A stretch of DNA of 47,147 nucleotides from Patescibacteria group bacterium (GCA_028716485.1 JAQUPS010000001.1:75935-123081), one strand, 5' to 3'; counted from the stretch's first letter, positions 1-47,147 are shown. The notes: generated by a model from the letters alone, not told the origin. Program-made: numbers and translations.

Positions 1-343
1 CAATATCAGGCATGCCGATGCCTTCCATGGTCGGTAAATCTTTACTGATAATTCTCGCCGCCAAGCCGACATTATCCTTTTCATAATGGATATTGACGCG
101 GAAACGGGTGTCATCGATCGCATAACTGAAATCCAAATCGCGGTTTTCCTCGAACATCTCCTTTTGTCTTCCGGTGAGCAGAGAAAAAACCATCTCTTCC
201 AATTCTTTCTTGATCAGCTGGGAAGATTTATTCAGCGGCGCCAAATTGCCGTCGATGCGCAACACCGGCAAAAGTCCGACATTGAGATGCAGGTCGGACG
301 CTTTTTTATCAATGGCGATTTGAAAGAGGTCTTTTATGTTCAT
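1..343 (-). CDS. pilT: Type IV pilus retraction ATPase PilT, N-terminal part (cut by window edge)
   Basis: About 114 codons are visible, reading leftwards off the window. The N-terminus reads MNIKDLFQIAIDKKASDLHL and goes on into the PAS-like N-domain of PilT-type secretion ATPases (LPVLRIDG; later DLDFSYAIDDTRFRVN). The DLHL motif sits within 20 residues of the start, so the long N1 domain of PilB/GspE is absent; this favours PilT, the motor that retracts type IV pili. The Walker motifs would lie beyond the edge and cannot be checked. No clear Shine-Dalgarno precedes the ATG. rnc lies upstream on the same strand, separated by an AT-only repeat spacer. A PilU-like paralogue remains possible. 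Confidence 0.85.
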   Translation of the reverse strand, partial: MNIKDLFQIAIDKKASDLHLNVGLLPVLRIDGNLAPLNKSSQLIKKELEEMVFSLLTGRQKEMFEENRDLDFSYAIDDTRFRVNIHYEKDNVGLAARIISKDLPTMEGIGMPDI

Positions 344-396
344 ATATTTCGCGCAACTCGCAGCGCATAACGAGATTATTATAAAATGCTTGCCTG

Positions 397-492
397 AATT
401 TTTAATTTTATAATTTTTAAAATAAATCCTAATTTTTAATTTTTAAAAATTAAGCCTTAAAAATTATTTAAAAATTTAAAAATTACAAAATT
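397..492. repeat. AT-only spacer with 7/8-nt units (AATTTTT-type)
   Basis: The pilT-rnc spacer is almost pure A/T. Units such as AATTTTT and, further on, AAAAATT recur about every 7 or 8 bases, with the right half roughly the reverse complement of the left. It belongs with the heptamer arrays found elsewhere in the window but is the least regular of them, and low-complexity AT drift is an alternative. Confidence 0.5.
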
Positions 493-502
493 CAAACCGC
501 CC

Positions 503-1198
503 TTATTGCCAGTTTTTAACTTCGAGGCCGGCCTTGGCTGCTTCAACTTCGGCTTCCTGCTTGGATGAGCCGTGGCCGACGGCGATGAGTTCTTCGGAAA
601 TATATAAGCCGATATCGAAAATTTTGGCATGGTCCGGCCCTTCTTCTTTTAAGACGCGGTAATGCGGAGTGATGCCGAATTTTTCCTGAGCGATTTCCTG
701 AAACTTGGATTTGGGATCAAAATACAATTCGTTTTTCAAGATATAATCGAGCTTGGAAATAATTTTGGCGGCGATGAATTTTGTCGCCGGCGCGATTCCC
801 TGATCCAGATAAATCGCGCCAATCACGGCTTCCACCGCGTCGGCCAGAATGAATTGCCGCGCTTTGGAATTACTGTCCTTGGACTCGCCGCGGGAAAGAA
901 GCAGATTTTCTTCCAGACCGATTTCGGCCGCGATAATCGCGAGCATTTTGGCATTGACCAAACTGGCGCGCCAGTTAGTCAAATCTCCTTCTTGCTCCTT
1001 GGGATATTTAAGATAAAGGAATTCGGTGACGATCAATTCCAAGACCGCGTCGCCCAAAAATTCCAAACGCTCGTTGTGGTCAAGGTAAAAATCCGAATGC
1101 TCATTCAAATAAGAGCGGTGGACCAGGGCTTGCCGCAGCAAATCCTTGTTTTTAAAAATTACGCCGATGCGTTCCTCTAACAATGAGAGATCATTCAT
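503..1198 (-). CDS. rnc: Ribonuclease III
   Basis: Double-strand-specific endoribonuclease that processes rRNA precursors and structured mRNAs in the cytoplasm. The protein has 231 residues, the normal length. The RNase III signature ERLEFLGDAVL is at residues 43-53; the acidic residues E43, E46, D50, D120 and E123 match the metal-binding set of the family. A double-stranded RNA-binding domain occupies about residues 155-229 (KFQEIAQEKFGITPHYRV, ending in KQEAEVEAAKAGL). It is downstream of nusB on the same strand, separated by 120 bp that hold a long hairpin (1215-1260) in what would be the rnc leader. The start at 1198 gives the canonical N-terminal helix. Confidence 0.97.
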   Translation of the reverse strand: MNDLSLLEERIGVIFKNKDLLRQALVHRSYLNEHSDFYLDHNERLEFLGDAVLELIVTEFLYLKYPKEQEGDLTNWRASLVNAKMLAIIAAEIGLEENLLLSRGESKDSNSKARQFILADAVEAVIGAIYLDQGIAPATKFIAAKIISKLDYILKNELYFDPKSKFQEIAQEKFGITPHYRVLKEEGPDHAKIFDIGLYISEELIAVGHGSSKQEAEVEAAKAGLEVKNWQ

Positions 1199-1214
1199 GT
1201 GGCTGGTTGCCGAA

Positions 1215-1260
1215 CTGTTAGCTCGTTAAATTATTCTGCGATAATTTAAAGATTTAACAG
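1215..1260 (-). promoter_or_regulatory. Hairpin in the rnc 5' leader
   Basis: CTGTTA (1215-1220) pairs with TAACAG (1255-1260), and TTAAATTAT (1226-1234) pairs with ATAATTTAA (1241-1249) around a 6-nt loop; a 5x5 internal loop lies between. There is no U-tract on either strand, so it is not an obvious terminator. It lies 17 bp upstream of the rnc start. In E. coli RNase III controls its own mRNA by cutting a leader hairpin; the same role here is inference. Confidence 0.5.
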
Positions 1261-1318
1261 GCAGACAATGATTATTAATTAAAAATTAAAAGAGAAAAAA
1301 GAAAAAATTTTTTATTTT

Positions 1319-1795
1319 TTAATTTTTATTTTTTAATTGCTCTTCGGCCGGTTTTTCTCCTCTAATCTTCTGCTCTTCCGTCAGTTCATTCTTGAACATC
1401 GCCCCCAGAACGCCGTTGACGAACTTGCCGGATGATTCGCCGCCGAAAGCTTTGGCGATTTCAATCGCCTCGTTGATCGCCACCCGGGGCGGAATATCCT
1501 CGCGACACAAAAGCTCGTAGGCGCCGATGCGCAAAATGTTGCGGTCGACAATAGTGATCTGTTCCAGCGGCCAGTCGGTCGCATATTTGGAAATCAGGCC
1601 GTCAATCTTGCCGATATTTTTAAAAACTCCCGCTACGGTTTCGCTGACAAAACCGTGATCATCAAAACCGGGAGCGAAATTGTCAAAATTATTTTTGATC
1701 AGCTCGCCGACGTCGGCATCCGCTTTCCGGCCGTTAAAATCCCAAGTGAACAGGGTTTGCATGGCCATAGTTCTGGCGAGGTGACGATTAGACAT
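1319..1795 (-). CDS. nusB: Transcription antitermination factor NusB
   Basis: All-helical RNA-binding protein that, with NusE/S10, assembles on boxA RNA and supports antitermination of rRNA operons. It has 158 residues. The N-terminus [19 protein letters not shown] matches the first helix of NusB, and the C-terminal half carries the typical segment [15 protein letters not shown] followed by [18 protein letters not shown] and [11 protein letters not shown]. The last 20 residues are a lysine/glutamate-rich tail outside the core fold. rpmF lies upstream and rnc downstream on the same strand, each separated by an AT-rich spacer. Confidence 0.96.
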
Positions 1796-1797
1796 AA

Positions 1798-1882
1798 ACT
1801 AAAATTTTTAATTTTTATAATTTTATAATTTTTAAAAATTAATCATTAAAAATTCTTTAAAAATTACAAAATTAAAAATTAA
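1798..1882. repeat. AT-only spacer with approximately 7-nt units
   Basis: The nusB-rpmF spacer resembles the one at 397-492. AAAAATT-type units recur with 7-8 nt spacing in the right half (1834-1881), facing a complementary TTTTTAA-rich left half. No gene or regulatory signal is visible in it. Confidence 0.45.
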
Positions 1883-1909
1883 GTATCTTTAACAAAAAAA
1901 CCAAAAGGA

Positions 1910-2113
1910 TTATTTCCCTTTGGCTGTTTTGGACTTCACTTTTACTTTAACCATTTCGCGGCCCTTGTAGGTTCCGCAAACCGAACAAGCGCGATGCGGC
2001 GCGACGGCTTGGCCGCATTTGGAACAAACGTTTAATTTGGTTTTCTGCAAAGCAAAGTGGGAAGCTCTGGCTCTGACCGAAGACTTCGGCCTTCTTTTTG
2101 GCGGTACCGGCAT
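1910..2113 (-). CDS. rpmF: 50S ribosomal protein bL32
   Basis: Small basic protein of the large ribosomal subunit, 67 residues. The N-terminus MPVPPKRRPKSS is diagnostic. Two CxxC pairs (C30/C33 and C43/C46) form the zinc-binding version of bL32. The tail is lysine-rich (VKVKVKSKTAKGK). The gene starts a nusB-rnc-pilT series on the minus strand. A heptamer array lies immediately 5' of its ATG, and no Shine-Dalgarno sequence can be recognised there. Confidence 0.97.
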   Translation of the reverse strand: MPVPPKRRPKSSVRARASHFALQKTKLNVCSKCGQAVAPHRACSVCGTYKGREMVKVKVKSKTAKGK

Positions 2114-2118
2114 AAATC

Positions 2119-2153
2119 AATTTAAAATTAAAAATTAAGAATGAAAAATTTCT
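2119..2153. repeat. Heptanucleotide array upstream of rpmF
   Basis: Five consecutive 7-nt units are readable: AATTTAA, AATTAAA, AATTAAG, AATGAAA and AATTTCT. They begin 6 bp upstream of the rpmF start codon, so they occupy the place where its ribosome-binding site should be. Confidence 0.6.
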
Positions 2154-2219
2154 TATATTTAAAGAATAACTCAAAGAATCAGGTAAGTCAAGAAAACAAG
2201 CCGAATTAATATAACAAAG

Positions 2220-2250
2220 ATCGCTTTGGCCGAAAAGCCAGGCGATTTCT
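2220..2250 (-). terminator. Possible terminator after the receiver gene pair
   Basis: On the minus strand ATCGC pairs with GCGAT, with TGGC/GCCA stacked inside a TTTTC loop, followed by a short U-rich run. The stem contains a bulge, so this is a weak prediction. It would end the operon that contains the kinase and receiver genes. Confidence 0.4.
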
Positions 2251-2275
2251 CAACCTATCGGCTTTTAATTCCAAT

Positions 2276-2647
2276 CTACTTGGCTTTGACCAGATATTCC
2301 CTGACCTTCTCCACCACCTCGTTGATAGGATGCTGGGTTTTCACCAGGTAATCCTCCGCCCCCAAGCTCAAAGCTTCCTTGATCTTTTCATCGTCGCCGA
2401 GATTGGAAATTATGATAACCGGAATACTTTGAGTTTCGGCGTCGGCCTTCAGCTCTTTCAAGACGGTGAGGCCGTCTTTTTTAGGCAAAATAATGTCCAA
2501 AAGGATCAGATCCGGCTTAAAACTTTTTACCAATCCCATAACGGCGCCGCCGTCAGTGGCCAGAGCTACGGAAAAATCTTCCTTTTCGAATTTTTCCCGG
2601 AGGACTTTGATTAAAATTTGCTCGTCTTCGACAATTAATAATTTCAT
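2276..2647 (-). CDS. Stand-alone response regulator receiver (CheY-like)
   Basis: Single REC domain of 123 residues that receives a phosphoryl group from a histidine kinase; no output domain follows. KLLIVEDEQ gives the acidic pair; D51 in LILLDIILPKKDG is the phospho-acceptor; the conserved Ser (IIISN) and Lys (YLVKT) are present. I chose the ATG just before KLLIVEDE because it gives the normal REC N-terminus. An upstream in-frame ATG at 2671 would add eight residues and overlap the previous gene's stop by 14 bp. Neither start has a strong Shine-Dalgarno. It is the last gene of the surface-kinase-receiver block. Confidence 0.93.
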   Translation of the reverse strand: MKLLIVEDEQILIKVLREKFEKEDFSVALATDGGAVMGLVKSFKPDLILLDIILPKKDGLTVLKELKADAETQSIPVIIISNLGDDEKIKEALSLGAEDYLVKTQHPINEVVEKVREYLVKAK

Positions 2648-2657
2648 AATTATATTA

Positions 2658-3062
2658 TTAAAAATTTTCATCCTTAAGTCCCCCCATGGCTAATTTTTGT
2701 TTCACCTTCTTTACCACGTCGTCCAGTTTCCAGTTCGTTTTAATCAAAAAATCCTGCACGCCGTGCTTGATCGCTTCGTCGATTTGTTCGCCATAGCTTA
2801 CATTGGTCAGGATAATCACCGGCGTGGCGACATATTCTTTTTTTTCGCGCAATTTTTTCAGCATCGTCACCCCGTCCATTTTCGGCATTAAAATGTCCAA
2901 TAAAATCAAATCGGGATGCAAGGTAAGCGCTTTGTGCAGCGCAACTTCCCCGTTATTCGCCTCAATGACTTCAAAGCCGCTCTTGCTCAGCTTGTCCGAC
3001 AAGATGTCCAAGAGCATTGAATCGTCTTCGGCGATTAAAATCTTTTTCTTTTTTTCGCTCAT
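2658..3062 (-). CDS. Stand-alone response regulator receiver (CheY-like)
   Basis: Second single-domain receiver, 134 residues. ILIAEDD provides the acidic pocket, D56 in LILLDILMPKMDG the phosphorylation site, and the family Thr (IILTN) and Lys (FLIKT) are in place. It differs enough from the next gene to be a separate specificity and not a recent copy. It lies 48 bp downstream of the multi-PAS kinase, its likely phosphodonor. With no DNA-binding or enzymatic domain it would act by protein contact, for example on a motor or as a phosphate relay; its target cannot be seen here. Confidence 0.94.
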   Translation of the reverse strand: MSEKKKKILIAEDDSMLLDILSDKLSKSGFEVIEANNGEVALHKALTLHPDLILLDILMPKMDGVTMLKKLREKKEYVATPVIILTNVSYGEQIDEAIKHGVQDFLIKTNWKLDDVVKKVKQKLAMGGLKDENF

Positions 3063-3110
3063 AATCGTATATTTATTATAATTAACAAAAATGTATTTGT
3101 CGATTGCCGG

Positions 3111-6100
3111 CTATTTGGGCACAGTGAAGAAAAGAGTCGTGCCGCGTTCAGCCGTCGATTCAAACCAGATCGATCCGCCGTTAGCCTCGACTACCGCTTT
3201 GGTAATAAAGAGGCCCAAGCCGCTGCCGATGTAGCTTGAATCTTGCGCGTTGCTGCCGCGATAAAATTGGGTGAATATTTTTTGCTGTTCGGATCGGGGA
3301 ATAGCCGGTCCGAGATTATGAACGGAGATAATGTAGCTGCCGCCGAAAGCATCCACCGCAATGTCGATTTGGGACTTATCCGGAGAATAAGTGCTGGCGT
3401 TATTCAGTAAATTACCAAGCGCTTCGCTAAAAAGCAATGGGTCGATAATAGCAGGCCGGATTTTGGTATTTATCGCCACCTTGATTTTTTGGCCTTTTTT
3501 ATCGGCTGCCGCTTTGCCGGTTTCTTCAGCCTGGGCAATCAGCTTGTCGATCCTGACGGATTTCTTGCTGACCGGCAGTTTTCCGGCCTGAATGCGGGTA
3601 ACATCGAGCAGCGCGTTGACCAAACCGATCAGCCGTTCATTAGACCGATAAAGGTCGCCGATATATTCTTCCTGCTTGATGGTAAATCCCCTGTTTTGCA
3701 TCAAGATTTCCATTATCCATTTCATCGCCGACAAGGGCGTGCGCAGCTGATGAGACGCCAAGGAAAGAAAATCGGTCTTGGCGCGATCCAATTCTTTTTC
3801 AACGGTAGCATCATGGAAAACGTTGATCGCCCCGATAATTTTACCCCCGCTGATAACAGGGGAAACGGCTCTGGCCACGGGAAATCTTTTTCCATGCTTG
3901 CCCACGTAGTAATGCGGGGTGATGGCGGCAGAGACGGTTTTCTCCGTCAAGGCCGCTTCGAATTCGCTCTTTTCATGAAGAATCTCATTGCCTTTTTCAT
4001 CTTGCTTTTTCAAAATTTCATACCAATTTTTCCCCAGCGCTTCTTTTTCGGAATATCCGAGCAGCTTTTTCGCCGCTTCGTTGATCAAGATTATCTTGGC
4101 TTCGCGGTCAACGGCGATTACGCCGTCGGCAATGCTTGATAGCAGAGCCTCGTCCTTGGCCGCTGTTTCTTTCAACTTGATCTCCGCCTGTTTGATATCG
4201 GTGATATCGAACAAGGATCCCCTGACGCCAAAATGTCCGTCATTTTGCGTCGTATAGTTGTAATAAATAATGACGGGAAAGGTGCTGCCGTCTTTCTTCA
4301 GCGCCGCGTATTCGCCCGACTCTATTTTTTTCCTCTTTTTCCCCGCCAAAATTTTCTTGCCGGCTCTTTTCCGATCGGCCGGGGCGATCAGCTGCAGCAA
4401 ATAAATCCCTTGGGAAAAATCTTTTTCATTATAACCGAAAGTTTTATACCCGATGTGGTTGATAAAAGTTAGTTTGCCCTTTTTGTCCATTTCAAAAACG
4501 GTCTGCGGCAGAAGATTGGAAAAATTTTTGAATCGCTCCTGGCTCTTGCGCAAATCCTCCTCGGTCTGCTTGCGGTCGGTAATGTCTTCGTAGGTTCCCA
4601 AAACACCGAAAATTTTTCCGGACTTATCGCGCAAAGGAACCTTGTTGGTGTTTACCCACGCCCGGCTGCCATCCGATTTGATCAGCGGTTCTTCGTAATT
4701 TAATTTGGGTATGCCGCTGGCCATTACTTTTCTATCATCAGCGCGATAAGAATTGGCCATCTTCTTCCAGGCCATTTGATAATCGGTCTTGCCGATAAGC
4801 TCATCAGGTTCTTCAAAACCGGCGTCGCGGGCGGCGGCGGCATTGGCTCCCAAATAAACCAATTTATCGCTTTTCCAAAAAACCCGCTCCGGGATATTAT
4901 CAAAAATTGATTCTAACATTTGCCGGGATTGGAATAATTTTTCTTCATCAGCCCGGTGCTCCGATTGCTCGTCAATGCTTTGCAGAGCCAGACCCAAATC
5001 AGAAGCCAATTCCGCCAGCAGCGAAAGTTCCTCTTTGTCGAAAAAAGCTTTTTGGCCGGAATAAACATTGATTGTGCCGAAAATCTTTTTTCCGTAAGCA
5101 ATCAGGGCGACAGCCGATGAAGCAAATCCGAATTTTTTGGCTCTTGCCCGCCAGGGCGCATAACTCGGATCAGTGGCAATATCCGAACAAGTTATCGGAC
5201 GGCGCGAGCGGATGGCCGTTCCGGTCGGGCCTTTGCCGAATTCGCTGTTATCCCAGGTGACTTTTAATTTTTTCAAAAAAATAAGGCCTTCTCCGGCGCC
5301 GGCCATGGGATGAACCAGCTTATCGTCGGTTTTGATCATCCCCATCCAGGCCAAAGGATACCCGCGGGCGCTGACTAAACTTTTACAGGCGGCGCTCAAT
5401 AAAAGCTGCGGATTCCGCTCGCGGGCGATAATCTTATTGACGCTTCTCATCGCCAAAAGGACTTCATTCAAATGAGCGACTCGATTTTCATTCTCCTTGT
5501 GCTTGGTGATGTCGGCATGCGTGCCGATCCATATTTTTCCAAAACGCGGATGAACATAAGTTGAAACGTTGGCCGAACACCAAAAGCATGAGCCGTCTTT
5601 TCTTTTGTTGTAAACCTCGCCCTGCCAGACGCCCCGGCGATTTAAAGTTGCTTGAATTTGCCGGGAGATTTCTTCCCGGCTTTTGCCGTTGGGCGCGTTA
5701 AGCATGGAAACGTCGCGGCCGACAAGCTCGTCTTTTTTATAACCGAATAAACGATTGAATTTCGGATTGACCAGAATTATCTTGGCGGTGGCGGCATTGG
5801 CCACCACGACTCCTTCGCCCAAGTTGTTGATTATTTCCCGGATAAAAAGCAAATTTTCTTCTTCGCGTTTGCGGCCGCTCACATCGCGGAAAATGCCCAG
5901 TAAACAATTTTTCCCTCCCAAGGCGACGGGCAGAGAAGTCGTGATATCCGCGAAGAAAATACTTTTATTTTTCCTCTTGACCGGGATGCTTTTGGCCAGG
6001 AAAATTTTTCCTTTGGCTAATTTGTCGAATTGGTCGAAAACGAAAGGCAAATCTTTCCGGGGATGAATATCGGCCACACTCATATTTTTAAAATCCCGCG

Positions 6101-6266
6101 GACTCACGCCCAACATCCGGCACATAGCTTTATTGCCGTATCTGAACTTTTTTGTCCGCAGCTCGACCAATACTACGCCGTCGCTGACTTTATCGAAAAA
6201 AGTTAGAAAATTCTTTTCCGCTTCTTGCTCGTTTTCCATTATTTTTTGCCAATCCCCCTTCCCCAT
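3111..6266 (-). CDS. Cytoplasmic multi-PAS/GAF sensor histidine kinase
   Basis: 1051 residues with no transmembrane segment. Reading the sequence gives PAS domains at about 20-130, 140-255, 445-565, 570-695 and 700-825, and a GAF domain at about 265-430. The dimerisation domain has FLSLASHQLRTPLSAM with phospho-acceptor H839, followed by the ATPase domain (N box NLLNNASTYSP, G2 box GSGLGLFI). The G1 box reads VHNLGPAIP, so the usual Asp of DxGxG is Asn and the second Gly is Ala. The gene begins 15 bp after the cohesin-protein gene and is followed by two receiver genes, so all four are probably co-transcribed. The ligands of the sensors are unknown. No good Shine-Dalgarno is visible; coupling to the upstream gene is likely. 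Confidence 0.92.
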   Translation of the reverse strand: MGKGDWQKIMENEQEAEKNFLTFFDKVSDGVVLVELRTKKFRYGNKAMCRMLGVSPRDFKNMSVADIHPRKDLPFVFDQFDKLAKGKIFLAKSIPVKRKNKSIFFADITTSLPVALGGKNCLLGIFRDVSGRKREEENLLFIREIINNLGEGVVVANAATAKIILVNPKFNRLFGYKKDELVGRDVSMLNAPNGKSREEISRQIQATLNRRGVWQGEVYNKRKDGSCFWCSANVSTYVHPRFGKIWIGTHADITKHKENENRVAHLNEVLLAMRSVNKIIARERNPQLLLSAACKSLVSARGYPLAWMGMIKTDDKLVHPMAGAGEGLIFLKKLKVTWDNSEFGKGPTGTAIRSRRPITCSDIATDPSYAPWRARAKKFGFASSAVALIAYGKKIFGTINVYSGQKAFFDKEELSLLAELASDLGLALQSIDEQSEHRADEEKLFQSRQMLESIFDNIPERVFWKSDKLVYLGANAAAARDAGFEEPDELIGKTDYQMAWKKMANSYRADDRKVMASGIPKLNYEEPLIKSDGSRAWVNTNKVPLRDKSGKIFGVLGTYEDITDRKQTEEDLRKSQERFKNFSNLLPQTVFEMDKKGKLTFINHIGYKTFGYNEKDFSQGIYLLQLIAPADRKRAGKKILAGKKRKKIESGEYAALKKDGSTFPVIIYYNYTTQNDGHFGVRGSLFDITDIKQAEIKLKETAAKDEALLSSIADGVIAVDREAKIILINEAAKKLLGYSEKEALGKNWYEILKKQDEKGNEILHEKSEFEAALTEKTVSAAITPHYYVGKHGKRFPVARAVSPVISGGKIIGAINVFHDATVEKELDRAKTDFLSLASHQLRTPLSAMKWIMEILMQNRGFTIKQEEYIGDLYRSNERLIGLVNALLDVTRIQAGKLPVSKKSVRIDKLIAQAEETGKAAADKKGQKIKVAINTKIRPAIIDPLLFSEALGNLLNNASTYSPDKSQIDIAVDAFGGSYIISVHNLGPAIPRSEQQKIFTQFYRGSNAQDSSYIGSGLGLFITKAVVEANGGSIWFESTAERGTTLFFTVPK

Positions 6267-6281
6267 AAAATTATTATAACG

Positions 6282-8060
6282 CTAATCGTTGATTTCCTTA
6301 ATATTGTCGGTAATGTATTTTTTCGCTTTCTTTAAATTATTTTTTGTTTCCTCAATGAGAAATTTTTCCTCGGCAGCCTCTCGTTCATCAATTTTTCCGT
6401 CGTCATAATAACCGATAATTTTATCCAGGCTCTCGACCGTCCGATCCAGGACATTGTTAACGTCGCGCTGGGCGATAACCGCTTTCCGGCCCGCTTGATT
6501 GCGCCATAAGCGCCGGGAATACCAGCCGCAGATAAAACCGAACAGCATAATAATGATAACGGAAATGAAAAACCAAAACTGGGTAACTTCGAAAGCGCCT
6601 ATTTTAAAGAGCGGCCTTTCCCTGATGGAAAATATTTTAGAATCGATCGGCAAGCTCGAAGCGCCGCGCGAATCATGGGTGATTATCTCAATATAATACT
6701 GTCCGACATTGAAAGGCCCGCTGAATTTCGCCAGCCAATTGCCGCTATTATCAGCTTGGGCGGCAGCAGCCGCTATAATATCGCCATTTTTATTTTTCAA
6801 TAACAGCTTAATGCCGGTGTTGGCGATAGAATTGCCGCTGACATCCAGATTGCCCGACCAAGCGTAAACATTATCATCGATAAAAGTTATTTTCGGAGAA
6901 GCGAGCGGAATGATTTCAAATTGAAAACTGTTTTCTCTGATATTTCCCGCCGCATCGACCGCCTTGACCGTAACTGAATGTTTTCCGGGCGCTTGCGGCG
7001 TCAGCGTCAACGCGCCGCTGGCGACGCTAACCTCATCGGCATCGTCAACTCTGACCAAATAATGATCCATGCCGGACAAGCCGTCGCTCGTTTTAAACTG
7101 CAAAGTGCGAATCGGGCTGGTGGTGGCCGTCGCTTCCAGAGCGGTGATGTCGAAAGGCAGCGGCGGAACAGTATCGACCGCGATGCGATAATTGGCGACC
7201 GGACTCCAGCCGATATTATTTTGAAACATCGCATGCAAATACCAGATTCCGTCGCTTAGGGAAGGGAAGGCTTTGGCCTCATACAAGCCTTCCGATTTGG
7301 CCGGCGGCGTAAATTTTGTGCTTTGATTTATTATAGCGCTAACTCCGGAAATATCGCTCGGCAAATCCCACTGCGCCAAGAAATTAGATACCAGATTATA
7401 CCATTTTTTCTGGTCAGGATATAAAGGAACGCGGATTATCGGCGCGGCCGGTAAATTTTTCGCGACCGTGGGCTTTCGGACAATCGGGGCCGGATTCGGC
7501 ATTGCCGCGGCGGGAGTCGTGGTGGCGGCCGCCGGAGAATTCGGCGCGCTTGACTGCGGCAAGACTCTGAATTGCGAGTTAACAACTGAGGAAAGTATAT
7601 TGCTGCCGCTGCCGTCGGAGGCGGTAACCGCCGCGTCATTGATCGTTACCGGAGCGTCGCCCGATCCTTTGGCAATAAAAGTTATTTTCAAAACGCCGAT
7701 GGAAGACCCGACCAGACCGGTGGTTGAACCGCCGATAAAACTAACTTGTCCGACAGCGTTGGAAAAAACCGGCCCTTGGAGCCAAAAATTAAAAACCGAG
7801 CCGGCCGAAGAATAATCCAAAGATTTTACCTGTAATACGCCCGGAGGAAATTGTACAGTTGCCTGCGCGGCATTGAACCCCTGACCCTGGCTGTCAACTC
7901 TCGCTTCCACATCGAAAGTCTGGCCGATCTGGTATTGCCCGACCTGCGGCGACAAAAAAAGCGAGGCCGCGTCAGCCGCGGGAACGCGCGTTATCAAAGT
8001 TGCCGCGGCGGCCATTGCCAGAAATGCCAAAGCGTAAAGAAAAGAAAATTTTATTTTCAT
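6282..8060 (-). CDS. Membrane-anchored cohesin-domain protein
   Basis: 592 residues. A signal peptide (about 1-31) precedes a cohesin-type beta-sandwich at about 32-168 (LFLSPQVGQYQIGQTFDVEA, then FNAAQATVQFPPGVLQV and GVLKITFIAKG). A Pro/Ala/Thr linker (170-205) and two or three Ig-like segments follow (VDTVPP at 296-301, AGNIRENSFQF at about 371). One transmembrane helix at about 494-514 is followed by a basic, then helical, 78-residue cytoplasmic tail. Topology is therefore cohesin outside, tail inside. Cohesins bind dockerins, and the next gene upstream encodes a protein with C-terminal dockerin repeats. The cohesin assignment is from fold-level pattern only; another Ig-like adhesion domain is possible. 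Confidence 0.8.
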   Translation of the reverse strand: MKIKFSFLYALAFLAMAAAATLITRVPAADAASLFLSPQVGQYQIGQTFDVEARVDSQGQGFNAAQATVQFPPGVLQVKSLDYSSAGSVFNFWLQGPVFSNAVGQVSFIGGSTTGLVGSSIGVLKITFIAKGSGDAPVTINDAAVTASDGSGSNILSSVVNSQFRVLPQSSAPNSPAAATTTPAAAMPNPAPIVRKPTVAKNLPAAPIIRVPLYPDQKKWYNLVSNFLAQWDLPSDISGVSAIINQSTKFTPPAKSEGLYEAKAFPSLSDGIWYLHAMFQNNIGWSPVANYRIAVDTVPPLPFDITALEATATTSPIRTLQFKTSDGLSGMDHYLVRVDDADEVSVASGALTLTPQAPGKHSVTVKAVDAAGNIRENSFQFEIIPLASPKITFIDDNVYAWSGNLDVSGNSIANTGIKLLLKNKNGDIIAAAAAQADNSGNWLAKFSGPFNVGQYYIEIITHDSRGASSLPIDSKIFSIRERPLFKIGAFEVTQFWFFISVIIIMLFGFICGWYSRRLWRNQAGRKAVIAQRDVNNVLDRTVESLDKIIGYYDDGKIDEREAAEEKFLIEETKNNLKKAKKYITDNIKEIND

Positions 8061-8157
8061 AATAAATATCTTTTTTATAATTATATCTTAATATAAATGC
8101 GATTTCCTAATACTCGCGCCATTTTGCTGTTTTGAAAAAACCGGCTGTTATTGATTT

Positions 8158-11100
8158 TTATTTAATTTTAGCAGTTTGCAAATAAATACTCAAATCAACA
8201 ACATCAAATTTGCCGTCGCCGTTCAAGTCAGCCCGCTTATCTTGCTGCTGCCAAAGCGTCAGGAAGATACTCCAATTCTGGACATCTATTTTTATATAAT
8301 TGTTATAATCAGCCAGAAAAATACTGAAATCGGAAATATCAAATTTGCCGTCGCCGTTCAAGTCAGCCCGCTTATCTTGCTGCTGCCAAAGCGTCAGGAA
8401 GATGCTCCAATCCTGGATATCGATCTTTCCGTCATTGTTATAATCGACGCTGAAAGCGGTCAGCGGGGAAACCAGAAAATTCCTGGTTAAAGAGCGGTCT
8501 CCTTCCAGCCCGCTATCATGGTCAGTCTGCCAAACTACAACGCTATGATTGCCATAAGGCAGCGCGGCGGTGTTGATTAAAATCTGATAAGCGCCGGAAA
8601 CGCCGGCTTTAATGCTATACGTCTTGCCATTATCCAATTGCGCCGTTACTTCGTTATTGGGAGCGGCAAAACCGATAACTTTGATAAAATCTCCGCGGGT
8701 CAACACTGAACGGAGCAAATCAATGGTCGGCGGAACGACAACATTGTCAATCTCCACCGGCGTAATGCTGAAACTGAAATTATATATCTTGGCCTGGGTC
8801 TGGAAGCCGTTTTTATCTTGGACTATCAAGCTGAAAGTATATCCGCCGGAAGAAAAACCGGTAGTGCTGATGCTAAAGCCGCCATCAGCCGAAGCCGTTC
8901 CCGCGTCTTTCACTAAACTGATTCCCTGAGAGCTTATTTGCGAAAGGAAAATTTTCGCTCCGGGGAACGCCTGTCCGGAAATAGTGAAGGCCAGCGGCTT
9001 GCTAACCAATCCTCCGCCCGCGGTCGGAGGCACTGAAGGCGGATTCACCGGCGGCGGTCCGCCCGCGGCGGCAAAAATAACATTTTGCGCCGAGCTGACA
9101 TTGAGGCCGGTGCTCTGCGAGTCGGAGAGCGTCAGATTTACCGTCTCCGCGACCGCATCAGTGATAATTTTCGCGCCCACACCGTTAACTATATTAACCA
9201 ATCCCCCGCCGGTTGCCGAACCGCTGGTGATCAGGGTTACATCTTGCTGATATGAAGTGTCAATGTTGCCTGAATTATCCTGCGCTTCGACCGTCACGGT
9301 AATATTATCGCCGACCGTGCCATTGACCGGATTTAAAATGACAAACTTAGCGGCCGTGATCGGCGCCGTGCTGACGGTTACCGAATCCGACCCGTCGATT
9401 ATTCCGGCCGCGCCGTCCGGGGCGATTGAATTATCCGAAGCGCTAATCGTCCAGGTGCCGGGCGTATCGTCGAAATACCAAAAATCAGCCGCCGAGCTTC
9501 CGCTGCTCAAAGCCGTTGAAGTTATTTGATTGCCGTTGCTGGCCGCGTCGAAAAATTTGGTCGTGGTGCCGGTGGAGTTGGAATAAAGGTATATGATATT
9601 GCTGCCGGCGGTTACCGGATTGGCAAACTGATCTTGCCGCATTGCCTGATAACCGAGCCTGGTGCCAGCCGACATATCGCCGGGATTATTTAAAACGAAT
9701 CGCGCCGCCGCGTCGGGCGAAACCGCCAGAACATCCGAGGCGTCGGCAATACCGGCCGATCCGTCCGGAGTGACGGCGTTATCGGAAACCGTAATCGTCC
9801 AGTTACCGGCTTTGTCATCGTAATACCAAACATGCGCTCCGGAATTTCCCGGCGGAATATTGATCAAACTTATCGCGCTGCCGCCGCTGGCCATGTCATA
9901 AAATTTCTTGTTGACGCCGCTGGAATCTGAATAAAGATAAACAGTAGTATTCCCGGTTAATACGGTATTGCCGTATTGGTCTTCTCTGGTGATCGTGTAG
10001 CCAGCTCTCGTTCCCGCCGTAATGCCGGACGGATTGTTTAGAATAAATTTATCAACCGGACCGGTGGCAAAAATCAAATCTTGCGCTGAACTTACATTCA
10101 AGCCGGTTGACTGCGTATCAGAGAGCGAAAGGTCCACCGTCTCGGCCACGATATCGGTAATCACTTTCGTGCCAACGCCGTTGACGATATTAACCAGACC
10201 GGCGCCGCTGGCCGAACCGTCGGCTGATAAAGTCACATCGTTTTGATAAGTGGTGTCGATATTATTGCTGTTATCAACCGCCTCGATGGTAACGCTGATA
10301 TGGTCGCCGACCGTGCCGTCGACCGGATTGATAATGATAAATTTAGTCGCCATGATCGGCGCGGCGACAACATTAACCGTATCCGTGCCGTCGATTATTC
10401 CGGCCGCGCCGTCCGGGGTGGAAGAATTATCCGAACCGGTTATGGTCCAGCTGCCGGCATTTTTATCAGAGTACCAAAAATCTGCGGTGGAATTGCCATT
10501 GGTTATCGCCACCGAGTTGATCGGACTGCTGGTCGCGTCAGTCGCGTAAAAAATCGGCGTTACCGGCGAGGAGTTGGAATAAAGATAAACTAAGTCGTTG
10601 CCCGAGGCGACTGAATTGCCGAATTGATCCGCCCGGTTCACCGTGTAGCCCAATAAAGTTCCGGCTGTCATGTCGCCAGGATGGTTCAGCGTATATATAT
10701 TGGTAACCGCCGCATTCACCAATACCGAAACCGCGGCGTCGTTGATTCCGGTTATGCCGTCCGGGGCGGAAGAGTTATCGGAAACGGTGACGTCCCAGTT
10801 GCCGGCTTTGTCATCGTAATACCAAAAATCGGTTGATGAAGCGCCGCTGCCGATGTCGGCCGAAGTTATAACGCTGCCGCCGCTGGCCGCGTTATAAAAT
10901 TTCTTATTGGCTCCGGCTGAATCGGAATAAAGATAAACCGTCTCACTGCCGGAAGTTACTCCGTTGCCATATTGGTCTTGGCGGCCGACAAGATATCCAA
11001 GCCTTGTCCCGGCAGTCATGCCGCCCGGATTATTCAAGGTGAATTGGGAAGTCGGTCCGGGAGAAACCGCAATCGCGTCGCTAGCATCATCGATTCCGGC

Positions 11101-14100
11101 ATTGCCGTCGGGAGCGATCGAATTATCAGAAACGGTAATCATCCAATTTCCCGCCTTCTCGTCATAATACCAGAAATCGGCGCTGGAATTTCCGCTGCTG
11201 ATAATTAACGAGGTAATGACGCTGCCGTTAACGCTGGCATCATAAAAAGCTTTGTGGGCGCCATTGGAAGTGGAATATAAATAAACCGTGGTATTGCCTT
11301 GCGCGGTTAAGTTTCCATATTGGTCAAGGCGGGAAATGACATAGGCTGCCCTGTCGCCGGCCGAAATGTCGCCCGGATTATTGAGAGAAAATTGGGTCGG
11401 AACTCCGGCGGCAAAAATAACATTCTTGGTCGAAGAAACGATCAGACCGGTTAGTTGCGTATCGGAAAGTGAAAGATGCGCGGTTTCGGCCACCTGGTCG
11501 CTGATAGTAGTAGTGCCGATGCCATTTACAATATTAACCAGCCCGCCGCCAGTAGCCGAACCGTCAGTTGATAAAGTTACGTCCTGCTGATAGGCGGTAA
11601 CCACATTATTAGAAGCGTCTTGCGCTTCGACCGTCACGGTAATGGGAGCGTCAACCGTTCCGTTAGCTGGTTGCAAAATCACAAATTTAGTTGCCGGCAG
11701 ATTGTTAACGGAGAAAATCTGGGCATTGGAAGTACCGCCGCCGGGAGTTGGATTGGTAACGGTGATTTGGACAGTCGAGGTGACGACGGTCAAATCGGAA
11801 GCCGGAATAATCGCCGTAACTTGATTAGTAGAAACAAAAGTAGTGGTACGGTTACTGCTGTTGAATTTGACTTGAGAGGTGGAGACAAAATTGGAGCCGT
11901 TCACTGTCAAAGTAAACTGAGCGTCGCCGACAGTTTTCGATGTGGGAGAAATATTAGTCGTGGCCGGAACCGGGTTGTTGACCGTGAATGTCTGGGCGTT
12001 CGATGTTCCGCCGCCCGGGGTCGGATTGGTCACGGCGATCTGGACAGTGTTGGTCGCTGTAAGCATGTCGGTAGCCGGAATGATCGCCGTCAATTGGTTG
12101 GCGGAAACGTAGGTTGTCGCGCGGTTACTGCCGTTAAATTTAACTTGTGAAGTCAAGACAAAATTCGAACCGTTCACCGTCAAAATAAACTGAGCATCGC
12201 CGACTGTTTTGAATGTCGGGGAAATATCGGTTGTCGCCGGAACCGGATTATTGACCGTGAATGTCTGGGCATTAGAAGTTCCGCCGCCGGGCGTTGGATT
12301 GAAAACAGTAATTTGAGCCGTATTGGTAGCGGTCAGTAAATCAGTAGCGGGAATAACCGCGGTGAGCGAGGTAGAAGAAACAAATGCTGTCGTTCGATTT
12401 GAACCGTTGAATTTTATTTGCGAAGCAGAGACAAAGTTCGAACCGTTTACCGTGAGCGTAAACTGAGCATCGCCGACGGTTTTGAAAGTCGGGCTGATGC
12501 TGGTCGTGGCCGGAATCGGATTATTAATGGTAAAAACTTCAGCATTGGAAGTTCCGCCGCCCGGCGCGGGATTGAAAACAGTAATCTGGGTCATGGCGCT
12601 CGGCGCGGTTAAATCCGAAGCTGGAATGATTACGGTCAATTGATTATCTGAAACAAAGGCAGTGGCGCGATCGGAACCGTTAAATCTGACCACGGAACTA
12701 TTTACAAAATTCGAACCGTTGACCGTCATCGTGAATTGGGCGTCGCCGACAATTTTAGCCGCCGGAAAAATATTTGTCATTGCCGGAACCGGATTGTTGA
12801 CGGTGAATATCTGAGCGTTGGAAGTTCCGCCGCCCGGAGCGGGATTAGTCACTGTAATTTGAACTGTGTTAGTGGCGGTCAACAAATCAGCGGCAGGAAT
12901 TGTGGCAGTAAGTTGAGTTGATGAGGCAAAAGTTGTAGTTCGATTTGAGCCGTTGAAACGAACAACGGAAGTGTTCACAAAGTTGGTGCCTTTAACGGTC
13001 ATGGTGAATTGGGTATTGCCGACAATCTTGCCGGAAGGTGAAATTGAAACGGTGGTCGGGACAGGATTATTGACCGTGAATGTTTGAGAATTGGAAGTAC
13101 CTCCGCCCGGGGTCGGATTGGTCACGGAGACCTGGATAGTGTTGGTCGCCGTGAGCATGTCGGTTGCGGGAATAATGGCGGTGAGTTGCGAGGCGGAAAC
13201 AAATGTAGTAGTGCGATTGGAACCGTTGAATTTGACTTGCGAGGTGGAAACAAAATTCGAACCATTTACTGTCAAAGTAAACTGGGCATCACCGACTGTT
13301 TTGAATGTCGGGGAAATATCGGTTGTCGCCGGAACTGGATTGTTGACAGTGAACGTCTGGGCATTTGAAGTGCCGCCGCCGGGAGTCGGATTGAAGACAG
13401 TAAGCTGCGCCGTGCCGGTCGCCTTAAGCATATCGGCAGCGGGAATCGTGACAGTCAATTGAGTCGATGAAGAAAAAGCGGTAGTGAGATTTGAACCGTT
13501 GAAACGGACGACAGAAGTATTTACAAAATTAGTTCCTTTAATGGTCATGGTAAATTGAGCATCGCCGACGATTTTAGTATTGGGAGAAATTGAAACGGTG
13601 GTCGGGACAGGATTATTGACCGTGAATGTTTGGGCGTTGGAGGTGCCGCCGCCCGGAGTAGGATTGAATATGGTGAGCTGAACAGTGTTGGTGGCCGTGA
13701 GCATGTCGGTTGCGGGAATAATGGCGGTGAGTTGAGTGGAATTGACGAACGTCGTTGTCCGATTCGAACCGTTGAATTTGACTTGCGAGGCGGAAACAAA
13801 ATTGGAGCCGTTGACTGTCAGAGTGAACTGAGCGTCACCGACTGTTTTGCTGGAAGGAGAAATGGAAACAATAGTCGGTATGGGGTTGTCGGTCGCCTGG
13901 ACAAATTCGGTCGTGCCGCTGGCCAGATTGCCGGCCTTGTCATACGCCCAAATATTAAAAACGTAAGTGGTACTGGCGTTGAGACCAGTAACGGTGGTAG
14001 TGGAATGGTGGGATAAATTGGCAAATTGCAAAACAGTATCGCCCGGATTGGTTGAAGAACCAAAGGCCGTATCGGTCTGATGAACTCCGGAAACGCCGGC

Positions 14101-15279
14101 TTTATAGTAAATTTTATATTGATAAAAATTAGCATCGGTGGAAGTGGCGCCGAATTTGATGGTTATGGCAGAGGCATTCTTTTTACTTAAAGTCAGATTT
14201 CCCGGAGTAGTCGGCTTGGTCGTATCGATTGTTAAATTTGGCGTCACAGCATTAAAAGCGCTCCAATGAGAACAGCCGTCCGCGGTGCAGGCTAAGGCTT
14301 GCCATTTATAACTGCCGTCCGGAACCGCGGTAAATTTCATGTATTTCGGCTCGGACGAGACCGACATATCCCGCACTTCCACGGCATTAAGCGCCAAAAA
14401 ATTAAAAAAGCCACTGTGAAGATCGATAGTTTCGGTAGCGCCTGTCGCGGCGAAGGTGCCGGCCACAAATTGGCCGGGCAAAGGCGCGGCCGCATTCATC
14501 GTGACTGAATTGGTGTCAGTAAATGTCTGATTGCCGAAGCTGGCGTTGCTGGCGGTGCTGGACCAAAACTGAACTTTATAAGTATGGCCGCCGGTCAGGC
14601 CGTGAAGCACTATCGGGCGATTGCCGCTGCCGGCGCTGGTGAAGGCGGCAAAATGCGCGATAATCCCGTTATAACTGGCGATAGTGGAGCCATCGGTTCC
14701 GATGGAATCCGCCGAGGTGGTAAAGGTGATGTTGCCATCGCCACTGCCGGCCAAACTGGCGGTACCGGTAAAAGAAACTCCGTTGACGGTCTGGGAAGTA
14801 TTGGACCAGTCATAGGCGTACAAGGCGGTGCCGGTCGTAGTAGCGTTAGTGCCGGCGGTAATGGTTAACGGGCCTTTCCAAGTCATCGCGCCGCCTCCCC
14901 CGCCGGAGACGGAAGGACCCCAAACGCGCGAAGGGCAGCTGGCATAAGCAGTGCCCGAAGTACAAACGGTAGCCGGAGTGGAAGTTGAAGAAATAAAAGT
15001 ACCGCTGGTGGTGGCCAACTGATAGTAAATTACCACTTGCTTATGATCAATACTGTCGGTCGAAGTAGCGTAAAGATTAATTTGATTCTGTTTGATAAAA
15101 CTGCCGTTGGCCACCGGCGTGGAAGTGCTTGAGCCATACTGATTCATGGTTGCCGGATTCGGCGTAGACGGCCGCGCGGCTATGACAATGATAAAGCTGA
15201 CGGCCAAAATCAGCCCGCTCGCCGCCAGGATCGATAAAGTTATTTTGGAATATTTATTTTTAGTTTTCTTTTTGCGCAT
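8158..15279 (-). CDS. Giant surface protein: IPT/TIG repeats, Ig-like modules and C-terminal dockerin
   Basis: About 2370 residues. A basic N-terminus and hydrophobic segment (ITLSILAASGLILAVSFIIV) act as signal or anchor. Then come Ig-like and fibronectin-III segments, eight 91-residue IPT/TIG repeats (nt 11704-13888), then two kinds of larger module in the order A-B-B-B-A-B-B-A (A starts like ATKFVILQPANGTV, B like FSLNNPGDISAGDRAAYV). A Pro-rich linker, another Ig-like stretch and dockerin loops (DYNNDGKIDIQDW, DLNGDGKFDISDF) end the protein. I chose the ATG at 15279, which gives a clean signal peptide; ATG 15321 or TTG 15333 would add 14 or 18 residues. No start has a Shine-Dalgarno. Likely an adhesin or surface filament. 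Confidence 0.88.
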   Translation of the reverse strand: MRKKKTKNKYSKITLSILAASGLILAVSFIIVIAARPSTPNPATMNQYGSSTSTPVANGSFIKQNQINLYATSTDSIDHKQVVIYYQLATTSGTFISSTSTPATVCTSGTAYASCPSRVWGPSVSGGGGGAMTWKGPLTITAGTNATTTGTALYAYDWSNTSQTVNGVSFTGTASLAGSGDGNITFTTSADSIGTDGSTIASYNGIIAHFAAFTSAGSGNRPIVLHGLTGGHTYKVQFWSSTASNASFGNQTFTDTNSVTMNAAAPLPGQFVAGTFAATGATETIDLHSGFFNFLALNAVEVRDMSVSSEPKYMKFTAVPDGSYKWQALACTADGCSHWSAFNAVTPNLTIDTTKPTTPGNLTLSKKNASAITIKFGATSTDANFYQYKIYYKAGVSGVHQTDTAFGSSTNPGDTVLQFANLSHHSTTTVTGLNASTTYVFNIWAYDKAGNLASGTTEFVQATDNPIPTIVSISPSSKTVGDAQFTLTVNGSNFVSASQVKFNGSNRTTTFVNSTQLTAIIPATDMLTATNTVQLTIFNPTPGGGTSNAQTFTVNNPVPTTVSISPNTKIVGDAQFTMTIKGTNFVNTSVVRFNGSNLTTAFSSSTQLTVTIPAADMLKATGTAQLTVFNPTPGGGTSNAQTFTVNNPVPATTDISPTFKTVGDAQFTLTVNGSNFVSTSQVKFNGSNRTTTFVSASQLTAIIPATDMLTATNTIQVSVTNPTPGGGTSNSQTFTVNNPVPTTVSISPSGKIVGNTQFTMTVKGTNFVNTSVVRFNGSNRTTTFASSTQLTATIPAADLLTATNTVQITVTNPAPGGGTSNAQIFTVNNPVPAMTNIFPAAKIVGDAQFTMTVNGSNFVNSSVVRFNGSDRATAFVSDNQLTVIIPASDLTAPSAMTQITVFNPAPGGGTSNAEVFTINNPIPATTSISPTFKTVGDAQFTLTVNGSNFVSASQIKFNGSNRTTAFVSSTSLTAVIPATDLLTATNTAQITVFNPTPGGGTSNAQTFTVNNPVPATTDISPTFKTVGDAQFILTVNGSNFVLTSQVKFNGSNRATTYVSANQLTAIIPATDMLTATNTVQIAVTNPTPGGGTSNAQTFTVNNPVPATTNISPTSKTVGDAQFTLTVNGSNFVSTSQVKFNSSNRTTTFVSTNQVTAIIPASDLTVVTSTVQITVTNPTPGGGTSNAQIFSVNNLPATKFVILQPANGTVDAPITVTVEAQDASNNVVTAYQQDVTLSTDGSATGGGLVNIVNGIGTTTISDQVAETAHLSLSDTQLTGLIVSSTKNVIFAAGVPTQFSLNNPGDISAGDRAAYVISRLDQYGNLTAQGNTTVYLYSTSNGAHKAFYDASVNGSVITSLIISSGNSSADFWYYDEKAGNWMITVSDNSIAPDGNAGIDDASDAIAVSPGPTSQFTLNNPGGMTAGTRLGYLVGRQDQYGNGVTSGSETVYLYSDSAGANKKFYNAASGGSVITSADIGSGASSTDFWYYDDKAGNWDVTVSDNSSAPDGITGINDAAVSVLVNAAVTNIYTLNHPGDMTAGTLLGYTVNRADQFGNSVASGNDLVYLYSNSSPVTPIFYATDATSSPINSVAITNGNSTADFWYSDKNAGSWTITGSDNSSTPDGAAGIIDGTDTVNVVAAPIMATKFIIINPVDGTVGDHISVTIEAVDNSNNIDTTYQNDVTLSADGSASGAGLVNIVNGVGTKVITDIVAETVDLSLSDTQSTGLNVSSAQDLIFATGPVDKFILNNPSGITAGTRAGYTITREDQYGNTVLTGNTTVYLYSDSSGVNKKFYDMASGGSAISLINIPPGNSGAHVWYYDDKAGNWTITVSDNAVTPDGSAGIADASDVLAVSPDAAARFVLNNPGDMSAGTRLGYQAMRQDQFANPVTAGSNIIYLYSNSTGTTTKFFDAASNGNQITSTALSSGSSAADFWYFDDTPGTWTISASDNSIAPDGAAGIIDGSDSVTVSTAPITAAKFVILNPVNGTVGDNITVTVEAQDNSGNIDTSYQQDVTLITSGSATGGGLVNIVNGVGAKIITDAVAETVNLTLSDSQSTGLNVSSAQNVIFAAAGGPPPVNPPSVPPTAGGGLVSKPLAFTISGQAFPGAKIFLSQISSQGISLVKDAGTASADGGFSISTTGFSSGGYTFSLIVQDKNGFQTQAKIYNFSFSITPVEIDNVVVPPTIDLLRSVLTRGDFIKVIGFAAPNNEVTAQLDNGKTYSIKAGVSGAYQILINTAALPYGNHSVVVWQTDHDSGLEGDRSLTRNFLVSPLTAFSVDYNNDGKIDIQDWSIFLTLWQQQDKRADLNGDGKFDISDFSIFLADYNNYIKIDVQNWSIFLTLWQQQDKRADLNGDGKFDVVDLSIYLQTAKIK
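8203..8403. repeat. In-frame 135-bp duplication in the dockerin coding region
   Basis: Positions 8203-8268 and 8338-8403 are identical over 66 bp, offset by 135 bp (45 codons), with near-identity continuing afterwards. The duplication adds a second dockerin unit. In the extra copy the first calcium loop is degenerate (DYNNYIKID in place of DYNNDGKID), so three of the four loops look competent. Confidence 0.9.
11704..13888. repeat. Eight tandem 273-bp repeats encoding IPT/TIG domains
   Basis: Each unit encodes about 91 residues beginning NNPVPTTVSISP or similar, with FTVNGSNFV-type cores and ending NPTPGGGTSNAQTFTV. Units alternate between two subtypes, 'SxSQVKFNGSNRTT' and 'NTSVVRFNGSN', suggesting duplication of pairs followed by mixing. 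This is protein-level repetition and not a CRISPR. Confidence 0.95.
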
Positions 15280-15636
15280 TTGCTGAATTTTATTCGCCAA
15301 TAAAAAACTGCGAAAGATCATTTCCGCAGTCAAAAATTATTTGCTTTGCCAAAGTTACCGAACAATAAATCAAGCGCCGCGAAAAAATCCGCGAACGCAA
15401 AAGATGGCGTGGGAAATAAATTTTTCTTTTCAAAAAAATTTGTCTTCCCGATCAGTTTGATATTATTCTTTTGACCCCCCATTTTATTTGAAGATTGAGC
15501 AATTTAAAAATTATTTTCCGCCATTAAAGCGGGTAAATATGCTTTCTTCTCGTCGGTTTAATTATAGCACTTATTAAAACCGGCGTTAAGGGAAAAATTG
15601 ACAAGCTGGCGCCGTTCCTGTTAAGCTGAAAAGCTC
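15280..15636. other. Spacer between the giant surface gene and the purC region
   Basis: The spacer carries short CG-rich inverted segments (for example CGCG around 15379-15394) and a TTGACA at 15597-15602 with only a poor -10. I see no gene here. The leaders of both divergent genes must start in this stretch or in the palindrome next to it. Confidence 0.4.
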
Positions 15637-15796
15637 AAAACCCATCTCAAAAATAGCCCCAAGTCGTTTTCGCGGATTTTTTAGGCGAAAAATACGAAAA
15701 TTGAGGAGGAATAGCGGGCTATGCTGACGAAATTTTCGGATTTTGCAGCCAAAAAAGACCGAAAACGAACCGGGGATTATTTTTGAGATGGGTTTT
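15637..15796. repeat. 160-bp imperfect palindrome (MITE-like)
   Basis: The outer 18 bp on the left, starting AAAACCCATCTCAAAAAT, are the exact reverse complement of the right end. The two 80-bp arms stay alignable to the centre (TAGCG/GGCTA at 15712-15721) with scattered mismatches and one compensated indel. There is no coding capacity except read-through frames. It lies 59 bp upstream of purC. It looks like a non-autonomous palindromic element or a large hairpin RNA. Confidence 0.85.
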
Positions 15797-15854
15797 AATA
15801 AAAGCAAATTGTTCCTTGCCAATCCAATAACCTAAACCCAAGAAAGGGGTTTGT

Positions 15855-16835
15855 ATGAATGAACAAGCGATCAGACAAGCGATTACGGACTGTATCGTCC
15901 TGAATAATTGCCTTTCCAACACTGATTTTCTCGGTTTCCCTAACGGCAAAAAAGGCAAAGTGCGGGACATTTACGATTTAGGCGACCAGCTTCTGCTGAT
16001 CACTACCGACCGACAAAGCGCCTTTGACCGCCTTCTCGCCAACGTGCCTTTCAAGGGAGCGGTGCTAAATCAAACCAGCGCTTATTGGTTCGGAGCCACG
16101 GAAGATATCGTTCCTAATCACGTCATTTCCATATCCGATCCCAACGCGATATTGGCCAAAAAATGCCGAGTCATTCCCATCGAATTCGTCATTCGCGGTT
16201 ATCTGACCGGCTCGACCGACACTTCGGCCTGGACGCTTTATGCCAAAGGCGGCCGCGAGATGTGCGGCAATATTCTGCCGGACGGAATGGTGAAAAACCA
16301 AAAATTCGCCAAACCGATCATTACGCCGACCACCAAATCGGAAGAGCATGACGAAAGCATTTCTCCCGCGGAAATCGTCGCGAGAAAAATCGTCAGCCGG
16401 GAAACCTGGGACGGGCTGGAAAAAATCGCTTTCAAACTGTTTGACCGCGGCGTGGAAATCGCCGCCATGCGCGGCTTAATCCTGGTGGACACCAAATATG
16501 AATTCGGAATTGACCGCGACGGCCAGATAACTTTAATCGATGAGATTCACACGCCCGATTCCTCCCGCTATTGGCTCGCCGATTCTTATGCCGAACGTCT
16601 GGCGGCCGGAAGAGAGCCGGAAAACATCGACAAAGAATTCCTGCGGCTCTGGTTCAAACAGAACTGCGACCCGTATCACGACCAAGAGCTGCCGGAAGCG
16701 CCGGCAGATTTAGTGGAAGAACTATCTTTCCGCTATATCAAGCTCTACGAAATGATCACCGGCCGGAATTTCAACGCCGCCTCCGATTTCTCGGTTCGGG
16801 AACGGCTGAAAAAAAATTTGTCAGGCATTCTTTAA
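15855..16835 (+). CDS. purC: SAICAR synthetase (phosphoribosylaminoimidazole-succinocarboxamide synthase)
   Basis: Joins CAIR and aspartate with ATP to give SAICAR, step seven of IMP synthesis. The 326 residues match the longer PurC type. GKVRDIYDL (34-42) and TTDRQSAFDR (about 50-59) belong to the ATP site; EFVIRGYLTGS, the stretch ending in ITPTTKSEEHDE and LILVDTKYEFG are family signatures. AGAAAGGGG lies a few bases before the ATG at 15855. purE follows after 29 bp and purB after the purE terminator. It is the first gene of the purine group. Confidence 0.96.
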   Translation: MNEQAIRQAITDCIVLNNCLSNTDFLGFPNGKKGKVRDIYDLGDQLLLITTDRQSAFDRLLANVPFKGAVLNQTSAYWFGATEDIVPNHVISISDPNAILAKKCRVIPIEFVIRGYLTGSTDTSAWTLYAKGGREMCGNILPDGMVKNQKFAKPIITPTTKSEEHDESISPAEIVARKIVSRETWDGLEKIAFKLFDRGVEIAAMRGLILVDTKYEFGIDRDGQITLIDEIHTPDSSRYWLADSYAERLAAGREPENIDKEFLRLWFKQNCDPYHDQELPEAPADLVEELSFRYIKLYEMITGRNFNAASDFSVRERLKKNLSGIL

Positions 16836-16864
16836 CCCGCTAACTTGCAATGAAAGGAGAAAAG

Positions 16865-17419
16865 ATGAGACGAGGATTAATAATAATCGGCTCGGAATCG
16901 GACTTGAAGCAATGCCGCGGCGGCTTGCAATGGATTTTAAAAAATCCCGAGCAGATTATCGTGGAGAAAATCCATGTCGCCAGCCAGCATCGTCATACTT
17001 TAAGAGTACAGAGAATTCTTACTGATATATGGTCGCGCCGCGAGCGGCCGGATTTCATCATCTTGGGCGCCGGCTGGGCTAATCATCTGACCGGTTGCGG
17101 CGAAGCGTTCCTGCGCTATCAGCTTAGGGATGATAAAATAACGGCAATCGGCGTCGCGTTTGAGGATTTGAAAAATCCCCTTCACACCCAAGCGGCCATT
17201 CTTAGCATCACCCAAGTGCCCGGCACGAAAGTTATTTTTGAAGACGCGGCCGGACAATTTGTCGGTTCCGCAGGCTTTACCCGAGCCTGCCAATATGCGG
17301 CAACGGGTCAATTTCCAGAAATCACCCTTAAGGATCCACCCGAAACGAAAGATTACAGCGTAGAACAGGCGATCGCGAAAGGAACCGAACTGTTGGCAGC
17401 CGAATCAGAGCATCATTAG
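16865..17419 (+). CDS. purE: Divergent PurE-type AIR carboxylase / N5-CAIR mutase
   Basis: 184 residues, expected to make CAIR, the substrate of PurC next door. GSESD (9-13) matches the phosphate-binding GSxSD of PurE; SQHRH (40-44) replaces the usual SAHR but keeps the catalytic His; LGAGWANHLTG replaces AGGAAHLPG. The start at 16865 is chosen because AAAGGAG stands 4 bp before it; an ATG at 16850 lies upstream of that site. No purK is seen, so whether the substrate is AIR or N5-CAIR is open. The changed active-site loop and the length mark it as a distant family member; context supports the role more strongly than the sequence does. Confidence 0.8.
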   Translation: MRRGLIIIGSESDLKQCRGGLQWILKNPEQIIVEKIHVASQHRHTLRVQRILTDIWSRRERPDFIILGAGWANHLTGCGEAFLRYQLRDDKITAIGVAFEDLKNPLHTQAAILSITQVPGTKVIFEDAAGQFVGSAGFTRACQYAATGQFPEITLKDPPETKDYSVEQAIAKGTELLAAESEHH

Positions 17420-17442
17420 ACTGCAAACAGTTTTTTTCAAGC

Positions 17443-17472
17443 AAGGACTATCTTCCCGGATAGTCCTTTTTT
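17443..17472 (+). terminator. Rho-independent terminator after purE
   Basis: AAGGACTATC and GATAGTCCTT form a 10-bp stem with a 6-nt loop, followed by a T-run. It closes the purC-purE unit, so purB has its own promoter. Confidence 0.9.
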
Positions 17473-17474
17473 AA

Positions 17475-17503
17475 TTGACACTAAGCTCTTGTTTTGGTAG
17501 ATT
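17475..17503 (+). promoter_or_regulatory. Probable sigma-70 promoter of purB
   Basis: TTGACA (17475-17480), 17-bp spacer, TAGATT (17498-17503). It begins just after the purE terminator and leaves a leader of about 48 nt before purB. Confidence 0.65.
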
Positions 17504-17557
17504 AAAAAGTCCGGAAACCGATCGCAATTTACAACAAACTATTTTAAAGGAGGAGTT

Positions 17558-19072
17558 ATGCACGAAAGATATGCCAACGAGGAAATCGCCAAAATTTTCA
17601 GCGACGAGCACAAGGTTCGGCTCTGGCAGAAAACCGAACTGGCCGTCATCGAGGCGCGAGCCAATCTCGGAATTATTTCATCAGCGATTTTTGAGGCAAT
17701 AAAAAATTTCTGGCTGAACGCGCCGATCAATATCGACTGGTGGAAAAAACGCGATAAAGAAATTCATCACGACCTCAACGCTTTCATCGACGAGCGCCTG
17801 CTCTGCCTGCCGAATAATTTCCATCAGTTTGTCCACGACAAGATCACTTCTTATGACACCGAGGAATCGGCTTTCATCAGGATGCTGATCGAAGCGCTGG
17901 AAGTCATTGACGAACTTGAAGGCGTTCTGGAACGAAATCTGAAAAAGTTCTCTCTCGCTTATCGTTTCACGATTATGAATGCCCGGACGCACGGCCAGGA
18001 AGCGGAAATGCAAAGCCTGGGCGCGCGCGGATTAACCTGGTTGAAAGACCTTTCGACAGCTTATTACGCCTTGGGAATCGCGCGGAAAAATCTGAATTTT
18101 TCCAAACTTTCCGGCGCCATCGGCAAATACGGCAGCATTCCGCCGGAAGTCGAAAAAGAAGCTCTGAGAATCCTTGGTTTTGATCCGTTTTACGGATCGA
18201 CGCAGATTATGCCTCGCGTACTTTATGCGCCGATTGCCAACGCCTTATGTGACATCGCCCTGGTGATTGATAAGATCGCCAACGATGTCCGCCTGGCGGC
18301 GCGCAGCGGAAATCCGCTGATGCAAGAACCATTCGGCAAAAAGCAAAAAGGGTCATCGGCCATGCCGCAGAAAAAAAACACCATTCGCACCGAAGGTCTG
18401 GAACGTAACGGCGTGATGGCCAAAGGCTATGCGGCCATGATCACTGACTGTATCAAGACCTGGGAAGAAAGGGCGATCCATCAGTCTGGCGTAGAGCGCG
18501 TGGCCTGGCCGGATCTGTTTCATATCGTCGCTGATTCTTTGAAAGTCTTAAACGGAGTAATCAGCGGGTTGAAGGTCTATCCGGACAATATGCTGAAAGA
18601 AATCTATGAATCGCGCGGAGTCTACGCTTCCAGCGAAGTCAAAGAATTTCTTAAAAAGCACTTGTGCAATGCGAAATACAACCTGAAATACGAAGATGTT
18701 TACCGGATCGTCCAACTGGCCTGCTTCAATGTTTTTGAACCCTCAAAAGAAAGGATGGAAATAAGAACGGAAGTGGCCTACTCTTTTGAGAAGTCAGCTG
18801 AGCTTCTGGAAAAAACCGCCCAACTTCTTCGAAAAGAAACGGTTATTGTTTCAATTGAAGAATTCATTCCACTGGCAGCCTTAAGAGTTTCCGAAGATCT
18901 GGATATTCCCGAAGAACGTATGGAAAAATATAATTTAGCCCTTACTGTATTATTTCAGGATATGGATGGACGTTATAAGCGAGAAGTCATGGACGAGTGG
19001 CACGAGCTGTTCACCCCAGTCTTTCTGCTCAAAAACGAAAGCGTTCTTTATAAGGAAATTCTCGGACAGTAA
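17558..19072 (+). CDS. purB: Adenylosuccinate lyase
   Basis: Removes fumarate from SAICAR (to AICAR) and from adenylosuccinate (to AMP). The fumarase-superfamily signature SSAMPQKKN is at 266-274; RTHGQEAE (143-150) carries the catalytic His; TSYD stands where TSSD is usual. At 504 residues it is longer than the common 430-480, with the extra length at the C-terminus (after about residue 430). AAAGGAGGAG lies 2 bp upstream of the ATG, one of the strongest ribosome-binding sites in the window. It completes three consecutive purine steps together with purE and purC and ends at a strong terminator. Confidence 0.96.
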   Translation: MHERYANEEIAKIFSDEHKVRLWQKTELAVIEARANLGIISSAIFEAIKNFWLNAPINIDWWKKRDKEIHHDLNAFIDERLLCLPNNFHQFVHDKITSYDTEESAFIRMLIEALEVIDELEGVLERNLKKFSLAYRFTIMNARTHGQEAEMQSLGARGLTWLKDLSTAYYALGIARKNLNFSKLSGAIGKYGSIPPEVEKEALRILGFDPFYGSTQIMPRVLYAPIANALCDIALVIDKIANDVRLAARSGNPLMQEPFGKKQKGSSAMPQKKNTIRTEGLERNGVMAKGYAAMITDCIKTWEERAIHQSGVERVAWPDLFHIVADSLKVLNGVISGLKVYPDNMLKEIYESRGVYASSEVKEFLKKHLCNAKYNLKYEDVYRIVQLACFNVFEPSKERMEIRTEVAYSFEKSAELLEKTAQLLRKETVIVSIEEFIPLAALRVSEDLDIPEERMEKYNLALTVLFQDMDGRYKREVMDEWHELFTPVFLLKNESVLYKEILGQ

Positions 19073-19074
19073 AC

Positions 19075-19113
19075 AAACCCCGCTTTGGTCATTGTGACAA
19101 AGCGGGGTTTTTT
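19075..19113 (+). terminator. Strong terminator after purB
   Basis: AACCCCGCTTTG pairs with CAAAGCGGGGTT around a 10-nt loop, followed by TTTTTT. Confidence 0.93.
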
Positions 19114-19119
19114 AATTCA

Positions 19120-19251
19120 GTGCGCTAAGAGGGATTTCCGCGTTCGCTTGGCGGCGGAAACCGCCTCCTTATCTCAAGGGGCAGTCGCATTCGCTCGGCT
19201 TCCGCCTCGCTCTCTTGTCCAGAGGCAGCCTAGTTCGAATCCCCATATCTT
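19120..19251. other. tRNA-derived debris; direct repeat of the tRNA-Lys 3' end
   Basis: GTGCGCTAAGAGGGATT (19120-19136) matches the 3' end of tRNA-Lys at 19291-19307 in 16 of 17 positions, same orientation. Near the right end, TTCGAATCCC reads as a T-loop on the plus strand. Between them are GC-rich hairpin fragments. No complete cloverleaf can be folded. The direct repeat of a tRNA 3' end is the pattern left by an integrase target site, but tandem tRNA decay explains it equally well. Confidence 0.45.
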
Positions 19252-19292
19252 ACAAAAATAAAAATCACCCAGAGGGTGATTTTTATTTTTGT
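19252..19292 (-). terminator. Terminator of the tRNA cluster (works on both strands)
   Basis: A perfect 19-bp inverted repeat, ATAAAAATCACCC with flanking A/T on one side and its complement on the other, around the loop AGA. It ends directly at the tRNA-Lys 3' end. U-runs follow the stem on both strands. Confidence 0.85.
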
Positions 19293-19364
19293 GCGCTCAG
19301 AGGGATTCGAACCCACGACCGTCTCCTTAAGAGGGAGCTGCTCTACCAACTGAGCTATGAGCGC
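19292..19364 (-). tRNA. tRNA-Lys (anticodon CUU)
   Basis: A cloverleaf reads from the minus strand: acceptor GCGCTCA/TGAGCGC, D-arm GCTC/GAGC, anticodon loop CTCTTAA giving CUU, T-loop TTCGAAT. The discriminator base is A and no CCA is encoded (next bases are C, then A/T-rich). The outermost anticodon-stem pair (G-A) and one T-stem pair (U-U) are mismatched. It is 73 nt without intron. Confidence 0.93.
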
Positions 19365-19369
19365 CTCGT

Positions 19370-19468
19370 CAAATTCCGAAATACGAAGTCCGAAGTGCGA
19401 ATTATTATACTGCAGCCGACTTTCAAAAAAATCAAAATTCGCACTTCGCAATTTGCACTTCGCACTTT
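19370..19468. repeat. Inverted pair of heptanucleotide arrays between tRNA-Lys and tRNA-Met
   Basis: Left array: CGAAATA, CGAAGTC, CGAAGTG, CGAATTA (19377-19404). Right array: CGCACTT, CGCAATT, TGCACTT, CGCACTT (19440-19467). The right array is close to the reverse complement of the left, with a 35-bp unique centre. This is the whole spacer. Confidence 0.85.
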
Positions 19469-19474
19469 GTGATG

Positions 19475-19548
19475 TGGCGGGGGAGAGATTCGAACTCTCG
19501 ACCTCGGCGTTATGAATGCCGTGCTCTAACCAACTGAGCTACCCAGCC
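19475..19548 (-). tRNA. tRNA-Met (anticodon CAU; elongator type, or Ile2)
   Basis: Minus-strand cloverleaf: acceptor GGCTGGG/CCCCGCC with one U-C mismatch, D-arm GCTC/GAGC, anticodon loop TTCATAA giving CAU, T-loop TTCGAAT. G1-C72 is paired, so it is not an initiator. Whether it is elongator Met or the lysidine-modified Ile tRNA cannot be settled by eye. 74 nt, no intron, no encoded CCA. Confidence 0.9.
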
Positions 19549-19560
19549 CTCTTCAATTTT

Positions 19561-19643
19561 CGAATTACGAATTACGAAGTGCGAATTATCTATTTTATCA
19601 TCTTAATTCGAACTTCGAACTTCGCAATTCGTACTTTGAATTG
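19561..19643. repeat. Inverted pair of heptanucleotide arrays between tRNA-Met and tRNA-Arg
   Basis: Left: CGAATTA, CGAATTA, CGAAGTG, CGAATTA (19561-19588). Right: CGAACTT, CGAACTT, CGCAATT, CGTACTT, TGAATTG (19609-19643). It ends one base before the tRNA-Arg discriminator. The units are related to those of the previous tRNA spacer but not the same. Confidence 0.85.
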
Positions 19644-19716
19644 TGCGCCCGGCAGGAATCGAACCCGCAGCCTTCTGGTCCGAAGCCAGACGCTCTATCC
19701 GTTGAGCTACGGGCGC
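19644..19716 (-). tRNA. tRNA-Arg (anticodon UCG)
   Basis: Minus-strand cloverleaf: acceptor GCGCCCG/CGGGCGC, D-arm GCTC/GAGC, anticodon stem TCTGG/CCAGA with loop CTTCGGA giving UCG, T-stem GCGGG/CCTGC with loop TTCGATT. All stems pair except for one position in the T-stem. Discriminator A, no encoded CCA, 73 nt. Confidence 0.96.
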
Positions 19717-19806
19717 AAAAATTAATCGCCATCGCCTGAAATTTTCAGACTAAACTCAACTTAGCACAAAAATTCGGTAAAATCAAATGTTAAAAACGAT
19801 GATTTT

Positions 19807-19848
19807 CGATATCCGACATCCGACTTCCGATATCTGATATCCGATATA
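19807..19848. repeat. Heptanucleotide array CGATATC-type
   Basis: Six units: CGATATC, CGACATC, CGACTTC, CGATATC, TGATATC, CGATATA. No inverted partner follows; the array abuts the HU terminator. Confidence 0.9.
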
Positions 19849-19890
19849 ACGCAAAAGGAAGAACGAAAAATCGCCTTCCTTTTTTGCGTT
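19848..19890 (-). terminator. Terminator downstream of the HU gene
   Basis: AACGCAAAAGGAAG pairs with CTTCCTTTTTTGCGTT (two extra T bulged). On the minus strand it lies 3' of HU; the A/T-rich foot could serve both strands. Confidence 0.7.
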
Positions 19891-19905
19891 AGAATATCTG
19901 AAATT

Positions 19906-20187
19906 TTATTTTCCTTTCAATGAATCCTTTAATCTTTTGCCGGTGCGGAACTTGGCCACTTTCACTTCCGGAATCTGGATGCGCTCGGTCGGCTTTTGCG
20001 GATTTACTCCGCCGCGGGCATAGCGGGTCATGGTTTCAAAAGTGCCGAAGCCGGTGATGGAAACGTCGCTCCCCTTTTTCAGCTCTTCGATGATGGTGTC
20101 CACCATCGTGTTGATCATGCTCTCGGCGAGCTTCCGGTTAGCTCCGGTTTTTTCCGCAATCTTTTCGATTAAAGTTGCCTTGTTCAT
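19906..20187 (-). CDS. HU-family DNA-binding protein
   Basis: 93-residue nucleoid protein that bends DNA as a dimer. The N-terminus MNKATLIEKIAEKTG, the core segment VSITGFGTFETMTRYARGG and the C-terminal VAKFRTGKRLKDSL are the HU signature; the arm sequence contains NPQKPTERIQIPE, with the intercalating Pro in NPQ. HU is favoured over IHF because of the start of the arm and the overall composition. It has its own promoter and is transcribed separately from the tRNAs downstream. Confidence 0.95.
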   Translation of the reverse strand: MNKATLIEKIAEKTGANRKLAESMINTMVDTIIEELKKGSDVSITGFGTFETMTRYARGGVNPQKPTERIQIPEVKVAKFRTGKRLKDSLKGK

Positions 20188-20228
20188 AGTATTAGTTTTT
20201 AATTTATGATGTTTTGTTATTTGCTAAC

Positions 20229-20256
20229 ATTATAACAAATCCAAAAAAATTGGCAA
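20229..20256 (-). promoter_or_regulatory. Sigma-70 promoter of the HU gene
   Basis: On the minus strand TTGCCA, 16-bp spacer, TATAAT. This leaves a leader of roughly 35 nt before the HU ATG. Confidence 0.75.
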
Positions 20257-20290
20257 GCAACTAATTTGCGCGGTCTTAAAACCACCTTAA

Positions 20291-20338
20291 ACCCACCCCG
20301 TCGCCGAGGCGGCGCCGCTCCTCCCGAGAGGGGACTCA
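20291..20338 (+). repeat. Twin-hairpin element, copy 1 (3' of rny)
   Basis: Starts with ACCCACCCCG, then a GC hairpin (GTCGCC/GGCGGC), then CTCCTCCCGAGAGGGGA. It lies 4 bp past the rny stop codon, antiparallel to rny. Confidence 0.8.
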
Positions 20339-20341
20339 TTA

Positions 20342-21865
20342 TTATCTGGCATACTCAATAACCCTGTTTTCCCTGATGACATTCACTTTGATTTCGCCCG
20401 GATATTTCAATTCGGCCTCGATTTTCTTGGCGATTTCACGGGCCAGATTCTGCATGGCCAAGTCGTCGATTTTTTCCGCATTGACGAAAACGCGCACTTC
20501 GCGGCCGGCCTGCAAGGCGTAAGATTTTTCCACGCCCTCGAAAGAATTGGTCAAGCTTTCCAGCTCTTCCAATCTCTGCAAATATCTCTCATAGGTATCG
20601 GAACGCACGCCAGGCCGAGACGCGGAAATGGCGTCGGCCACTTTGACGATGACGGAAATCAGGCCGCGCGGATGGTCATCGTGGTGAGTTTCAATCGGCG
20701 CAATAACTTCTTCGGGCAGATTGAATTTTTTGGCAATGTCGCGGCCGATTTCCGGATGCGTGCCCTGCACTTCATGATCGACGGCTTTGCCGATATCGTG
20801 GAGCAAGCCGGCTTTTTTGGCCAGCGGCACATCGGCGCCCAATTCTTCGGCAAGCAAGCCGGATAAAATAGCGACTTCCACTGAATGGCGCAAAGCGTTC
20901 TGGCCATAGCTGGTGCGATACTTAAGCCGTCCCAAAATATTAACCAATTTCGGATCGAAACCGGCGATGCCTAATTCATAAATCGCCTCCTCGCCGGCCT
21001 TCTTGATATCCAAAGCTAATTCTTTTTTAGCCTTATCGATTGCCTCTTCGATCTTGGTCGGATGGATGCGGCCGTCCTTGATCAGCGCATCAAGCGCGCG
21101 CTTGGCCACATGGCGGCGGATCGGCGAGAAAGCGGAAATGACAATCGTGTTCGGCGTATCATCGACGATGATTTCCACGCCGGCTAATTGTTCGATGACT
21201 TTAATATTGCGCCCTTCGCGGCCAATGACGCGGCCTTTCATCTCATCATTGGGCAAGTCGACATTGGTGGTGGAAATTTCCGGAGTATAGGTGGAAACGA
21301 TGCGCTGCATCGAGCTGGCGATCAATTCCTTGGCTTTTTCATCGACCGCTTCGTCATTCTCCCTTTCCGCTTTGCCCATCCGGACGGCCAAATCTTCCTT
21401 GGCATCCGCTTCCACATTCTTAAACAGAACCTCCCGAGCTTCTTCCTTGGACATCTCGGCGATGGTCTTTAATTTTTCTAATTGCTCGTCGCGGATCTGG
21501 CGGATTTTTTCTTTCGCTTCTTCGACTTTATTGACGCGATCGTAAAGTTCCTGCTGTTTTTCCTGCAATTCCAGCAAGCGCTTGGAAAAAGAACTTTCAC
21601 GCTGCTCCAAGCGGATTTGCAAGCCGTTCAATTCTTCGCGGCGCTTGCGTTCTTCTTCTTTGGACTCTTCAATAATTTTCAAGGCTTTGTCCTGCGCCTT
21701 GAGTAATAAATCTTTTTCTTTGGATCTGGCTTCATGCAAAATCTTCTCCGCCTTGTCTTCAGCGGCGCCTATTTGATGGGAAACTCTTTGTTTGCGCACC
21801 CAATAGCCTAACAAAAAAACTCCCGCGGCAGCAATGAGACCAAGTAAAATCTCAACAATAATCAT
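20342..21865 (-). CDS. rny: Ribonuclease Y
   Basis: Membrane-attached endoribonuclease that starts mRNA decay in bacteria lacking RNase E. 507 residues, normal length. One transmembrane helix (IVEILLGLIAAAGVFLLGYW, residues 3-22), a long charged coiled coil (about 30-170), a KH domain with the GxxG loop in VIGREGRN, and an HD domain with LLHDIGKAVDHE. The C-terminal part ends NVIRENRVIEYAR, as in the family. It is a single-gene unit; a twin-hairpin element sits just 3' of it. Confidence 0.97.
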   Translation of the reverse strand: MIIVEILLGLIAAAGVFLLGYWVRKQRVSHQIGAAEDKAEKILHEARSKEKDLLLKAQDKALKIIEESKEEERKRREELNGLQIRLEQRESSFSKRLLELQEKQQELYDRVNKVEEAKEKIRQIRDEQLEKLKTIAEMSKEEAREVLFKNVEADAKEDLAVRMGKAERENDEAVDEKAKELIASSMQRIVSTYTPEISTTNVDLPNDEMKGRVIGREGRNIKVIEQLAGVEIIVDDTPNTIVISAFSPIRRHVAKRALDALIKDGRIHPTKIEEAIDKAKKELALDIKKAGEEAIYELGIAGFDPKLVNILGRLKYRTSYGQNALRHSVEVAILSGLLAEELGADVPLAKKAGLLHDIGKAVDHEVQGTHPEIGRDIAKKFNLPEEVIAPIETHHDDHPRGLISVIVKVADAISASRPGVRSDTYERYLQRLEELESLTNSFEGVEKSYALQAGREVRVFVNAEKIDDLAMQNLAREIAKKIEAELKYPGEIKVNVIRENRVIEYAR

Positions 21866-22120
21866 AAATAATATGAATCTGCCTAAGGAGTTTGAGTTGT
21901 GATGAAAACCAAATCAATTAGCAATGCAAAACTCGGGGAATTATCTATCCCCTTCTTTATATATATGAAGACCTATAAAGTTTACCAGTTTAGCCGTAAT
22001 CATTTTGCTAATTTTAAATGAATTTTACCGAATAATTCTCAAACTACGCGACAGAAACTTCTTTAAATAATAATAACTGAACAAAGTTTAGCATTAAAAT
22101 GCCAATTTGTAAAGAGTTGC

Positions 22121-23119
22121 TTATTGCTGAGTCGGAGTGTTGCAAGTCGCTCCGGATGAAGCGGCGGAACCGGCGGCATAGCCGAAACCGGCGGAAGGAG
22201 TATCCGCGGAAAGGGTCGTCTGGCATTCGGCCGGCGCAGTGGTAAAGGCCGAGCAAATTGTTTTGAGCAAGCTGGCAGAATCTCTGGCCGGAGAAACGGT
22301 TTCGCCGTTGATTACCAAAGTCGGCGAGCCTTGCACGCCGTATTTGGTGTTGTCGGCCTTGAAAATATTGAATTGCGGAAACTGTCCGCTCACCCAAGTG
22401 CTCTTGTCATTATAACCGGCAGTAATGCTGTAAGTTTTATCAGTCGTCGCCACGCAAGAAGCTAATTTAGCGGCATTAACCTTAGTGCTCTTAACGCAAG
22501 CGGCGGCATCGGCCGGCTGTCCGGCGCTGCCCAAATAGCATTTTAAATAAGCCTGATAATTTTGCGGCTCATTTTTCTGGATGCAATACTGGCTCATTTC
22601 TTCATTGACTTCGCCCTGGCCGTGCATGGAATAGTCGCAGAACTTAACGGCAAAATCGATTTTTTTGCCCAAAGCGGCCACGACGGGCAAAATACCTTTT
22701 TCAATCTGTGTTCCGTATGGGCATTGGCTCATCACGAATAATTCCACCGTCGGTTTGGCGGTTTTTTTGCTCACTTCCGCGGTCGGAGCCGGCTGATTGC
22801 TGGCTGTGGAAGTGGCGACGGCTGTTTTTTTGGTCATATCAATCGCTTGCGGAAAAAATATTGTCGCGTCCTTGGTCATATAAGTGTCGATTTTCTGATT
22901 GTTGACGTCAATCGACATTTTATAAAGACCGTTGGCTTCGGAAATGCTGTCCACGGTGGCCTTGTACGGAGCTGCGGCCAAGAGCTGGGTGTTGATAAAA
23001 TCAGTGATTTGCGCCTTTGCCTCATCCGGCGTAAGGATTTTGGATGCTTGCGGAACTCGGAGGCCGCAACCGGTCAAAACCAGCGCCAGCATCACGCTTA
23101 AAATAATCGCTTTTTTCAT
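22121..23119 (-). CDS. Thioredoxin-fold (DsbA-like) lipoprotein with a single-Cys CPYG motif
   Basis: 332 residues. A lipobox (LVLTGC, lipid Cys18) predicts attachment to the outer face of the membrane. Residues 20-115 are a small N-terminal domain and linker. A thioredoxin fold follows: VELFVMSQCPYG with C133 and Gly at the position of the second Cys, and the cis-Pro loop GSPTLVING (264-272). Eight other Cys (161, 179, 194, 208, 222, 289, 299, 326) lie in the mature part, so disulfides are likely. It is divergent from trxB. It could be an exported thiol oxidoreductase or isomerase; lack of CxxC argues against simple DsbA oxidase chemistry. Confidence 0.82.
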   Translation of the reverse strand: MKKAIILSVMLALVLTGCGLRVPQASKILTPDEAKAQITDFINTQLLAAAPYKATVDSISEANGLYKMSIDVNNQKIDTYMTKDATIFFPQAIDMTKKTAVATSTASNQPAPTAEVSKKTAKPTVELFVMSQCPYGTQIEKGILPVVAALGKKIDFAVKFCDYSMHGQGEVNEEMSQYCIQKNEPQNYQAYLKCYLGSAGQPADAAACVKSTKVNAAKLASCVATTDKTYSITAGYNDKSTWVSGQFPQFNIFKADNTKYGVQGSPTLVINGETVSPARDSASLLKTICSAFTTAPAECQTTLSADTPSAGFGYAAGSAASSGATCNTPTQQ

Positions 23120-23264
23120 AATTTTTAGGTTTGATAATTAATAATTAACATACTTACTTTATCAAATACGATTAAAGAAGTCAAAAAGTTTCTCTCACCA
23201 TGTTATTAAATAGATGAATTGTCAATGTTGCGGTAATTTATCAAAAAATATACAATTAAATATT

Positions 23265-23334
23265 GAGATTGGAAATTAGAAATTAGAAATTGGTTCGCCC
23301 AAATATCAAATTTCTAATTTCCAATTTCCACATT
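23265..23334. repeat. Inverted pair of heptanucleotide arrays in the divergent dsbA-like/trxB spacer
   Basis: Left: GAGATTG, GAAATTA, GAAATTA, GAAATTG (23265-23292). Right: CAAATTT, CTAATTT, CCAATTT, CCACATT (23307-23334). The arrays face each other across 14 bp, forming a stem of about 25 bp. The rest of the 263-bp spacer is AT-rich with no other visible feature. Confidence 0.85.
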
Positions 23335-23382
23335 TAAACAACTATCCGCAAATTACTAATTTAAATTTATAATTTTAAAATT

Positions 23383-24318
23383 ATGTTCGATACTATCATT
23401 ATCGGCGGCGGTCCGGCAGCGCTGTCCGCGGCGATTTATGCCGCAAGAAGACAGATGAAAACTTTAATGATCGCCAAGGATTTCGGCGGCCAGATGATGT
23501 GGGCTTCGGCGATTGAAAATTATCCGGGCTATAAATCCATCGCCGCAGCTGAACTGATTGAAAAATTTTCCGAACAGGTGAAAGAGCTGGGCGTGGAAAT
23601 AAAATTTAGCGAGGTCAAGGAAATAAAAAAATTAGCGGATGATAGTTTTGAAGTCTCGATTGGCAATGAAAAATTTTCCGCCAAGACGGTGATTGCCGCC
23701 ATCGGCGCGGCGCACCGCCAGCTGGGCGTGCCGGGCGAAAATGAATTGGCCGGCCGCGGCGTGGCCTATTGCGCCAACTGCGACGGTCCCCTTTTCAAAA
23801 ATAAAACCGTCGCCGTGGTCGGCGGCGGCAACAGCGCCCTGGACGCGGCGGAAATCCTTTCTAAAATCGCCGCCAAAGTTTATTTAATTCATCAGTTCCC
23901 TGTCTTCCAGGCTTTTGAACATTTAGAAAAGAAAGTTCGGGAAACAGCCAACATCGAAATAATTTTACAAAGTAAAGTCGAAGAAATTATCGGCGATAAA
24001 AAAGTCGCCTCAATCAAGGCGCGCAATTTAACCGACAATTCCCTGCAAGAAATTCCGGTGGACGGAATTTTCGTCGAGATCGGTTTTGAAGTAAATACCA
24101 AACTTGCCGCCGAAATAGTCAAATTAAACGAGCGGAAAGAAATCATCATCAGCGACAAGGGCGAGACTTCGCTTCCCGGACTTTTCGCCGCCGGCGACGC
24201 CACCGCCGTCCCCTATAAACAAATCATCATCGCTTCCGGCCAGGGCGCGGTCGCCGCGCTCGGCGCCTATGAATACATCCAGCTAAAATCAGGAAATGTA
24301 CAAAAAGTGACAAAATAG
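23383..24318 (+). CDS. trxB: Thioredoxin reductase-like FAD disulfide oxidoreductase
   Basis: 311 residues, length of low-molecular-weight TrxB. FAD site IIIGGGPAALSAAIYAAR (6-23), redox pair CANC (130-133), pyridine-nucleotide site VAVVGGGNSALDAAEIL (143-159) and the C-terminal LFAAGDATAVPYKQ. The segment that normally reads HRRxxxRA and holds the NADPH 2'-phosphate is here HQFPVFQA, without Arg, so NADPH preference is doubtful. It reduces thioredoxin or a thioredoxin-like partner; the divergent neighbour encodes a thioredoxin-fold lipoprotein. No Shine-Dalgarno is obvious upstream of the ATG. Confidence 0.92.
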   Translation: MFDTIIIGGGPAALSAAIYAARRQMKTLMIAKDFGGQMMWASAIENYPGYKSIAAAELIEKFSEQVKELGVEIKFSEVKEIKKLADDSFEVSIGNEKFSAKTVIAAIGAAHRQLGVPGENELAGRGVAYCANCDGPLFKNKTVAVVGGGNSALDAAEILSKIAAKVYLIHQFPVFQAFEHLEKKVRETANIEIILQSKVEEIIGDKKVASIKARNLTDNSLQEIPVDGIFVEIGFEVNTKLAAEIVKLNERKEIIISDKGETSLPGLFAAGDATAVPYKQIIIASGQGAVAALGAYEYIQLKSGNVQKVTK

Positions 24319-24322
24319 TCTT

Positions 24323-24354
24323 GCCATTCCCGCGAATGCGGGGGCGGGGATGAC
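24323..24354. repeat. Short GTCATCCCC-type palindromic repeat between trxB and rnhB
   Basis: Minus strand starts GTCATCCCCGCCCCCGCATT; its right half CGCGGGAATGG is complementary to part of it. It lies 4 bp after the trxB stop and ends 10 bp before rnhB. It is related to the GTCATCCTGAG family seen elsewhere in the window. Confidence 0.65.
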
Positions 24355-24363
24355 ATAATAAAA

Positions 24364-24999
24364 ATGCTTAATCTCAATAAGGAAAATTCGCTGTTTGCTG
24401 AAGGCTTCGCGCTAATCGCCGGAGTCGATGAAGCCGGCAGAGGCCCGCTTGCCGGACCGGTCGTCGCCGCGGCCGTGGTTTTAAAACCGGAATTTTTGGC
24501 CGACGCGGCCAAGCTGGAAAAATTTAAAGACATCAAGGATTCCAAAAAACTGACCGCCAAAAAACGCGAGGAAATTTTTGATATTATCATGGAAGAATTT
24601 TTCGAAGTCGGCATCGGCGTCTGCGACCACGCCACCATCGACCGGATAAATATTTTACAGGCGACTTTTTCGGCGATGAAAATCGCTTTGGGTAATTTAA
24701 AAACCAAGCCGGAAATGCTTTTGGTCGATGGAAAATTTCCAATCCCCAACCTTAGCTTGCGCCAGGAACCCGTCATCGACGGCGATGCCTTGATTTTTTC
24801 TATCGCCGCCGCTTCGATTATCGCCAAAGTCACTCATGACCGGCTAATAGACAAACTGGCCGAACAATATCCGCAATACGGATTCTTGAACCACAAAGGC
24901 TACGGCACCAAAGAACATCTGGCCGCGCTGAAAAAATACGGTCCCTGCCCGTTTCATCGCCAAACTTTCGGCCCGGTCAAAGAATCGCTGAAAAAATAA
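24364..24999 (+). CDS. rnhB: Ribonuclease HII
   Basis: Cuts the RNA strand of RNA-DNA hybrids and removes misincorporated ribonucleotides. 211 residues. IAGVDEAGRGPLAGPVVAAA (residues 19-38) is the RNase HII signature with the first catalytic Asp-Glu pair; LLVDGK and ASIIAKVTHDRL carry the others. The 3' 100 bp recur as a fragment at 26493-26594, because a segmental duplication began inside this gene. Confidence 0.97.
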   Translation: MLNLNKENSLFAEGFALIAGVDEAGRGPLAGPVVAAAVVLKPEFLADAAKLEKFKDIKDSKKLTAKKREEIFDIIMEEFFEVGIGVCDHATIDRINILQATFSAMKIALGNLKTKPEMLLVDGKFPIPNLSLRQEPVIDGDALIFSIAAASIIAKVTHDRLIDKLAEQYPQYGFLNHKGYGTKEHLAALKKYGPCPFHRQTFGPVKESLKK

Positions 25000-25008
25000 A
25001 TTGGCTAC

Positions 25009-25037
25009 AAAAAAACCAGCCCATTTGGCTGGTTTTT
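25009..25037. terminator. Bidirectional terminator between rnhB and the convergent lipoprotein operon
   Basis: AAAACCAGCC/GGCTGGTTTT with loop CATTT, A-run on the left and T-run on the right. It serves rnhB on the plus strand and the operon on the minus strand. An identical copy is at 26604-26632. Confidence 0.92.
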
Positions 25038-25052
25038 AATATGGCTTAAAAA

Positions 25053-25688
25053 TTATTTCAAGAATTTAAAACTGCTTATCACCCTATCATAATCGCTTTC
25101 ACTCAAGAAATTATCCATAGCGCCAGGGGCAAAACCATCAGGAACTTTTCTAAACCCTTTATTGAAACTTTCTGTGGAAATTGTCCAAAATTTATTATTA
25201 TATTTTATCACCACTCTCGTATCAAAGTTATATTGATCGGAAGATGTAAATGAATAGAAAAATGCCTCATTGCCATCAATCTCGCCTTTTTTATCAATTT
25301 TATGAGGGTCTTGAACATCTTTAAAATATTGATCGAATGTTTTATACATTTCCGAAACACTAACCCCGACAATTCCCTGACCCGGTACGATAGTTTTTTT
25401 ATCACCAAAATAAACAGCAAACTCAGGATATATCTCTGGATTAGACTCTATATAAACAAAGTTTTTCGGATAATCGATTGAAAAGCCGAATTTTTCATTA
25501 ACATATGTTTCCCATCCTAAAGCAACCGAAGTGCTGGTTGACCGCGTGGTTGCAGGAGTTGTTGTTGCAATTATATTTGCTGGCGTTGTAGTTGATACAT
25601 TATGACTTTTGTTTTTTTCAAAAATAAAAAAAATTGGTATGAGAATCAAGAGAGCTGCAATGGTTATAACGTAAATATTTTTTTTCAT
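25053..25688 (-). CDS. Membrane-anchored PsbP-like protein, copy 1
   Basis: 211 residues: an N-terminal membrane anchor (about 4-24, no lipobox), a Thr/Ala-rich linker, then a globular domain that starts LGWETYVNEKFGFSIDYPKN, the opening typical of PsbP/Mog1-like secreted domains. The C-terminus SDYDRVISSFKFLK also fits that fold. Function unknown. It is the second gene of a lipoprotein/PsbP-like pair and about half identical to its duplicate at 26648-27292; the last 18 residues are nearly the same. Identity of the fold is moderate confidence, reality of the gene high. Confidence 0.82.
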   Translation of the reverse strand: MKKNIYVITIAALLILIPIFFIFEKNKSHNVSTTTPANIIATTTPATTRSTSTSVALGWETYVNEKFGFSIDYPKNFVYIESNPEIYPEFAVYFGDKKTIVPGQGIVGVSVSEMYKTFDQYFKDVQDPHKIDKKGEIDGNEAFFYSFTSSDQYNFDTRVVIKYNNKFWTISTESFNKGFRKVPDGFAPGAMDNFLSESDYDRVISSFKFLK

Positions 25689-25728
25689 AAAATTCTGCTT
25701 TATCTAAATTTTATTAAGTTAAATAGAG

Positions 25729-25751
25729 GGGGCGGCAAAAAATACCGCCCC
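25729..25751 (-). promoter_or_regulatory. Intercistronic hairpin in lipoprotein operon copy 1
   Basis: On the minus strand GGGGCGG pairs with CCGCCCC around a 9-nt T-rich loop. It is in the same place as the hairpin at 27341-27367 but with a different stem sequence. Confidence 0.7.
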
Positions 25752-25756
25752 AAAGA

Positions 25757-26341
25757 CTACCGTACATGATAAACAGTGAAGCCTGCGCCGCTTGGACTCC
25801 AGCTACGAAACTGGGAAAAAGTCACATCGTGCGTGGCCACAACCATTACCCCGGCAGCATTCTTTTTAAAATTAGCGTCAACCCAGGTCATTTGGGTCGA
25901 AGTTTTGCTTACCACAATCGCAGTATGTTGTGTCCAGCCAAAGGTCGCACCTGGATAATAATACATTTGAATAATATCCATAAAGCCAACATTGGCAATG
26001 TCAGTAATGTTTCTATTTACCACGCCAAGGGGGAGCGGCGTTTTCCACATATACTGATAGGGTTTATCAGCAGTACCCGGAATTGTCACTACCCCGCCAC
26101 TAGCATTAGTCACGACCGTGCTGACAAAAACCTTGCAATTATTGTTTGGCTGGCCGACATAAGACAAGGCCGCACTGAAAATAGTCAAATCTTTCTGCGA
26201 CTGGGTTAGTGAATTCCAGCCGGTCGCGGCAGTTTTAGCCAAGCCGCGATTACCGGTTTCATTGGCGCTCACCGGGTTTTGCTTAGTATTGCAACCCAGG
26301 ACGACAAGCAAGACGACGGGCAAGAGAACAAGACTTTTCAT
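25757..26341 (-). CDS. Lipoprotein with CHAP/NlpC-like catalytic pattern, copy 1
   Basis: 194 residues from the ATG at 26341, chosen because GAGGAG stands 6 bp before it; the frame stays open further upstream but that part would be leader. MKSLVLLPVVLLVVLGC is a lipoprotein signal (Cys17). The mature part has C69 (NNNCKVFV), then DIIQMYYYP, QHTAIVV with H139, and WVDANF (D155, N157). A Cys-His-Asp/Asn order with 'DIIQ' and 'HTAIV' is the pattern of CHAP and NlpC/P60 amidases, so a cell-wall hydrolase or a derived binding protein is likely, but that is inference. Own promoter at 26426-26455. Confidence 0.75.
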   Translation of the reverse strand: MKSLVLLPVVLLVVLGCNTKQNPVSANETGNRGLAKTAATGWNSLTQSQKDLTIFSAALSYVGQPNNNCKVFVSTVVTNASGGVVTIPGTADKPYQYMWKTPLPLGVVNRNITDIANVGFMDIIQMYYYPGATFGWTQHTAIVVSKTSTQMTWVDANFKKNAAGVMVVATHDVTFSQFRSWSPSGAGFTVYHVR

Positions 26342-26491
26342 GTTAAACTCCTCATTTTTAAAGGTACATTGTTTTTTGATAATATTTTTTGAATGACTTT
26401 TAGCCAAAGATTTTTCTCCTTTCTTATTATACCCTGGCTGATTGGATTTTAGCAAAAAAAAACGGAATTCGTCAAATATTTTGATGCCGGA
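26298..26491 (-). repeat. 194-bp leader/promoter repeat, copy 1
   Basis: Identical base for base to 27926-28119. It covers the promoter, the leader and the first 15 codons of the lipoprotein signal peptide, and stops there; the coding regions beyond are much more divergent. Confidence 0.95.
26426..26455 (-). promoter_or_regulatory. Promoter of lipoprotein operon copy 1
   Basis: On the minus strand TTGCTA, 18-bp spacer, TATAAT. The predicted start leaves a leader of about 80 nt. An AAAGGAG lies 7 bp before an in-frame TTG within the leader, but the GAGGAG before the ATG at 26341 fits better. Confidence 0.75.
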
Positions 26492-26492
26492 A

Positions 26493-26594
26493 GGCTACGG
26501 CACCAAAGAACATCTGGCCGCCTTGAAAAAATACGGCCCTTGCCCGTTTCATCGCCAAACTTTCGGCCCGGTCAAAGAACTTCTCAAAAAATAA
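26493..26594 (+). pseudogene. rnhB: Orphan 3' fragment of rnhB
   Basis: 33 codons plus stop, matching the end of rnhB ([20 protein letters not shown] onward) with about eight nucleotide differences in 102, most of them synonymous. It has no start and no upstream part. It is the left-hand scar of the tandem duplication of about 1.6 kb. Confidence 0.93.
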
Positions 26595-26603
26595 ATCAGC
26601 TAC

Positions 26604-26632
26604 AAAAAAACCAGCCCATTTGGCTGGTTTTT
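26604..26632. terminator. Bidirectional terminator, duplicated copy
   Basis: Same hairpin as at 25009-25037: AAAACCAGCC/GGCTGGTTTT. It now ends lipoprotein operon copy 2 on the minus strand. Confidence 0.9.
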
Positions 26633-26647
26633 AATATGGCTTGAAAA

Positions 26648-27292
26648 TTATTTCAAAAACTTAAAACTGCTTATCACCCTGTCATAATCGCTTTCGCTTA
26701 ATAAATTAGCGGCTTCGCTGGGAATAAGGTTGGATGTAACCTTTTTATAATTTTCGTTAAAACTAAAGGTGGTAATAGTCCAAAACTTATTATTATGCTT
26801 TATCACGACTCTCTTCTCATACTTATCCTCAGCGGCAAAGGTAAATGAAAAAAATATCGCTTCATTTCCGTCGATCCCACCTCGCTTATCTATTTGATAC
26901 GGATCTTGAACATCCTTAAAATAAGCGTCAAAAGATAAATAGCCATCGGGACCGGAAACAGAAATTTCACCAGCACCAAGACCGATGGTTTCTTTATCCC
27001 CGAAATCGATAGAGTAATAAGACAATGCTGTATTATTGTTTTCTTTAACAATAAAATTTTTAGGATAATTAATAAAAAATCCTGCGTCCTTATTAACATA
27101 CGTCGACCAGCCCAAAGCAACAGAGGTACTGGTTGAAACCCTTCTTATCGGCGAAGAAGTTGCTATTTGATTTATAATAATGCTTGTAGGCTGGTTATTT
27201 TCTACAGGCATTGGTTTTCCGCCCCAAAATATAATTCCAACTATTAAAATTAAGGCTACAATCCCGATTAAAATTATGATGTTTTTTTTCAT
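26648..27292 (-). CDS. Membrane-anchored PsbP-like protein, copy 2
   Basis: 214 residues. N-terminal hydrophobic anchor (IIILIGIVALILIVGIIF), a Ser/Thr-rich linker, and a domain beginning LGWSTYVNKDAGFFINYPKN. The region after the linker aligns end to end with copy 1; YFKDVQDP, IDGNEA and LSESDYDRVISSFKFLK are shared. No catalytic residues are evident. Second gene of its operon, 95 bp downstream of its lipoprotein partner. Confidence 0.82.
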   Translation of the reverse strand: MKKNIIILIGIVALILIVGIIFWGGKPMPVENNQPTSIIINQIATSSPIRRVSTSTSVALGWSTYVNKDAGFFINYPKNFIVKENNNTALSYYSIDFGDKETIGLGAGEISVSGPDGYLSFDAYFKDVQDPYQIDKRGGIDGNEAIFFSFTFAAEDKYEKRVVIKHNNKFWTITTFSFNENYKKVTSNLIPSEAANLLSESDYDRVISSFKFLK

Positions 27293-27340
27293 GCAAAATT
27301 GAAATAATTTATATTTAAAAAAGATTTAAAGATTTATAGA

Positions 27341-27367
27341 GAGCGGTATTTTTTAAGAATACCGCTC
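27341..27367 (-). promoter_or_regulatory. Intercistronic hairpin in lipoprotein operon copy 2
   Basis: GAGCGGTATT pairs with AATACCGCTC around a 7-nt loop. The stem differs in sequence from the one at 25729-25751 while keeping the position. On the plus strand it is followed by GTTTTTT, so it could also stop antisense transcripts. Confidence 0.7.
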
Positions 27368-27387
27368 GTTTTTTGAGGATTGCTTAA

Positions 27388-27969
27388 TCATTTGACGTGA
27401 TATACTGTGAATCCGCTCGGTTTTGGCGGCGTAACCCCGGAAGGGTTAATATAACTATTAAACTGAGCGAAGGTCACGTCATGCTTACCAACTATCGTGC
27501 CAGGGCTGACAAAATTTCCATCAATCCATGTCATCGTTGTAGCGTTTTTGCTTACCACTATTGCAGTATGGGGCTCCCACACTTTTGGACTTGTTGGCGC
27601 ATAGTAAAACATTTGAATGATGTCCAAGGGGCTGACATTACTGATGTTGGAAATATTCTTATTCACAATATTAGAAGAAGGCGCCCATGATTTATCGTCT
27701 TTATTCGTTGGCGGCAGATTCACCACCCCGCCACTGGCAGTAAGCACAATAGTTCTGGCGGCATCCTTACAATTTGGCGAAAGCTTTCCGATGGATGCCA
27801 AAGCAACACTAAAGATTGTCAAGTCCTTTCCCGACTGATCCAACGAATTCCATTGATTCACGGCAAGCGCCAGACCATGTTTCTGTGTTCCGTCAACGCT
27901 GACCGGACTTTGTTTTTCACAGCATAGGACGACAAGCAAGACGACGGGCAAGAGAACAAGACTTTTCAT
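27388..27969 (-). CDS. Lipoprotein with CHAP/NlpC-like catalytic pattern, copy 2
   Basis: 193 residues from the ATG at 27969, with the same GAGGAG site and the same first 15 residues as copy 1, followed by CC. Candidate catalytic residues C67 (PNCKDA), H134 (PHTAIVV), D150 and N152 (WIDGNF) are kept, as is PLDIIQMFYY, although the rest is only about half identical to copy 1. Retention of exactly these positions supports an active Cys-His-Asp/Asn site. It has a promoter identical to copy 1, at 28054-28083. Confidence 0.75.
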   Translation of the reverse strand: MKSLVLLPVVLLVVLCCEKQSPVSVDGTQKHGLALAVNQWNSLDQSGKDLTIFSVALASIGKLSPNCKDAARTIVLTASGGVVNLPPTNKDDKSWAPSSNIVNKNISNISNVSPLDIIQMFYYAPTSPKVWEPHTAIVVSKNATTMTWIDGNFVSPGTIVGKHDVTFAQFNSYINPSGVTPPKPSGFTVYHVK

Positions 27970-28119
27970 GTTAAACTCCTCATTTTTAAAGGTACATTGT
28001 TTTTTGATAATATTTTTTGAATGACTTTTAGCCAAAGATTTTTCTCCTTTCTTATTATACCCTGGCTGATTGGATTTTAGCAAAAAAAAACGGAATTCGT
28101 CAAATATTTTGATGCCGGA
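27926..28119 (-). repeat. 194-bp leader/promoter repeat, copy 2
   Basis: Identical to 26298-26491, including a run of nine A. Its right end (GATGCCGGA, then GTGG) marks the right edge of the duplicated segment; in copy 1 GATGCCGGA is joined to the rnhB fragment. Confidence 0.95.
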
Positions 28120-28222
28120 GTGGATATTAATATTCAAATCGGTTATTTCCCCGCCGCCTTGACGTTGCCGAAATAATTTGTCAGTATAAAGAGTTCTTTT
28201 CAACCTTTAACCGGGAGAGGCT

Positions 28223-28597
28223 ATGTTGAGAAAAAATACGCTGCCTTGCCGAAGATTTTTCGTTTCTTTCAATGAGGGCGACAGCATTATGCAGCAGAGC
28301 CATGTCATTATGGCCGTGTCGCAAACGGTAAAAAAAGCCGAGGAATTATTTTTTGATTATTTCCGAAAAAATAATCTGCCGGCCTTCAATTATCATACGG
28401 CCAACAAGATAATCCGCGCCGGCATGCGCTATGTCCTCTACGACAAAGATGTCCGCTTTTATTCTTCCGGCGGCAGCGAGCAAAAACAGCAGGAAAGAAA
28501 AAAGGCTCAATGGCAGGATATCCAGGATAAAATCAAGGAAACGCCGCTTAACCGCGAACAAGCGGTGAAAATTTTCTATGATAGCTGGAATTCTTAA
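28223..28597 (+). CDS. Hypothetical protein, 124 aa
   Basis: No recognised family. The N-terminus is basic and aromatic (MLRKNTLPCRRFFVSFN); the rest looks soluble and helical, with a charged segment EQKQQERKKAQWQDIQDKIK near the C-terminus. It has a GGGAGAGG site 3 bp before the ATG and its own terminator, so it is probably a real single-gene unit. It follows the right edge of the duplicated lipoprotein region. Confidence 0.65.
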   Translation: MLRKNTLPCRRFFVSFNEGDSIMQQSHVIMAVSQTVKKAEELFFDYFRKNNLPAFNYHTANKIIRAGMRYVLYDKDVRFYSSGGSEQKQQERKKAQWQDIQDKIKETPLNREQAVKIFYDSWNS

Positions 28598-28612
28598 ATA
28601 AAGTTCAGCCGA

Positions 28613-28640
28613 CGCCGTTCAAAATTTGAACGGCGCTTTT
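28613..28640 (+). terminator. Terminator after the 124-aa gene
   Basis: CGCCGTTCAAA/TTTGAACGGCG stem with minimal loop, followed by TTTT. Confidence 0.85.
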
Positions 28641-28661
28641 ATTTAAAAAATGCCAAATCGG

Positions 28662-28690
28662 TTGACTCATCGGTAAAAAAGCGGTAGTAT
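28662..28690 (+). promoter_or_regulatory. Probable promoter of infB-rbfA
   Basis: TTGACT, 17-bp spacer, TAGTAT. The leader would be about 105 nt and would contain the whole twin-hairpin element at 28747-28790. Confidence 0.55.
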
Positions 28691-28746
28691 TAAAATAATT
28701 CTTAGGAATTGTTTTTATTTTACATAAAAATCATATTCGCCATAAC

Positions 28747-28790
28747 ACACCCCGTCGCCGCGGCGACGCCACCCCTCTTTTTAGAGGAGA
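28747..28790 (+). repeat. Twin-hairpin element, copy 2 (5' of infB)
   Basis: CACACCCCG, then the perfect hairpin GTCGCCGCGGCGAC, then ACCCCTCTTTTTAGAGGAGA. It ends 11 bp before the infB ATG, and its last part AGAGGAG is the only Shine-Dalgarno-like sequence available to infB. If hairpin 2 forms, that sequence is base-paired. Confidence 0.8.
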
Positions 28791-28801
28791 ATTAATATAT
28801 T

Positions 28802-30778
28802 ATGAACGTCACGGAACTCGCCAGAATTTTAAAGATTACGCCCAACGAACTCCGGGAAAAATTGCCCCGGATGGGTTTTGATATCGGCTATCGGGCGATC
28901 AAAGTCGATCCGAAAACCGCCCAGATGGTCATCCGCGACTGGCCGTTTTTATTGCGCAAATTGCAGGCCGAAGACGCGGAAAAAACCAAAGCCCAGCGCG
29001 AAGAAATGATCGCCGAAGGCGTGGTCAAAAAAGTCATTCCTATTCCGGCGATAATGACTGTCCGCGATTTTGCCGCGCTGTCGCATTTGCCGGTCAATAA
29101 AGTTCTGGCTGAACTGATGAAAAACGGCGTCTTCGCTTCGATGAATGAACGGATTGATTTCGATACGGCTTCGATCATCGGCCAATCTTTGGGCGTGGAA
29201 GTGACGCTTGACGAATCAGCCGGCGTTGCCGCGCAAGCCGCTGTCGGCGACAAAAAAATCGAGGAAATTTTAGGCCGCGAAAAAGACAGCAATTTGATCA
29301 TCCGTCCGCCGGTTATCGTCGTGATGGGCCACGTCGATCACGGCAAAACCAAACTGCTCGACATCATCCGCAAAACCAATGTCGCAGGCGGCGAGCACGG
29401 CGGCATCACCCAGCATATCGGCGCTTACCAGGTCGTCAAAAATAACCGCTTAATCACTTTCATCGATACTCCCGGCCATGAAGCTTTCACTGCCATGCGC
29501 TCCCGCGGCGCGCGCATCGCCGATGTGGCGATTTTAGTGGTGGCCGCCGACGATGGCGTCCAGCCGCAAACCATCGAAGCTTACAAAATCATCCAAGCCG
29601 CCGGCCTTCCTTTTATCGTCGCCATCAACAAAATTGATAAACCCGGCATTGATATTACCAAGATCAAACAAGATTTGGTCAATAAATTAGGCATGCTGCC
29701 GGAAGATTGGGGCGGCAAAACCGTCTGTGCTCCGGTTTCCGCTTTAAAAGGAACGGGTATTGAAGAATTGTTGGATTTGATTTTGCTCACCGCCGATTCG
29801 GAAGCCAAAAGCATGCGCGCTAATCCGAACGCGACCGCTTTGGGCACGGTGATTGAATCGCATATTGATAAAAATTCCGGACCCTTGGCGACGATCTTAA
29901 TTCAAAATGGAACTTTGCGCGTCGGCGATCAATTAATTTTGCACGGCAATATTTACGGCAAAGCCCGGGCGCTGAAAAATTACAAAGGCGAAAGCGTCCA
30001 GGAAGCCTTGCCTTCCATGCCGGTGATGATCCTTGGTTTGAAAATGGCTCCGGCGGTCGGCGATGTCTTGGAGGTGGGCGAGGGTGAGCGTATCAAAGGC
30101 AAAATCGAGAAAGTCGCGCAAAACCGCAGCGCCATCCAGATGAAAAATGAAAACGAAGACGGCGCGGAAATGAAACGCTTGAACTTGATCATCAAGAGCG
30201 ACGTGCTCGGCTCGGCTGAAGCGATCGAGGAATCGCTGATGAAAATAAATACCGAGGAGGTGAAGGTCAAAATCTTAAACAAGAGCCTGGGCAATATTAT
30301 TGAAGGCGATATCGCCCGCGCGGAAAATTCTAACGCGGAAATAATCGGCTTCAATGTCAAGATTTCTCCGGCTATCGAAGTCTTAGTCCGCGAGAAAGGC
30401 GTCAAAGTCCATACTTTCAATATTATTTATGATCTGATCGATTATGTGCAGGCCGAGATGAAAAAATTAGTCGTGCCCAAAGTCCAGCGCGTCGAGCTTG
30501 GCCGCGTCAAAGTGCTGAAAATTTTCCGCACCGAAAACAAAAGCCAGATTGTCGGCGGAAAAGTTTTGGATGGCCAGGCGAAAAACAACGTCCGCGTGGA
30601 GATCTTGCGCAGCAAAGTCATGGTCGCGGCCGGAAAAATCACCAAACTGCAAGCTGGAAAAATGGATGTGCCGACGGTTGACATTAACCAAGAATGCGGC
30701 CTGCAATACGAAGGCAAGCCGGTAATTCAGGAGGGCGATATCCTGCAATTCTTCGAGGAAAAAGAAATAATCAAGTAA
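28802..30778 (+). CDS. infB: Translation initiation factor IF-2
   Basis: GTPase that brings fMet-tRNA to the small ribosomal subunit. 658 residues, a short form: two small IF2-N-like domains (1-60 and about 80-140), then the GTPase with G1 GHVDHGKT (176-183), DTPGH (222-226) and NKID (276-279), then beta-barrel II, domain III and the C-terminal fMet-tRNA-binding domain ([20 protein letters not shown] near the end). The long Pro/Ala-rich N-terminal extension of many bacteria is absent. nusA is not upstream, unlike the common nusA-infB-rbfA order. Confidence 0.97.
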
Positions 30779-30779
30779 C

Positions 30780-30844
30780 ATATATCAAGTATCAGGCAGC
30801 ATAATCAACAAAATTTGATAACTGATACATGCTACCTGACAAAT
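30780..30844. repeat. Inverted pair of heptanucleotide arrays between infB and rbfA
   Basis: Left: ATATATC, AAGTATC, AGGCAGC, ATAATCA (30780-30807). Right: GATAACT, GATACAT, GCTACCT, GACAAAT (30817-30844). The array ends two bases before the rbfA ATG, leaving no room for a normal ribosome-binding site. Confidence 0.8.
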
Positions 30845-30846
30845 AA

Positions 30847-31221
30847 ATGCCTAATATCGATCGAGTAAACGAATCATTGCGGAAAGAAATATCGATGATC
30901 ATCGCCGAAAACTTGGAACTCCCCGGCGGCTTGATTACGATTACCCGCGTGGAATGCGATACCAATTTTTATTCGGCGCGCATTTTATTTTCCGTCCTGC
31001 CGGACAATCTGGTCGGCACGGCTAAAGAATTATTGAAAAAAAATTCCGGGCTGATCGGCGAAGAATTAAAGCACCGCATCCGCATCCGTAAAATCCCCCA
31101 TCTGATCTGGGAATTCGACCCGACGGAAAAACAAGCCGGCGCGCTTGATAAAATATTCGCCGCCGCCGAAAAAGAAAAAGAAACTCCCGACGACGAAATC
31201 GAAGACATCAATTATAAATAA
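30847..31221 (+). CDS. rbfA: Ribosome-binding factor A
   Basis: Small KH-type protein needed for maturation of the 30S subunit. 124 residues. The N-terminus RVNESLRKEISMIIAENLE, the middle VECDTNFYSARILFSVLP and the C-terminal RIRKIPHLIWEFD are family hallmarks. It ends with an acidic tail. It is the second gene after infB; an inverted heptamer array forms the whole spacer, so its translation may depend on that RNA structure. Confidence 0.96.
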   Translation: MPNIDRVNESLRKEISMIIAENLELPGGLITITRVECDTNFYSARILFSVLPDNLVGTAKELLKKNSGLIGEELKHRIRIRKIPHLIWEFDPTEKQAGALDKIFAAAEKEKETPDDEIEDINYK

Positions 31222-31258
31222 TAAAAATATAATTTGGATTATCCGGATTATATTAAAA

Positions 31259-31285
31259 AAGACTCGCTTGGACTGCGAGTCTTTT
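31259..31285 (+). terminator. Terminator after rbfA
   Basis: GACTCGC/GCGAGTC stem with 7-nt loop, A-run before and TTTT after. It can serve the convergent gene at 31296 as well. Confidence 0.85.
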
Positions 31286-31295
31286 GTTGAGAATT

Positions 31296-31787
31296 TTAAA
31301 ATCTTGCCTCAATACTGGTAATTATCGTCTCCTGATACAGGCCGGCCAGCGCGTTTTTGACATTCCAGATGCCGAAAATTATCATCCCATAGTTAATGGT
31401 TGATGTATTTTGTTTTTGATCCCAGACAAACTCATTGTTGGCAAGCGGAAGCAGATCCCTGTCGATCAAATGAACAATGCCGTCCCCCAGCCTTCCCGTT
31501 CCGGACTCGGTAATTCTTAAATCAATAGGTTCGATATAAGAATTATTATCCGCGTTATGAAATTTTCCGCCATGGGCAAAATAAATATGAACGATGAATT
31601 CCGGAGCATTGCTATTGATCATTAAGGCGGCAATGGTTTGTTTCTCGGAATCAGCCGGATTCAAATATACAACTCCGACGCTGGTGATGTTATTGATTAC
31701 GGGGATATTGCCGCCGCAGGAAACTGCTCCCGCGAAAGAAACGCCGAAAGCGAACAGCGCCACAAACAAAGCCATCAGATACTTCAT
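31296..31787 (-). CDS. Secreted hypothetical protein, 163 aa
   Basis: A cleavable signal peptide (MKYLMALFVALFAFGVSFA) is followed by a beta-rich mature domain with no recognised motif; one Cys (C24) lies near its start. A strong GGGAGG site lies 5 bp before the ATG, and there is a near-consensus promoter (31867-31895). The segment NAPEFIVHIYFAHGGKF suggests a sandwich or pilin-like fold, but this is only an impression. Single-gene unit. Confidence 0.75.
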   Translation of the reverse strand: MKYLMALFVALFAFGVSFAGAVSCGGNIPVINNITSVGVVYLNPADSEKQTIAALMINSNAPEFIVHIYFAHGGKFHNADNNSYIEPIDLRITESGTGRLGDGIVHLIDRDLLPLANNEFVWDQKQNTSTINYGMIIFGIWNVKNALAGLYQETIITSIEARF

Positions 31788-31866
31788 AAGAACCTCCCGG
31801 AAAAATTGTTGAAGACATTATTACTGTTATTTTTATCAAAGATCAAGCTTAAACATGCTTGAAAAC

Positions 31867-31895
31867 ATAATACTACTATTTAAACTTTTTGTCAA
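31867..31895 (-). promoter_or_regulatory. Promoter of the 163-aa secreted protein gene
   Basis: On the minus strand TTGACA, 17-bp spacer, TATTAT. One mismatch to consensus in total. Confidence 0.8.
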
Positions 31896-31932
31896 TGGTA
31901 AAAATTCGCAGCCGGCCGGCGGCATTCATAGC

Positions 31933-31966
31933 AAAAAAAATGCCTCGCACGAGATCGCGCGAAGCA
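31933..31966 (-). terminator. Terminator after the 122-aa gene
   Basis: On the minus strand TGCTTCGC/GCGAGGCA with one G-U pair and a 9-nt loop, followed by eight T. Confidence 0.8.
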
Positions 31967-31996
31967 ATAGAAAAATAATTCCAAGGAAAAATCGGA

Positions 31997-32365
31997 TTAA
32001 CTCGGGAAATACCTATTTAAGAGTTTTTCATACGCATTGCCGGCCAATCCATTGGAAACAGAATGGAACATGCGCAATCTCCACAGCAGACTCCGGTAAC
32101 CATCGGCGGTTTGATCGAATTTTTCACGCGCCCTGCGCATCAGCCAGTTGATTCGGCTGGCATCCTGGCGCAAAATATTTTTGACCGCTTTTCTGAATTG
32201 TTTGATGGTTTTACAGCCATCGATTATCTTGGCGTCTATTCCCCGGCAGATGTTTTGCAAAACCCGCCCGATCGACTTGGTGATCTGCAACTCTTCCGCC
32301 AGATCGCCATCGTCGCAGGCGACAAAAACTTCCATTACCGGACTTCCCGCCATCGTAGTAGGCAT
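31997..32365 (-). CDS. Hypothetical protein, 122 aa
   Basis: No family recognised. It is soluble, mostly helical and basic in the second half (RINWLMRRAREKFDQTADGY). Support for a real gene comes from AAGGAG 6 bp before the ATG, an upstream TTGACA promoter and a perfectly placed terminator. Two Cys (16 and 40) and another in DGCKTIKQF are spaced without an obvious metal-binding pattern. Confidence 0.7.
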   Translation of the reverse strand: MPTTMAGSPVMEVFVACDDGDLAEELQITKSIGRVLQNICRGIDAKIIDGCKTIKQFRKAVKNILRQDASRINWLMRRAREKFDQTADGYRSLLWRLRMFHSVSNGLAGNAYEKLLNRYFPS

Positions 32366-32420
32366 TGAAAACTCCTTCCTCGGTTGAATAAAAGAACATC
32401 AGTTTAAAACAATATTATTA

Positions 32421-32449
32421 TATTTATCATATTTATATTTGGGTGTCAA
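32421..32449 (-). promoter_or_regulatory. Probable promoter of the 122-aa gene
   Basis: On the minus strand TTGACA, 17-bp spacer, TAAATA. The region downstream is strongly A/T-rich. Confidence 0.6.
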
Positions 32450-32529
32450 TGCCGAACGGGTAAAAAATGCTCGCCCTATCCCCTTTGCCCCCTTTTCATT
32501 TTCCGCCAGTTTGCTTATAATGAACAGTT

Positions 32530-33573
32530 ATGGAAATAGCGCGATTAAAAGAAAAATTCGGCGCCGCTTATGAAAAGATCCTGACGGCGGAAAATATCCT
32601 ATTGGTCACCCATGAGCGGCCGGACGGCGACGGCTTAGCAACACTTTGCGCGCTCTCGGTTTTTCTTGATAGTCTGGAAAAAAATCAAACCATTTTTTGC
32701 GCCGACGCTCCGCCGGATTTTTTTTCTTATCTTCCCAATATAAACAAGTTAATTTCGGGCAACCTTCCAATGGCGGAGCCAAAAACCCGCCCCGTCCCGC
32801 CAGGGGCGATCCACCCCTCCCAAGAGGGGAATAATTTTTCCGCTTTTGATCTGATTATCGTGCTGGACTGCGGCAGTCTTTCCCGAACCAAGCTGGCGGA
32901 GGAAATAATCGGCCGGAATAAAAATCAATTTGTCATCGAATTCGACCATCATCCCAAAACCGAAGATTATTCGGATTTGGAAATCCGCGCGCCGCTTTCT
33001 TCCGCCGCCGAAGTGCTTTATTATTTTTTTCACTTTAATCGCTTGCCGTTTTCCAAAGATATCGCCGACTGCCTGCTGACCGGAATCATGACCGACACCG
33101 GCAATCTGCTCTTCGGCGCCGTCACGCCGCAAACGATCGAAATCACTTCGATAATGATTATTAACGGCGCGACCCTCCCCAAAATCACCCGCCGCACTTC
33201 GCAGAATAAAAGCCTGGCGGCGATGAAAGCCTGGGGCAAAATTTTGGATAACTTAAAATTAAATAAAAAATATAATATCGCCTATTCGGTTTTAACTTTT
33301 GCCGAAATTGCCAATCTTAAAAAAGAATTCGGCGGCGAAAATTTATTCGACGCGGCCACCGATATTTTAAACAATATCGAAGGCGTCAAGGCGGTAATAT
33401 TTTTGCGCGAAGAAGAACCGGGAAAAATCCGCGGCAGCCTGCGCACCAAAGATTCGGCAGTCAATGTCGCCCGCCTCGCGACTTATCTGGGCGGCGGCGG
33501 CCACCCCAAGGCCGCGGCCTTCCGCTTTCCGGGCAGCATCATCAAAACCGAAACCGGCTGGAAAATAGTATAA
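32530..33573 (+). CDS. nrnA: DHH/DHHA1 phosphoesterase, NrnA-like (oligoribonuclease / pAp phosphatase)
   Basis: Mn-dependent phosphoesterase expected to degrade nano-RNA or dephosphorylate pAp. 347 residues. DHH-family motifs: THERPDGDG (27-35), VLDCGS (111-116), EFDHHP and GIMTDTGNLLFG; DHHA1 glycine loop LGGGGHPKAAAF near the C-terminus. Residues 84-102 (TRPVPPGAIHPSQEGN and neighbours) are the in-frame translation of a twin-hairpin repeat and interrupt the region before VLDCGS. All catalytic motifs survive, so the enzyme is likely active. No clear Shine-Dalgarno. Confidence 0.9.
   Translation: MEIARLKEKFGAAYEKILTAENILLVTHERPDGDGLATLCALSVFLDSLEKNQTIFCADAPPDFFSYLPNINKLISGNLPMAEPKTRPVPPGAIHPSQEGNNFSAFDLIIVLDCGSLSRTKLAEEIIGRNKNQFVIEFDHHPKTEDYSDLEIRAPLSSAAEVLYYFFHFNRLPFSKDIADCLLTGIMTDTGNLLFGAVTPQTIEITSIMIINGATLPKITRRTSQNKSLAAMKAWGKILDNLKLNKKYNIAYSVLTFAEIANLKKEFGGENLFDAATDILNNIEGVKAVIFLREEEPGKIRGSLRTKDSAVNVARLATYLGGGGHPKAAAFRFPGSIIKTETGWKIV
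32786..32830 (+). repeat. Twin-hairpin element, copy 3 (inside the NrnA-like gene)
   Basis: CCCGCCCCGTCCCGCCAGGG, then GCGATCCACCCCTC, CCAA and GAGGGGA. It matches the intergenic copies in order and spacing but is fully translated without stop. Confidence 0.85.
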
Positions 33574-33596
33574 AATATTTCAAGTTTTATAAAATC

Positions 33597-33624
33597 TTGA
33601 CTTTTTTATTAACAGGCCTAAACT
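33597..33624 (+). promoter_or_regulatory. Possible promoter of the small membrane protein gene
   Basis: TTGACT, 16-bp spacer, TAAACT; modest match. Confidence 0.45.
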
Positions 33625-33657
33625 TAACTCTAAACCGTTTTATCAAGGGAGGAGTTG

Positions 33658-33951
33658 ATGAAAAAATTAATTTACGTCCTTTTAGCAATTATTTTAGTTG
33701 CCGGATTGTCTGTTTTGGGCGGCTACTGCGGCCGGGAAATTGCCGATAATCCTTTAAATTATTGGCGATACCCCCGGCTATTCACGATTATCGACGGAGT
33801 CTGGGGCGGTTTCTGCCTGGCGCTGGCATTAATTATTTGCATCAGATATCCGGTAATGTTTGCCGTAATATACGTAATCGGCCCCTTGCTCTTTTTTTTC
33901 GGAGTCATCGTCATCGACGACACATTCGTCCATGCGTTAGGACGCCCATAA
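33658..33951 (+). CDS. Small membrane protein, 97 aa
   Basis: Three hydrophobic stretches: VLLAIILVAGLSVLGGYCG, VWGGFCLALALIICI and VMFAVIYVIGPLLFFFGVIV. No family recognised. The start is the ATG at 33658, since GGGAGG stands 5 bp upstream; a TTG just before it would touch the ribosome-binding site. Single-gene unit with its own terminator. Confidence 0.75.
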   Translation: MKKLIYVLLAIILVAGLSVLGGYCGREIADNPLNYWRYPRLFTIIDGVWGGFCLALALIICIRYPVMFAVIYVIGPLLFFFGVIVIDDTFVHALGRP

Positions 33952-33956
33952 AAAAC

Positions 33957-33987
33957 ACTCGCCTTTCCTGCAAAGGCGAGATTTTTT
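33957..33987 (+). terminator. Terminator after the small membrane protein gene
   Basis: CTCGCCTTT/AAAGGCGAG stem with 5-nt loop, then a T-run; an A-run on the other side lets it work for trmD too. Confidence 0.88.
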
Positions 33988-34020
33988 TACTCAGCTGATA
34001 AATTTATTTTCCCAAAAACC

Positions 34021-34683
34021 CTAAGTTGACGGCGAGCGCTTACTCCGCCATTCGGCGATTTTTTTATGATCACCGGACAAAAGCACTTCCGGAACTTTAT
34101 ATTTCTTCTTGCCGATTTTTAAAACTTCCGGCCGGGTGTATTGCGGATATTCCAAAACTCCTTCCTTGGAATGAGATTCGGAAATGGCGCTCTCGGCATT
34201 GCCCAAGACGCCGGGCAGAAGACGGGTGATAGAATCAATCATCACGGCCGCGCCCAATTCCCCGCCGGTTAAAACATAATCGCCGATGGAAATCTCCTCA
34301 TCAACAAAATTCAAAACTCTTTCATCAACTCCTTCGTATCTTCCGCAAACGAAAATTATTTCATCAAGTTTAGAATATTCCCTCGCCATTTTCTGCGTCC
34401 ACTTTTTTCCCTTGGCTGACAACAAAACAATTTTTGCTTTCTTAACTCTTCCCTTTATTTTTAATTGTTTTAGGGCTTTATAGATCGGTTCAGCTTTCAT
34501 TATCATTCCGGCACCACCACCATACGGTGAATCATCAACACTACGGTGCTTATCATTCGTCCAATCGCGCAGATTATGCGTTTTTATTCTAACAATCTTT
34601 TTTCCGATCGCGCGCTTAATCATCCCCTCATTGAGATAGGAATCGAGTATTTCAGGGAAAATCGTGATGATATTAAAAAGCAT
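34021..34683 (-). CDS. trmD: tRNA (guanine-N1)-methyltransferase
   Basis: Adds the m1G37 methyl group next to the anticodon of a subset of tRNAs, using SAM. 220 residues. FNIITIFPEILDSYLNEGMI opens the protein as in all TrmD; YGGGAGMIMK, LLSAKGKKWTQ, FVCGRYEGVDERV and SIGDYVLTGGELGAAVMIDS make up the knotted SAM site. No Shine-Dalgarno visible. It stands alone here and not in the usual rpsP-rimM-trmD-rplS order. Confidence 0.97.
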   Translation of the reverse strand: MLFNIITIFPEILDSYLNEGMIKRAIGKKIVRIKTHNLRDWTNDKHRSVDDSPYGGGAGMIMKAEPIYKALKQLKIKGRVKKAKIVLLSAKGKKWTQKMAREYSKLDEIIFVCGRYEGVDERVLNFVDEEISIGDYVLTGGELGAAVMIDSITRLLPGVLGNAESAISESHSKEGVLEYPQYTRPEVLKIGKKKYKVPEVLLSGDHKKIAEWRSKRSPST

Positions 34684-34757
34684 TATTGGCTAATTAGTCG
34701 ATTAGATGCTTGGTTGCTAATTTATATTCAGACAAAAAATAAATAAATTTTCCTTGC

Positions 34758-34923
34758 AGCGAGCATTGAAAAATTTCCGTAATCACACAGCGTTGAAACC
34801 GTGCAAAATCGCGTTGTCCGAAGCCCCGTTTCATTATTATAATTTTAATAAATAAAGACGGGGCAAGTATAGCGATTTTACTAGGTTTCTTAGCGGAGTG
34901 ATAGGAAATTTTTCCTGCTCGCG
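34758..34923. repeat. Long imperfect palindrome between trmD and ftsH
   Basis: The left arm (34758-34829) and right arm (34858-34923) are reverse complements through the blocks GCGAGCA, GAAAAATTTCC, ATCAC, GAAACC, AAAATCGC and GCCCCGT, with indels between them and a 28-bp AT-rich centre. Same architecture as 15637-15796 but unrelated in sequence. Reading frames through it are not convincing genes. Confidence 0.75.
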
Positions 34924-34925
34924 AT

Positions 34926-34958
34926 TTTTGCGCCACTTTTTCTAAAAAAGTGGCAAAA
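34926..34958. terminator. Bidirectional hairpin next to the long palindrome
   Basis: GCCACTTTTT/AAAAAGTGGC with a 3-nt loop, flanked by TTTTG and CAAAA. It would act as a terminator in either direction; it lies 3' of ftsH on the minus strand. Confidence 0.7.
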
Positions 34959-34984
34959 GATGTTTGAAAATAATGTCGGGATTG

Positions 34985-35031
34985 CACACTCCCCGTCTCG
35001 CACGGCGCGAGCCACCCCTCTCAAGAGGGGA
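34985..35031 (+). repeat. Twin-hairpin element, copy 4 (3' of ftsH)
   Basis: CACACTCCCCG, hairpin CTCGCACGGCGCGAG, then CCACCCCTCTCAAGAGGGGA. It ends 6 bp past the ftsH stop codon. Orientation is opposite to copy 5 at the other end of ftsH. Confidence 0.85.
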
Positions 35032-35037
35032 TTCTTT

Positions 35038-36867
35038 TTATTTCTTTCCCACTATCGCTTCAAATTCGTCCTTCTCCATCGTTTCTTTAATCATCAGAGC
35101 CGAGACGATCTTTTCCAGGTCGGCTTTTTTGTTATTGAGAATATCGACGGCGGTCTTGACCGCTTCATCGAATAATTTTCCGACTTCCGCGTCAATCGAT
35201 TCGGAAGTCTTTTCGCTGTAGTCGCGGCCCTCGCGCATTTCCCGACCCAAGAAAACTAATTCGTCCGAAGTGCCGAAAGTGCGAAGCGGCAATTTGTCGC
35301 TCATGCCGTATTCAGTAACAATCGACTTGGCCAAGTCAGTGGCAACGCGCAAATCCGAAGACGCGCCGGTGGTGACATCGTTAAAAATGATTTTTTCCGC
35401 CATCCGTCCGGCAACCAAGACGGCCAGTTCTTCGATAAATTCTTCCTTGGAATGCAGGCGGCGGTCTTCGATCGGCGTCTTCAAAGTATAACCGGCGGCG
35501 CGGCCGCGGGAGATGATGGAAATCTTCTGCACCGGATCGATATTTTTCAAATTGTGCGCGACCAAAGCATGGCCGGCTTCGTGATAAGCGGTGATTTTCT
35601 TTTCGCGGTCGGTGATGACGCGGCTCTTTCTTTCCGGGCCGATCATCACTTTCTCGATTGAATCGAAAATAGTCTGCATCTTGATTTCTTTTTCATTCAG
35701 TTTGGCCGTGGCGATTGCCGCTTCGTTCAATAAATTCGCCAAGTCCGCGCCGGAAAATCCGGAGGTGCGCTCGGCGATCTTTTTCAAATCAACATCGGCT
35801 GACAACGGCTTCTTTTCGGAATGAACTTTCAAAATAGCTTCTCGTTCTTTCAAATCGGGAATTTCCAAAACCACTTGGCGGTCAAATCTTCCCGGCCGCA
35901 ATAAAGCCGGATCCAAAACATCGGGGCGATTGGTCGCGGCAATGACGATTATTTCCGTCTCGCCGTCAAAGCCGTCCATCTCCACTAAAATCTGATTTAA
36001 AGTCTGCTCGCGCTCGTCGTGCGAACCGCCCAAACCGGCGCCGCGCCTTCTGCCGACCGCGTCGATTTCATCGATAAAAATTATGCAAGGCGCGGTTTTT
36101 TTGGCGCGATTGAATAAATCACGCACGCGGGAAGCGCCGACGCCGACAAACATTTCCACGAATTCCGAGCCGGAAATATGGAAGAATGGCACATTAGCTT
36201 CGCCGGCCACGGCTCGCGCCATCAAAGTTTTGCCGGTGCCGGGCGCGCCGAGCAGCAAGAATCCGCGCGGAATTCGCGCCCCGATTTCGCGAAATTTTTT
36301 GGGAAATTTCAAAAATTCGATCACCTCTTTCAATTCTTCCTTAGCTTCTTCCGAACCGGCCACATCCTTAAAAGTTGTTTTATTTTTGGCGTCCTCGCGG
36401 AATTCCTTGGCGCCCGACTGCCCGAACATCATCGCCTTGGCATTGGCTCCGGCCACCGACCGCATCATAAAATAAATCAAGAAGCCGATAATCAGAGTCG
36501 GCAGGACGATCGGCAGAATAACCGACAGCCAATAATTAGAGCCTGAATTATTCTTGACCGTGATATTTATCTTTTCAATCTTGTCCGGTGTTACGCCGTA
36601 ATTTTTAAGTAAATCCGACAAAGATTCGTTATCTTCTTTCTGGATGATTTTCACTGATTTGTCGTTAAGCGTTTCAGTCAATTTCGCGCCCTCAACAACA
36701 ATCGATGCCACGTTTCCGTTATTGATATCTTGCACCAGAGTGCCGATATCCGAATTGGCGCTCTTCGGTTTTCCGGTGAGCGTTCCGCCGCCGAACAAGC
36801 TGAAAATCCCGGCCAGAAGCAGAAAAACCGCGAAAAAAATGATAAAATTCTTAATTAAATTCTTCAT
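35038..36867 (-). CDS. ftsH: ATP-dependent zinc metalloprotease FtsH
   Basis: Membrane-bound AAA+ protease for quality control of membrane and regulatory proteins. 609 residues. Two transmembrane helices (about 7-25 and 112-134) flank a small extracytoplasmic domain; AAA+ Walker A GAPGTGKT (207-214), Walker [34 protein letters not shown]; zinc site HEAGH (429-433). Both ends of the gene carry a twin-hairpin element: one 3' of the stop, one ending 10 bp 5' of the ATG. Confidence 0.98.
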
Positions 36868-36876
36868 AGTTTATAT

Positions 36877-36921
36877 TCCCCTCTTAGGAGGGGTGGCCGC
36901 GCCTCGCGGACGGGGTGGGTT
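36877..36921 (-). repeat. Twin-hairpin element, copy 5 (5' of ftsH)
   Basis: On the minus strand CCCACCCCGTCC, hairpin CCGCGAGGCGCGG, then CCACCCCTCCTAAGAGGGGA. It has the same orientation and distance to the start codon as the copy in front of infB; AGAGGGGA is the only purine-rich candidate ribosome-binding sequence for ftsH. Confidence 0.85.
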
Positions 36922-37007
36922 TACGTTGAATCCCAGCGAGACGAGACTATAAATAGTTAGTTAACTTGCGCTCATATCATAACAAAAATAAGGGTTTTGT
37001 CAAAGAT

Positions 37008-37042
37008 TCGTATCTCGTATTTTGTATTTGGTATTTCGTATA
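37008..37042. repeat. Heptanucleotide array TCGTATT-type
   Basis: Five units: TCGTATC, TCGTATT, TTGTATT, TGGTATT, TCGTATA. No inverted partner. It lies between twin-hairpin copy 5 and the GTCATCCTGAG element in a 393-bp spacer made almost entirely of repeats. Confidence 0.85.
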
Positions 37043-37089
37043 GTTTGGCTTTAACCGAATCTCGCCAAGCGAACTTCACCTTTATTTTT

Positions 37090-37201
37090 GTCATCCTGAG
37101 TCGAAAGCCGCCTCGGCTGAAGACGAAGGATCTGTCTCTTCCTATTTTCAAGTTCTTGGTTACCGGAATAACCGGATCCTTCGCGTGGCGCTCAGGATGA
37201 C
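37090..37201. repeat. 112-bp element with GTCATCCTGAG / CTCAGGATGAC ends
   Basis: Inverted termini GTCATCCTGAG...CTCAGGATGAC, second-level match GAAGGATC/GGATCCTTC inside, flanked by T-rich and A-rich sequence. No coding capacity. Confidence 0.85.
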
Positions 37202-37260
37202 AAAAAAAGAAAACTCGGCAATCAGCGCCGAGCCTTCTTTAATTCTATATTGAGAAACTA

Positions 37261-38490
37261 TTATTCTTTTTCTTCCTTTTTAGTTTTCTTGACTTTTTTC
37301 GGCTTGGATTCTTTTTCCTCTTCTTTCTTTTCTGATTTTTCTTCCGCCTTTTCTTCCTTCACTTCTTCTTTTTTTTCAGTTTTGGCTTTCTTGCCGCCTT
37401 CTTTGACAACATGCAAACCAAGGCGATGCTCTTTCGGTTCGATGGAAGTGATTTCAAAATCCATCACCGTGCCGGACTTGTAAAGATCTTCGATCTTGAC
37501 GCCCGAACCCAGGCCGAGCTGGGAGATATGCGCCAGGCCGTGGATGAGCTCGTCGAGCTCGACGAACAAACCGAACGGATTGACTTTGAGGATCTTGCCC
37601 TTGACGATCTGGCCGATCTTGTATTTTTCGCCCACACCGGCCCAGGGATCAGCCAATAATTTTTTGGCGGATAAGAAAATCTTCGAGCCGTTGATGTTGA
37701 TGATTTCCGCCTTGATCGAATCGCCGACCTTGTATAAATCGCCCGGATTGTCGATGCGCTTCCAGGCCAATTCGGAAATATGGATCAACCCTTCCATATT
37801 ATCGCCGAAAGAAACAAAGACGCCAAAATCAGTGACGGCCGTAACTTCGCCATCCACCACCGCGCCGACCTGATATTTGCTGATGACGTCTTTCTGGTTT
37901 TCGCTCCAAGCTTCTTTTTCGGAGAAAATAATCTTGTTTTCGTTTTCATCCAAGGTCATCACTTTCACTTCCATGTCCATGCCGACGAAAGATTTCAGTT
38001 TTTCCAGAATCTTGGATTTGTCGCCGCCCGAAACGCGGGGATAATTTTCCGGAGCCAATTGCGAAACCGGCAAGAAGCCGGAAATCTGGCGGAAGCGCAC
38101 GAGCACGCCGCCCTTGTTGCCGTCGATGACTTTGACTTTGACGGTTTTCTTATCTTGATAAGCTTCGCGCAAAGTGTCCCAGGCTTTTTCCTGGCCGGCG
38201 ATGCGGAAAGACAATTCCAGTTCGCCGTGTTCGTTTTCCAAATCAACCACCGTGGCGTCGACTTCATCGCCCGGCTTCAGGTTGGCGTATTCATCGGCCT
38301 CGCCGTAAAGTTCCGGCCCGCGGACTACGCCGACCAAAATCCCGCCGATATCCAGACGGACTTCGGCTTTCGAGGCGGCCAGCACCGTGCCGCGGACTGC
38401 TTCGCCCTGAGCCGGCACAACCAATTTATCTTTCTCCAAAAGCTTGGCAAACTGCTCCTGCTCCGGAGTCAGATTTTTCTTTTCTTCCAT
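37261..38490 (-). CDS. rpsA: 30S ribosomal protein S1 (four S1 domains)
   Basis: mRNA-binding ribosomal protein, 409 residues. Four OB-fold S1 domains are readable, at about 23-95, 110-185, 200-270 and 285-360 (e.g. GDEVDATVVDLENEHGELEL; GAVVDGEVTAVTDFGVFVSF; GQIVKGKILKVNPFGLFVEL). The last 45 residues are a Lys/Glu-rich low-complexity tail. Six domains are usual in E. coli, four in many other bacteria. Weak Shine-Dalgarno sequences in this window make S1-type mRNA binding relevant. No promoter could be assigned with confidence. Confidence 0.93.
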   Translation of the reverse strand: MEEKKNLTPEQEQFAKLLEKDKLVVPAQGEAVRGTVLAASKAEVRLDIGGILVGVVRGPELYGEADEYANLKPGDEVDATVVDLENEHGELELSFRIAGQEKAWDTLREAYQDKKTVKVKVIDGNKGGVLVRFRQISGFLPVSQLAPENYPRVSGGDKSKILEKLKSFVGMDMEVKVMTLDENENKIIFSEKEAWSENQKDVISKYQVGAVVDGEVTAVTDFGVFVSFGDNMEGLIHISELAWKRIDNPGDLYKVGDSIKAEIININGSKIFLSAKKLLADPWAGVGEKYKIGQIVKGKILKVNPFGLFVELDELIHGLAHISQLGLGSGVKIEDLYKSGTVMDFEITSIEPKEHRLGLHVVKEGGKKAKTEKKEEVKEEKAEEKSEKKEEEKESKPKKVKKTKKEEKE

Positions 38491-38702
38491 ATATTTATAA
38501 TTTTAAAATATAAATTTTAAATTTTAAAATAATTTTGCCTGAATTTTTACAATAAAAAACAGACATTAACCTTCTTTTTCGTTTTAAAAACGATAGAAAG
38601 CCCCCTGACCACCTTAAATCAAGGGTTTTGTTATAGGTGATAACAATTATAAATAACTATCCACAGATTACAGGAAATAAATATTTCCGTCAAGATAGGC
38701 CA
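38491..38702. other. rpsA-queA spacer
   Basis: Directly upstream of rpsA the sequence is A/T-only; further on there is a self-complementary CGTTTTAAAAACG (38580-38592) and a CTATCCACA that resembles one DnaA box. I see no gene and no clear terminator. Confidence 0.4.
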
Positions 38703-38779
38703 TAATGCTTAAATGCTAAATGATGAATGATAAATTTTTTAAGATAAATTTAGTATTTAGCATTCATCATTTATCATTT
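38703..38779. repeat. Inverted pair of heptanucleotide arrays overlapping the queA stop
   Basis: Left: TAATGCT, TAAATGC, TAAATGA, TGAATGA, TAAATTT (38703-38737). Right: TAAATTT, AGTATTT, AGCATTC, ATCATTT, ATCATTT (38745-38779). The queA stop codon and the codon before it are made of the last unit. The arrays form a stem of about 30 bp with a 7-nt centre. Confidence 0.9.
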
Positions 38780-39940
38780 TATCAGCATTGCATCTCCATA
38801 CGAATAAAACTGGTATTTCTTCTTAATCGCTTCAGTATAAGCGCGGTCAATATTTTTTTTGCCGGCCAGCGCCGAGACCAGCATTAATAAAGTTGATTTG
38901 GGCAGATGAAAATTTGTGATCATCGCGTCAACAATCTTAAATTTATAGCCGGGATAAATAAAAATATCAACCCACGATTTAAAATCCTTTCCGGCCGACG
39001 GCAAATTTTTCCAGCAAGCTTCCAGGCTTCGGCAAGAAGTTGTTCCCACGGCAATTATTCGTCCTTTATTCTTTTTATTTCTTAATTCTTCTTTCTTAAT
39101 TCTTAATTGATTAATCGCTCTGCGATTAATTTCCACCCATTCCGCGTGCATCTTATGCTCTAAGATATTTTCCGTCTTGACCGGCGCAAAAGTTCCCATC
39201 CCGACATAAAGCGTGATTTCCAAGATTTTCACGCCTTTTTTCTTAATTTTCTTCAAAAGCTCCGGCGTAAAATGCAGACCGGCCGTCGGCGCCGCCACGC
39301 TCCCGGTCTTTTTATCATCAGCATAAATCGTTTGGTATCTTGATTTATCAAAATTATTTTTTCTTTTTTCTTTTTTATTTTTTATTTGCTTTAAGATATA
39401 CGGCGGCAGCGGCACTTCGCCGATTTTTTCAATCATCTTCATTAGCGCCACGCCGGATTTATTAAATTTCAAATCCCACGTCCCGTCGTGATTATTTTTC
39501 AAAATTTTCGCGGACAACTCCCCCTTTTTTGTCATCCCGAGCCCTGCCGAGGGATCCCTTTCCTGCTCGTCAAAAGCGATTTCTCCACTCGCGCGCGGCG
39601 CACTCGGTCGAAATGACAAAACTAATCCTTCTTTTACTTTCCCGCCCAAAAGACATTGCCAAGTATTCGCGCTTAATTTCTTATGCAACAAAACTTCTAC
39701 CTTCCCGCCGGTTTCTTTCTTCTTCGCCCAGAGCCGCGCCGGGATCACCTTGGAATTATTCAAAACCAAAACATCGCCCGCATGCAAATAGTCGATGATG
39801 TCATAAAAATGCTTATGCTCTATTTTGCCGGTCTTCTTATCCAGCACTAAAAGCCGCGAACTGTCTCGCGGCTCGGCCGGCTTAGTGGCAATCAAATCGT
39901 CCGGCAAATTGAAATCAAAATCCCTTAACCTATATTTCAT
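38774..39940 (-). CDS. queA: S-adenosylmethionine:tRNA ribosyltransferase-isomerase
   Basis: Makes epoxyqueuosine on tRNA from preQ1 and SAM. 388 residues, about 40 longer than usual. Core motifs are intact: DLIATKPAEPRDSSRLLVLD, VLNNSKVIPARLW, SVAAPTAGLHFT, TLYVGMGTFAPV, ITNFHLPKSTLLMLVSA. The extra length is repeat-derived: residues 108-137 come from a GTCATCC-type element, and 184-196 (IKNKKEKRKNN) and 276-292 (NQLRIKKEELRNKK) come from heptamer arrays. The stop lies in a further array. Its ATG overlaps the stop of the acetyltransferase gene (ATGA), so the two are translationally coupled. Confidence 0.95.
   Translation of the reverse strand: MKYRLRDFDFNLPDDLIATKPAEPRDSSRLLVLDKKTGKIEHKHFYDIIDYLHAGDVLVLNNSKVIPARLWAKKKETGGKVEVLLHKKLSANTWQCLLGGKVKEGLVLSFRPSAPRASGEIAFDEQERDPSAGLGMTKKGELSAKILKNNHDGTWDLKFNKSGVALMKMIEKIGEVPLPPYILKQIKNKKEKRKNNFDKSRYQTIYADDKKTGSVAAPTAGLHFTPELLKKIKKKGVKILEITLYVGMGTFAPVKTENILEHKMHAEWVEINRRAINQLRIKKEELRNKKNKGRIIAVGTTSCRSLEACWKNLPSAGKDFKSWVDIFIYPGYKFKIVDAMITNFHLPKSTLLMLVSALAGKKNIDRAYTEAIKKKYQFYSYGDAMLIK
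39064..39115. repeat. Heptanucleotide array inside queA (CTTAATT-type)
   Basis: CTTAATT, CTTCTTT, CTTAATT, CTTAATT, GATTAAT at 39081-39115, preceded by CTTTATT. Translated on the minus strand as a Lys/Glu/Arg-rich stretch just before GRIIAVGTTS. Confidence 0.8.
39354..39388. repeat. Heptanucleotide array inside queA (TTCTTTT-type)
   Basis: TTATTTT, TTCTTTT, TTCTTTT, TTATTTT, TTATTTG. Translated on the minus strand as IKNKKEKRKNN, an insertion before SRYQTIYA. Confidence 0.75.
39531..39617. repeat. GTCATCC-type element inside queA
   Basis: Left end GTCATCCCGAGCCC, right end reads TCGAAATGAC, with CGCGCGCGGCGC in between; about 87 bp, a multiple of three. Read in frame on the minus strand as part of queA (residues 108-137). 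Confidence 0.85.
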
Positions 39941-40470
39941 TTTTTATATTCCTCTTTAAGCAATCCAAACATTAGCACGTCATGTATTTTTCCCATTTTA
40001 TATTCATGCCGGCGCAAAATTCCTTCCAATTTAAAACCGTGTTTTTCCAAAATTCTTATCGAACCGATATTAGGTTTCATAACTTTGGCGTAGATTCGAT
40101 TTAATTTCAATTTTTCAAAGCCAAAATTTAACATTATTGCCGCCGCCTCGCTGGTAATTCCCCTGCTCCAATGTTTTCTGCCCAGCCAATAACCAATTTC
40201 GGCAATTTTCGCTTTCTTATCTTTTATCCGCAACGCGGCCATACCGATAATCTCACCACTCTCGGAATCGGCCATGCCAAGGTCGTAAGATTCCCCGATC
40301 TTTAAATTTTTACAAGTTTTTTTAATGAATGATTGCGCTATTTTTAAAGTATAAGGATATGGCACAGTAGTATAGCGGCAAATCATTCGGTCATTGGCAT
40401 ATTTAAAAAGCGACTTATCGTCGTTCTTTTTCAGTTGGCGCAAATTTATTTTTTTACCTTTAATAAGCAT
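39937..40470 (-). CDS. GNAT-family acetyltransferase (RimJ/RimL-like)
   Basis: 177 residues, N-acetyltransferase that moves acetyl from acetyl-CoA to an amino group; substrate unknown. INLRQLKKND opening, IGYWLGRKHWSRGITSEAA (CoA-binding loop region) and the typical C-terminal NIGSIRILEKHGFKLEGILR are those of the RimJ/RimL group. It begins 3 bp after ruvB and ends in a 4-bp overlap with queA, so ruvB-GNAT-queA form one unit. An AGGAG directly abuts the ATG (zero spacing), too close for normal use; reinitiation after ruvB is more likely. It ends in TGA, showing that UGA is a stop in this organism. Confidence 0.9.
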   Translation of the reverse strand: MLIKGKKINLRQLKKNDDKSLFKYANDRMICRYTTVPYPYTLKIAQSFIKKTCKNLKIGESYDLGMADSESGEIIGMAALRIKDKKAKIAEIGYWLGRKHWSRGITSEAAAIMLNFGFEKLKLNRIYAKVMKPNIGSIRILEKHGFKLEGILRRHEYKMGKIHDVLMFGLLKEEYKK

Positions 40471-40473
40471 CTC

Positions 40474-41505
40474 CTAAATTTTTAATTTTTCATTTTTAAC
40501 TTTTAATTGTTTCCCGAGGTGCTCGTAGGCGTGCGGCGTGGCGATACGGCCACGGGGTGATCTGTCTAAAAATCCGAGACGAATTAAATATGGCTCGTAG
40601 ACATCTTCGATTGTTTCCATTTCTTCGCCTGTGGCCGCGGCAATCGTGTTCAGGCCGACCGGGCCGCCGGCAAATTTATCAATGATGGTTTCTAAAATTT
40701 TTCTATCCACCCAATCCAAACCGAGTTCGTCGATTTCCAGCATGCCGAAAGCGTCGCGGCAAGTGTTATCGGATAAACATCCATCACCTTTGACGGCCGA
40801 ATAATCGCGAACACGCTTGAGTAATCGGTTGGCAACGCGAGGCGTGCGGCGGGCGCGGGCGGCAATGGCGGCCACGGCGGCCGAATCAATTTCCACGCCC
40901 AAAATCTTGGCGCTGCGTTCCACGATTTTGGCAATATCTTTATTTTCGTAAAAATCCAAGTGATGATGATGGCCGAAGCGGTCACGCAATGGCGCGGAAA
41001 GCATGCTCACTTTGGTCGTGGCGCCGATCAAAGTGAAGCGCGGCAAATCAATGCGCACCGTGCGCGCCGCCGGACCCTTGCCCAAGATAATATCCAGCGC
41101 GTAATCTTCCATAGCCGGATACAAAATTTCTTCCACAGTTTTATTTAAGCGATGAATTTCGTCAATAAATAAAACATCGCCTTCTTCCAGATTGGATAAA
41201 ATCGCCGCCAAGTCGCCGGATTTTTCAATCGCCGGACCGGTGGTGACGCGGACATTGGCACCCATTTCGCGGGCGATCAGATGCGCCAGCGTGGTTTTGC
41301 CCAGGCCGGGCGCGCCGTAAAGCAAGACGTGCTCAATCGATTCTCCGCGTCCTTTAGCCGCCTGAATAGTTATCTCTAAACTATTTTTTACTTTGTCCTG
41401 GCCGATGTAATCAGAAAATTTTTGCGGCCGCAACGTCAAATCCAGCGAATTATCCTCGCTTTCTCCCTTAGGACTGATTATTCTTCCAATTTTTTCTTCG
41501 TTCAT
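40474..41505 (-). CDS. ruvB: Holliday junction branch migration helicase RuvB
   Basis: AAA+ motor that drives branch migration with RuvA. 343 residues. Walker [13 protein letters not shown], Walker [25 protein letters not shown], sensor [19 protein letters not shown] and the winged-helix segment [22 protein letters not shown] are all present. The last 11 residues ([11 protein letters not shown]) lie outside the fold and are encoded by a heptamer array that reaches the stop codon. ruvA and ruvC are not in the window. Confidence 0.97.
40475..40509. repeat. Heptanucleotide array encoding the RuvB C-terminus
   Basis: TAAATTT, TTAATTT, TTCATTT, TTAACTT, TTAATTG. It forms the last codons and most of the stop of ruvB on the minus strand. 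Confidence 0.8.
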
Positions 41506-41515
41506 ATGTCACCTT

Positions 41516-41660
41516 GTCATCCTGAGCGTGTCGCGAAGGATCTATTTTGCGCGAAGCGCGCACATCATCGACAAAAATTTTTATCGTAGTAATATGGGCT
41601 TCCAAGGCAATAGATCCTTCACTCCGCTCCGCCGGCCGGCGGAGCTACGTTCAGGATGAC
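41516..41660. repeat. 145-bp element with GTCATCCTGAG / TTCAGGATGAC ends
   Basis: Termini GTCATCCTGAGCG...GTTCAGGATGAC; inner GAAGGATCTAT/ATAGATCCTTC also pair, with additional CGCGAAGCGCG and CCGGCCGGCGG hairpins. It fills most of the ruvB-uvrD spacer, on the upstream side of ruvB, so ruvB's promoter must lie within or beyond it. Confidence 0.88.
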
Positions 41661-41674
41661 AAAAAAAGTGTTTA

Positions 41675-41709
41675 CAAATTTCCAATCTCTAATTTCTAAT
41701 TTCGTTTTC
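41675..41709. repeat. Heptanucleotide array CTAATTT-type
   Basis: CAAATTT, CCAATCT, CTAATTT, CTAATTT, CGTTTTC. The units match those of the right arm at 23307-23334, so this is the same subfamily at a distant locus. Confidence 0.85.
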
Positions 41710-41765
41710 TATCCAATTCATTATCATCTCAATAATATACCCGATTCCCTCATCATTCAAGGCCT

Positions 41766-44700
41766 TTATAATTTCCGATATTCACAAATCCCGCTGTAAT
41801 CGCAGTATTTGCATTGCTGGCCGGGCGTGGACGGAAACTCGCCTTTTCTGATTGAGCGGATGGTCTCGGAAATTTTTTCATCAAGCTTGGCGAAATCTTT
41901 TTCCTTACCCAAGAATTCTATCTCGCTGTTGTCGTTGAGGTAGCTATAAGCCAGCGCGCCGACTTCCTGGCGGAATAATTCTTTGACGGCTTGCTGATAA
42001 ATCAATAATTGCGCTTTTTCATTGAATTCCAATTTTTCTTTGGGCTTGCCGGTTTTATAATCGACGATTTTCAGTTTTCCGTCAGGCAATTCGTCGATAC
42101 GGTCGATCTTACCGGCAATGGTAATCCCCTCGCCGTCGACTTTCAGCCTTAATTGGAAACCCCTTTCCAGAAATAAAACTTTCGGCCAATTATTCTTGTG
42201 CTCTTCAAAAAAAGCCTTGACTATCTCCTTGCCTTTATCGCGATATTCCTTGCGCTTGGCTTCGTTCTCATACCATTCGTCAATCCAAGATTCGTCGTAG
42301 ATTTTCAGACATTCTTCCAAGGAAATAAATCCTTCAGCTTCCCCTCCGGGGCGGTTCGGCTCAGGATGACAAAAGAGCGAGTCCTGTTTTTTTTCGCCGG
42401 CCTGTTTTACGGTCTCCAAAATTTTCTGCAAGGTCGAGTGCATAGTTTTGCCGAAAGACATCTGGTAATTGCCGCGCTTAGGCACGCGCAGAATATTATC
42501 AAAACGATATTGATAGGGACAGCGCTCGTAGGCTTCGAATTGGGAATAGGAAAATCTTTCCGGCGCCTTAGGAACCCAGTTTCCTTCTGCTTCCGCGGAG
42601 CTTCGCTGAGCAGGCCGACCGACCTTTTCAGAAGAAAATTTATTTTTTAACGGCTCGACTTTTTTCTCATCGGCATTGCTGATATCCAAATCTTCCACTA
42701 ATTTTGTTTCAATTAAAAACCGCGAGGCGCGGCGCTCCCGTTTGCCGCCCGCATCAGAGGACCAGGAAAAATAAACGCCTTTTTTGGCGCGGGTGATCGC
42801 CACATAAAACAAGCGCCGTTCTTCTTCCAGATGATGTTCGCCTTCCGGAATTATTTCATCAAGCAAAGCGTCAGGAATCTTGATTGATTCGCTCCGCTCC
42901 GTGGAAGGAAAACGCTTGTCGATCAGATTTATAACAAAAACATATTTGAATTCCAAGCCTTTGGCCGCATGCACGGTCATTATCTTAATCATTGCCGGAT
43001 CATCTTCGTCGCTGGCCGGCAGCGTTCCCTGCTCGCCGGCTTCGATCTCGACTTCCAGTTCGGCTAAAAATTCCCGCACGGATTTGTCATCGGCTTCGCT
43101 TTCAAAATCCTTGATCCGCTTATAGAATTGATTAATCCGGCTGCTATCCAAAATCGCCTGCCGTTCTTCCTGCTTCCGCAAAAAATTTCCATAGCCGGTG
43201 TCTTCCAAAAAATCGATGAATATTTCTGAAACCGGCTTATAGCGAGCGTCGGCCGCGTGCTTTTTGAACACGGCCAAAAATTTATTTATTTTTTCCAGCG
43301 TTGCCTTGCCCAAGCCCAGCGCCGAGGCCTCGTTCAAGACTTTATAAAGCGAAATACCCTTGCGATAAACGGAATAATTCAGGCTGGCCAATTCTTCGGC
43401 GGAAAAATTAAATACCGGCAAGGTCAAAGCCTTATACAGAGCCGCGCCGTCATATTGGTCGGCAATCGCCGTCAGATAATTAATAGAATTCAAAACCGGG
43501 GCAACGGCGTAAAGTCCGCGCGAGGAAAATAATTTATAAGGAAAATGCGCCTCGTCTAGATAGGCGCAGATTTCCTTGCTCGCTTCATTGGATCTAGCCA
43601 AAACGGCAAAATCTCCCCAGCTCGCTTCTTTATCCTGCGCCTTAATTTCGGCAATTTTATTAACCACTCGCACCATCTCGTCGGCCGTGTCGGCGCCGCG
43701 GATAACCTCAACCGCGCCAGGGCCTTTTTCATTAGCCTCGAGTTTCTTGGATAATTTTTCACCATCATTTTTAAGTTGTTCTTCCAGGCGATTGGGATTA
43801 TTCAATTTGATGAATTCATAAGACAAGTCCAGAATATTCTGCCGGTTGCGGTAATTTTCTATTAAAAATATTTGTTTGACGGCCGGATAATCTTTCTTGA
43901 ATTCCAAGATATTGGCCATGGCCGCGCCGCGGAAGCGGTAGATCGCCTGGTCATCGTCGCCGACAACCGTAATATTATTCTGCGGAGCGGCGAGCAATTT
44001 CACCAATTCATACTGCGCCCAATTGGTATCCTGAAATTCATCGACCAGAATATATTTGAATCTGGCCTGATAGCGCGCCAGGATATTCGGCCGCTCGCGG
44101 AAAAGTTTCAGGCAATAATTTATCAAATCCCCGAAATCCAGCGAATTATTTTCCAAAAGCAAATTTTGATAAATATGGTAAGCATTGGCGGCTTCTTCGA
44201 TTTTTTTCACTTCCATTTCCGCGACCTCTTGATCAAATTCGCCCTTGGCATTTTGAAAAAACTCGGAAATATCAACTTTTTTCTTTTTTCCTTTCACGCC
44301 GCTCATCATCCCATCCAGATTCTGCCGCAACTCCTCGGCATACTGCAAATATTCCAGCGGCGTAATGTCTTCGTCCTTGCAGCGGGAAAAATGCTTCAGC
44401 AGGTCGCGGATGAATTTGGTCGGATTGCCCATCGGCCGATAATAATCCAAGCCAAAACGATCCAAATGTTTTTTAAATAAAGCGTATTGCTCGTATTCAT
44501 TCAATAATTTATAATCAGTCGGCAAGCCGATTTCCAAGCCGGCTTCTTTCAAAATCGTGTCGCAGAAAGAATGGAAAGTGGAAATAGACAAATCAAAAAA
44601 TGCGCCGTAAGGCAGCAGCCGGTCCACCCGCTCTTCCATTTCGCCGGCGGCTTTATCGGTAAAGGTCAAAGCCAAAATTTCCTCGGACTTCGCCTTGCCC

Positions 44701-44840
44701 GAATTGATCAAGCCGACGATGCGCTCGGAAATAACACTGGTCTTGCCCGTCCCCGCTCCGGCTACTATCAATAACGGCCCTTCGCCGAATTTCACGGCCT
44801 CCTCCTGCTCTTTATTTAATTGGGTTTTTTTCATTTCCAT
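41766..44840 (-). CDS. UvrD/PcrA-type helicase fused to a RecB-like Fe-S nuclease domain
   Basis: 1024 residues, superfamily I 3'-5' DNA helicase: Walker A AGAGTGKTS (27-35), FTDKAAGEMEERV, VDEFQDTNWAQYEL, GDDDQAIYRFRGA, TVHAAKGLEFKYVFV and LFYVAITRAKKGVY. The last 260 residues form a PD-(D/E)XK nuclease domain (FSYSQFEAYERCPYQYRF, GKIDRIDEL, IVDYKTGK) with cysteines at about 772 and at 1010, 1013 and 1019 (CKYCDYSGIC), the AddB-type Fe-S arrangement. Three insertions, KVGRPAQRSSAEAEG, STERSESI and CHPEPNRPGGEAEGF, look derived from the GTCATCC repeat family. Likely a stand-alone recombination/repair helicase-nuclease. Confidence 0.93.
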   Translation of the reverse strand: MEMKKTQLNKEQEEAVKFGEGPLLIVAGAGTGKTSVISERIVGLINSGKAKSEEILALTFTDKAAGEMEERVDRLLPYGAFFDLSISTFHSFCDTILKEAGLEIGLPTDYKLLNEYEQYALFKKHLDRFGLDYYRPMGNPTKFIRDLLKHFSRCKDEDITPLEYLQYAEELRQNLDGMMSGVKGKKKKVDISEFFQNAKGEFDQEVAEMEVKKIEEAANAYHIYQNLLLENNSLDFGDLINYCLKLFRERPNILARYQARFKYILVDEFQDTNWAQYELVKLLAAPQNNITVVGDDDQAIYRFRGAAMANILEFKKDYPAVKQIFLIENYRNRQNILDLSYEFIKLNNPNRLEEQLKNDGEKLSKKLEANEKGPGAVEVIRGADTADEMVRVVNKIAEIKAQDKEASWGDFAVLARSNEASKEICAYLDEAHFPYKLFSSRGLYAVAPVLNSINYLTAIADQYDGAALYKALTLPVFNFSAEELASLNYSVYRKGISLYKVLNEASALGLGKATLEKINKFLAVFKKHAADARYKPVSEIFIDFLEDTGYGNFLRKQEERQAILDSSRINQFYKRIKDFESEADDKSVREFLAELEVEIEAGEQGTLPASDEDDPAMIKIMTVHAAKGLEFKYVFVINLIDKRFPSTERSESIKIPDALLDEIIPEGEHHLEEERRLFYVAITRAKKGVYFSWSSDAGGKRERRASRFLIETKLVEDLDISNADEKKVEPLKNKFSSEKVGRPAQRSSAEAEGNWVPKAPERFSYSQFEAYERCPYQYRFDNILRVPKRGNYQMSFGKTMHSTLQKILETVKQAGEKKQDSLFCHPEPNRPGGEAEGFISLEECLKIYDESWIDEWYENEAKRKEYRDKGKEIVKAFFEEHKNNWPKVLFLERGFQLRLKVDGEGITIAGKIDRIDELPDGKLKIVDYKTGKPKEKLEFNEKAQLLIYQQAVKELFRQEVGALAYSYLNDNSEIEFLGKEKDFAKLDEKISETIRSIRKGEFPSTPGQQCKYCDYSGICEYRKL
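42335..42371. repeat. GTCATCC-type element inside the UvrD-like gene
   Basis: Minus strand: GTCATCCTGAGCCGAACCGC followed by CCCGGAGGGG and GAAGCTGAAGGAT. It is translated without stop as CHPEPNRPGGEAEGF in the linker between helicase and nuclease motifs. Confidence 0.8.
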
Positions 44841-44877
44841 ATATTCAATGTTAGCTCATTAAAATCGCCATGGCAAA

Positions 44878-44906
44878 TGGACAAAAACTATATTTTCTAT
44901 TATTAT
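44878..44906 (+). promoter_or_regulatory. Promoter of uvrC, predicting a leaderless mRNA
   Basis: TGGACA, 17-bp spacer, TATTAT; seven bases then separate the -10 from the ATG at 44914. Transcription would start at or next to the start codon. Confidence 0.6.
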
Positions 44907-44913
44907 AGAAGCC

Positions 44914-46209
44914 ATGAATTTGGACAAAGTCAAAAAGCTAAATATCCCGACCGGGCCGGGGTCTTATCAGTATTATAATAAAGCCAGCACGATTATTTAT
45001 GTCGGCAAGGCCGCGAATTTAAGGTCGCGGGTGCTTTCGTATTGGCGGGAAAGTTCGGATTTGGCGCCAGACAAGCGGCAGATGCTTGCGGAAATACGAG
45101 AGATAAAATGGGTCGAAACCGACACGGAAATCGAAGCGTTATTATTAGAGGCTAATCTGGTGAAAAAATATCAGCCAAAATATAATGTGATGCTCAAAGA
45201 CGATAAGCGATATGCTTATATAAAAATATCTCTTGAAGATCAGTGGCCGCGAGTTTTTCTGACCAGAGAGATTGATAAGCAGGGAAAATATTTCGGGCCG
45301 TTCTTGAGCGCCGAATCAGTGAAGGAAGTCTTGAAGATCATCCGCTACATCTGGCCTTTCCGTTCGTGTTCGACTTTGCCCAGGCGGGCTTGTCTATATT
45401 ACCGCATCGGCAAATGTCCGGGGATGTGCCAATATCCGATCGATCATAGCGAGTATTTAAAAACAGTAAGCGAGATTACTTCTTTTTTAGAAGGAAGAAG
45501 GCGAGAAGTGGAGAGAAATTTGAAATTGGAAATTAGAAAATTGGAAAGTTCAGCAAATCGAACCGAAATGGAAGAAAATAAATTAGCAATGTTGAATTAC
45601 CGGCTGTTTAGCTTGGAAAAAGTTTTAGCCAACTCGCGCATTTTAACCGTGGGAGAAAAATACGCCGCCGACGTGATTGAATTGGCCAAGACTTTGAACC
45701 TGCCGAAAATTCCGCAAAGAATCGAGGGCTATGATATTTCCAATATTTTCGGGAAAGAAGCGGTCGGATCGATGGTGGTTTTTGCCGCCGGCGAGCCGGA
45801 AAAGAACGAATACCGGAAATTCAAAATAAAAGGGCTTACGGCTCAAGGCATAAGGCTCAAGGCTGATGACACTGGCATGTTAAAAGAAATTTTGGAACGG
45901 CGATTTCATAATGACTGGCCGCGGCCGGATTTGATCATCGTCGACGGCGGCAAGGGCCAGCTCAATGCCTGCTTATCAATTTTGAAAAAATTAAAACTTG
46001 ATATTCCGATTATCGCCGTTTCCAAAGGCGAAGGCTTGCGCTCCGCCCACGCGCCGGACAAAATATTTTTCCCCGGGATGAGAACTCCCCTGCTTCTTCC
46101 GCTCGCCTCCCCTTCTCTCCATATCATCAAACGCGTCCGCGACGAAGCACACCGCTTCGCCATCGGTTTCCACCGGCAAAGACGGTCAAAAAATTGGTTA
46201 AACAAATAA
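44914..46209 (+). CDS. uvrC: UvrC, short form without the C-terminal HhH domains
   Basis: Nucleotide-excision-repair endonuclease subunit. 431 residues against about 600 in most bacteria. N-terminal GIY-YIG domain (GPGSYQYYNKASTIIYVGKA, 14-33; EIEALLLEANLVKK with the metal Glu); four cysteines C152, C160, C168, C172 as in the Fe-S cluster of UvrC; RNase H-like C-terminal nuclease with EGYDISN, IIVDGGKGQL and RDEAHRFAI. The protein ends shortly after DEAHRF, so the tandem helix-hairpin-helix is missing. A heptamer array at 45515-45550 encodes LKLEIRKLES in the UVR region. Promoter spacing suggests a leaderless transcript. Confidence 0.92.
   Translation: MNLDKVKKLNIPTGPGSYQYYNKASTIIYVGKAANLRSRVLSYWRESSDLAPDKRQMLAEIREIKWVETDTEIEALLLEANLVKKYQPKYNVMLKDDKRYAYIKISLEDQWPRVFLTREIDKQGKYFGPFLSAESVKEVLKIIRYIWPFRSCSTLPRRACLYYRIGKCPGMCQYPIDHSEYLKTVSEITSFLEGRRREVERNLKLEIRKLESSANRTEMEENKLAMLNYRLFSLEKVLANSRILTVGEKYAADVIELAKTLNLPKIPQRIEGYDISNIFGKEAVGSMVVFAAGEPEKNEYRKFKIKGLTAQGIRLKADDTGMLKEILERRFHNDWPRPDLIIVDGGKGQLNACLSILKKLKLDIPIIAVSKGEGLRSAHAPDKIFFPGMRTPLLLPLASPSLHIIKRVRDEAHRFAIGFHRQRRSKNWLNK
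45515..45550. repeat. Heptanucleotide array inside uvrC (GAAATTR-type)
   Basis: GAAATTT, GAAATTG, GAAATTA, GAAAATTG (one extra base), GAAAGTT. Same subfamily as 23265-23292. It lies in the charged helical region between the two nuclease domains, where an insertion is least harmful. Confidence 0.75.
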
Positions 46210-46240
46210 AAAAGAGGATCCTGAAATGAATCCTCTTTGA
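46208..46240. terminator. Terminator between uvrC and the convergent lipoprotein gene
   Basis: AAAGAGGAT/ATCCTCTTT stem with a short loop, A-rich on the left and T-rich on the right. Works in both directions. Confidence 0.8.
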
Positions 46241-46256
46241 ATTTTTACACCCAACC

Positions 46257-46910
46257 TTAATGCGCCATCGGCTTGCTAAGATTGGTGCTGGAAAAAACTG
46301 CCTGACCAACATAATATGTCGTGTCAGTAGAAAAATCGTAATAATGAACTTCAAAATGATCGCTAGCGGATACGGCCGGGCTTCCAGATTCAATCATTAC
46401 GATTTTTTCTTTTATCCCTCTGCCAAGATCTCCTGGCACATAGTATATGTACGCCAGAGCATCACTTAGAGTAGTTAGTATTTTTTTATTCCCCAAATAA
46501 ACCTCGGCGGCACCACCATAAGATGCAACACCGCCTTCATACCAACTAAAATCAATAAGTGCGACAACAGGAGTATTTTTTACCATTCCGCCCCAACAAG
46601 AAACCCCACCTCCATTATTGTCTGACATTCGAGCTACTAGCGCAGTCTGATAATAATATTTAACAGAATCAGAAGCGCGTATGGCACTTCCGCCAAAAGA
46701 CGTTATGGCAACTCCCGGAAATGCTGTGTCAGATTTTATCAGATTAAACATGGGTACTGCCGAACCTTCAAGGGCTGCCTGAGCGACAAAAAATTCCGCA
46801 TTTGAGGTGGAATCAGTACTGCTGGTCGTCTGAGCGGGATTACTGTTCTTGCCACAACCGACAACCAGAACAGAAAAAAACACTATCGCTAACACCGCTA
46901 TCTTTCTCAT
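46257..46910 (-). CDS. Lipoprotein of unknown function, 217 aa
   Basis: Signal peptide with lipobox VLVVGC (lipid Cys19), then a Ser/Thr/Asn-rich linker (NSNPAQTTSSTDSTSN) and a beta-rich domain with no recognised motif; one Cys in the mature part (VSCWGGMV). AAAGGAG lies 7 bp before the ATG. Own promoter at 46986-47014. No paralogue of it appears in the window, though the layout resembles the 163-aa secreted protein: strong promoter, strong ribosome-binding site, single gene. Confidence 0.8.
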   Translation of the reverse strand: MRKIAVLAIVFFSVLVVGCGKNSNPAQTTSSTDSTSNAEFFVAQAALEGSAVPMFNLIKSDTAFPGVAITSFGGSAIRASDSVKYYYQTALVARMSDNNGGGVSCWGGMVKNTPVVALIDFSWYEGGVASYGGAAEVYLGNKKILTTLSDALAYIYYVPGDLGRGIKEKIVMIESGSPAVSASDHFEVHYYDFSTDTTYYVGQAVFSSTNLSKPMAH

Positions 46911-46985
46911 AGATAGCTCCTTTCGTTAAATTGTTTATAAAATGAACATTTTAAGACCATTTCTTTATTAAAATAGTCTTATGTA

Positions 46986-47014
46986 TACATAGCAAACAAT
47001 TATGTTTTTGTCAA
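46986..47014 (-). promoter_or_regulatory. Promoter of the 217-aa lipoprotein gene
   Basis: On the minus strand TTGACA, 17-bp spacer, TATGTA; perfect -35. The leader is about 70 nt. Confidence 0.75.
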
Positions 47015-47040
47015 GCATTGCGTAATAGCCCAATAGCTTG

Positions 47041-47082
47041 GAAACGTTTTGATATAATAAACAGATATCAAATTAACGTTTC
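47041..47082. promoter_or_regulatory. Palindromic promoter/operator or element end upstream of the right-edge gene
   Basis: GAAACGTT (47041-47048) and AACGTTTC (47075-47082), with TTGATAT and ATATCAA nested inside. The left inner arm includes TATAAT (47053-47058), a -10 sequence for the gene at 47088. A repressor bound here would cover the promoter; alternatively this is a terminal inverted structure of a transposon. Confidence 0.5.
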
Positions 47083-47087
47083 TTCGT

Positions 47088-47147
47088 ATGGCTTACACAA
47101 CCAATCCCCGGATGCCCAGACTGCGGGCTAAAGCGGTTAAACTGGTC
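47088..47147 (+). CDS. Start of a probable IS481/IS3-like transposase (cut by window edge)
   Basis: Only 20 codons are visible, MAYTTNPRMPRLRAKAVKLV. This opening resembles the N-terminal helix-turn-helix of IS481-type transposases found in Patescibacteria, where a short lead of the form 'M-Y-T-T-N-P-x-x-P-x-x-R' precedes the first helix. The resemblance is from memory and the visible part is too short for certainty. Confidence 0.4.
   Translation, partial: MAYTTNPRMPRLRAKAVKLV

Follow-up and report, generated by a model that had tools for sequence, protein, structure and literature searches.

Introduction

Non-cellulosomal cohesins and dockerins are known from archaea and bacteria, and have been described for ANME archaea (PMC9012536) and Omnitrophota (PMC10066038). 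Such modules were reviewed by Peer et al. (2009), as cited in PMC9012536/PMC10066038. For Omnitrophota, a giant ORF that encodes nine dockerin domains has been reported, and a role as an adhesin was suggested for it (PMC10066038).

Here, a DNA stretch of 47,147 nucleotides from a Patescibacteria group bacterium (GCA_028716485.1, JAQUPS010000001.1:75935-123081), in the following called the window, was analyzed. The cohesin-dockerin pair encoded in it resembles the modules of Archaeoglobus fulgidus (2xdh), ANME archaea, and Omnitrophota in its cohesin fold, its two-loop dockerin, and its non-cellulosomal setting. In contrast to those modules, each cohesin here is carried by an anchor that has one membrane helix and a helical tail, dockerin-cohesin operons recur across Patescibacteria, and the dockerin tail contains two conserved Ig domains. 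With the clostridial cellulosome the window system shares the cohesin-dockerin modules and a surface-bound anchor, but no scaffoldin, enzymes, or carbohydrate-binding modules were found, and there is roughly one cohesin per dockerin. SiiE and Aureispira GhpA, which were PDB matches to the Ig part of the anchor, likewise have long Ig-like chains on a surface protein. They are anchored or secreted by other means, and no cohesin-dockerin attachment is known for giant Ig-repeat adhesins of this kind. A further comparison is with two-component systems in which PAS kinases are combined with stand-alone receivers. The kinase-RR-RR trio of the window is of the same type; it is found elsewhere without cohesin-dockerin genes and does not belong to the putative anchoring device.

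In the open literature on dockerins in Patescibacteria, the candidate phyla radiation, and Parcubacteria, titles and the beginnings of abstracts contain no description of this system. Therefore, as far as could be seen, the operon family present across Patescibacteria is apparently undescribed, and the window contains one divergent member of it, with a kinase neighbor that is not conserved. We argue that the two proteins of the window probably form a two-part surface-anchoring device, composed of a dockerin-tagged giant and a membrane cohesin, and that the kinase operon is separate from it, co-transcription being possible.

Gene organization

The genes for the giant, the cohesin protein, the kinase, and two receivers are all located on the minus strand, as are all features of these genes and the promoter-like sites described below. 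The giant exported dockerin protein (8158..15279, 2,373 aa) starts with an ATG at 15279, and its ORF can be extended to an upstream TTG at 15333. It is followed by the cohesin protein (6282..8060, 592 aa), the soluble histidine kinase (3111..6266), and the receivers RR1 (2658..3062) and RR2 (2276..2671). The giant and cohesin genes are separated by 97 bp, the cohesin and kinase genes by 15 bp, and the kinase and RR1 genes by 48 bp, while RR1 and RR2 overlap by 14 bp. A promoter-like site, TTAACG-17-TATAAT with an extended -10 element, is present upstream of the giant (15561..15589), and an 11-of-12 promoter-like site precedes RR1 (3103-3075). The first-pass annotation, which had been made from the sequence alone, thus described the anatomy of the locus correctly, from the giant with its terminal dockerin loops via the membrane cohesin and the kinase to the receivers, including the single strand, the small gaps, and the 15 bp between cohesin and kinase. 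The two lone receivers match their domain with 91 and 84 bits. All five PAS domains of the kinase were recovered, and a GAF domain (residues 286-429), which had been overlooked, accompanies them and the HisKA and HATPase domains. The nearby pilT was also found, as a pilT-like gene at the edge of the window (2-343; T2SSE, E 1.8e-44), which is full-length in L008.

The giant dockerin protein

The giant has a single N-terminal hydrophobic segment (residues 17-35) and no C-terminal one, and with a G+C content of 0.505 its gene is slightly richer than the window (0.46). Pfam detects eight TIG domains, an fn3 domain, and Dockerin_1, all above the curated cut-offs. The fn3-like domain is located at 13924..14208 and the eight TIG/IPT repeats (choice-of-anchor Z PGGG repeat) at 11740..13878, the limits of the latter being approximate. 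Two NCBIfam models match above their cut-offs, i.e., CoaZ_rpt_PGGG (NF058597, choice-of-anchor Z repeat) with eight stretches (E 1.1e-216), and dockerin_GC (NF041540) with 46.4 bits versus a cut-off of 29, a match that covers only model positions 12-64 of 67 and thus lacks the first 11. The NCBI name of NF041540, "GC-type dockerin domain-anchored protein", already implies that the dockerin is an anchor. Neither this name nor the "choice-of-anchor Z" of NF058597 gives a cohesin partner, while in the window the gene for the likely partner adjoins.

The C-terminal end consists of two Ig-like domains (8446..9003) and the dockerin, which together have 28-32% identity to the C-termini of the other dockerin proteins of the genome and family, with E values of about 1e-18 to 1e-20 for the other two of the genome. 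The dockerin loops noticed earlier at this end are borne out by a Dockerin_1 score of 34.9 bits (cut-off 22.9) and by the first copy of the module (8314..8445), in which both calcium loops, DYNNDGKIDIQD and DLNGDGKFDISD, are intact. A tandem copy of 132 bp follows (8179..8310), the DNA of which is 88% identical to the first copy; its first loop is broken (DYNNYIKIDVQN) and its second is intact (DLNGDGKFDVVD). The C-terminal WTG of most relatives, whose tails usually end with ...DFSIMxYxWTG, is absent from the dockerin of the giant. Residues ~60-483 (numbered from the TTG) have 65% identity to a second giant encoded in the genome (G000:C12), for which a dockerin motif was not observed. Repeat-related giants without a visible dockerin are present in this genome as well as in a congener, and therefore anchoring via a dockerin is not the sole way.

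The cohesin protein

The cohesin protein contains a signal segment (residues 5-23), a cohesin domain (7557..7967, residues 32-168), a membrane helix (6522..6578, residues 495-513), and a helical tail (residues 514-592), which is presumably cytoplasmic. Its own cohesin domain reaches only 19.5 bits in Pfam, below the cut-off of 24.1. Alignments to many relatives extend over the length of the protein (E 1e-60 to 1e-80), and 35 of 55 aligned homologs match Pfam Cohesin. AlphaFold predicts a confident beta domain at residues 32-168, followed by Ig-like domains, a long helix in which the membrane segment lies, and another helix behind it. In addition, the profile of the long cohesins, to which the window protein belongs, is linked to that of a family of short cohesins (E 3e-32), and for the model of the short cohesins of relatives the top 50 PDB fold matches are all cohesins, including A. 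fulgidus 2xdh with a TM score of 0.81. An objection that there is no cohesin fold therefore fails, because of the Pfam matches of the relatives, the predicted beta domain, and the profile link to the short cohesins. The previous claim of a membrane-fixed cohesin is thus supported by the C-terminal helix together with family homology and structure prediction, with the Pfam score of the protein itself remaining sub-threshold.

Other searches with the window protein gave less. A PDB fold search with the whole chain retrieved multi-Ig proteins in the top 50 and is thus uninformative about the cohesin domain, a PDB sequence-profile search matched no cohesin, and a scan of the genome contigs with the window cohesin as the only query found nothing. 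In a tree the protein is placed outside the two clades A and B with an end branch of 2.57, a placement that is unsure. The window cohesin is a further, divergent paralog within its genome, and the set to which it belongs represents a divergent branch, specific to its lineage, of a cohesin-dockerin family that extends across Patescibacteria.

Dockerin-cohesin operons in Patescibacteria

In the genome (1.15 Mb, 28 contigs), two further dockerin genes are accompanied by cohesin genes, so that the window pair is the third set, and the dockerin proteins total three and the cohesin proteins four. At locus B, on contig C4, a dockerin gene is followed by genes for a short and then a long cohesin. Locus A consists of a dockerin-HSP20 pair on C25 and a cohesin on C28, parted by contig ends. 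Both loci recur across the order. All 14 complete examples of locus A have the order dockerin-HSP20-cohesin, although two contain extra intervening sequence, and locus B is a tight operon.

GTDB genomes were scanned with the motifs of the locus-B cohesins only; a 44-row alignment proved too diverse. The scan yielded 79 named loci, nearly all in Patescibacteria, including Falkow-, Uhr-, Wolfe-, Kaiser-, Taylor-, Niyogi-, and Portnoybacteria. A dockerin gene lies upstream of the cohesin at 62 of these loci, which are mutually related and do not represent independent counts, always on the same strand and in 39 cases within 200 bp. At 12 of the 17 loci without an upstream dockerin gene the contig starts with the cohesin block. 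As retrieval relied on cohesin motifs alone, the linkage to dockerins is independent evidence. Co-occurrence at the level of genomes also exceeds chance: among 60 relatives, 24 and 25 were positive for the two modules and 21 had both (p 2e-9), and in a phylum-wide sample of 287 genomes, in which any cohesin or dockerin was counted, whether or not it belongs to this family, 107 had a dockerin, 82 a cohesin, and 55 both (Fisher p 8e-11).

These data bear on the question whether the cohesin and the dockerin of the window bind other partners instead of each other, e.g., the dockerin of the giant the cohesins of locus A or B, and the window cohesin foreign dockerins. The presence of three dockerin and four cohesin proteins in one genome would offer such partners, and both modules of the window are divergent. 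However, adjacency and order are conserved family-wide, and the giant and the window cohesin are neighbors that are jointly absent from the syntenic site of the congener. We therefore consider a mutual pairing the better reading and an exchange of partners unlikely.

The proteins follow common rules of architecture. A membrane helix in the C-terminal half was found in 71 of 71 long cohesins and in 52 of 57 complete short cohesins, and dockerin proteins have an N-terminal hydrophobic segment (55 of 57) and never a C-terminal one (0 of 57). Dockerin_1 was matched by 66 of 71 dockerin proteins, and Pfam detected a catalytic domain in none of the 71, which extends to the family the earlier observation that no cellulase or other catalytic domain is visible. 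The common tail consists of two Ig-like domains and the dockerin, while the N-terminal parts differ. Taken together, the upstream linkage, the helices of the cohesins, and the missing catalytic domains argue for a non-cellulosomal, roughly one-to-one surface-anchoring device, and the proposal that a cohesin-dockerin pair outside cellulosomes could serve to attach an adhesin of very large size is supported. The same two modules occur in cellulosomes, and some other Patescibacteria have 8-11 dockerin matches, which might suggest a remnant of, or a feeder into, a cellulosome-like enzyme complex. This cellulosome reading was rejected, since dockerin-bearing hydrolases are lacking among the 71 proteins; in the window genome no protein has more than one cohesin match, so that a scaffoldin with several cohesins is lacking, and the two modules are present in a ratio close to 1:1. 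Such an origin appears highly improbable.

In many genomes, locus B is preceded by genes for a MacB-like ABC ATPase, an FtsX-type permease, and a large protein that is secreted. At 40 of 56 locus-B loci the gene immediately before the dockerin encodes a membrane protein. A role of the upstream genes in type IV pili was considered and dropped, because they encode a MacB/FtsX-type ABC pair and, apart from this, proteins that are secreted or reside in the membrane and match no Pfam family. The product of the gene in front of the dockerin resembled WxL-interacting proteins with an E value of only 0.17.

The kinase operon and the syntenic site of a congener

It had been suggested that attachment of the giant is controlled by or reported to the kinase, perhaps together with type IV pili. 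The five genes would then be one signalling-adhesion unit, in which either binding of the giant is signalled to the kinase through the cytoplasmic tail of the cohesin protein, or display is under the control of the kinase. The 15-bp gap, the common strand, and a possible shared promoter fit with such a unit, and so does the helical tail of the cohesin protein beyond its membrane helix. Furthermore, at L241 a receiver gene follows a cohesin gene after 20 bp, and at L212 a kinase-receiver pair lies beside a cohesin gene.

However, comparison with the congener G001 points in another direction. Its syntenic site has the order purB, purC/E, kinase, RR1, rnc, pilT, where the flanking genes are 65-98% identical to those of the window and the C-terminus of the kinase is 60% identical. 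The kinase gene of G001 is split over two contigs with overlapping end sequences. The giant and the cohesin are both absent from this site, so that a conserved order dockerin-cohesin-kinase, the check that had been set in advance, was not found. A more distant genome, G069, has the trio kinase-RR2-RR1 without a cohesin or dockerin. Two-component genes are found among the immediate outer neighbors of cohesin blocks elsewhere in 2 of 138 cases, compared to a background of 9 of 657. The kinase has no hydrophobic segment above the threshold and is thus without a membrane-sensor feature, the tail of the cohesin is a family feature that is also found where no kinase is near, and RR1 is preceded by its own promoter-like site. 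A dedicated signalling unit of five genes is therefore quite improbable, and a tie between attachment and the kinase could not be upheld. Rather, the kinase and its receivers form an operon of their own at this site of the chromosome, outside the conserved cohesin-dockerin module. Because the kinase and receiver genes of the congener site and of the G069 trio stand without the pair and two-component neighbors are at background level, the signalling link is an accident of place or at most a local innovation by co-transcription. Likewise, pilT has the equivalent position at the pair-less site of the congener, and the nearness of pilT therefore reflects old synteny.

In G001, purC/E and the kinase gene are divergent neighbors with 342 bp between them, and this gap aligns with the gap upstream of the window giant on the purC side and in a stretch of 57 bp (BLASTN, E 1e-7 and 7e-5). 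The 57-bp stretch contains the TTAACG-17-TATAAT motif with the extended -10 element, upstream of the kinase in G001 and upstream of the giant in the window. A comparison of the two borders of the segment with giant and cohesin revealed no shared repeat of more than 10 bp. The simplest account of these alignments would be that the giant-cohesin pair stands between the old kinase promoter and its gene; with two species compared, the pair was either inserted there or lost in the congener. As the pair lies between the kinase and the promoter-like region that precedes the kinase of the congener, adhesin, anchor, and kinase may be co-transcribed in the species of the window.

A putative surface-anchoring device and its implications

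In the proposed mechanism, the giant TIG/Ig-repeat protein would be exported via its N-terminal signal, and its Ig-Ig-dockerin tail would bind the cohesin domain encoded by the next gene in a calcium-dependent manner. The cohesin protein would be held by its one membrane helix with the helical tail in the cytoplasm, and the dockerin would serve as the attachment tag for a long adhesin-like fibre. The cohesin-dockerin pairing, the surface exposure, and the adhesion by the giant are inferred from what is known of cohesins and dockerins. A model of the dockerin of a relative together with the short cohesin, generated by read-through of the stop codon between the adjacent genes as a purely computational device that implies no recoding, gave a good cohesin and a poor dockerin (pLDDT about 40-77) with a pTM of 0.63.

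More tentatively, Patescibacteria might share a dockerin-tag display system, in which single-helix cohesin receptors with cytoplasmic tails hold modular adhesins, whose genes recur in a cluster together with those for a MacB-like ABC transporter and an Ig-like membrane protein, and which could serve host contact; the window pair would then have been plugged into the kinase operon by promoter capture. The adhesins held in such a system would range from short Cys-rich ones to Ig/fn3 fibres and giants. Cultivated Patescibacteria grow on the surfaces of host cells.

To the question of how Patescibacteria fix their surface proteins and hold other cells, the joint presence of cohesin and dockerin in 55 of the 287 genomes sampled from the phylum, about a fifth, and their recurrence in operons offer a concrete answer, which can be tested without culturing the organisms, because each pair can be produced and assayed in E. 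coli. It would widen the biology of cohesins and dockerins from enzyme scaffolds to the anchoring of adhesins, and the pair-less site of the congener shows how a pair can come between a promoter and a signalling operon. If it exists, the shared display system would be a functional counterpart of surface attachment by sortases or the type IX system, and it could serve the contact of Patescibacteria with their host cells.

Two-component genes beside cohesin genes

Among the 79 loci retrieved from GTDB with the locus-B cohesin, immediate two-component neighbours were found in only two cases, in line with the background rate. One is a receiver gene 20 bp past the cohesin gene (L241:6389-6766), and the other is a kinase-receiver pair adjoining the cohesin gene (L212:10120-11787). 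In the window, a promoter-like site (3075-3103, an 11-of-12 match) lies directly upstream of the first receiver gene (RR1), so the two receiver genes could have a transcript of their own.

Gene content of the cohesin-dockerin loci and of the congener

An HSP20 gene lies between the dockerin and the cohesin gene in all complete cases of locus A (L067, L070, L072, L078, L081, L084, L086, L088, L093, L096, L104, L107, L184, and L186). Contig C5 of the congener G001 (stretches L147 and L149) contains open frames of 9,052 aa and 4,143 aa, both with repeats related to residues 330-485 of the window giant; the shorter frame lies downstream of the congener's locus-A cohesin gene on the same strand. 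In the purine-gene region, the purC and purE domains are encoded by one 441-aa frame in the congener (L177:13427-14752), but by two frames in the window (15855-17419). In the congener, a serpin gene (L177:9721-11010, E 2e-126) separates the purine genes from RNase Y, and no counterpart was seen at the corresponding place in the window.

A typical patescibacterial dockerin-cohesin operon was also present in L213, a record titled Methylomirabilis, which is probably a misbinned contig.

Cohesin runs and dockerin-rich genomes

Consecutive genes matching the cohesin family, three to five or more per run, were observed in five stretches, preceded by one dockerin gene in L255, L264, and L268, and with no dockerin gene in view in L238 and L263. 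The distant Patescibacteria G177, G178, and G203 have 8-11 dockerin matches, many of them clustered, and a single 945-aa frame of G177 matches both cohesin and dockerin. These dockerin-rich sets are possibly scaffold-like systems.
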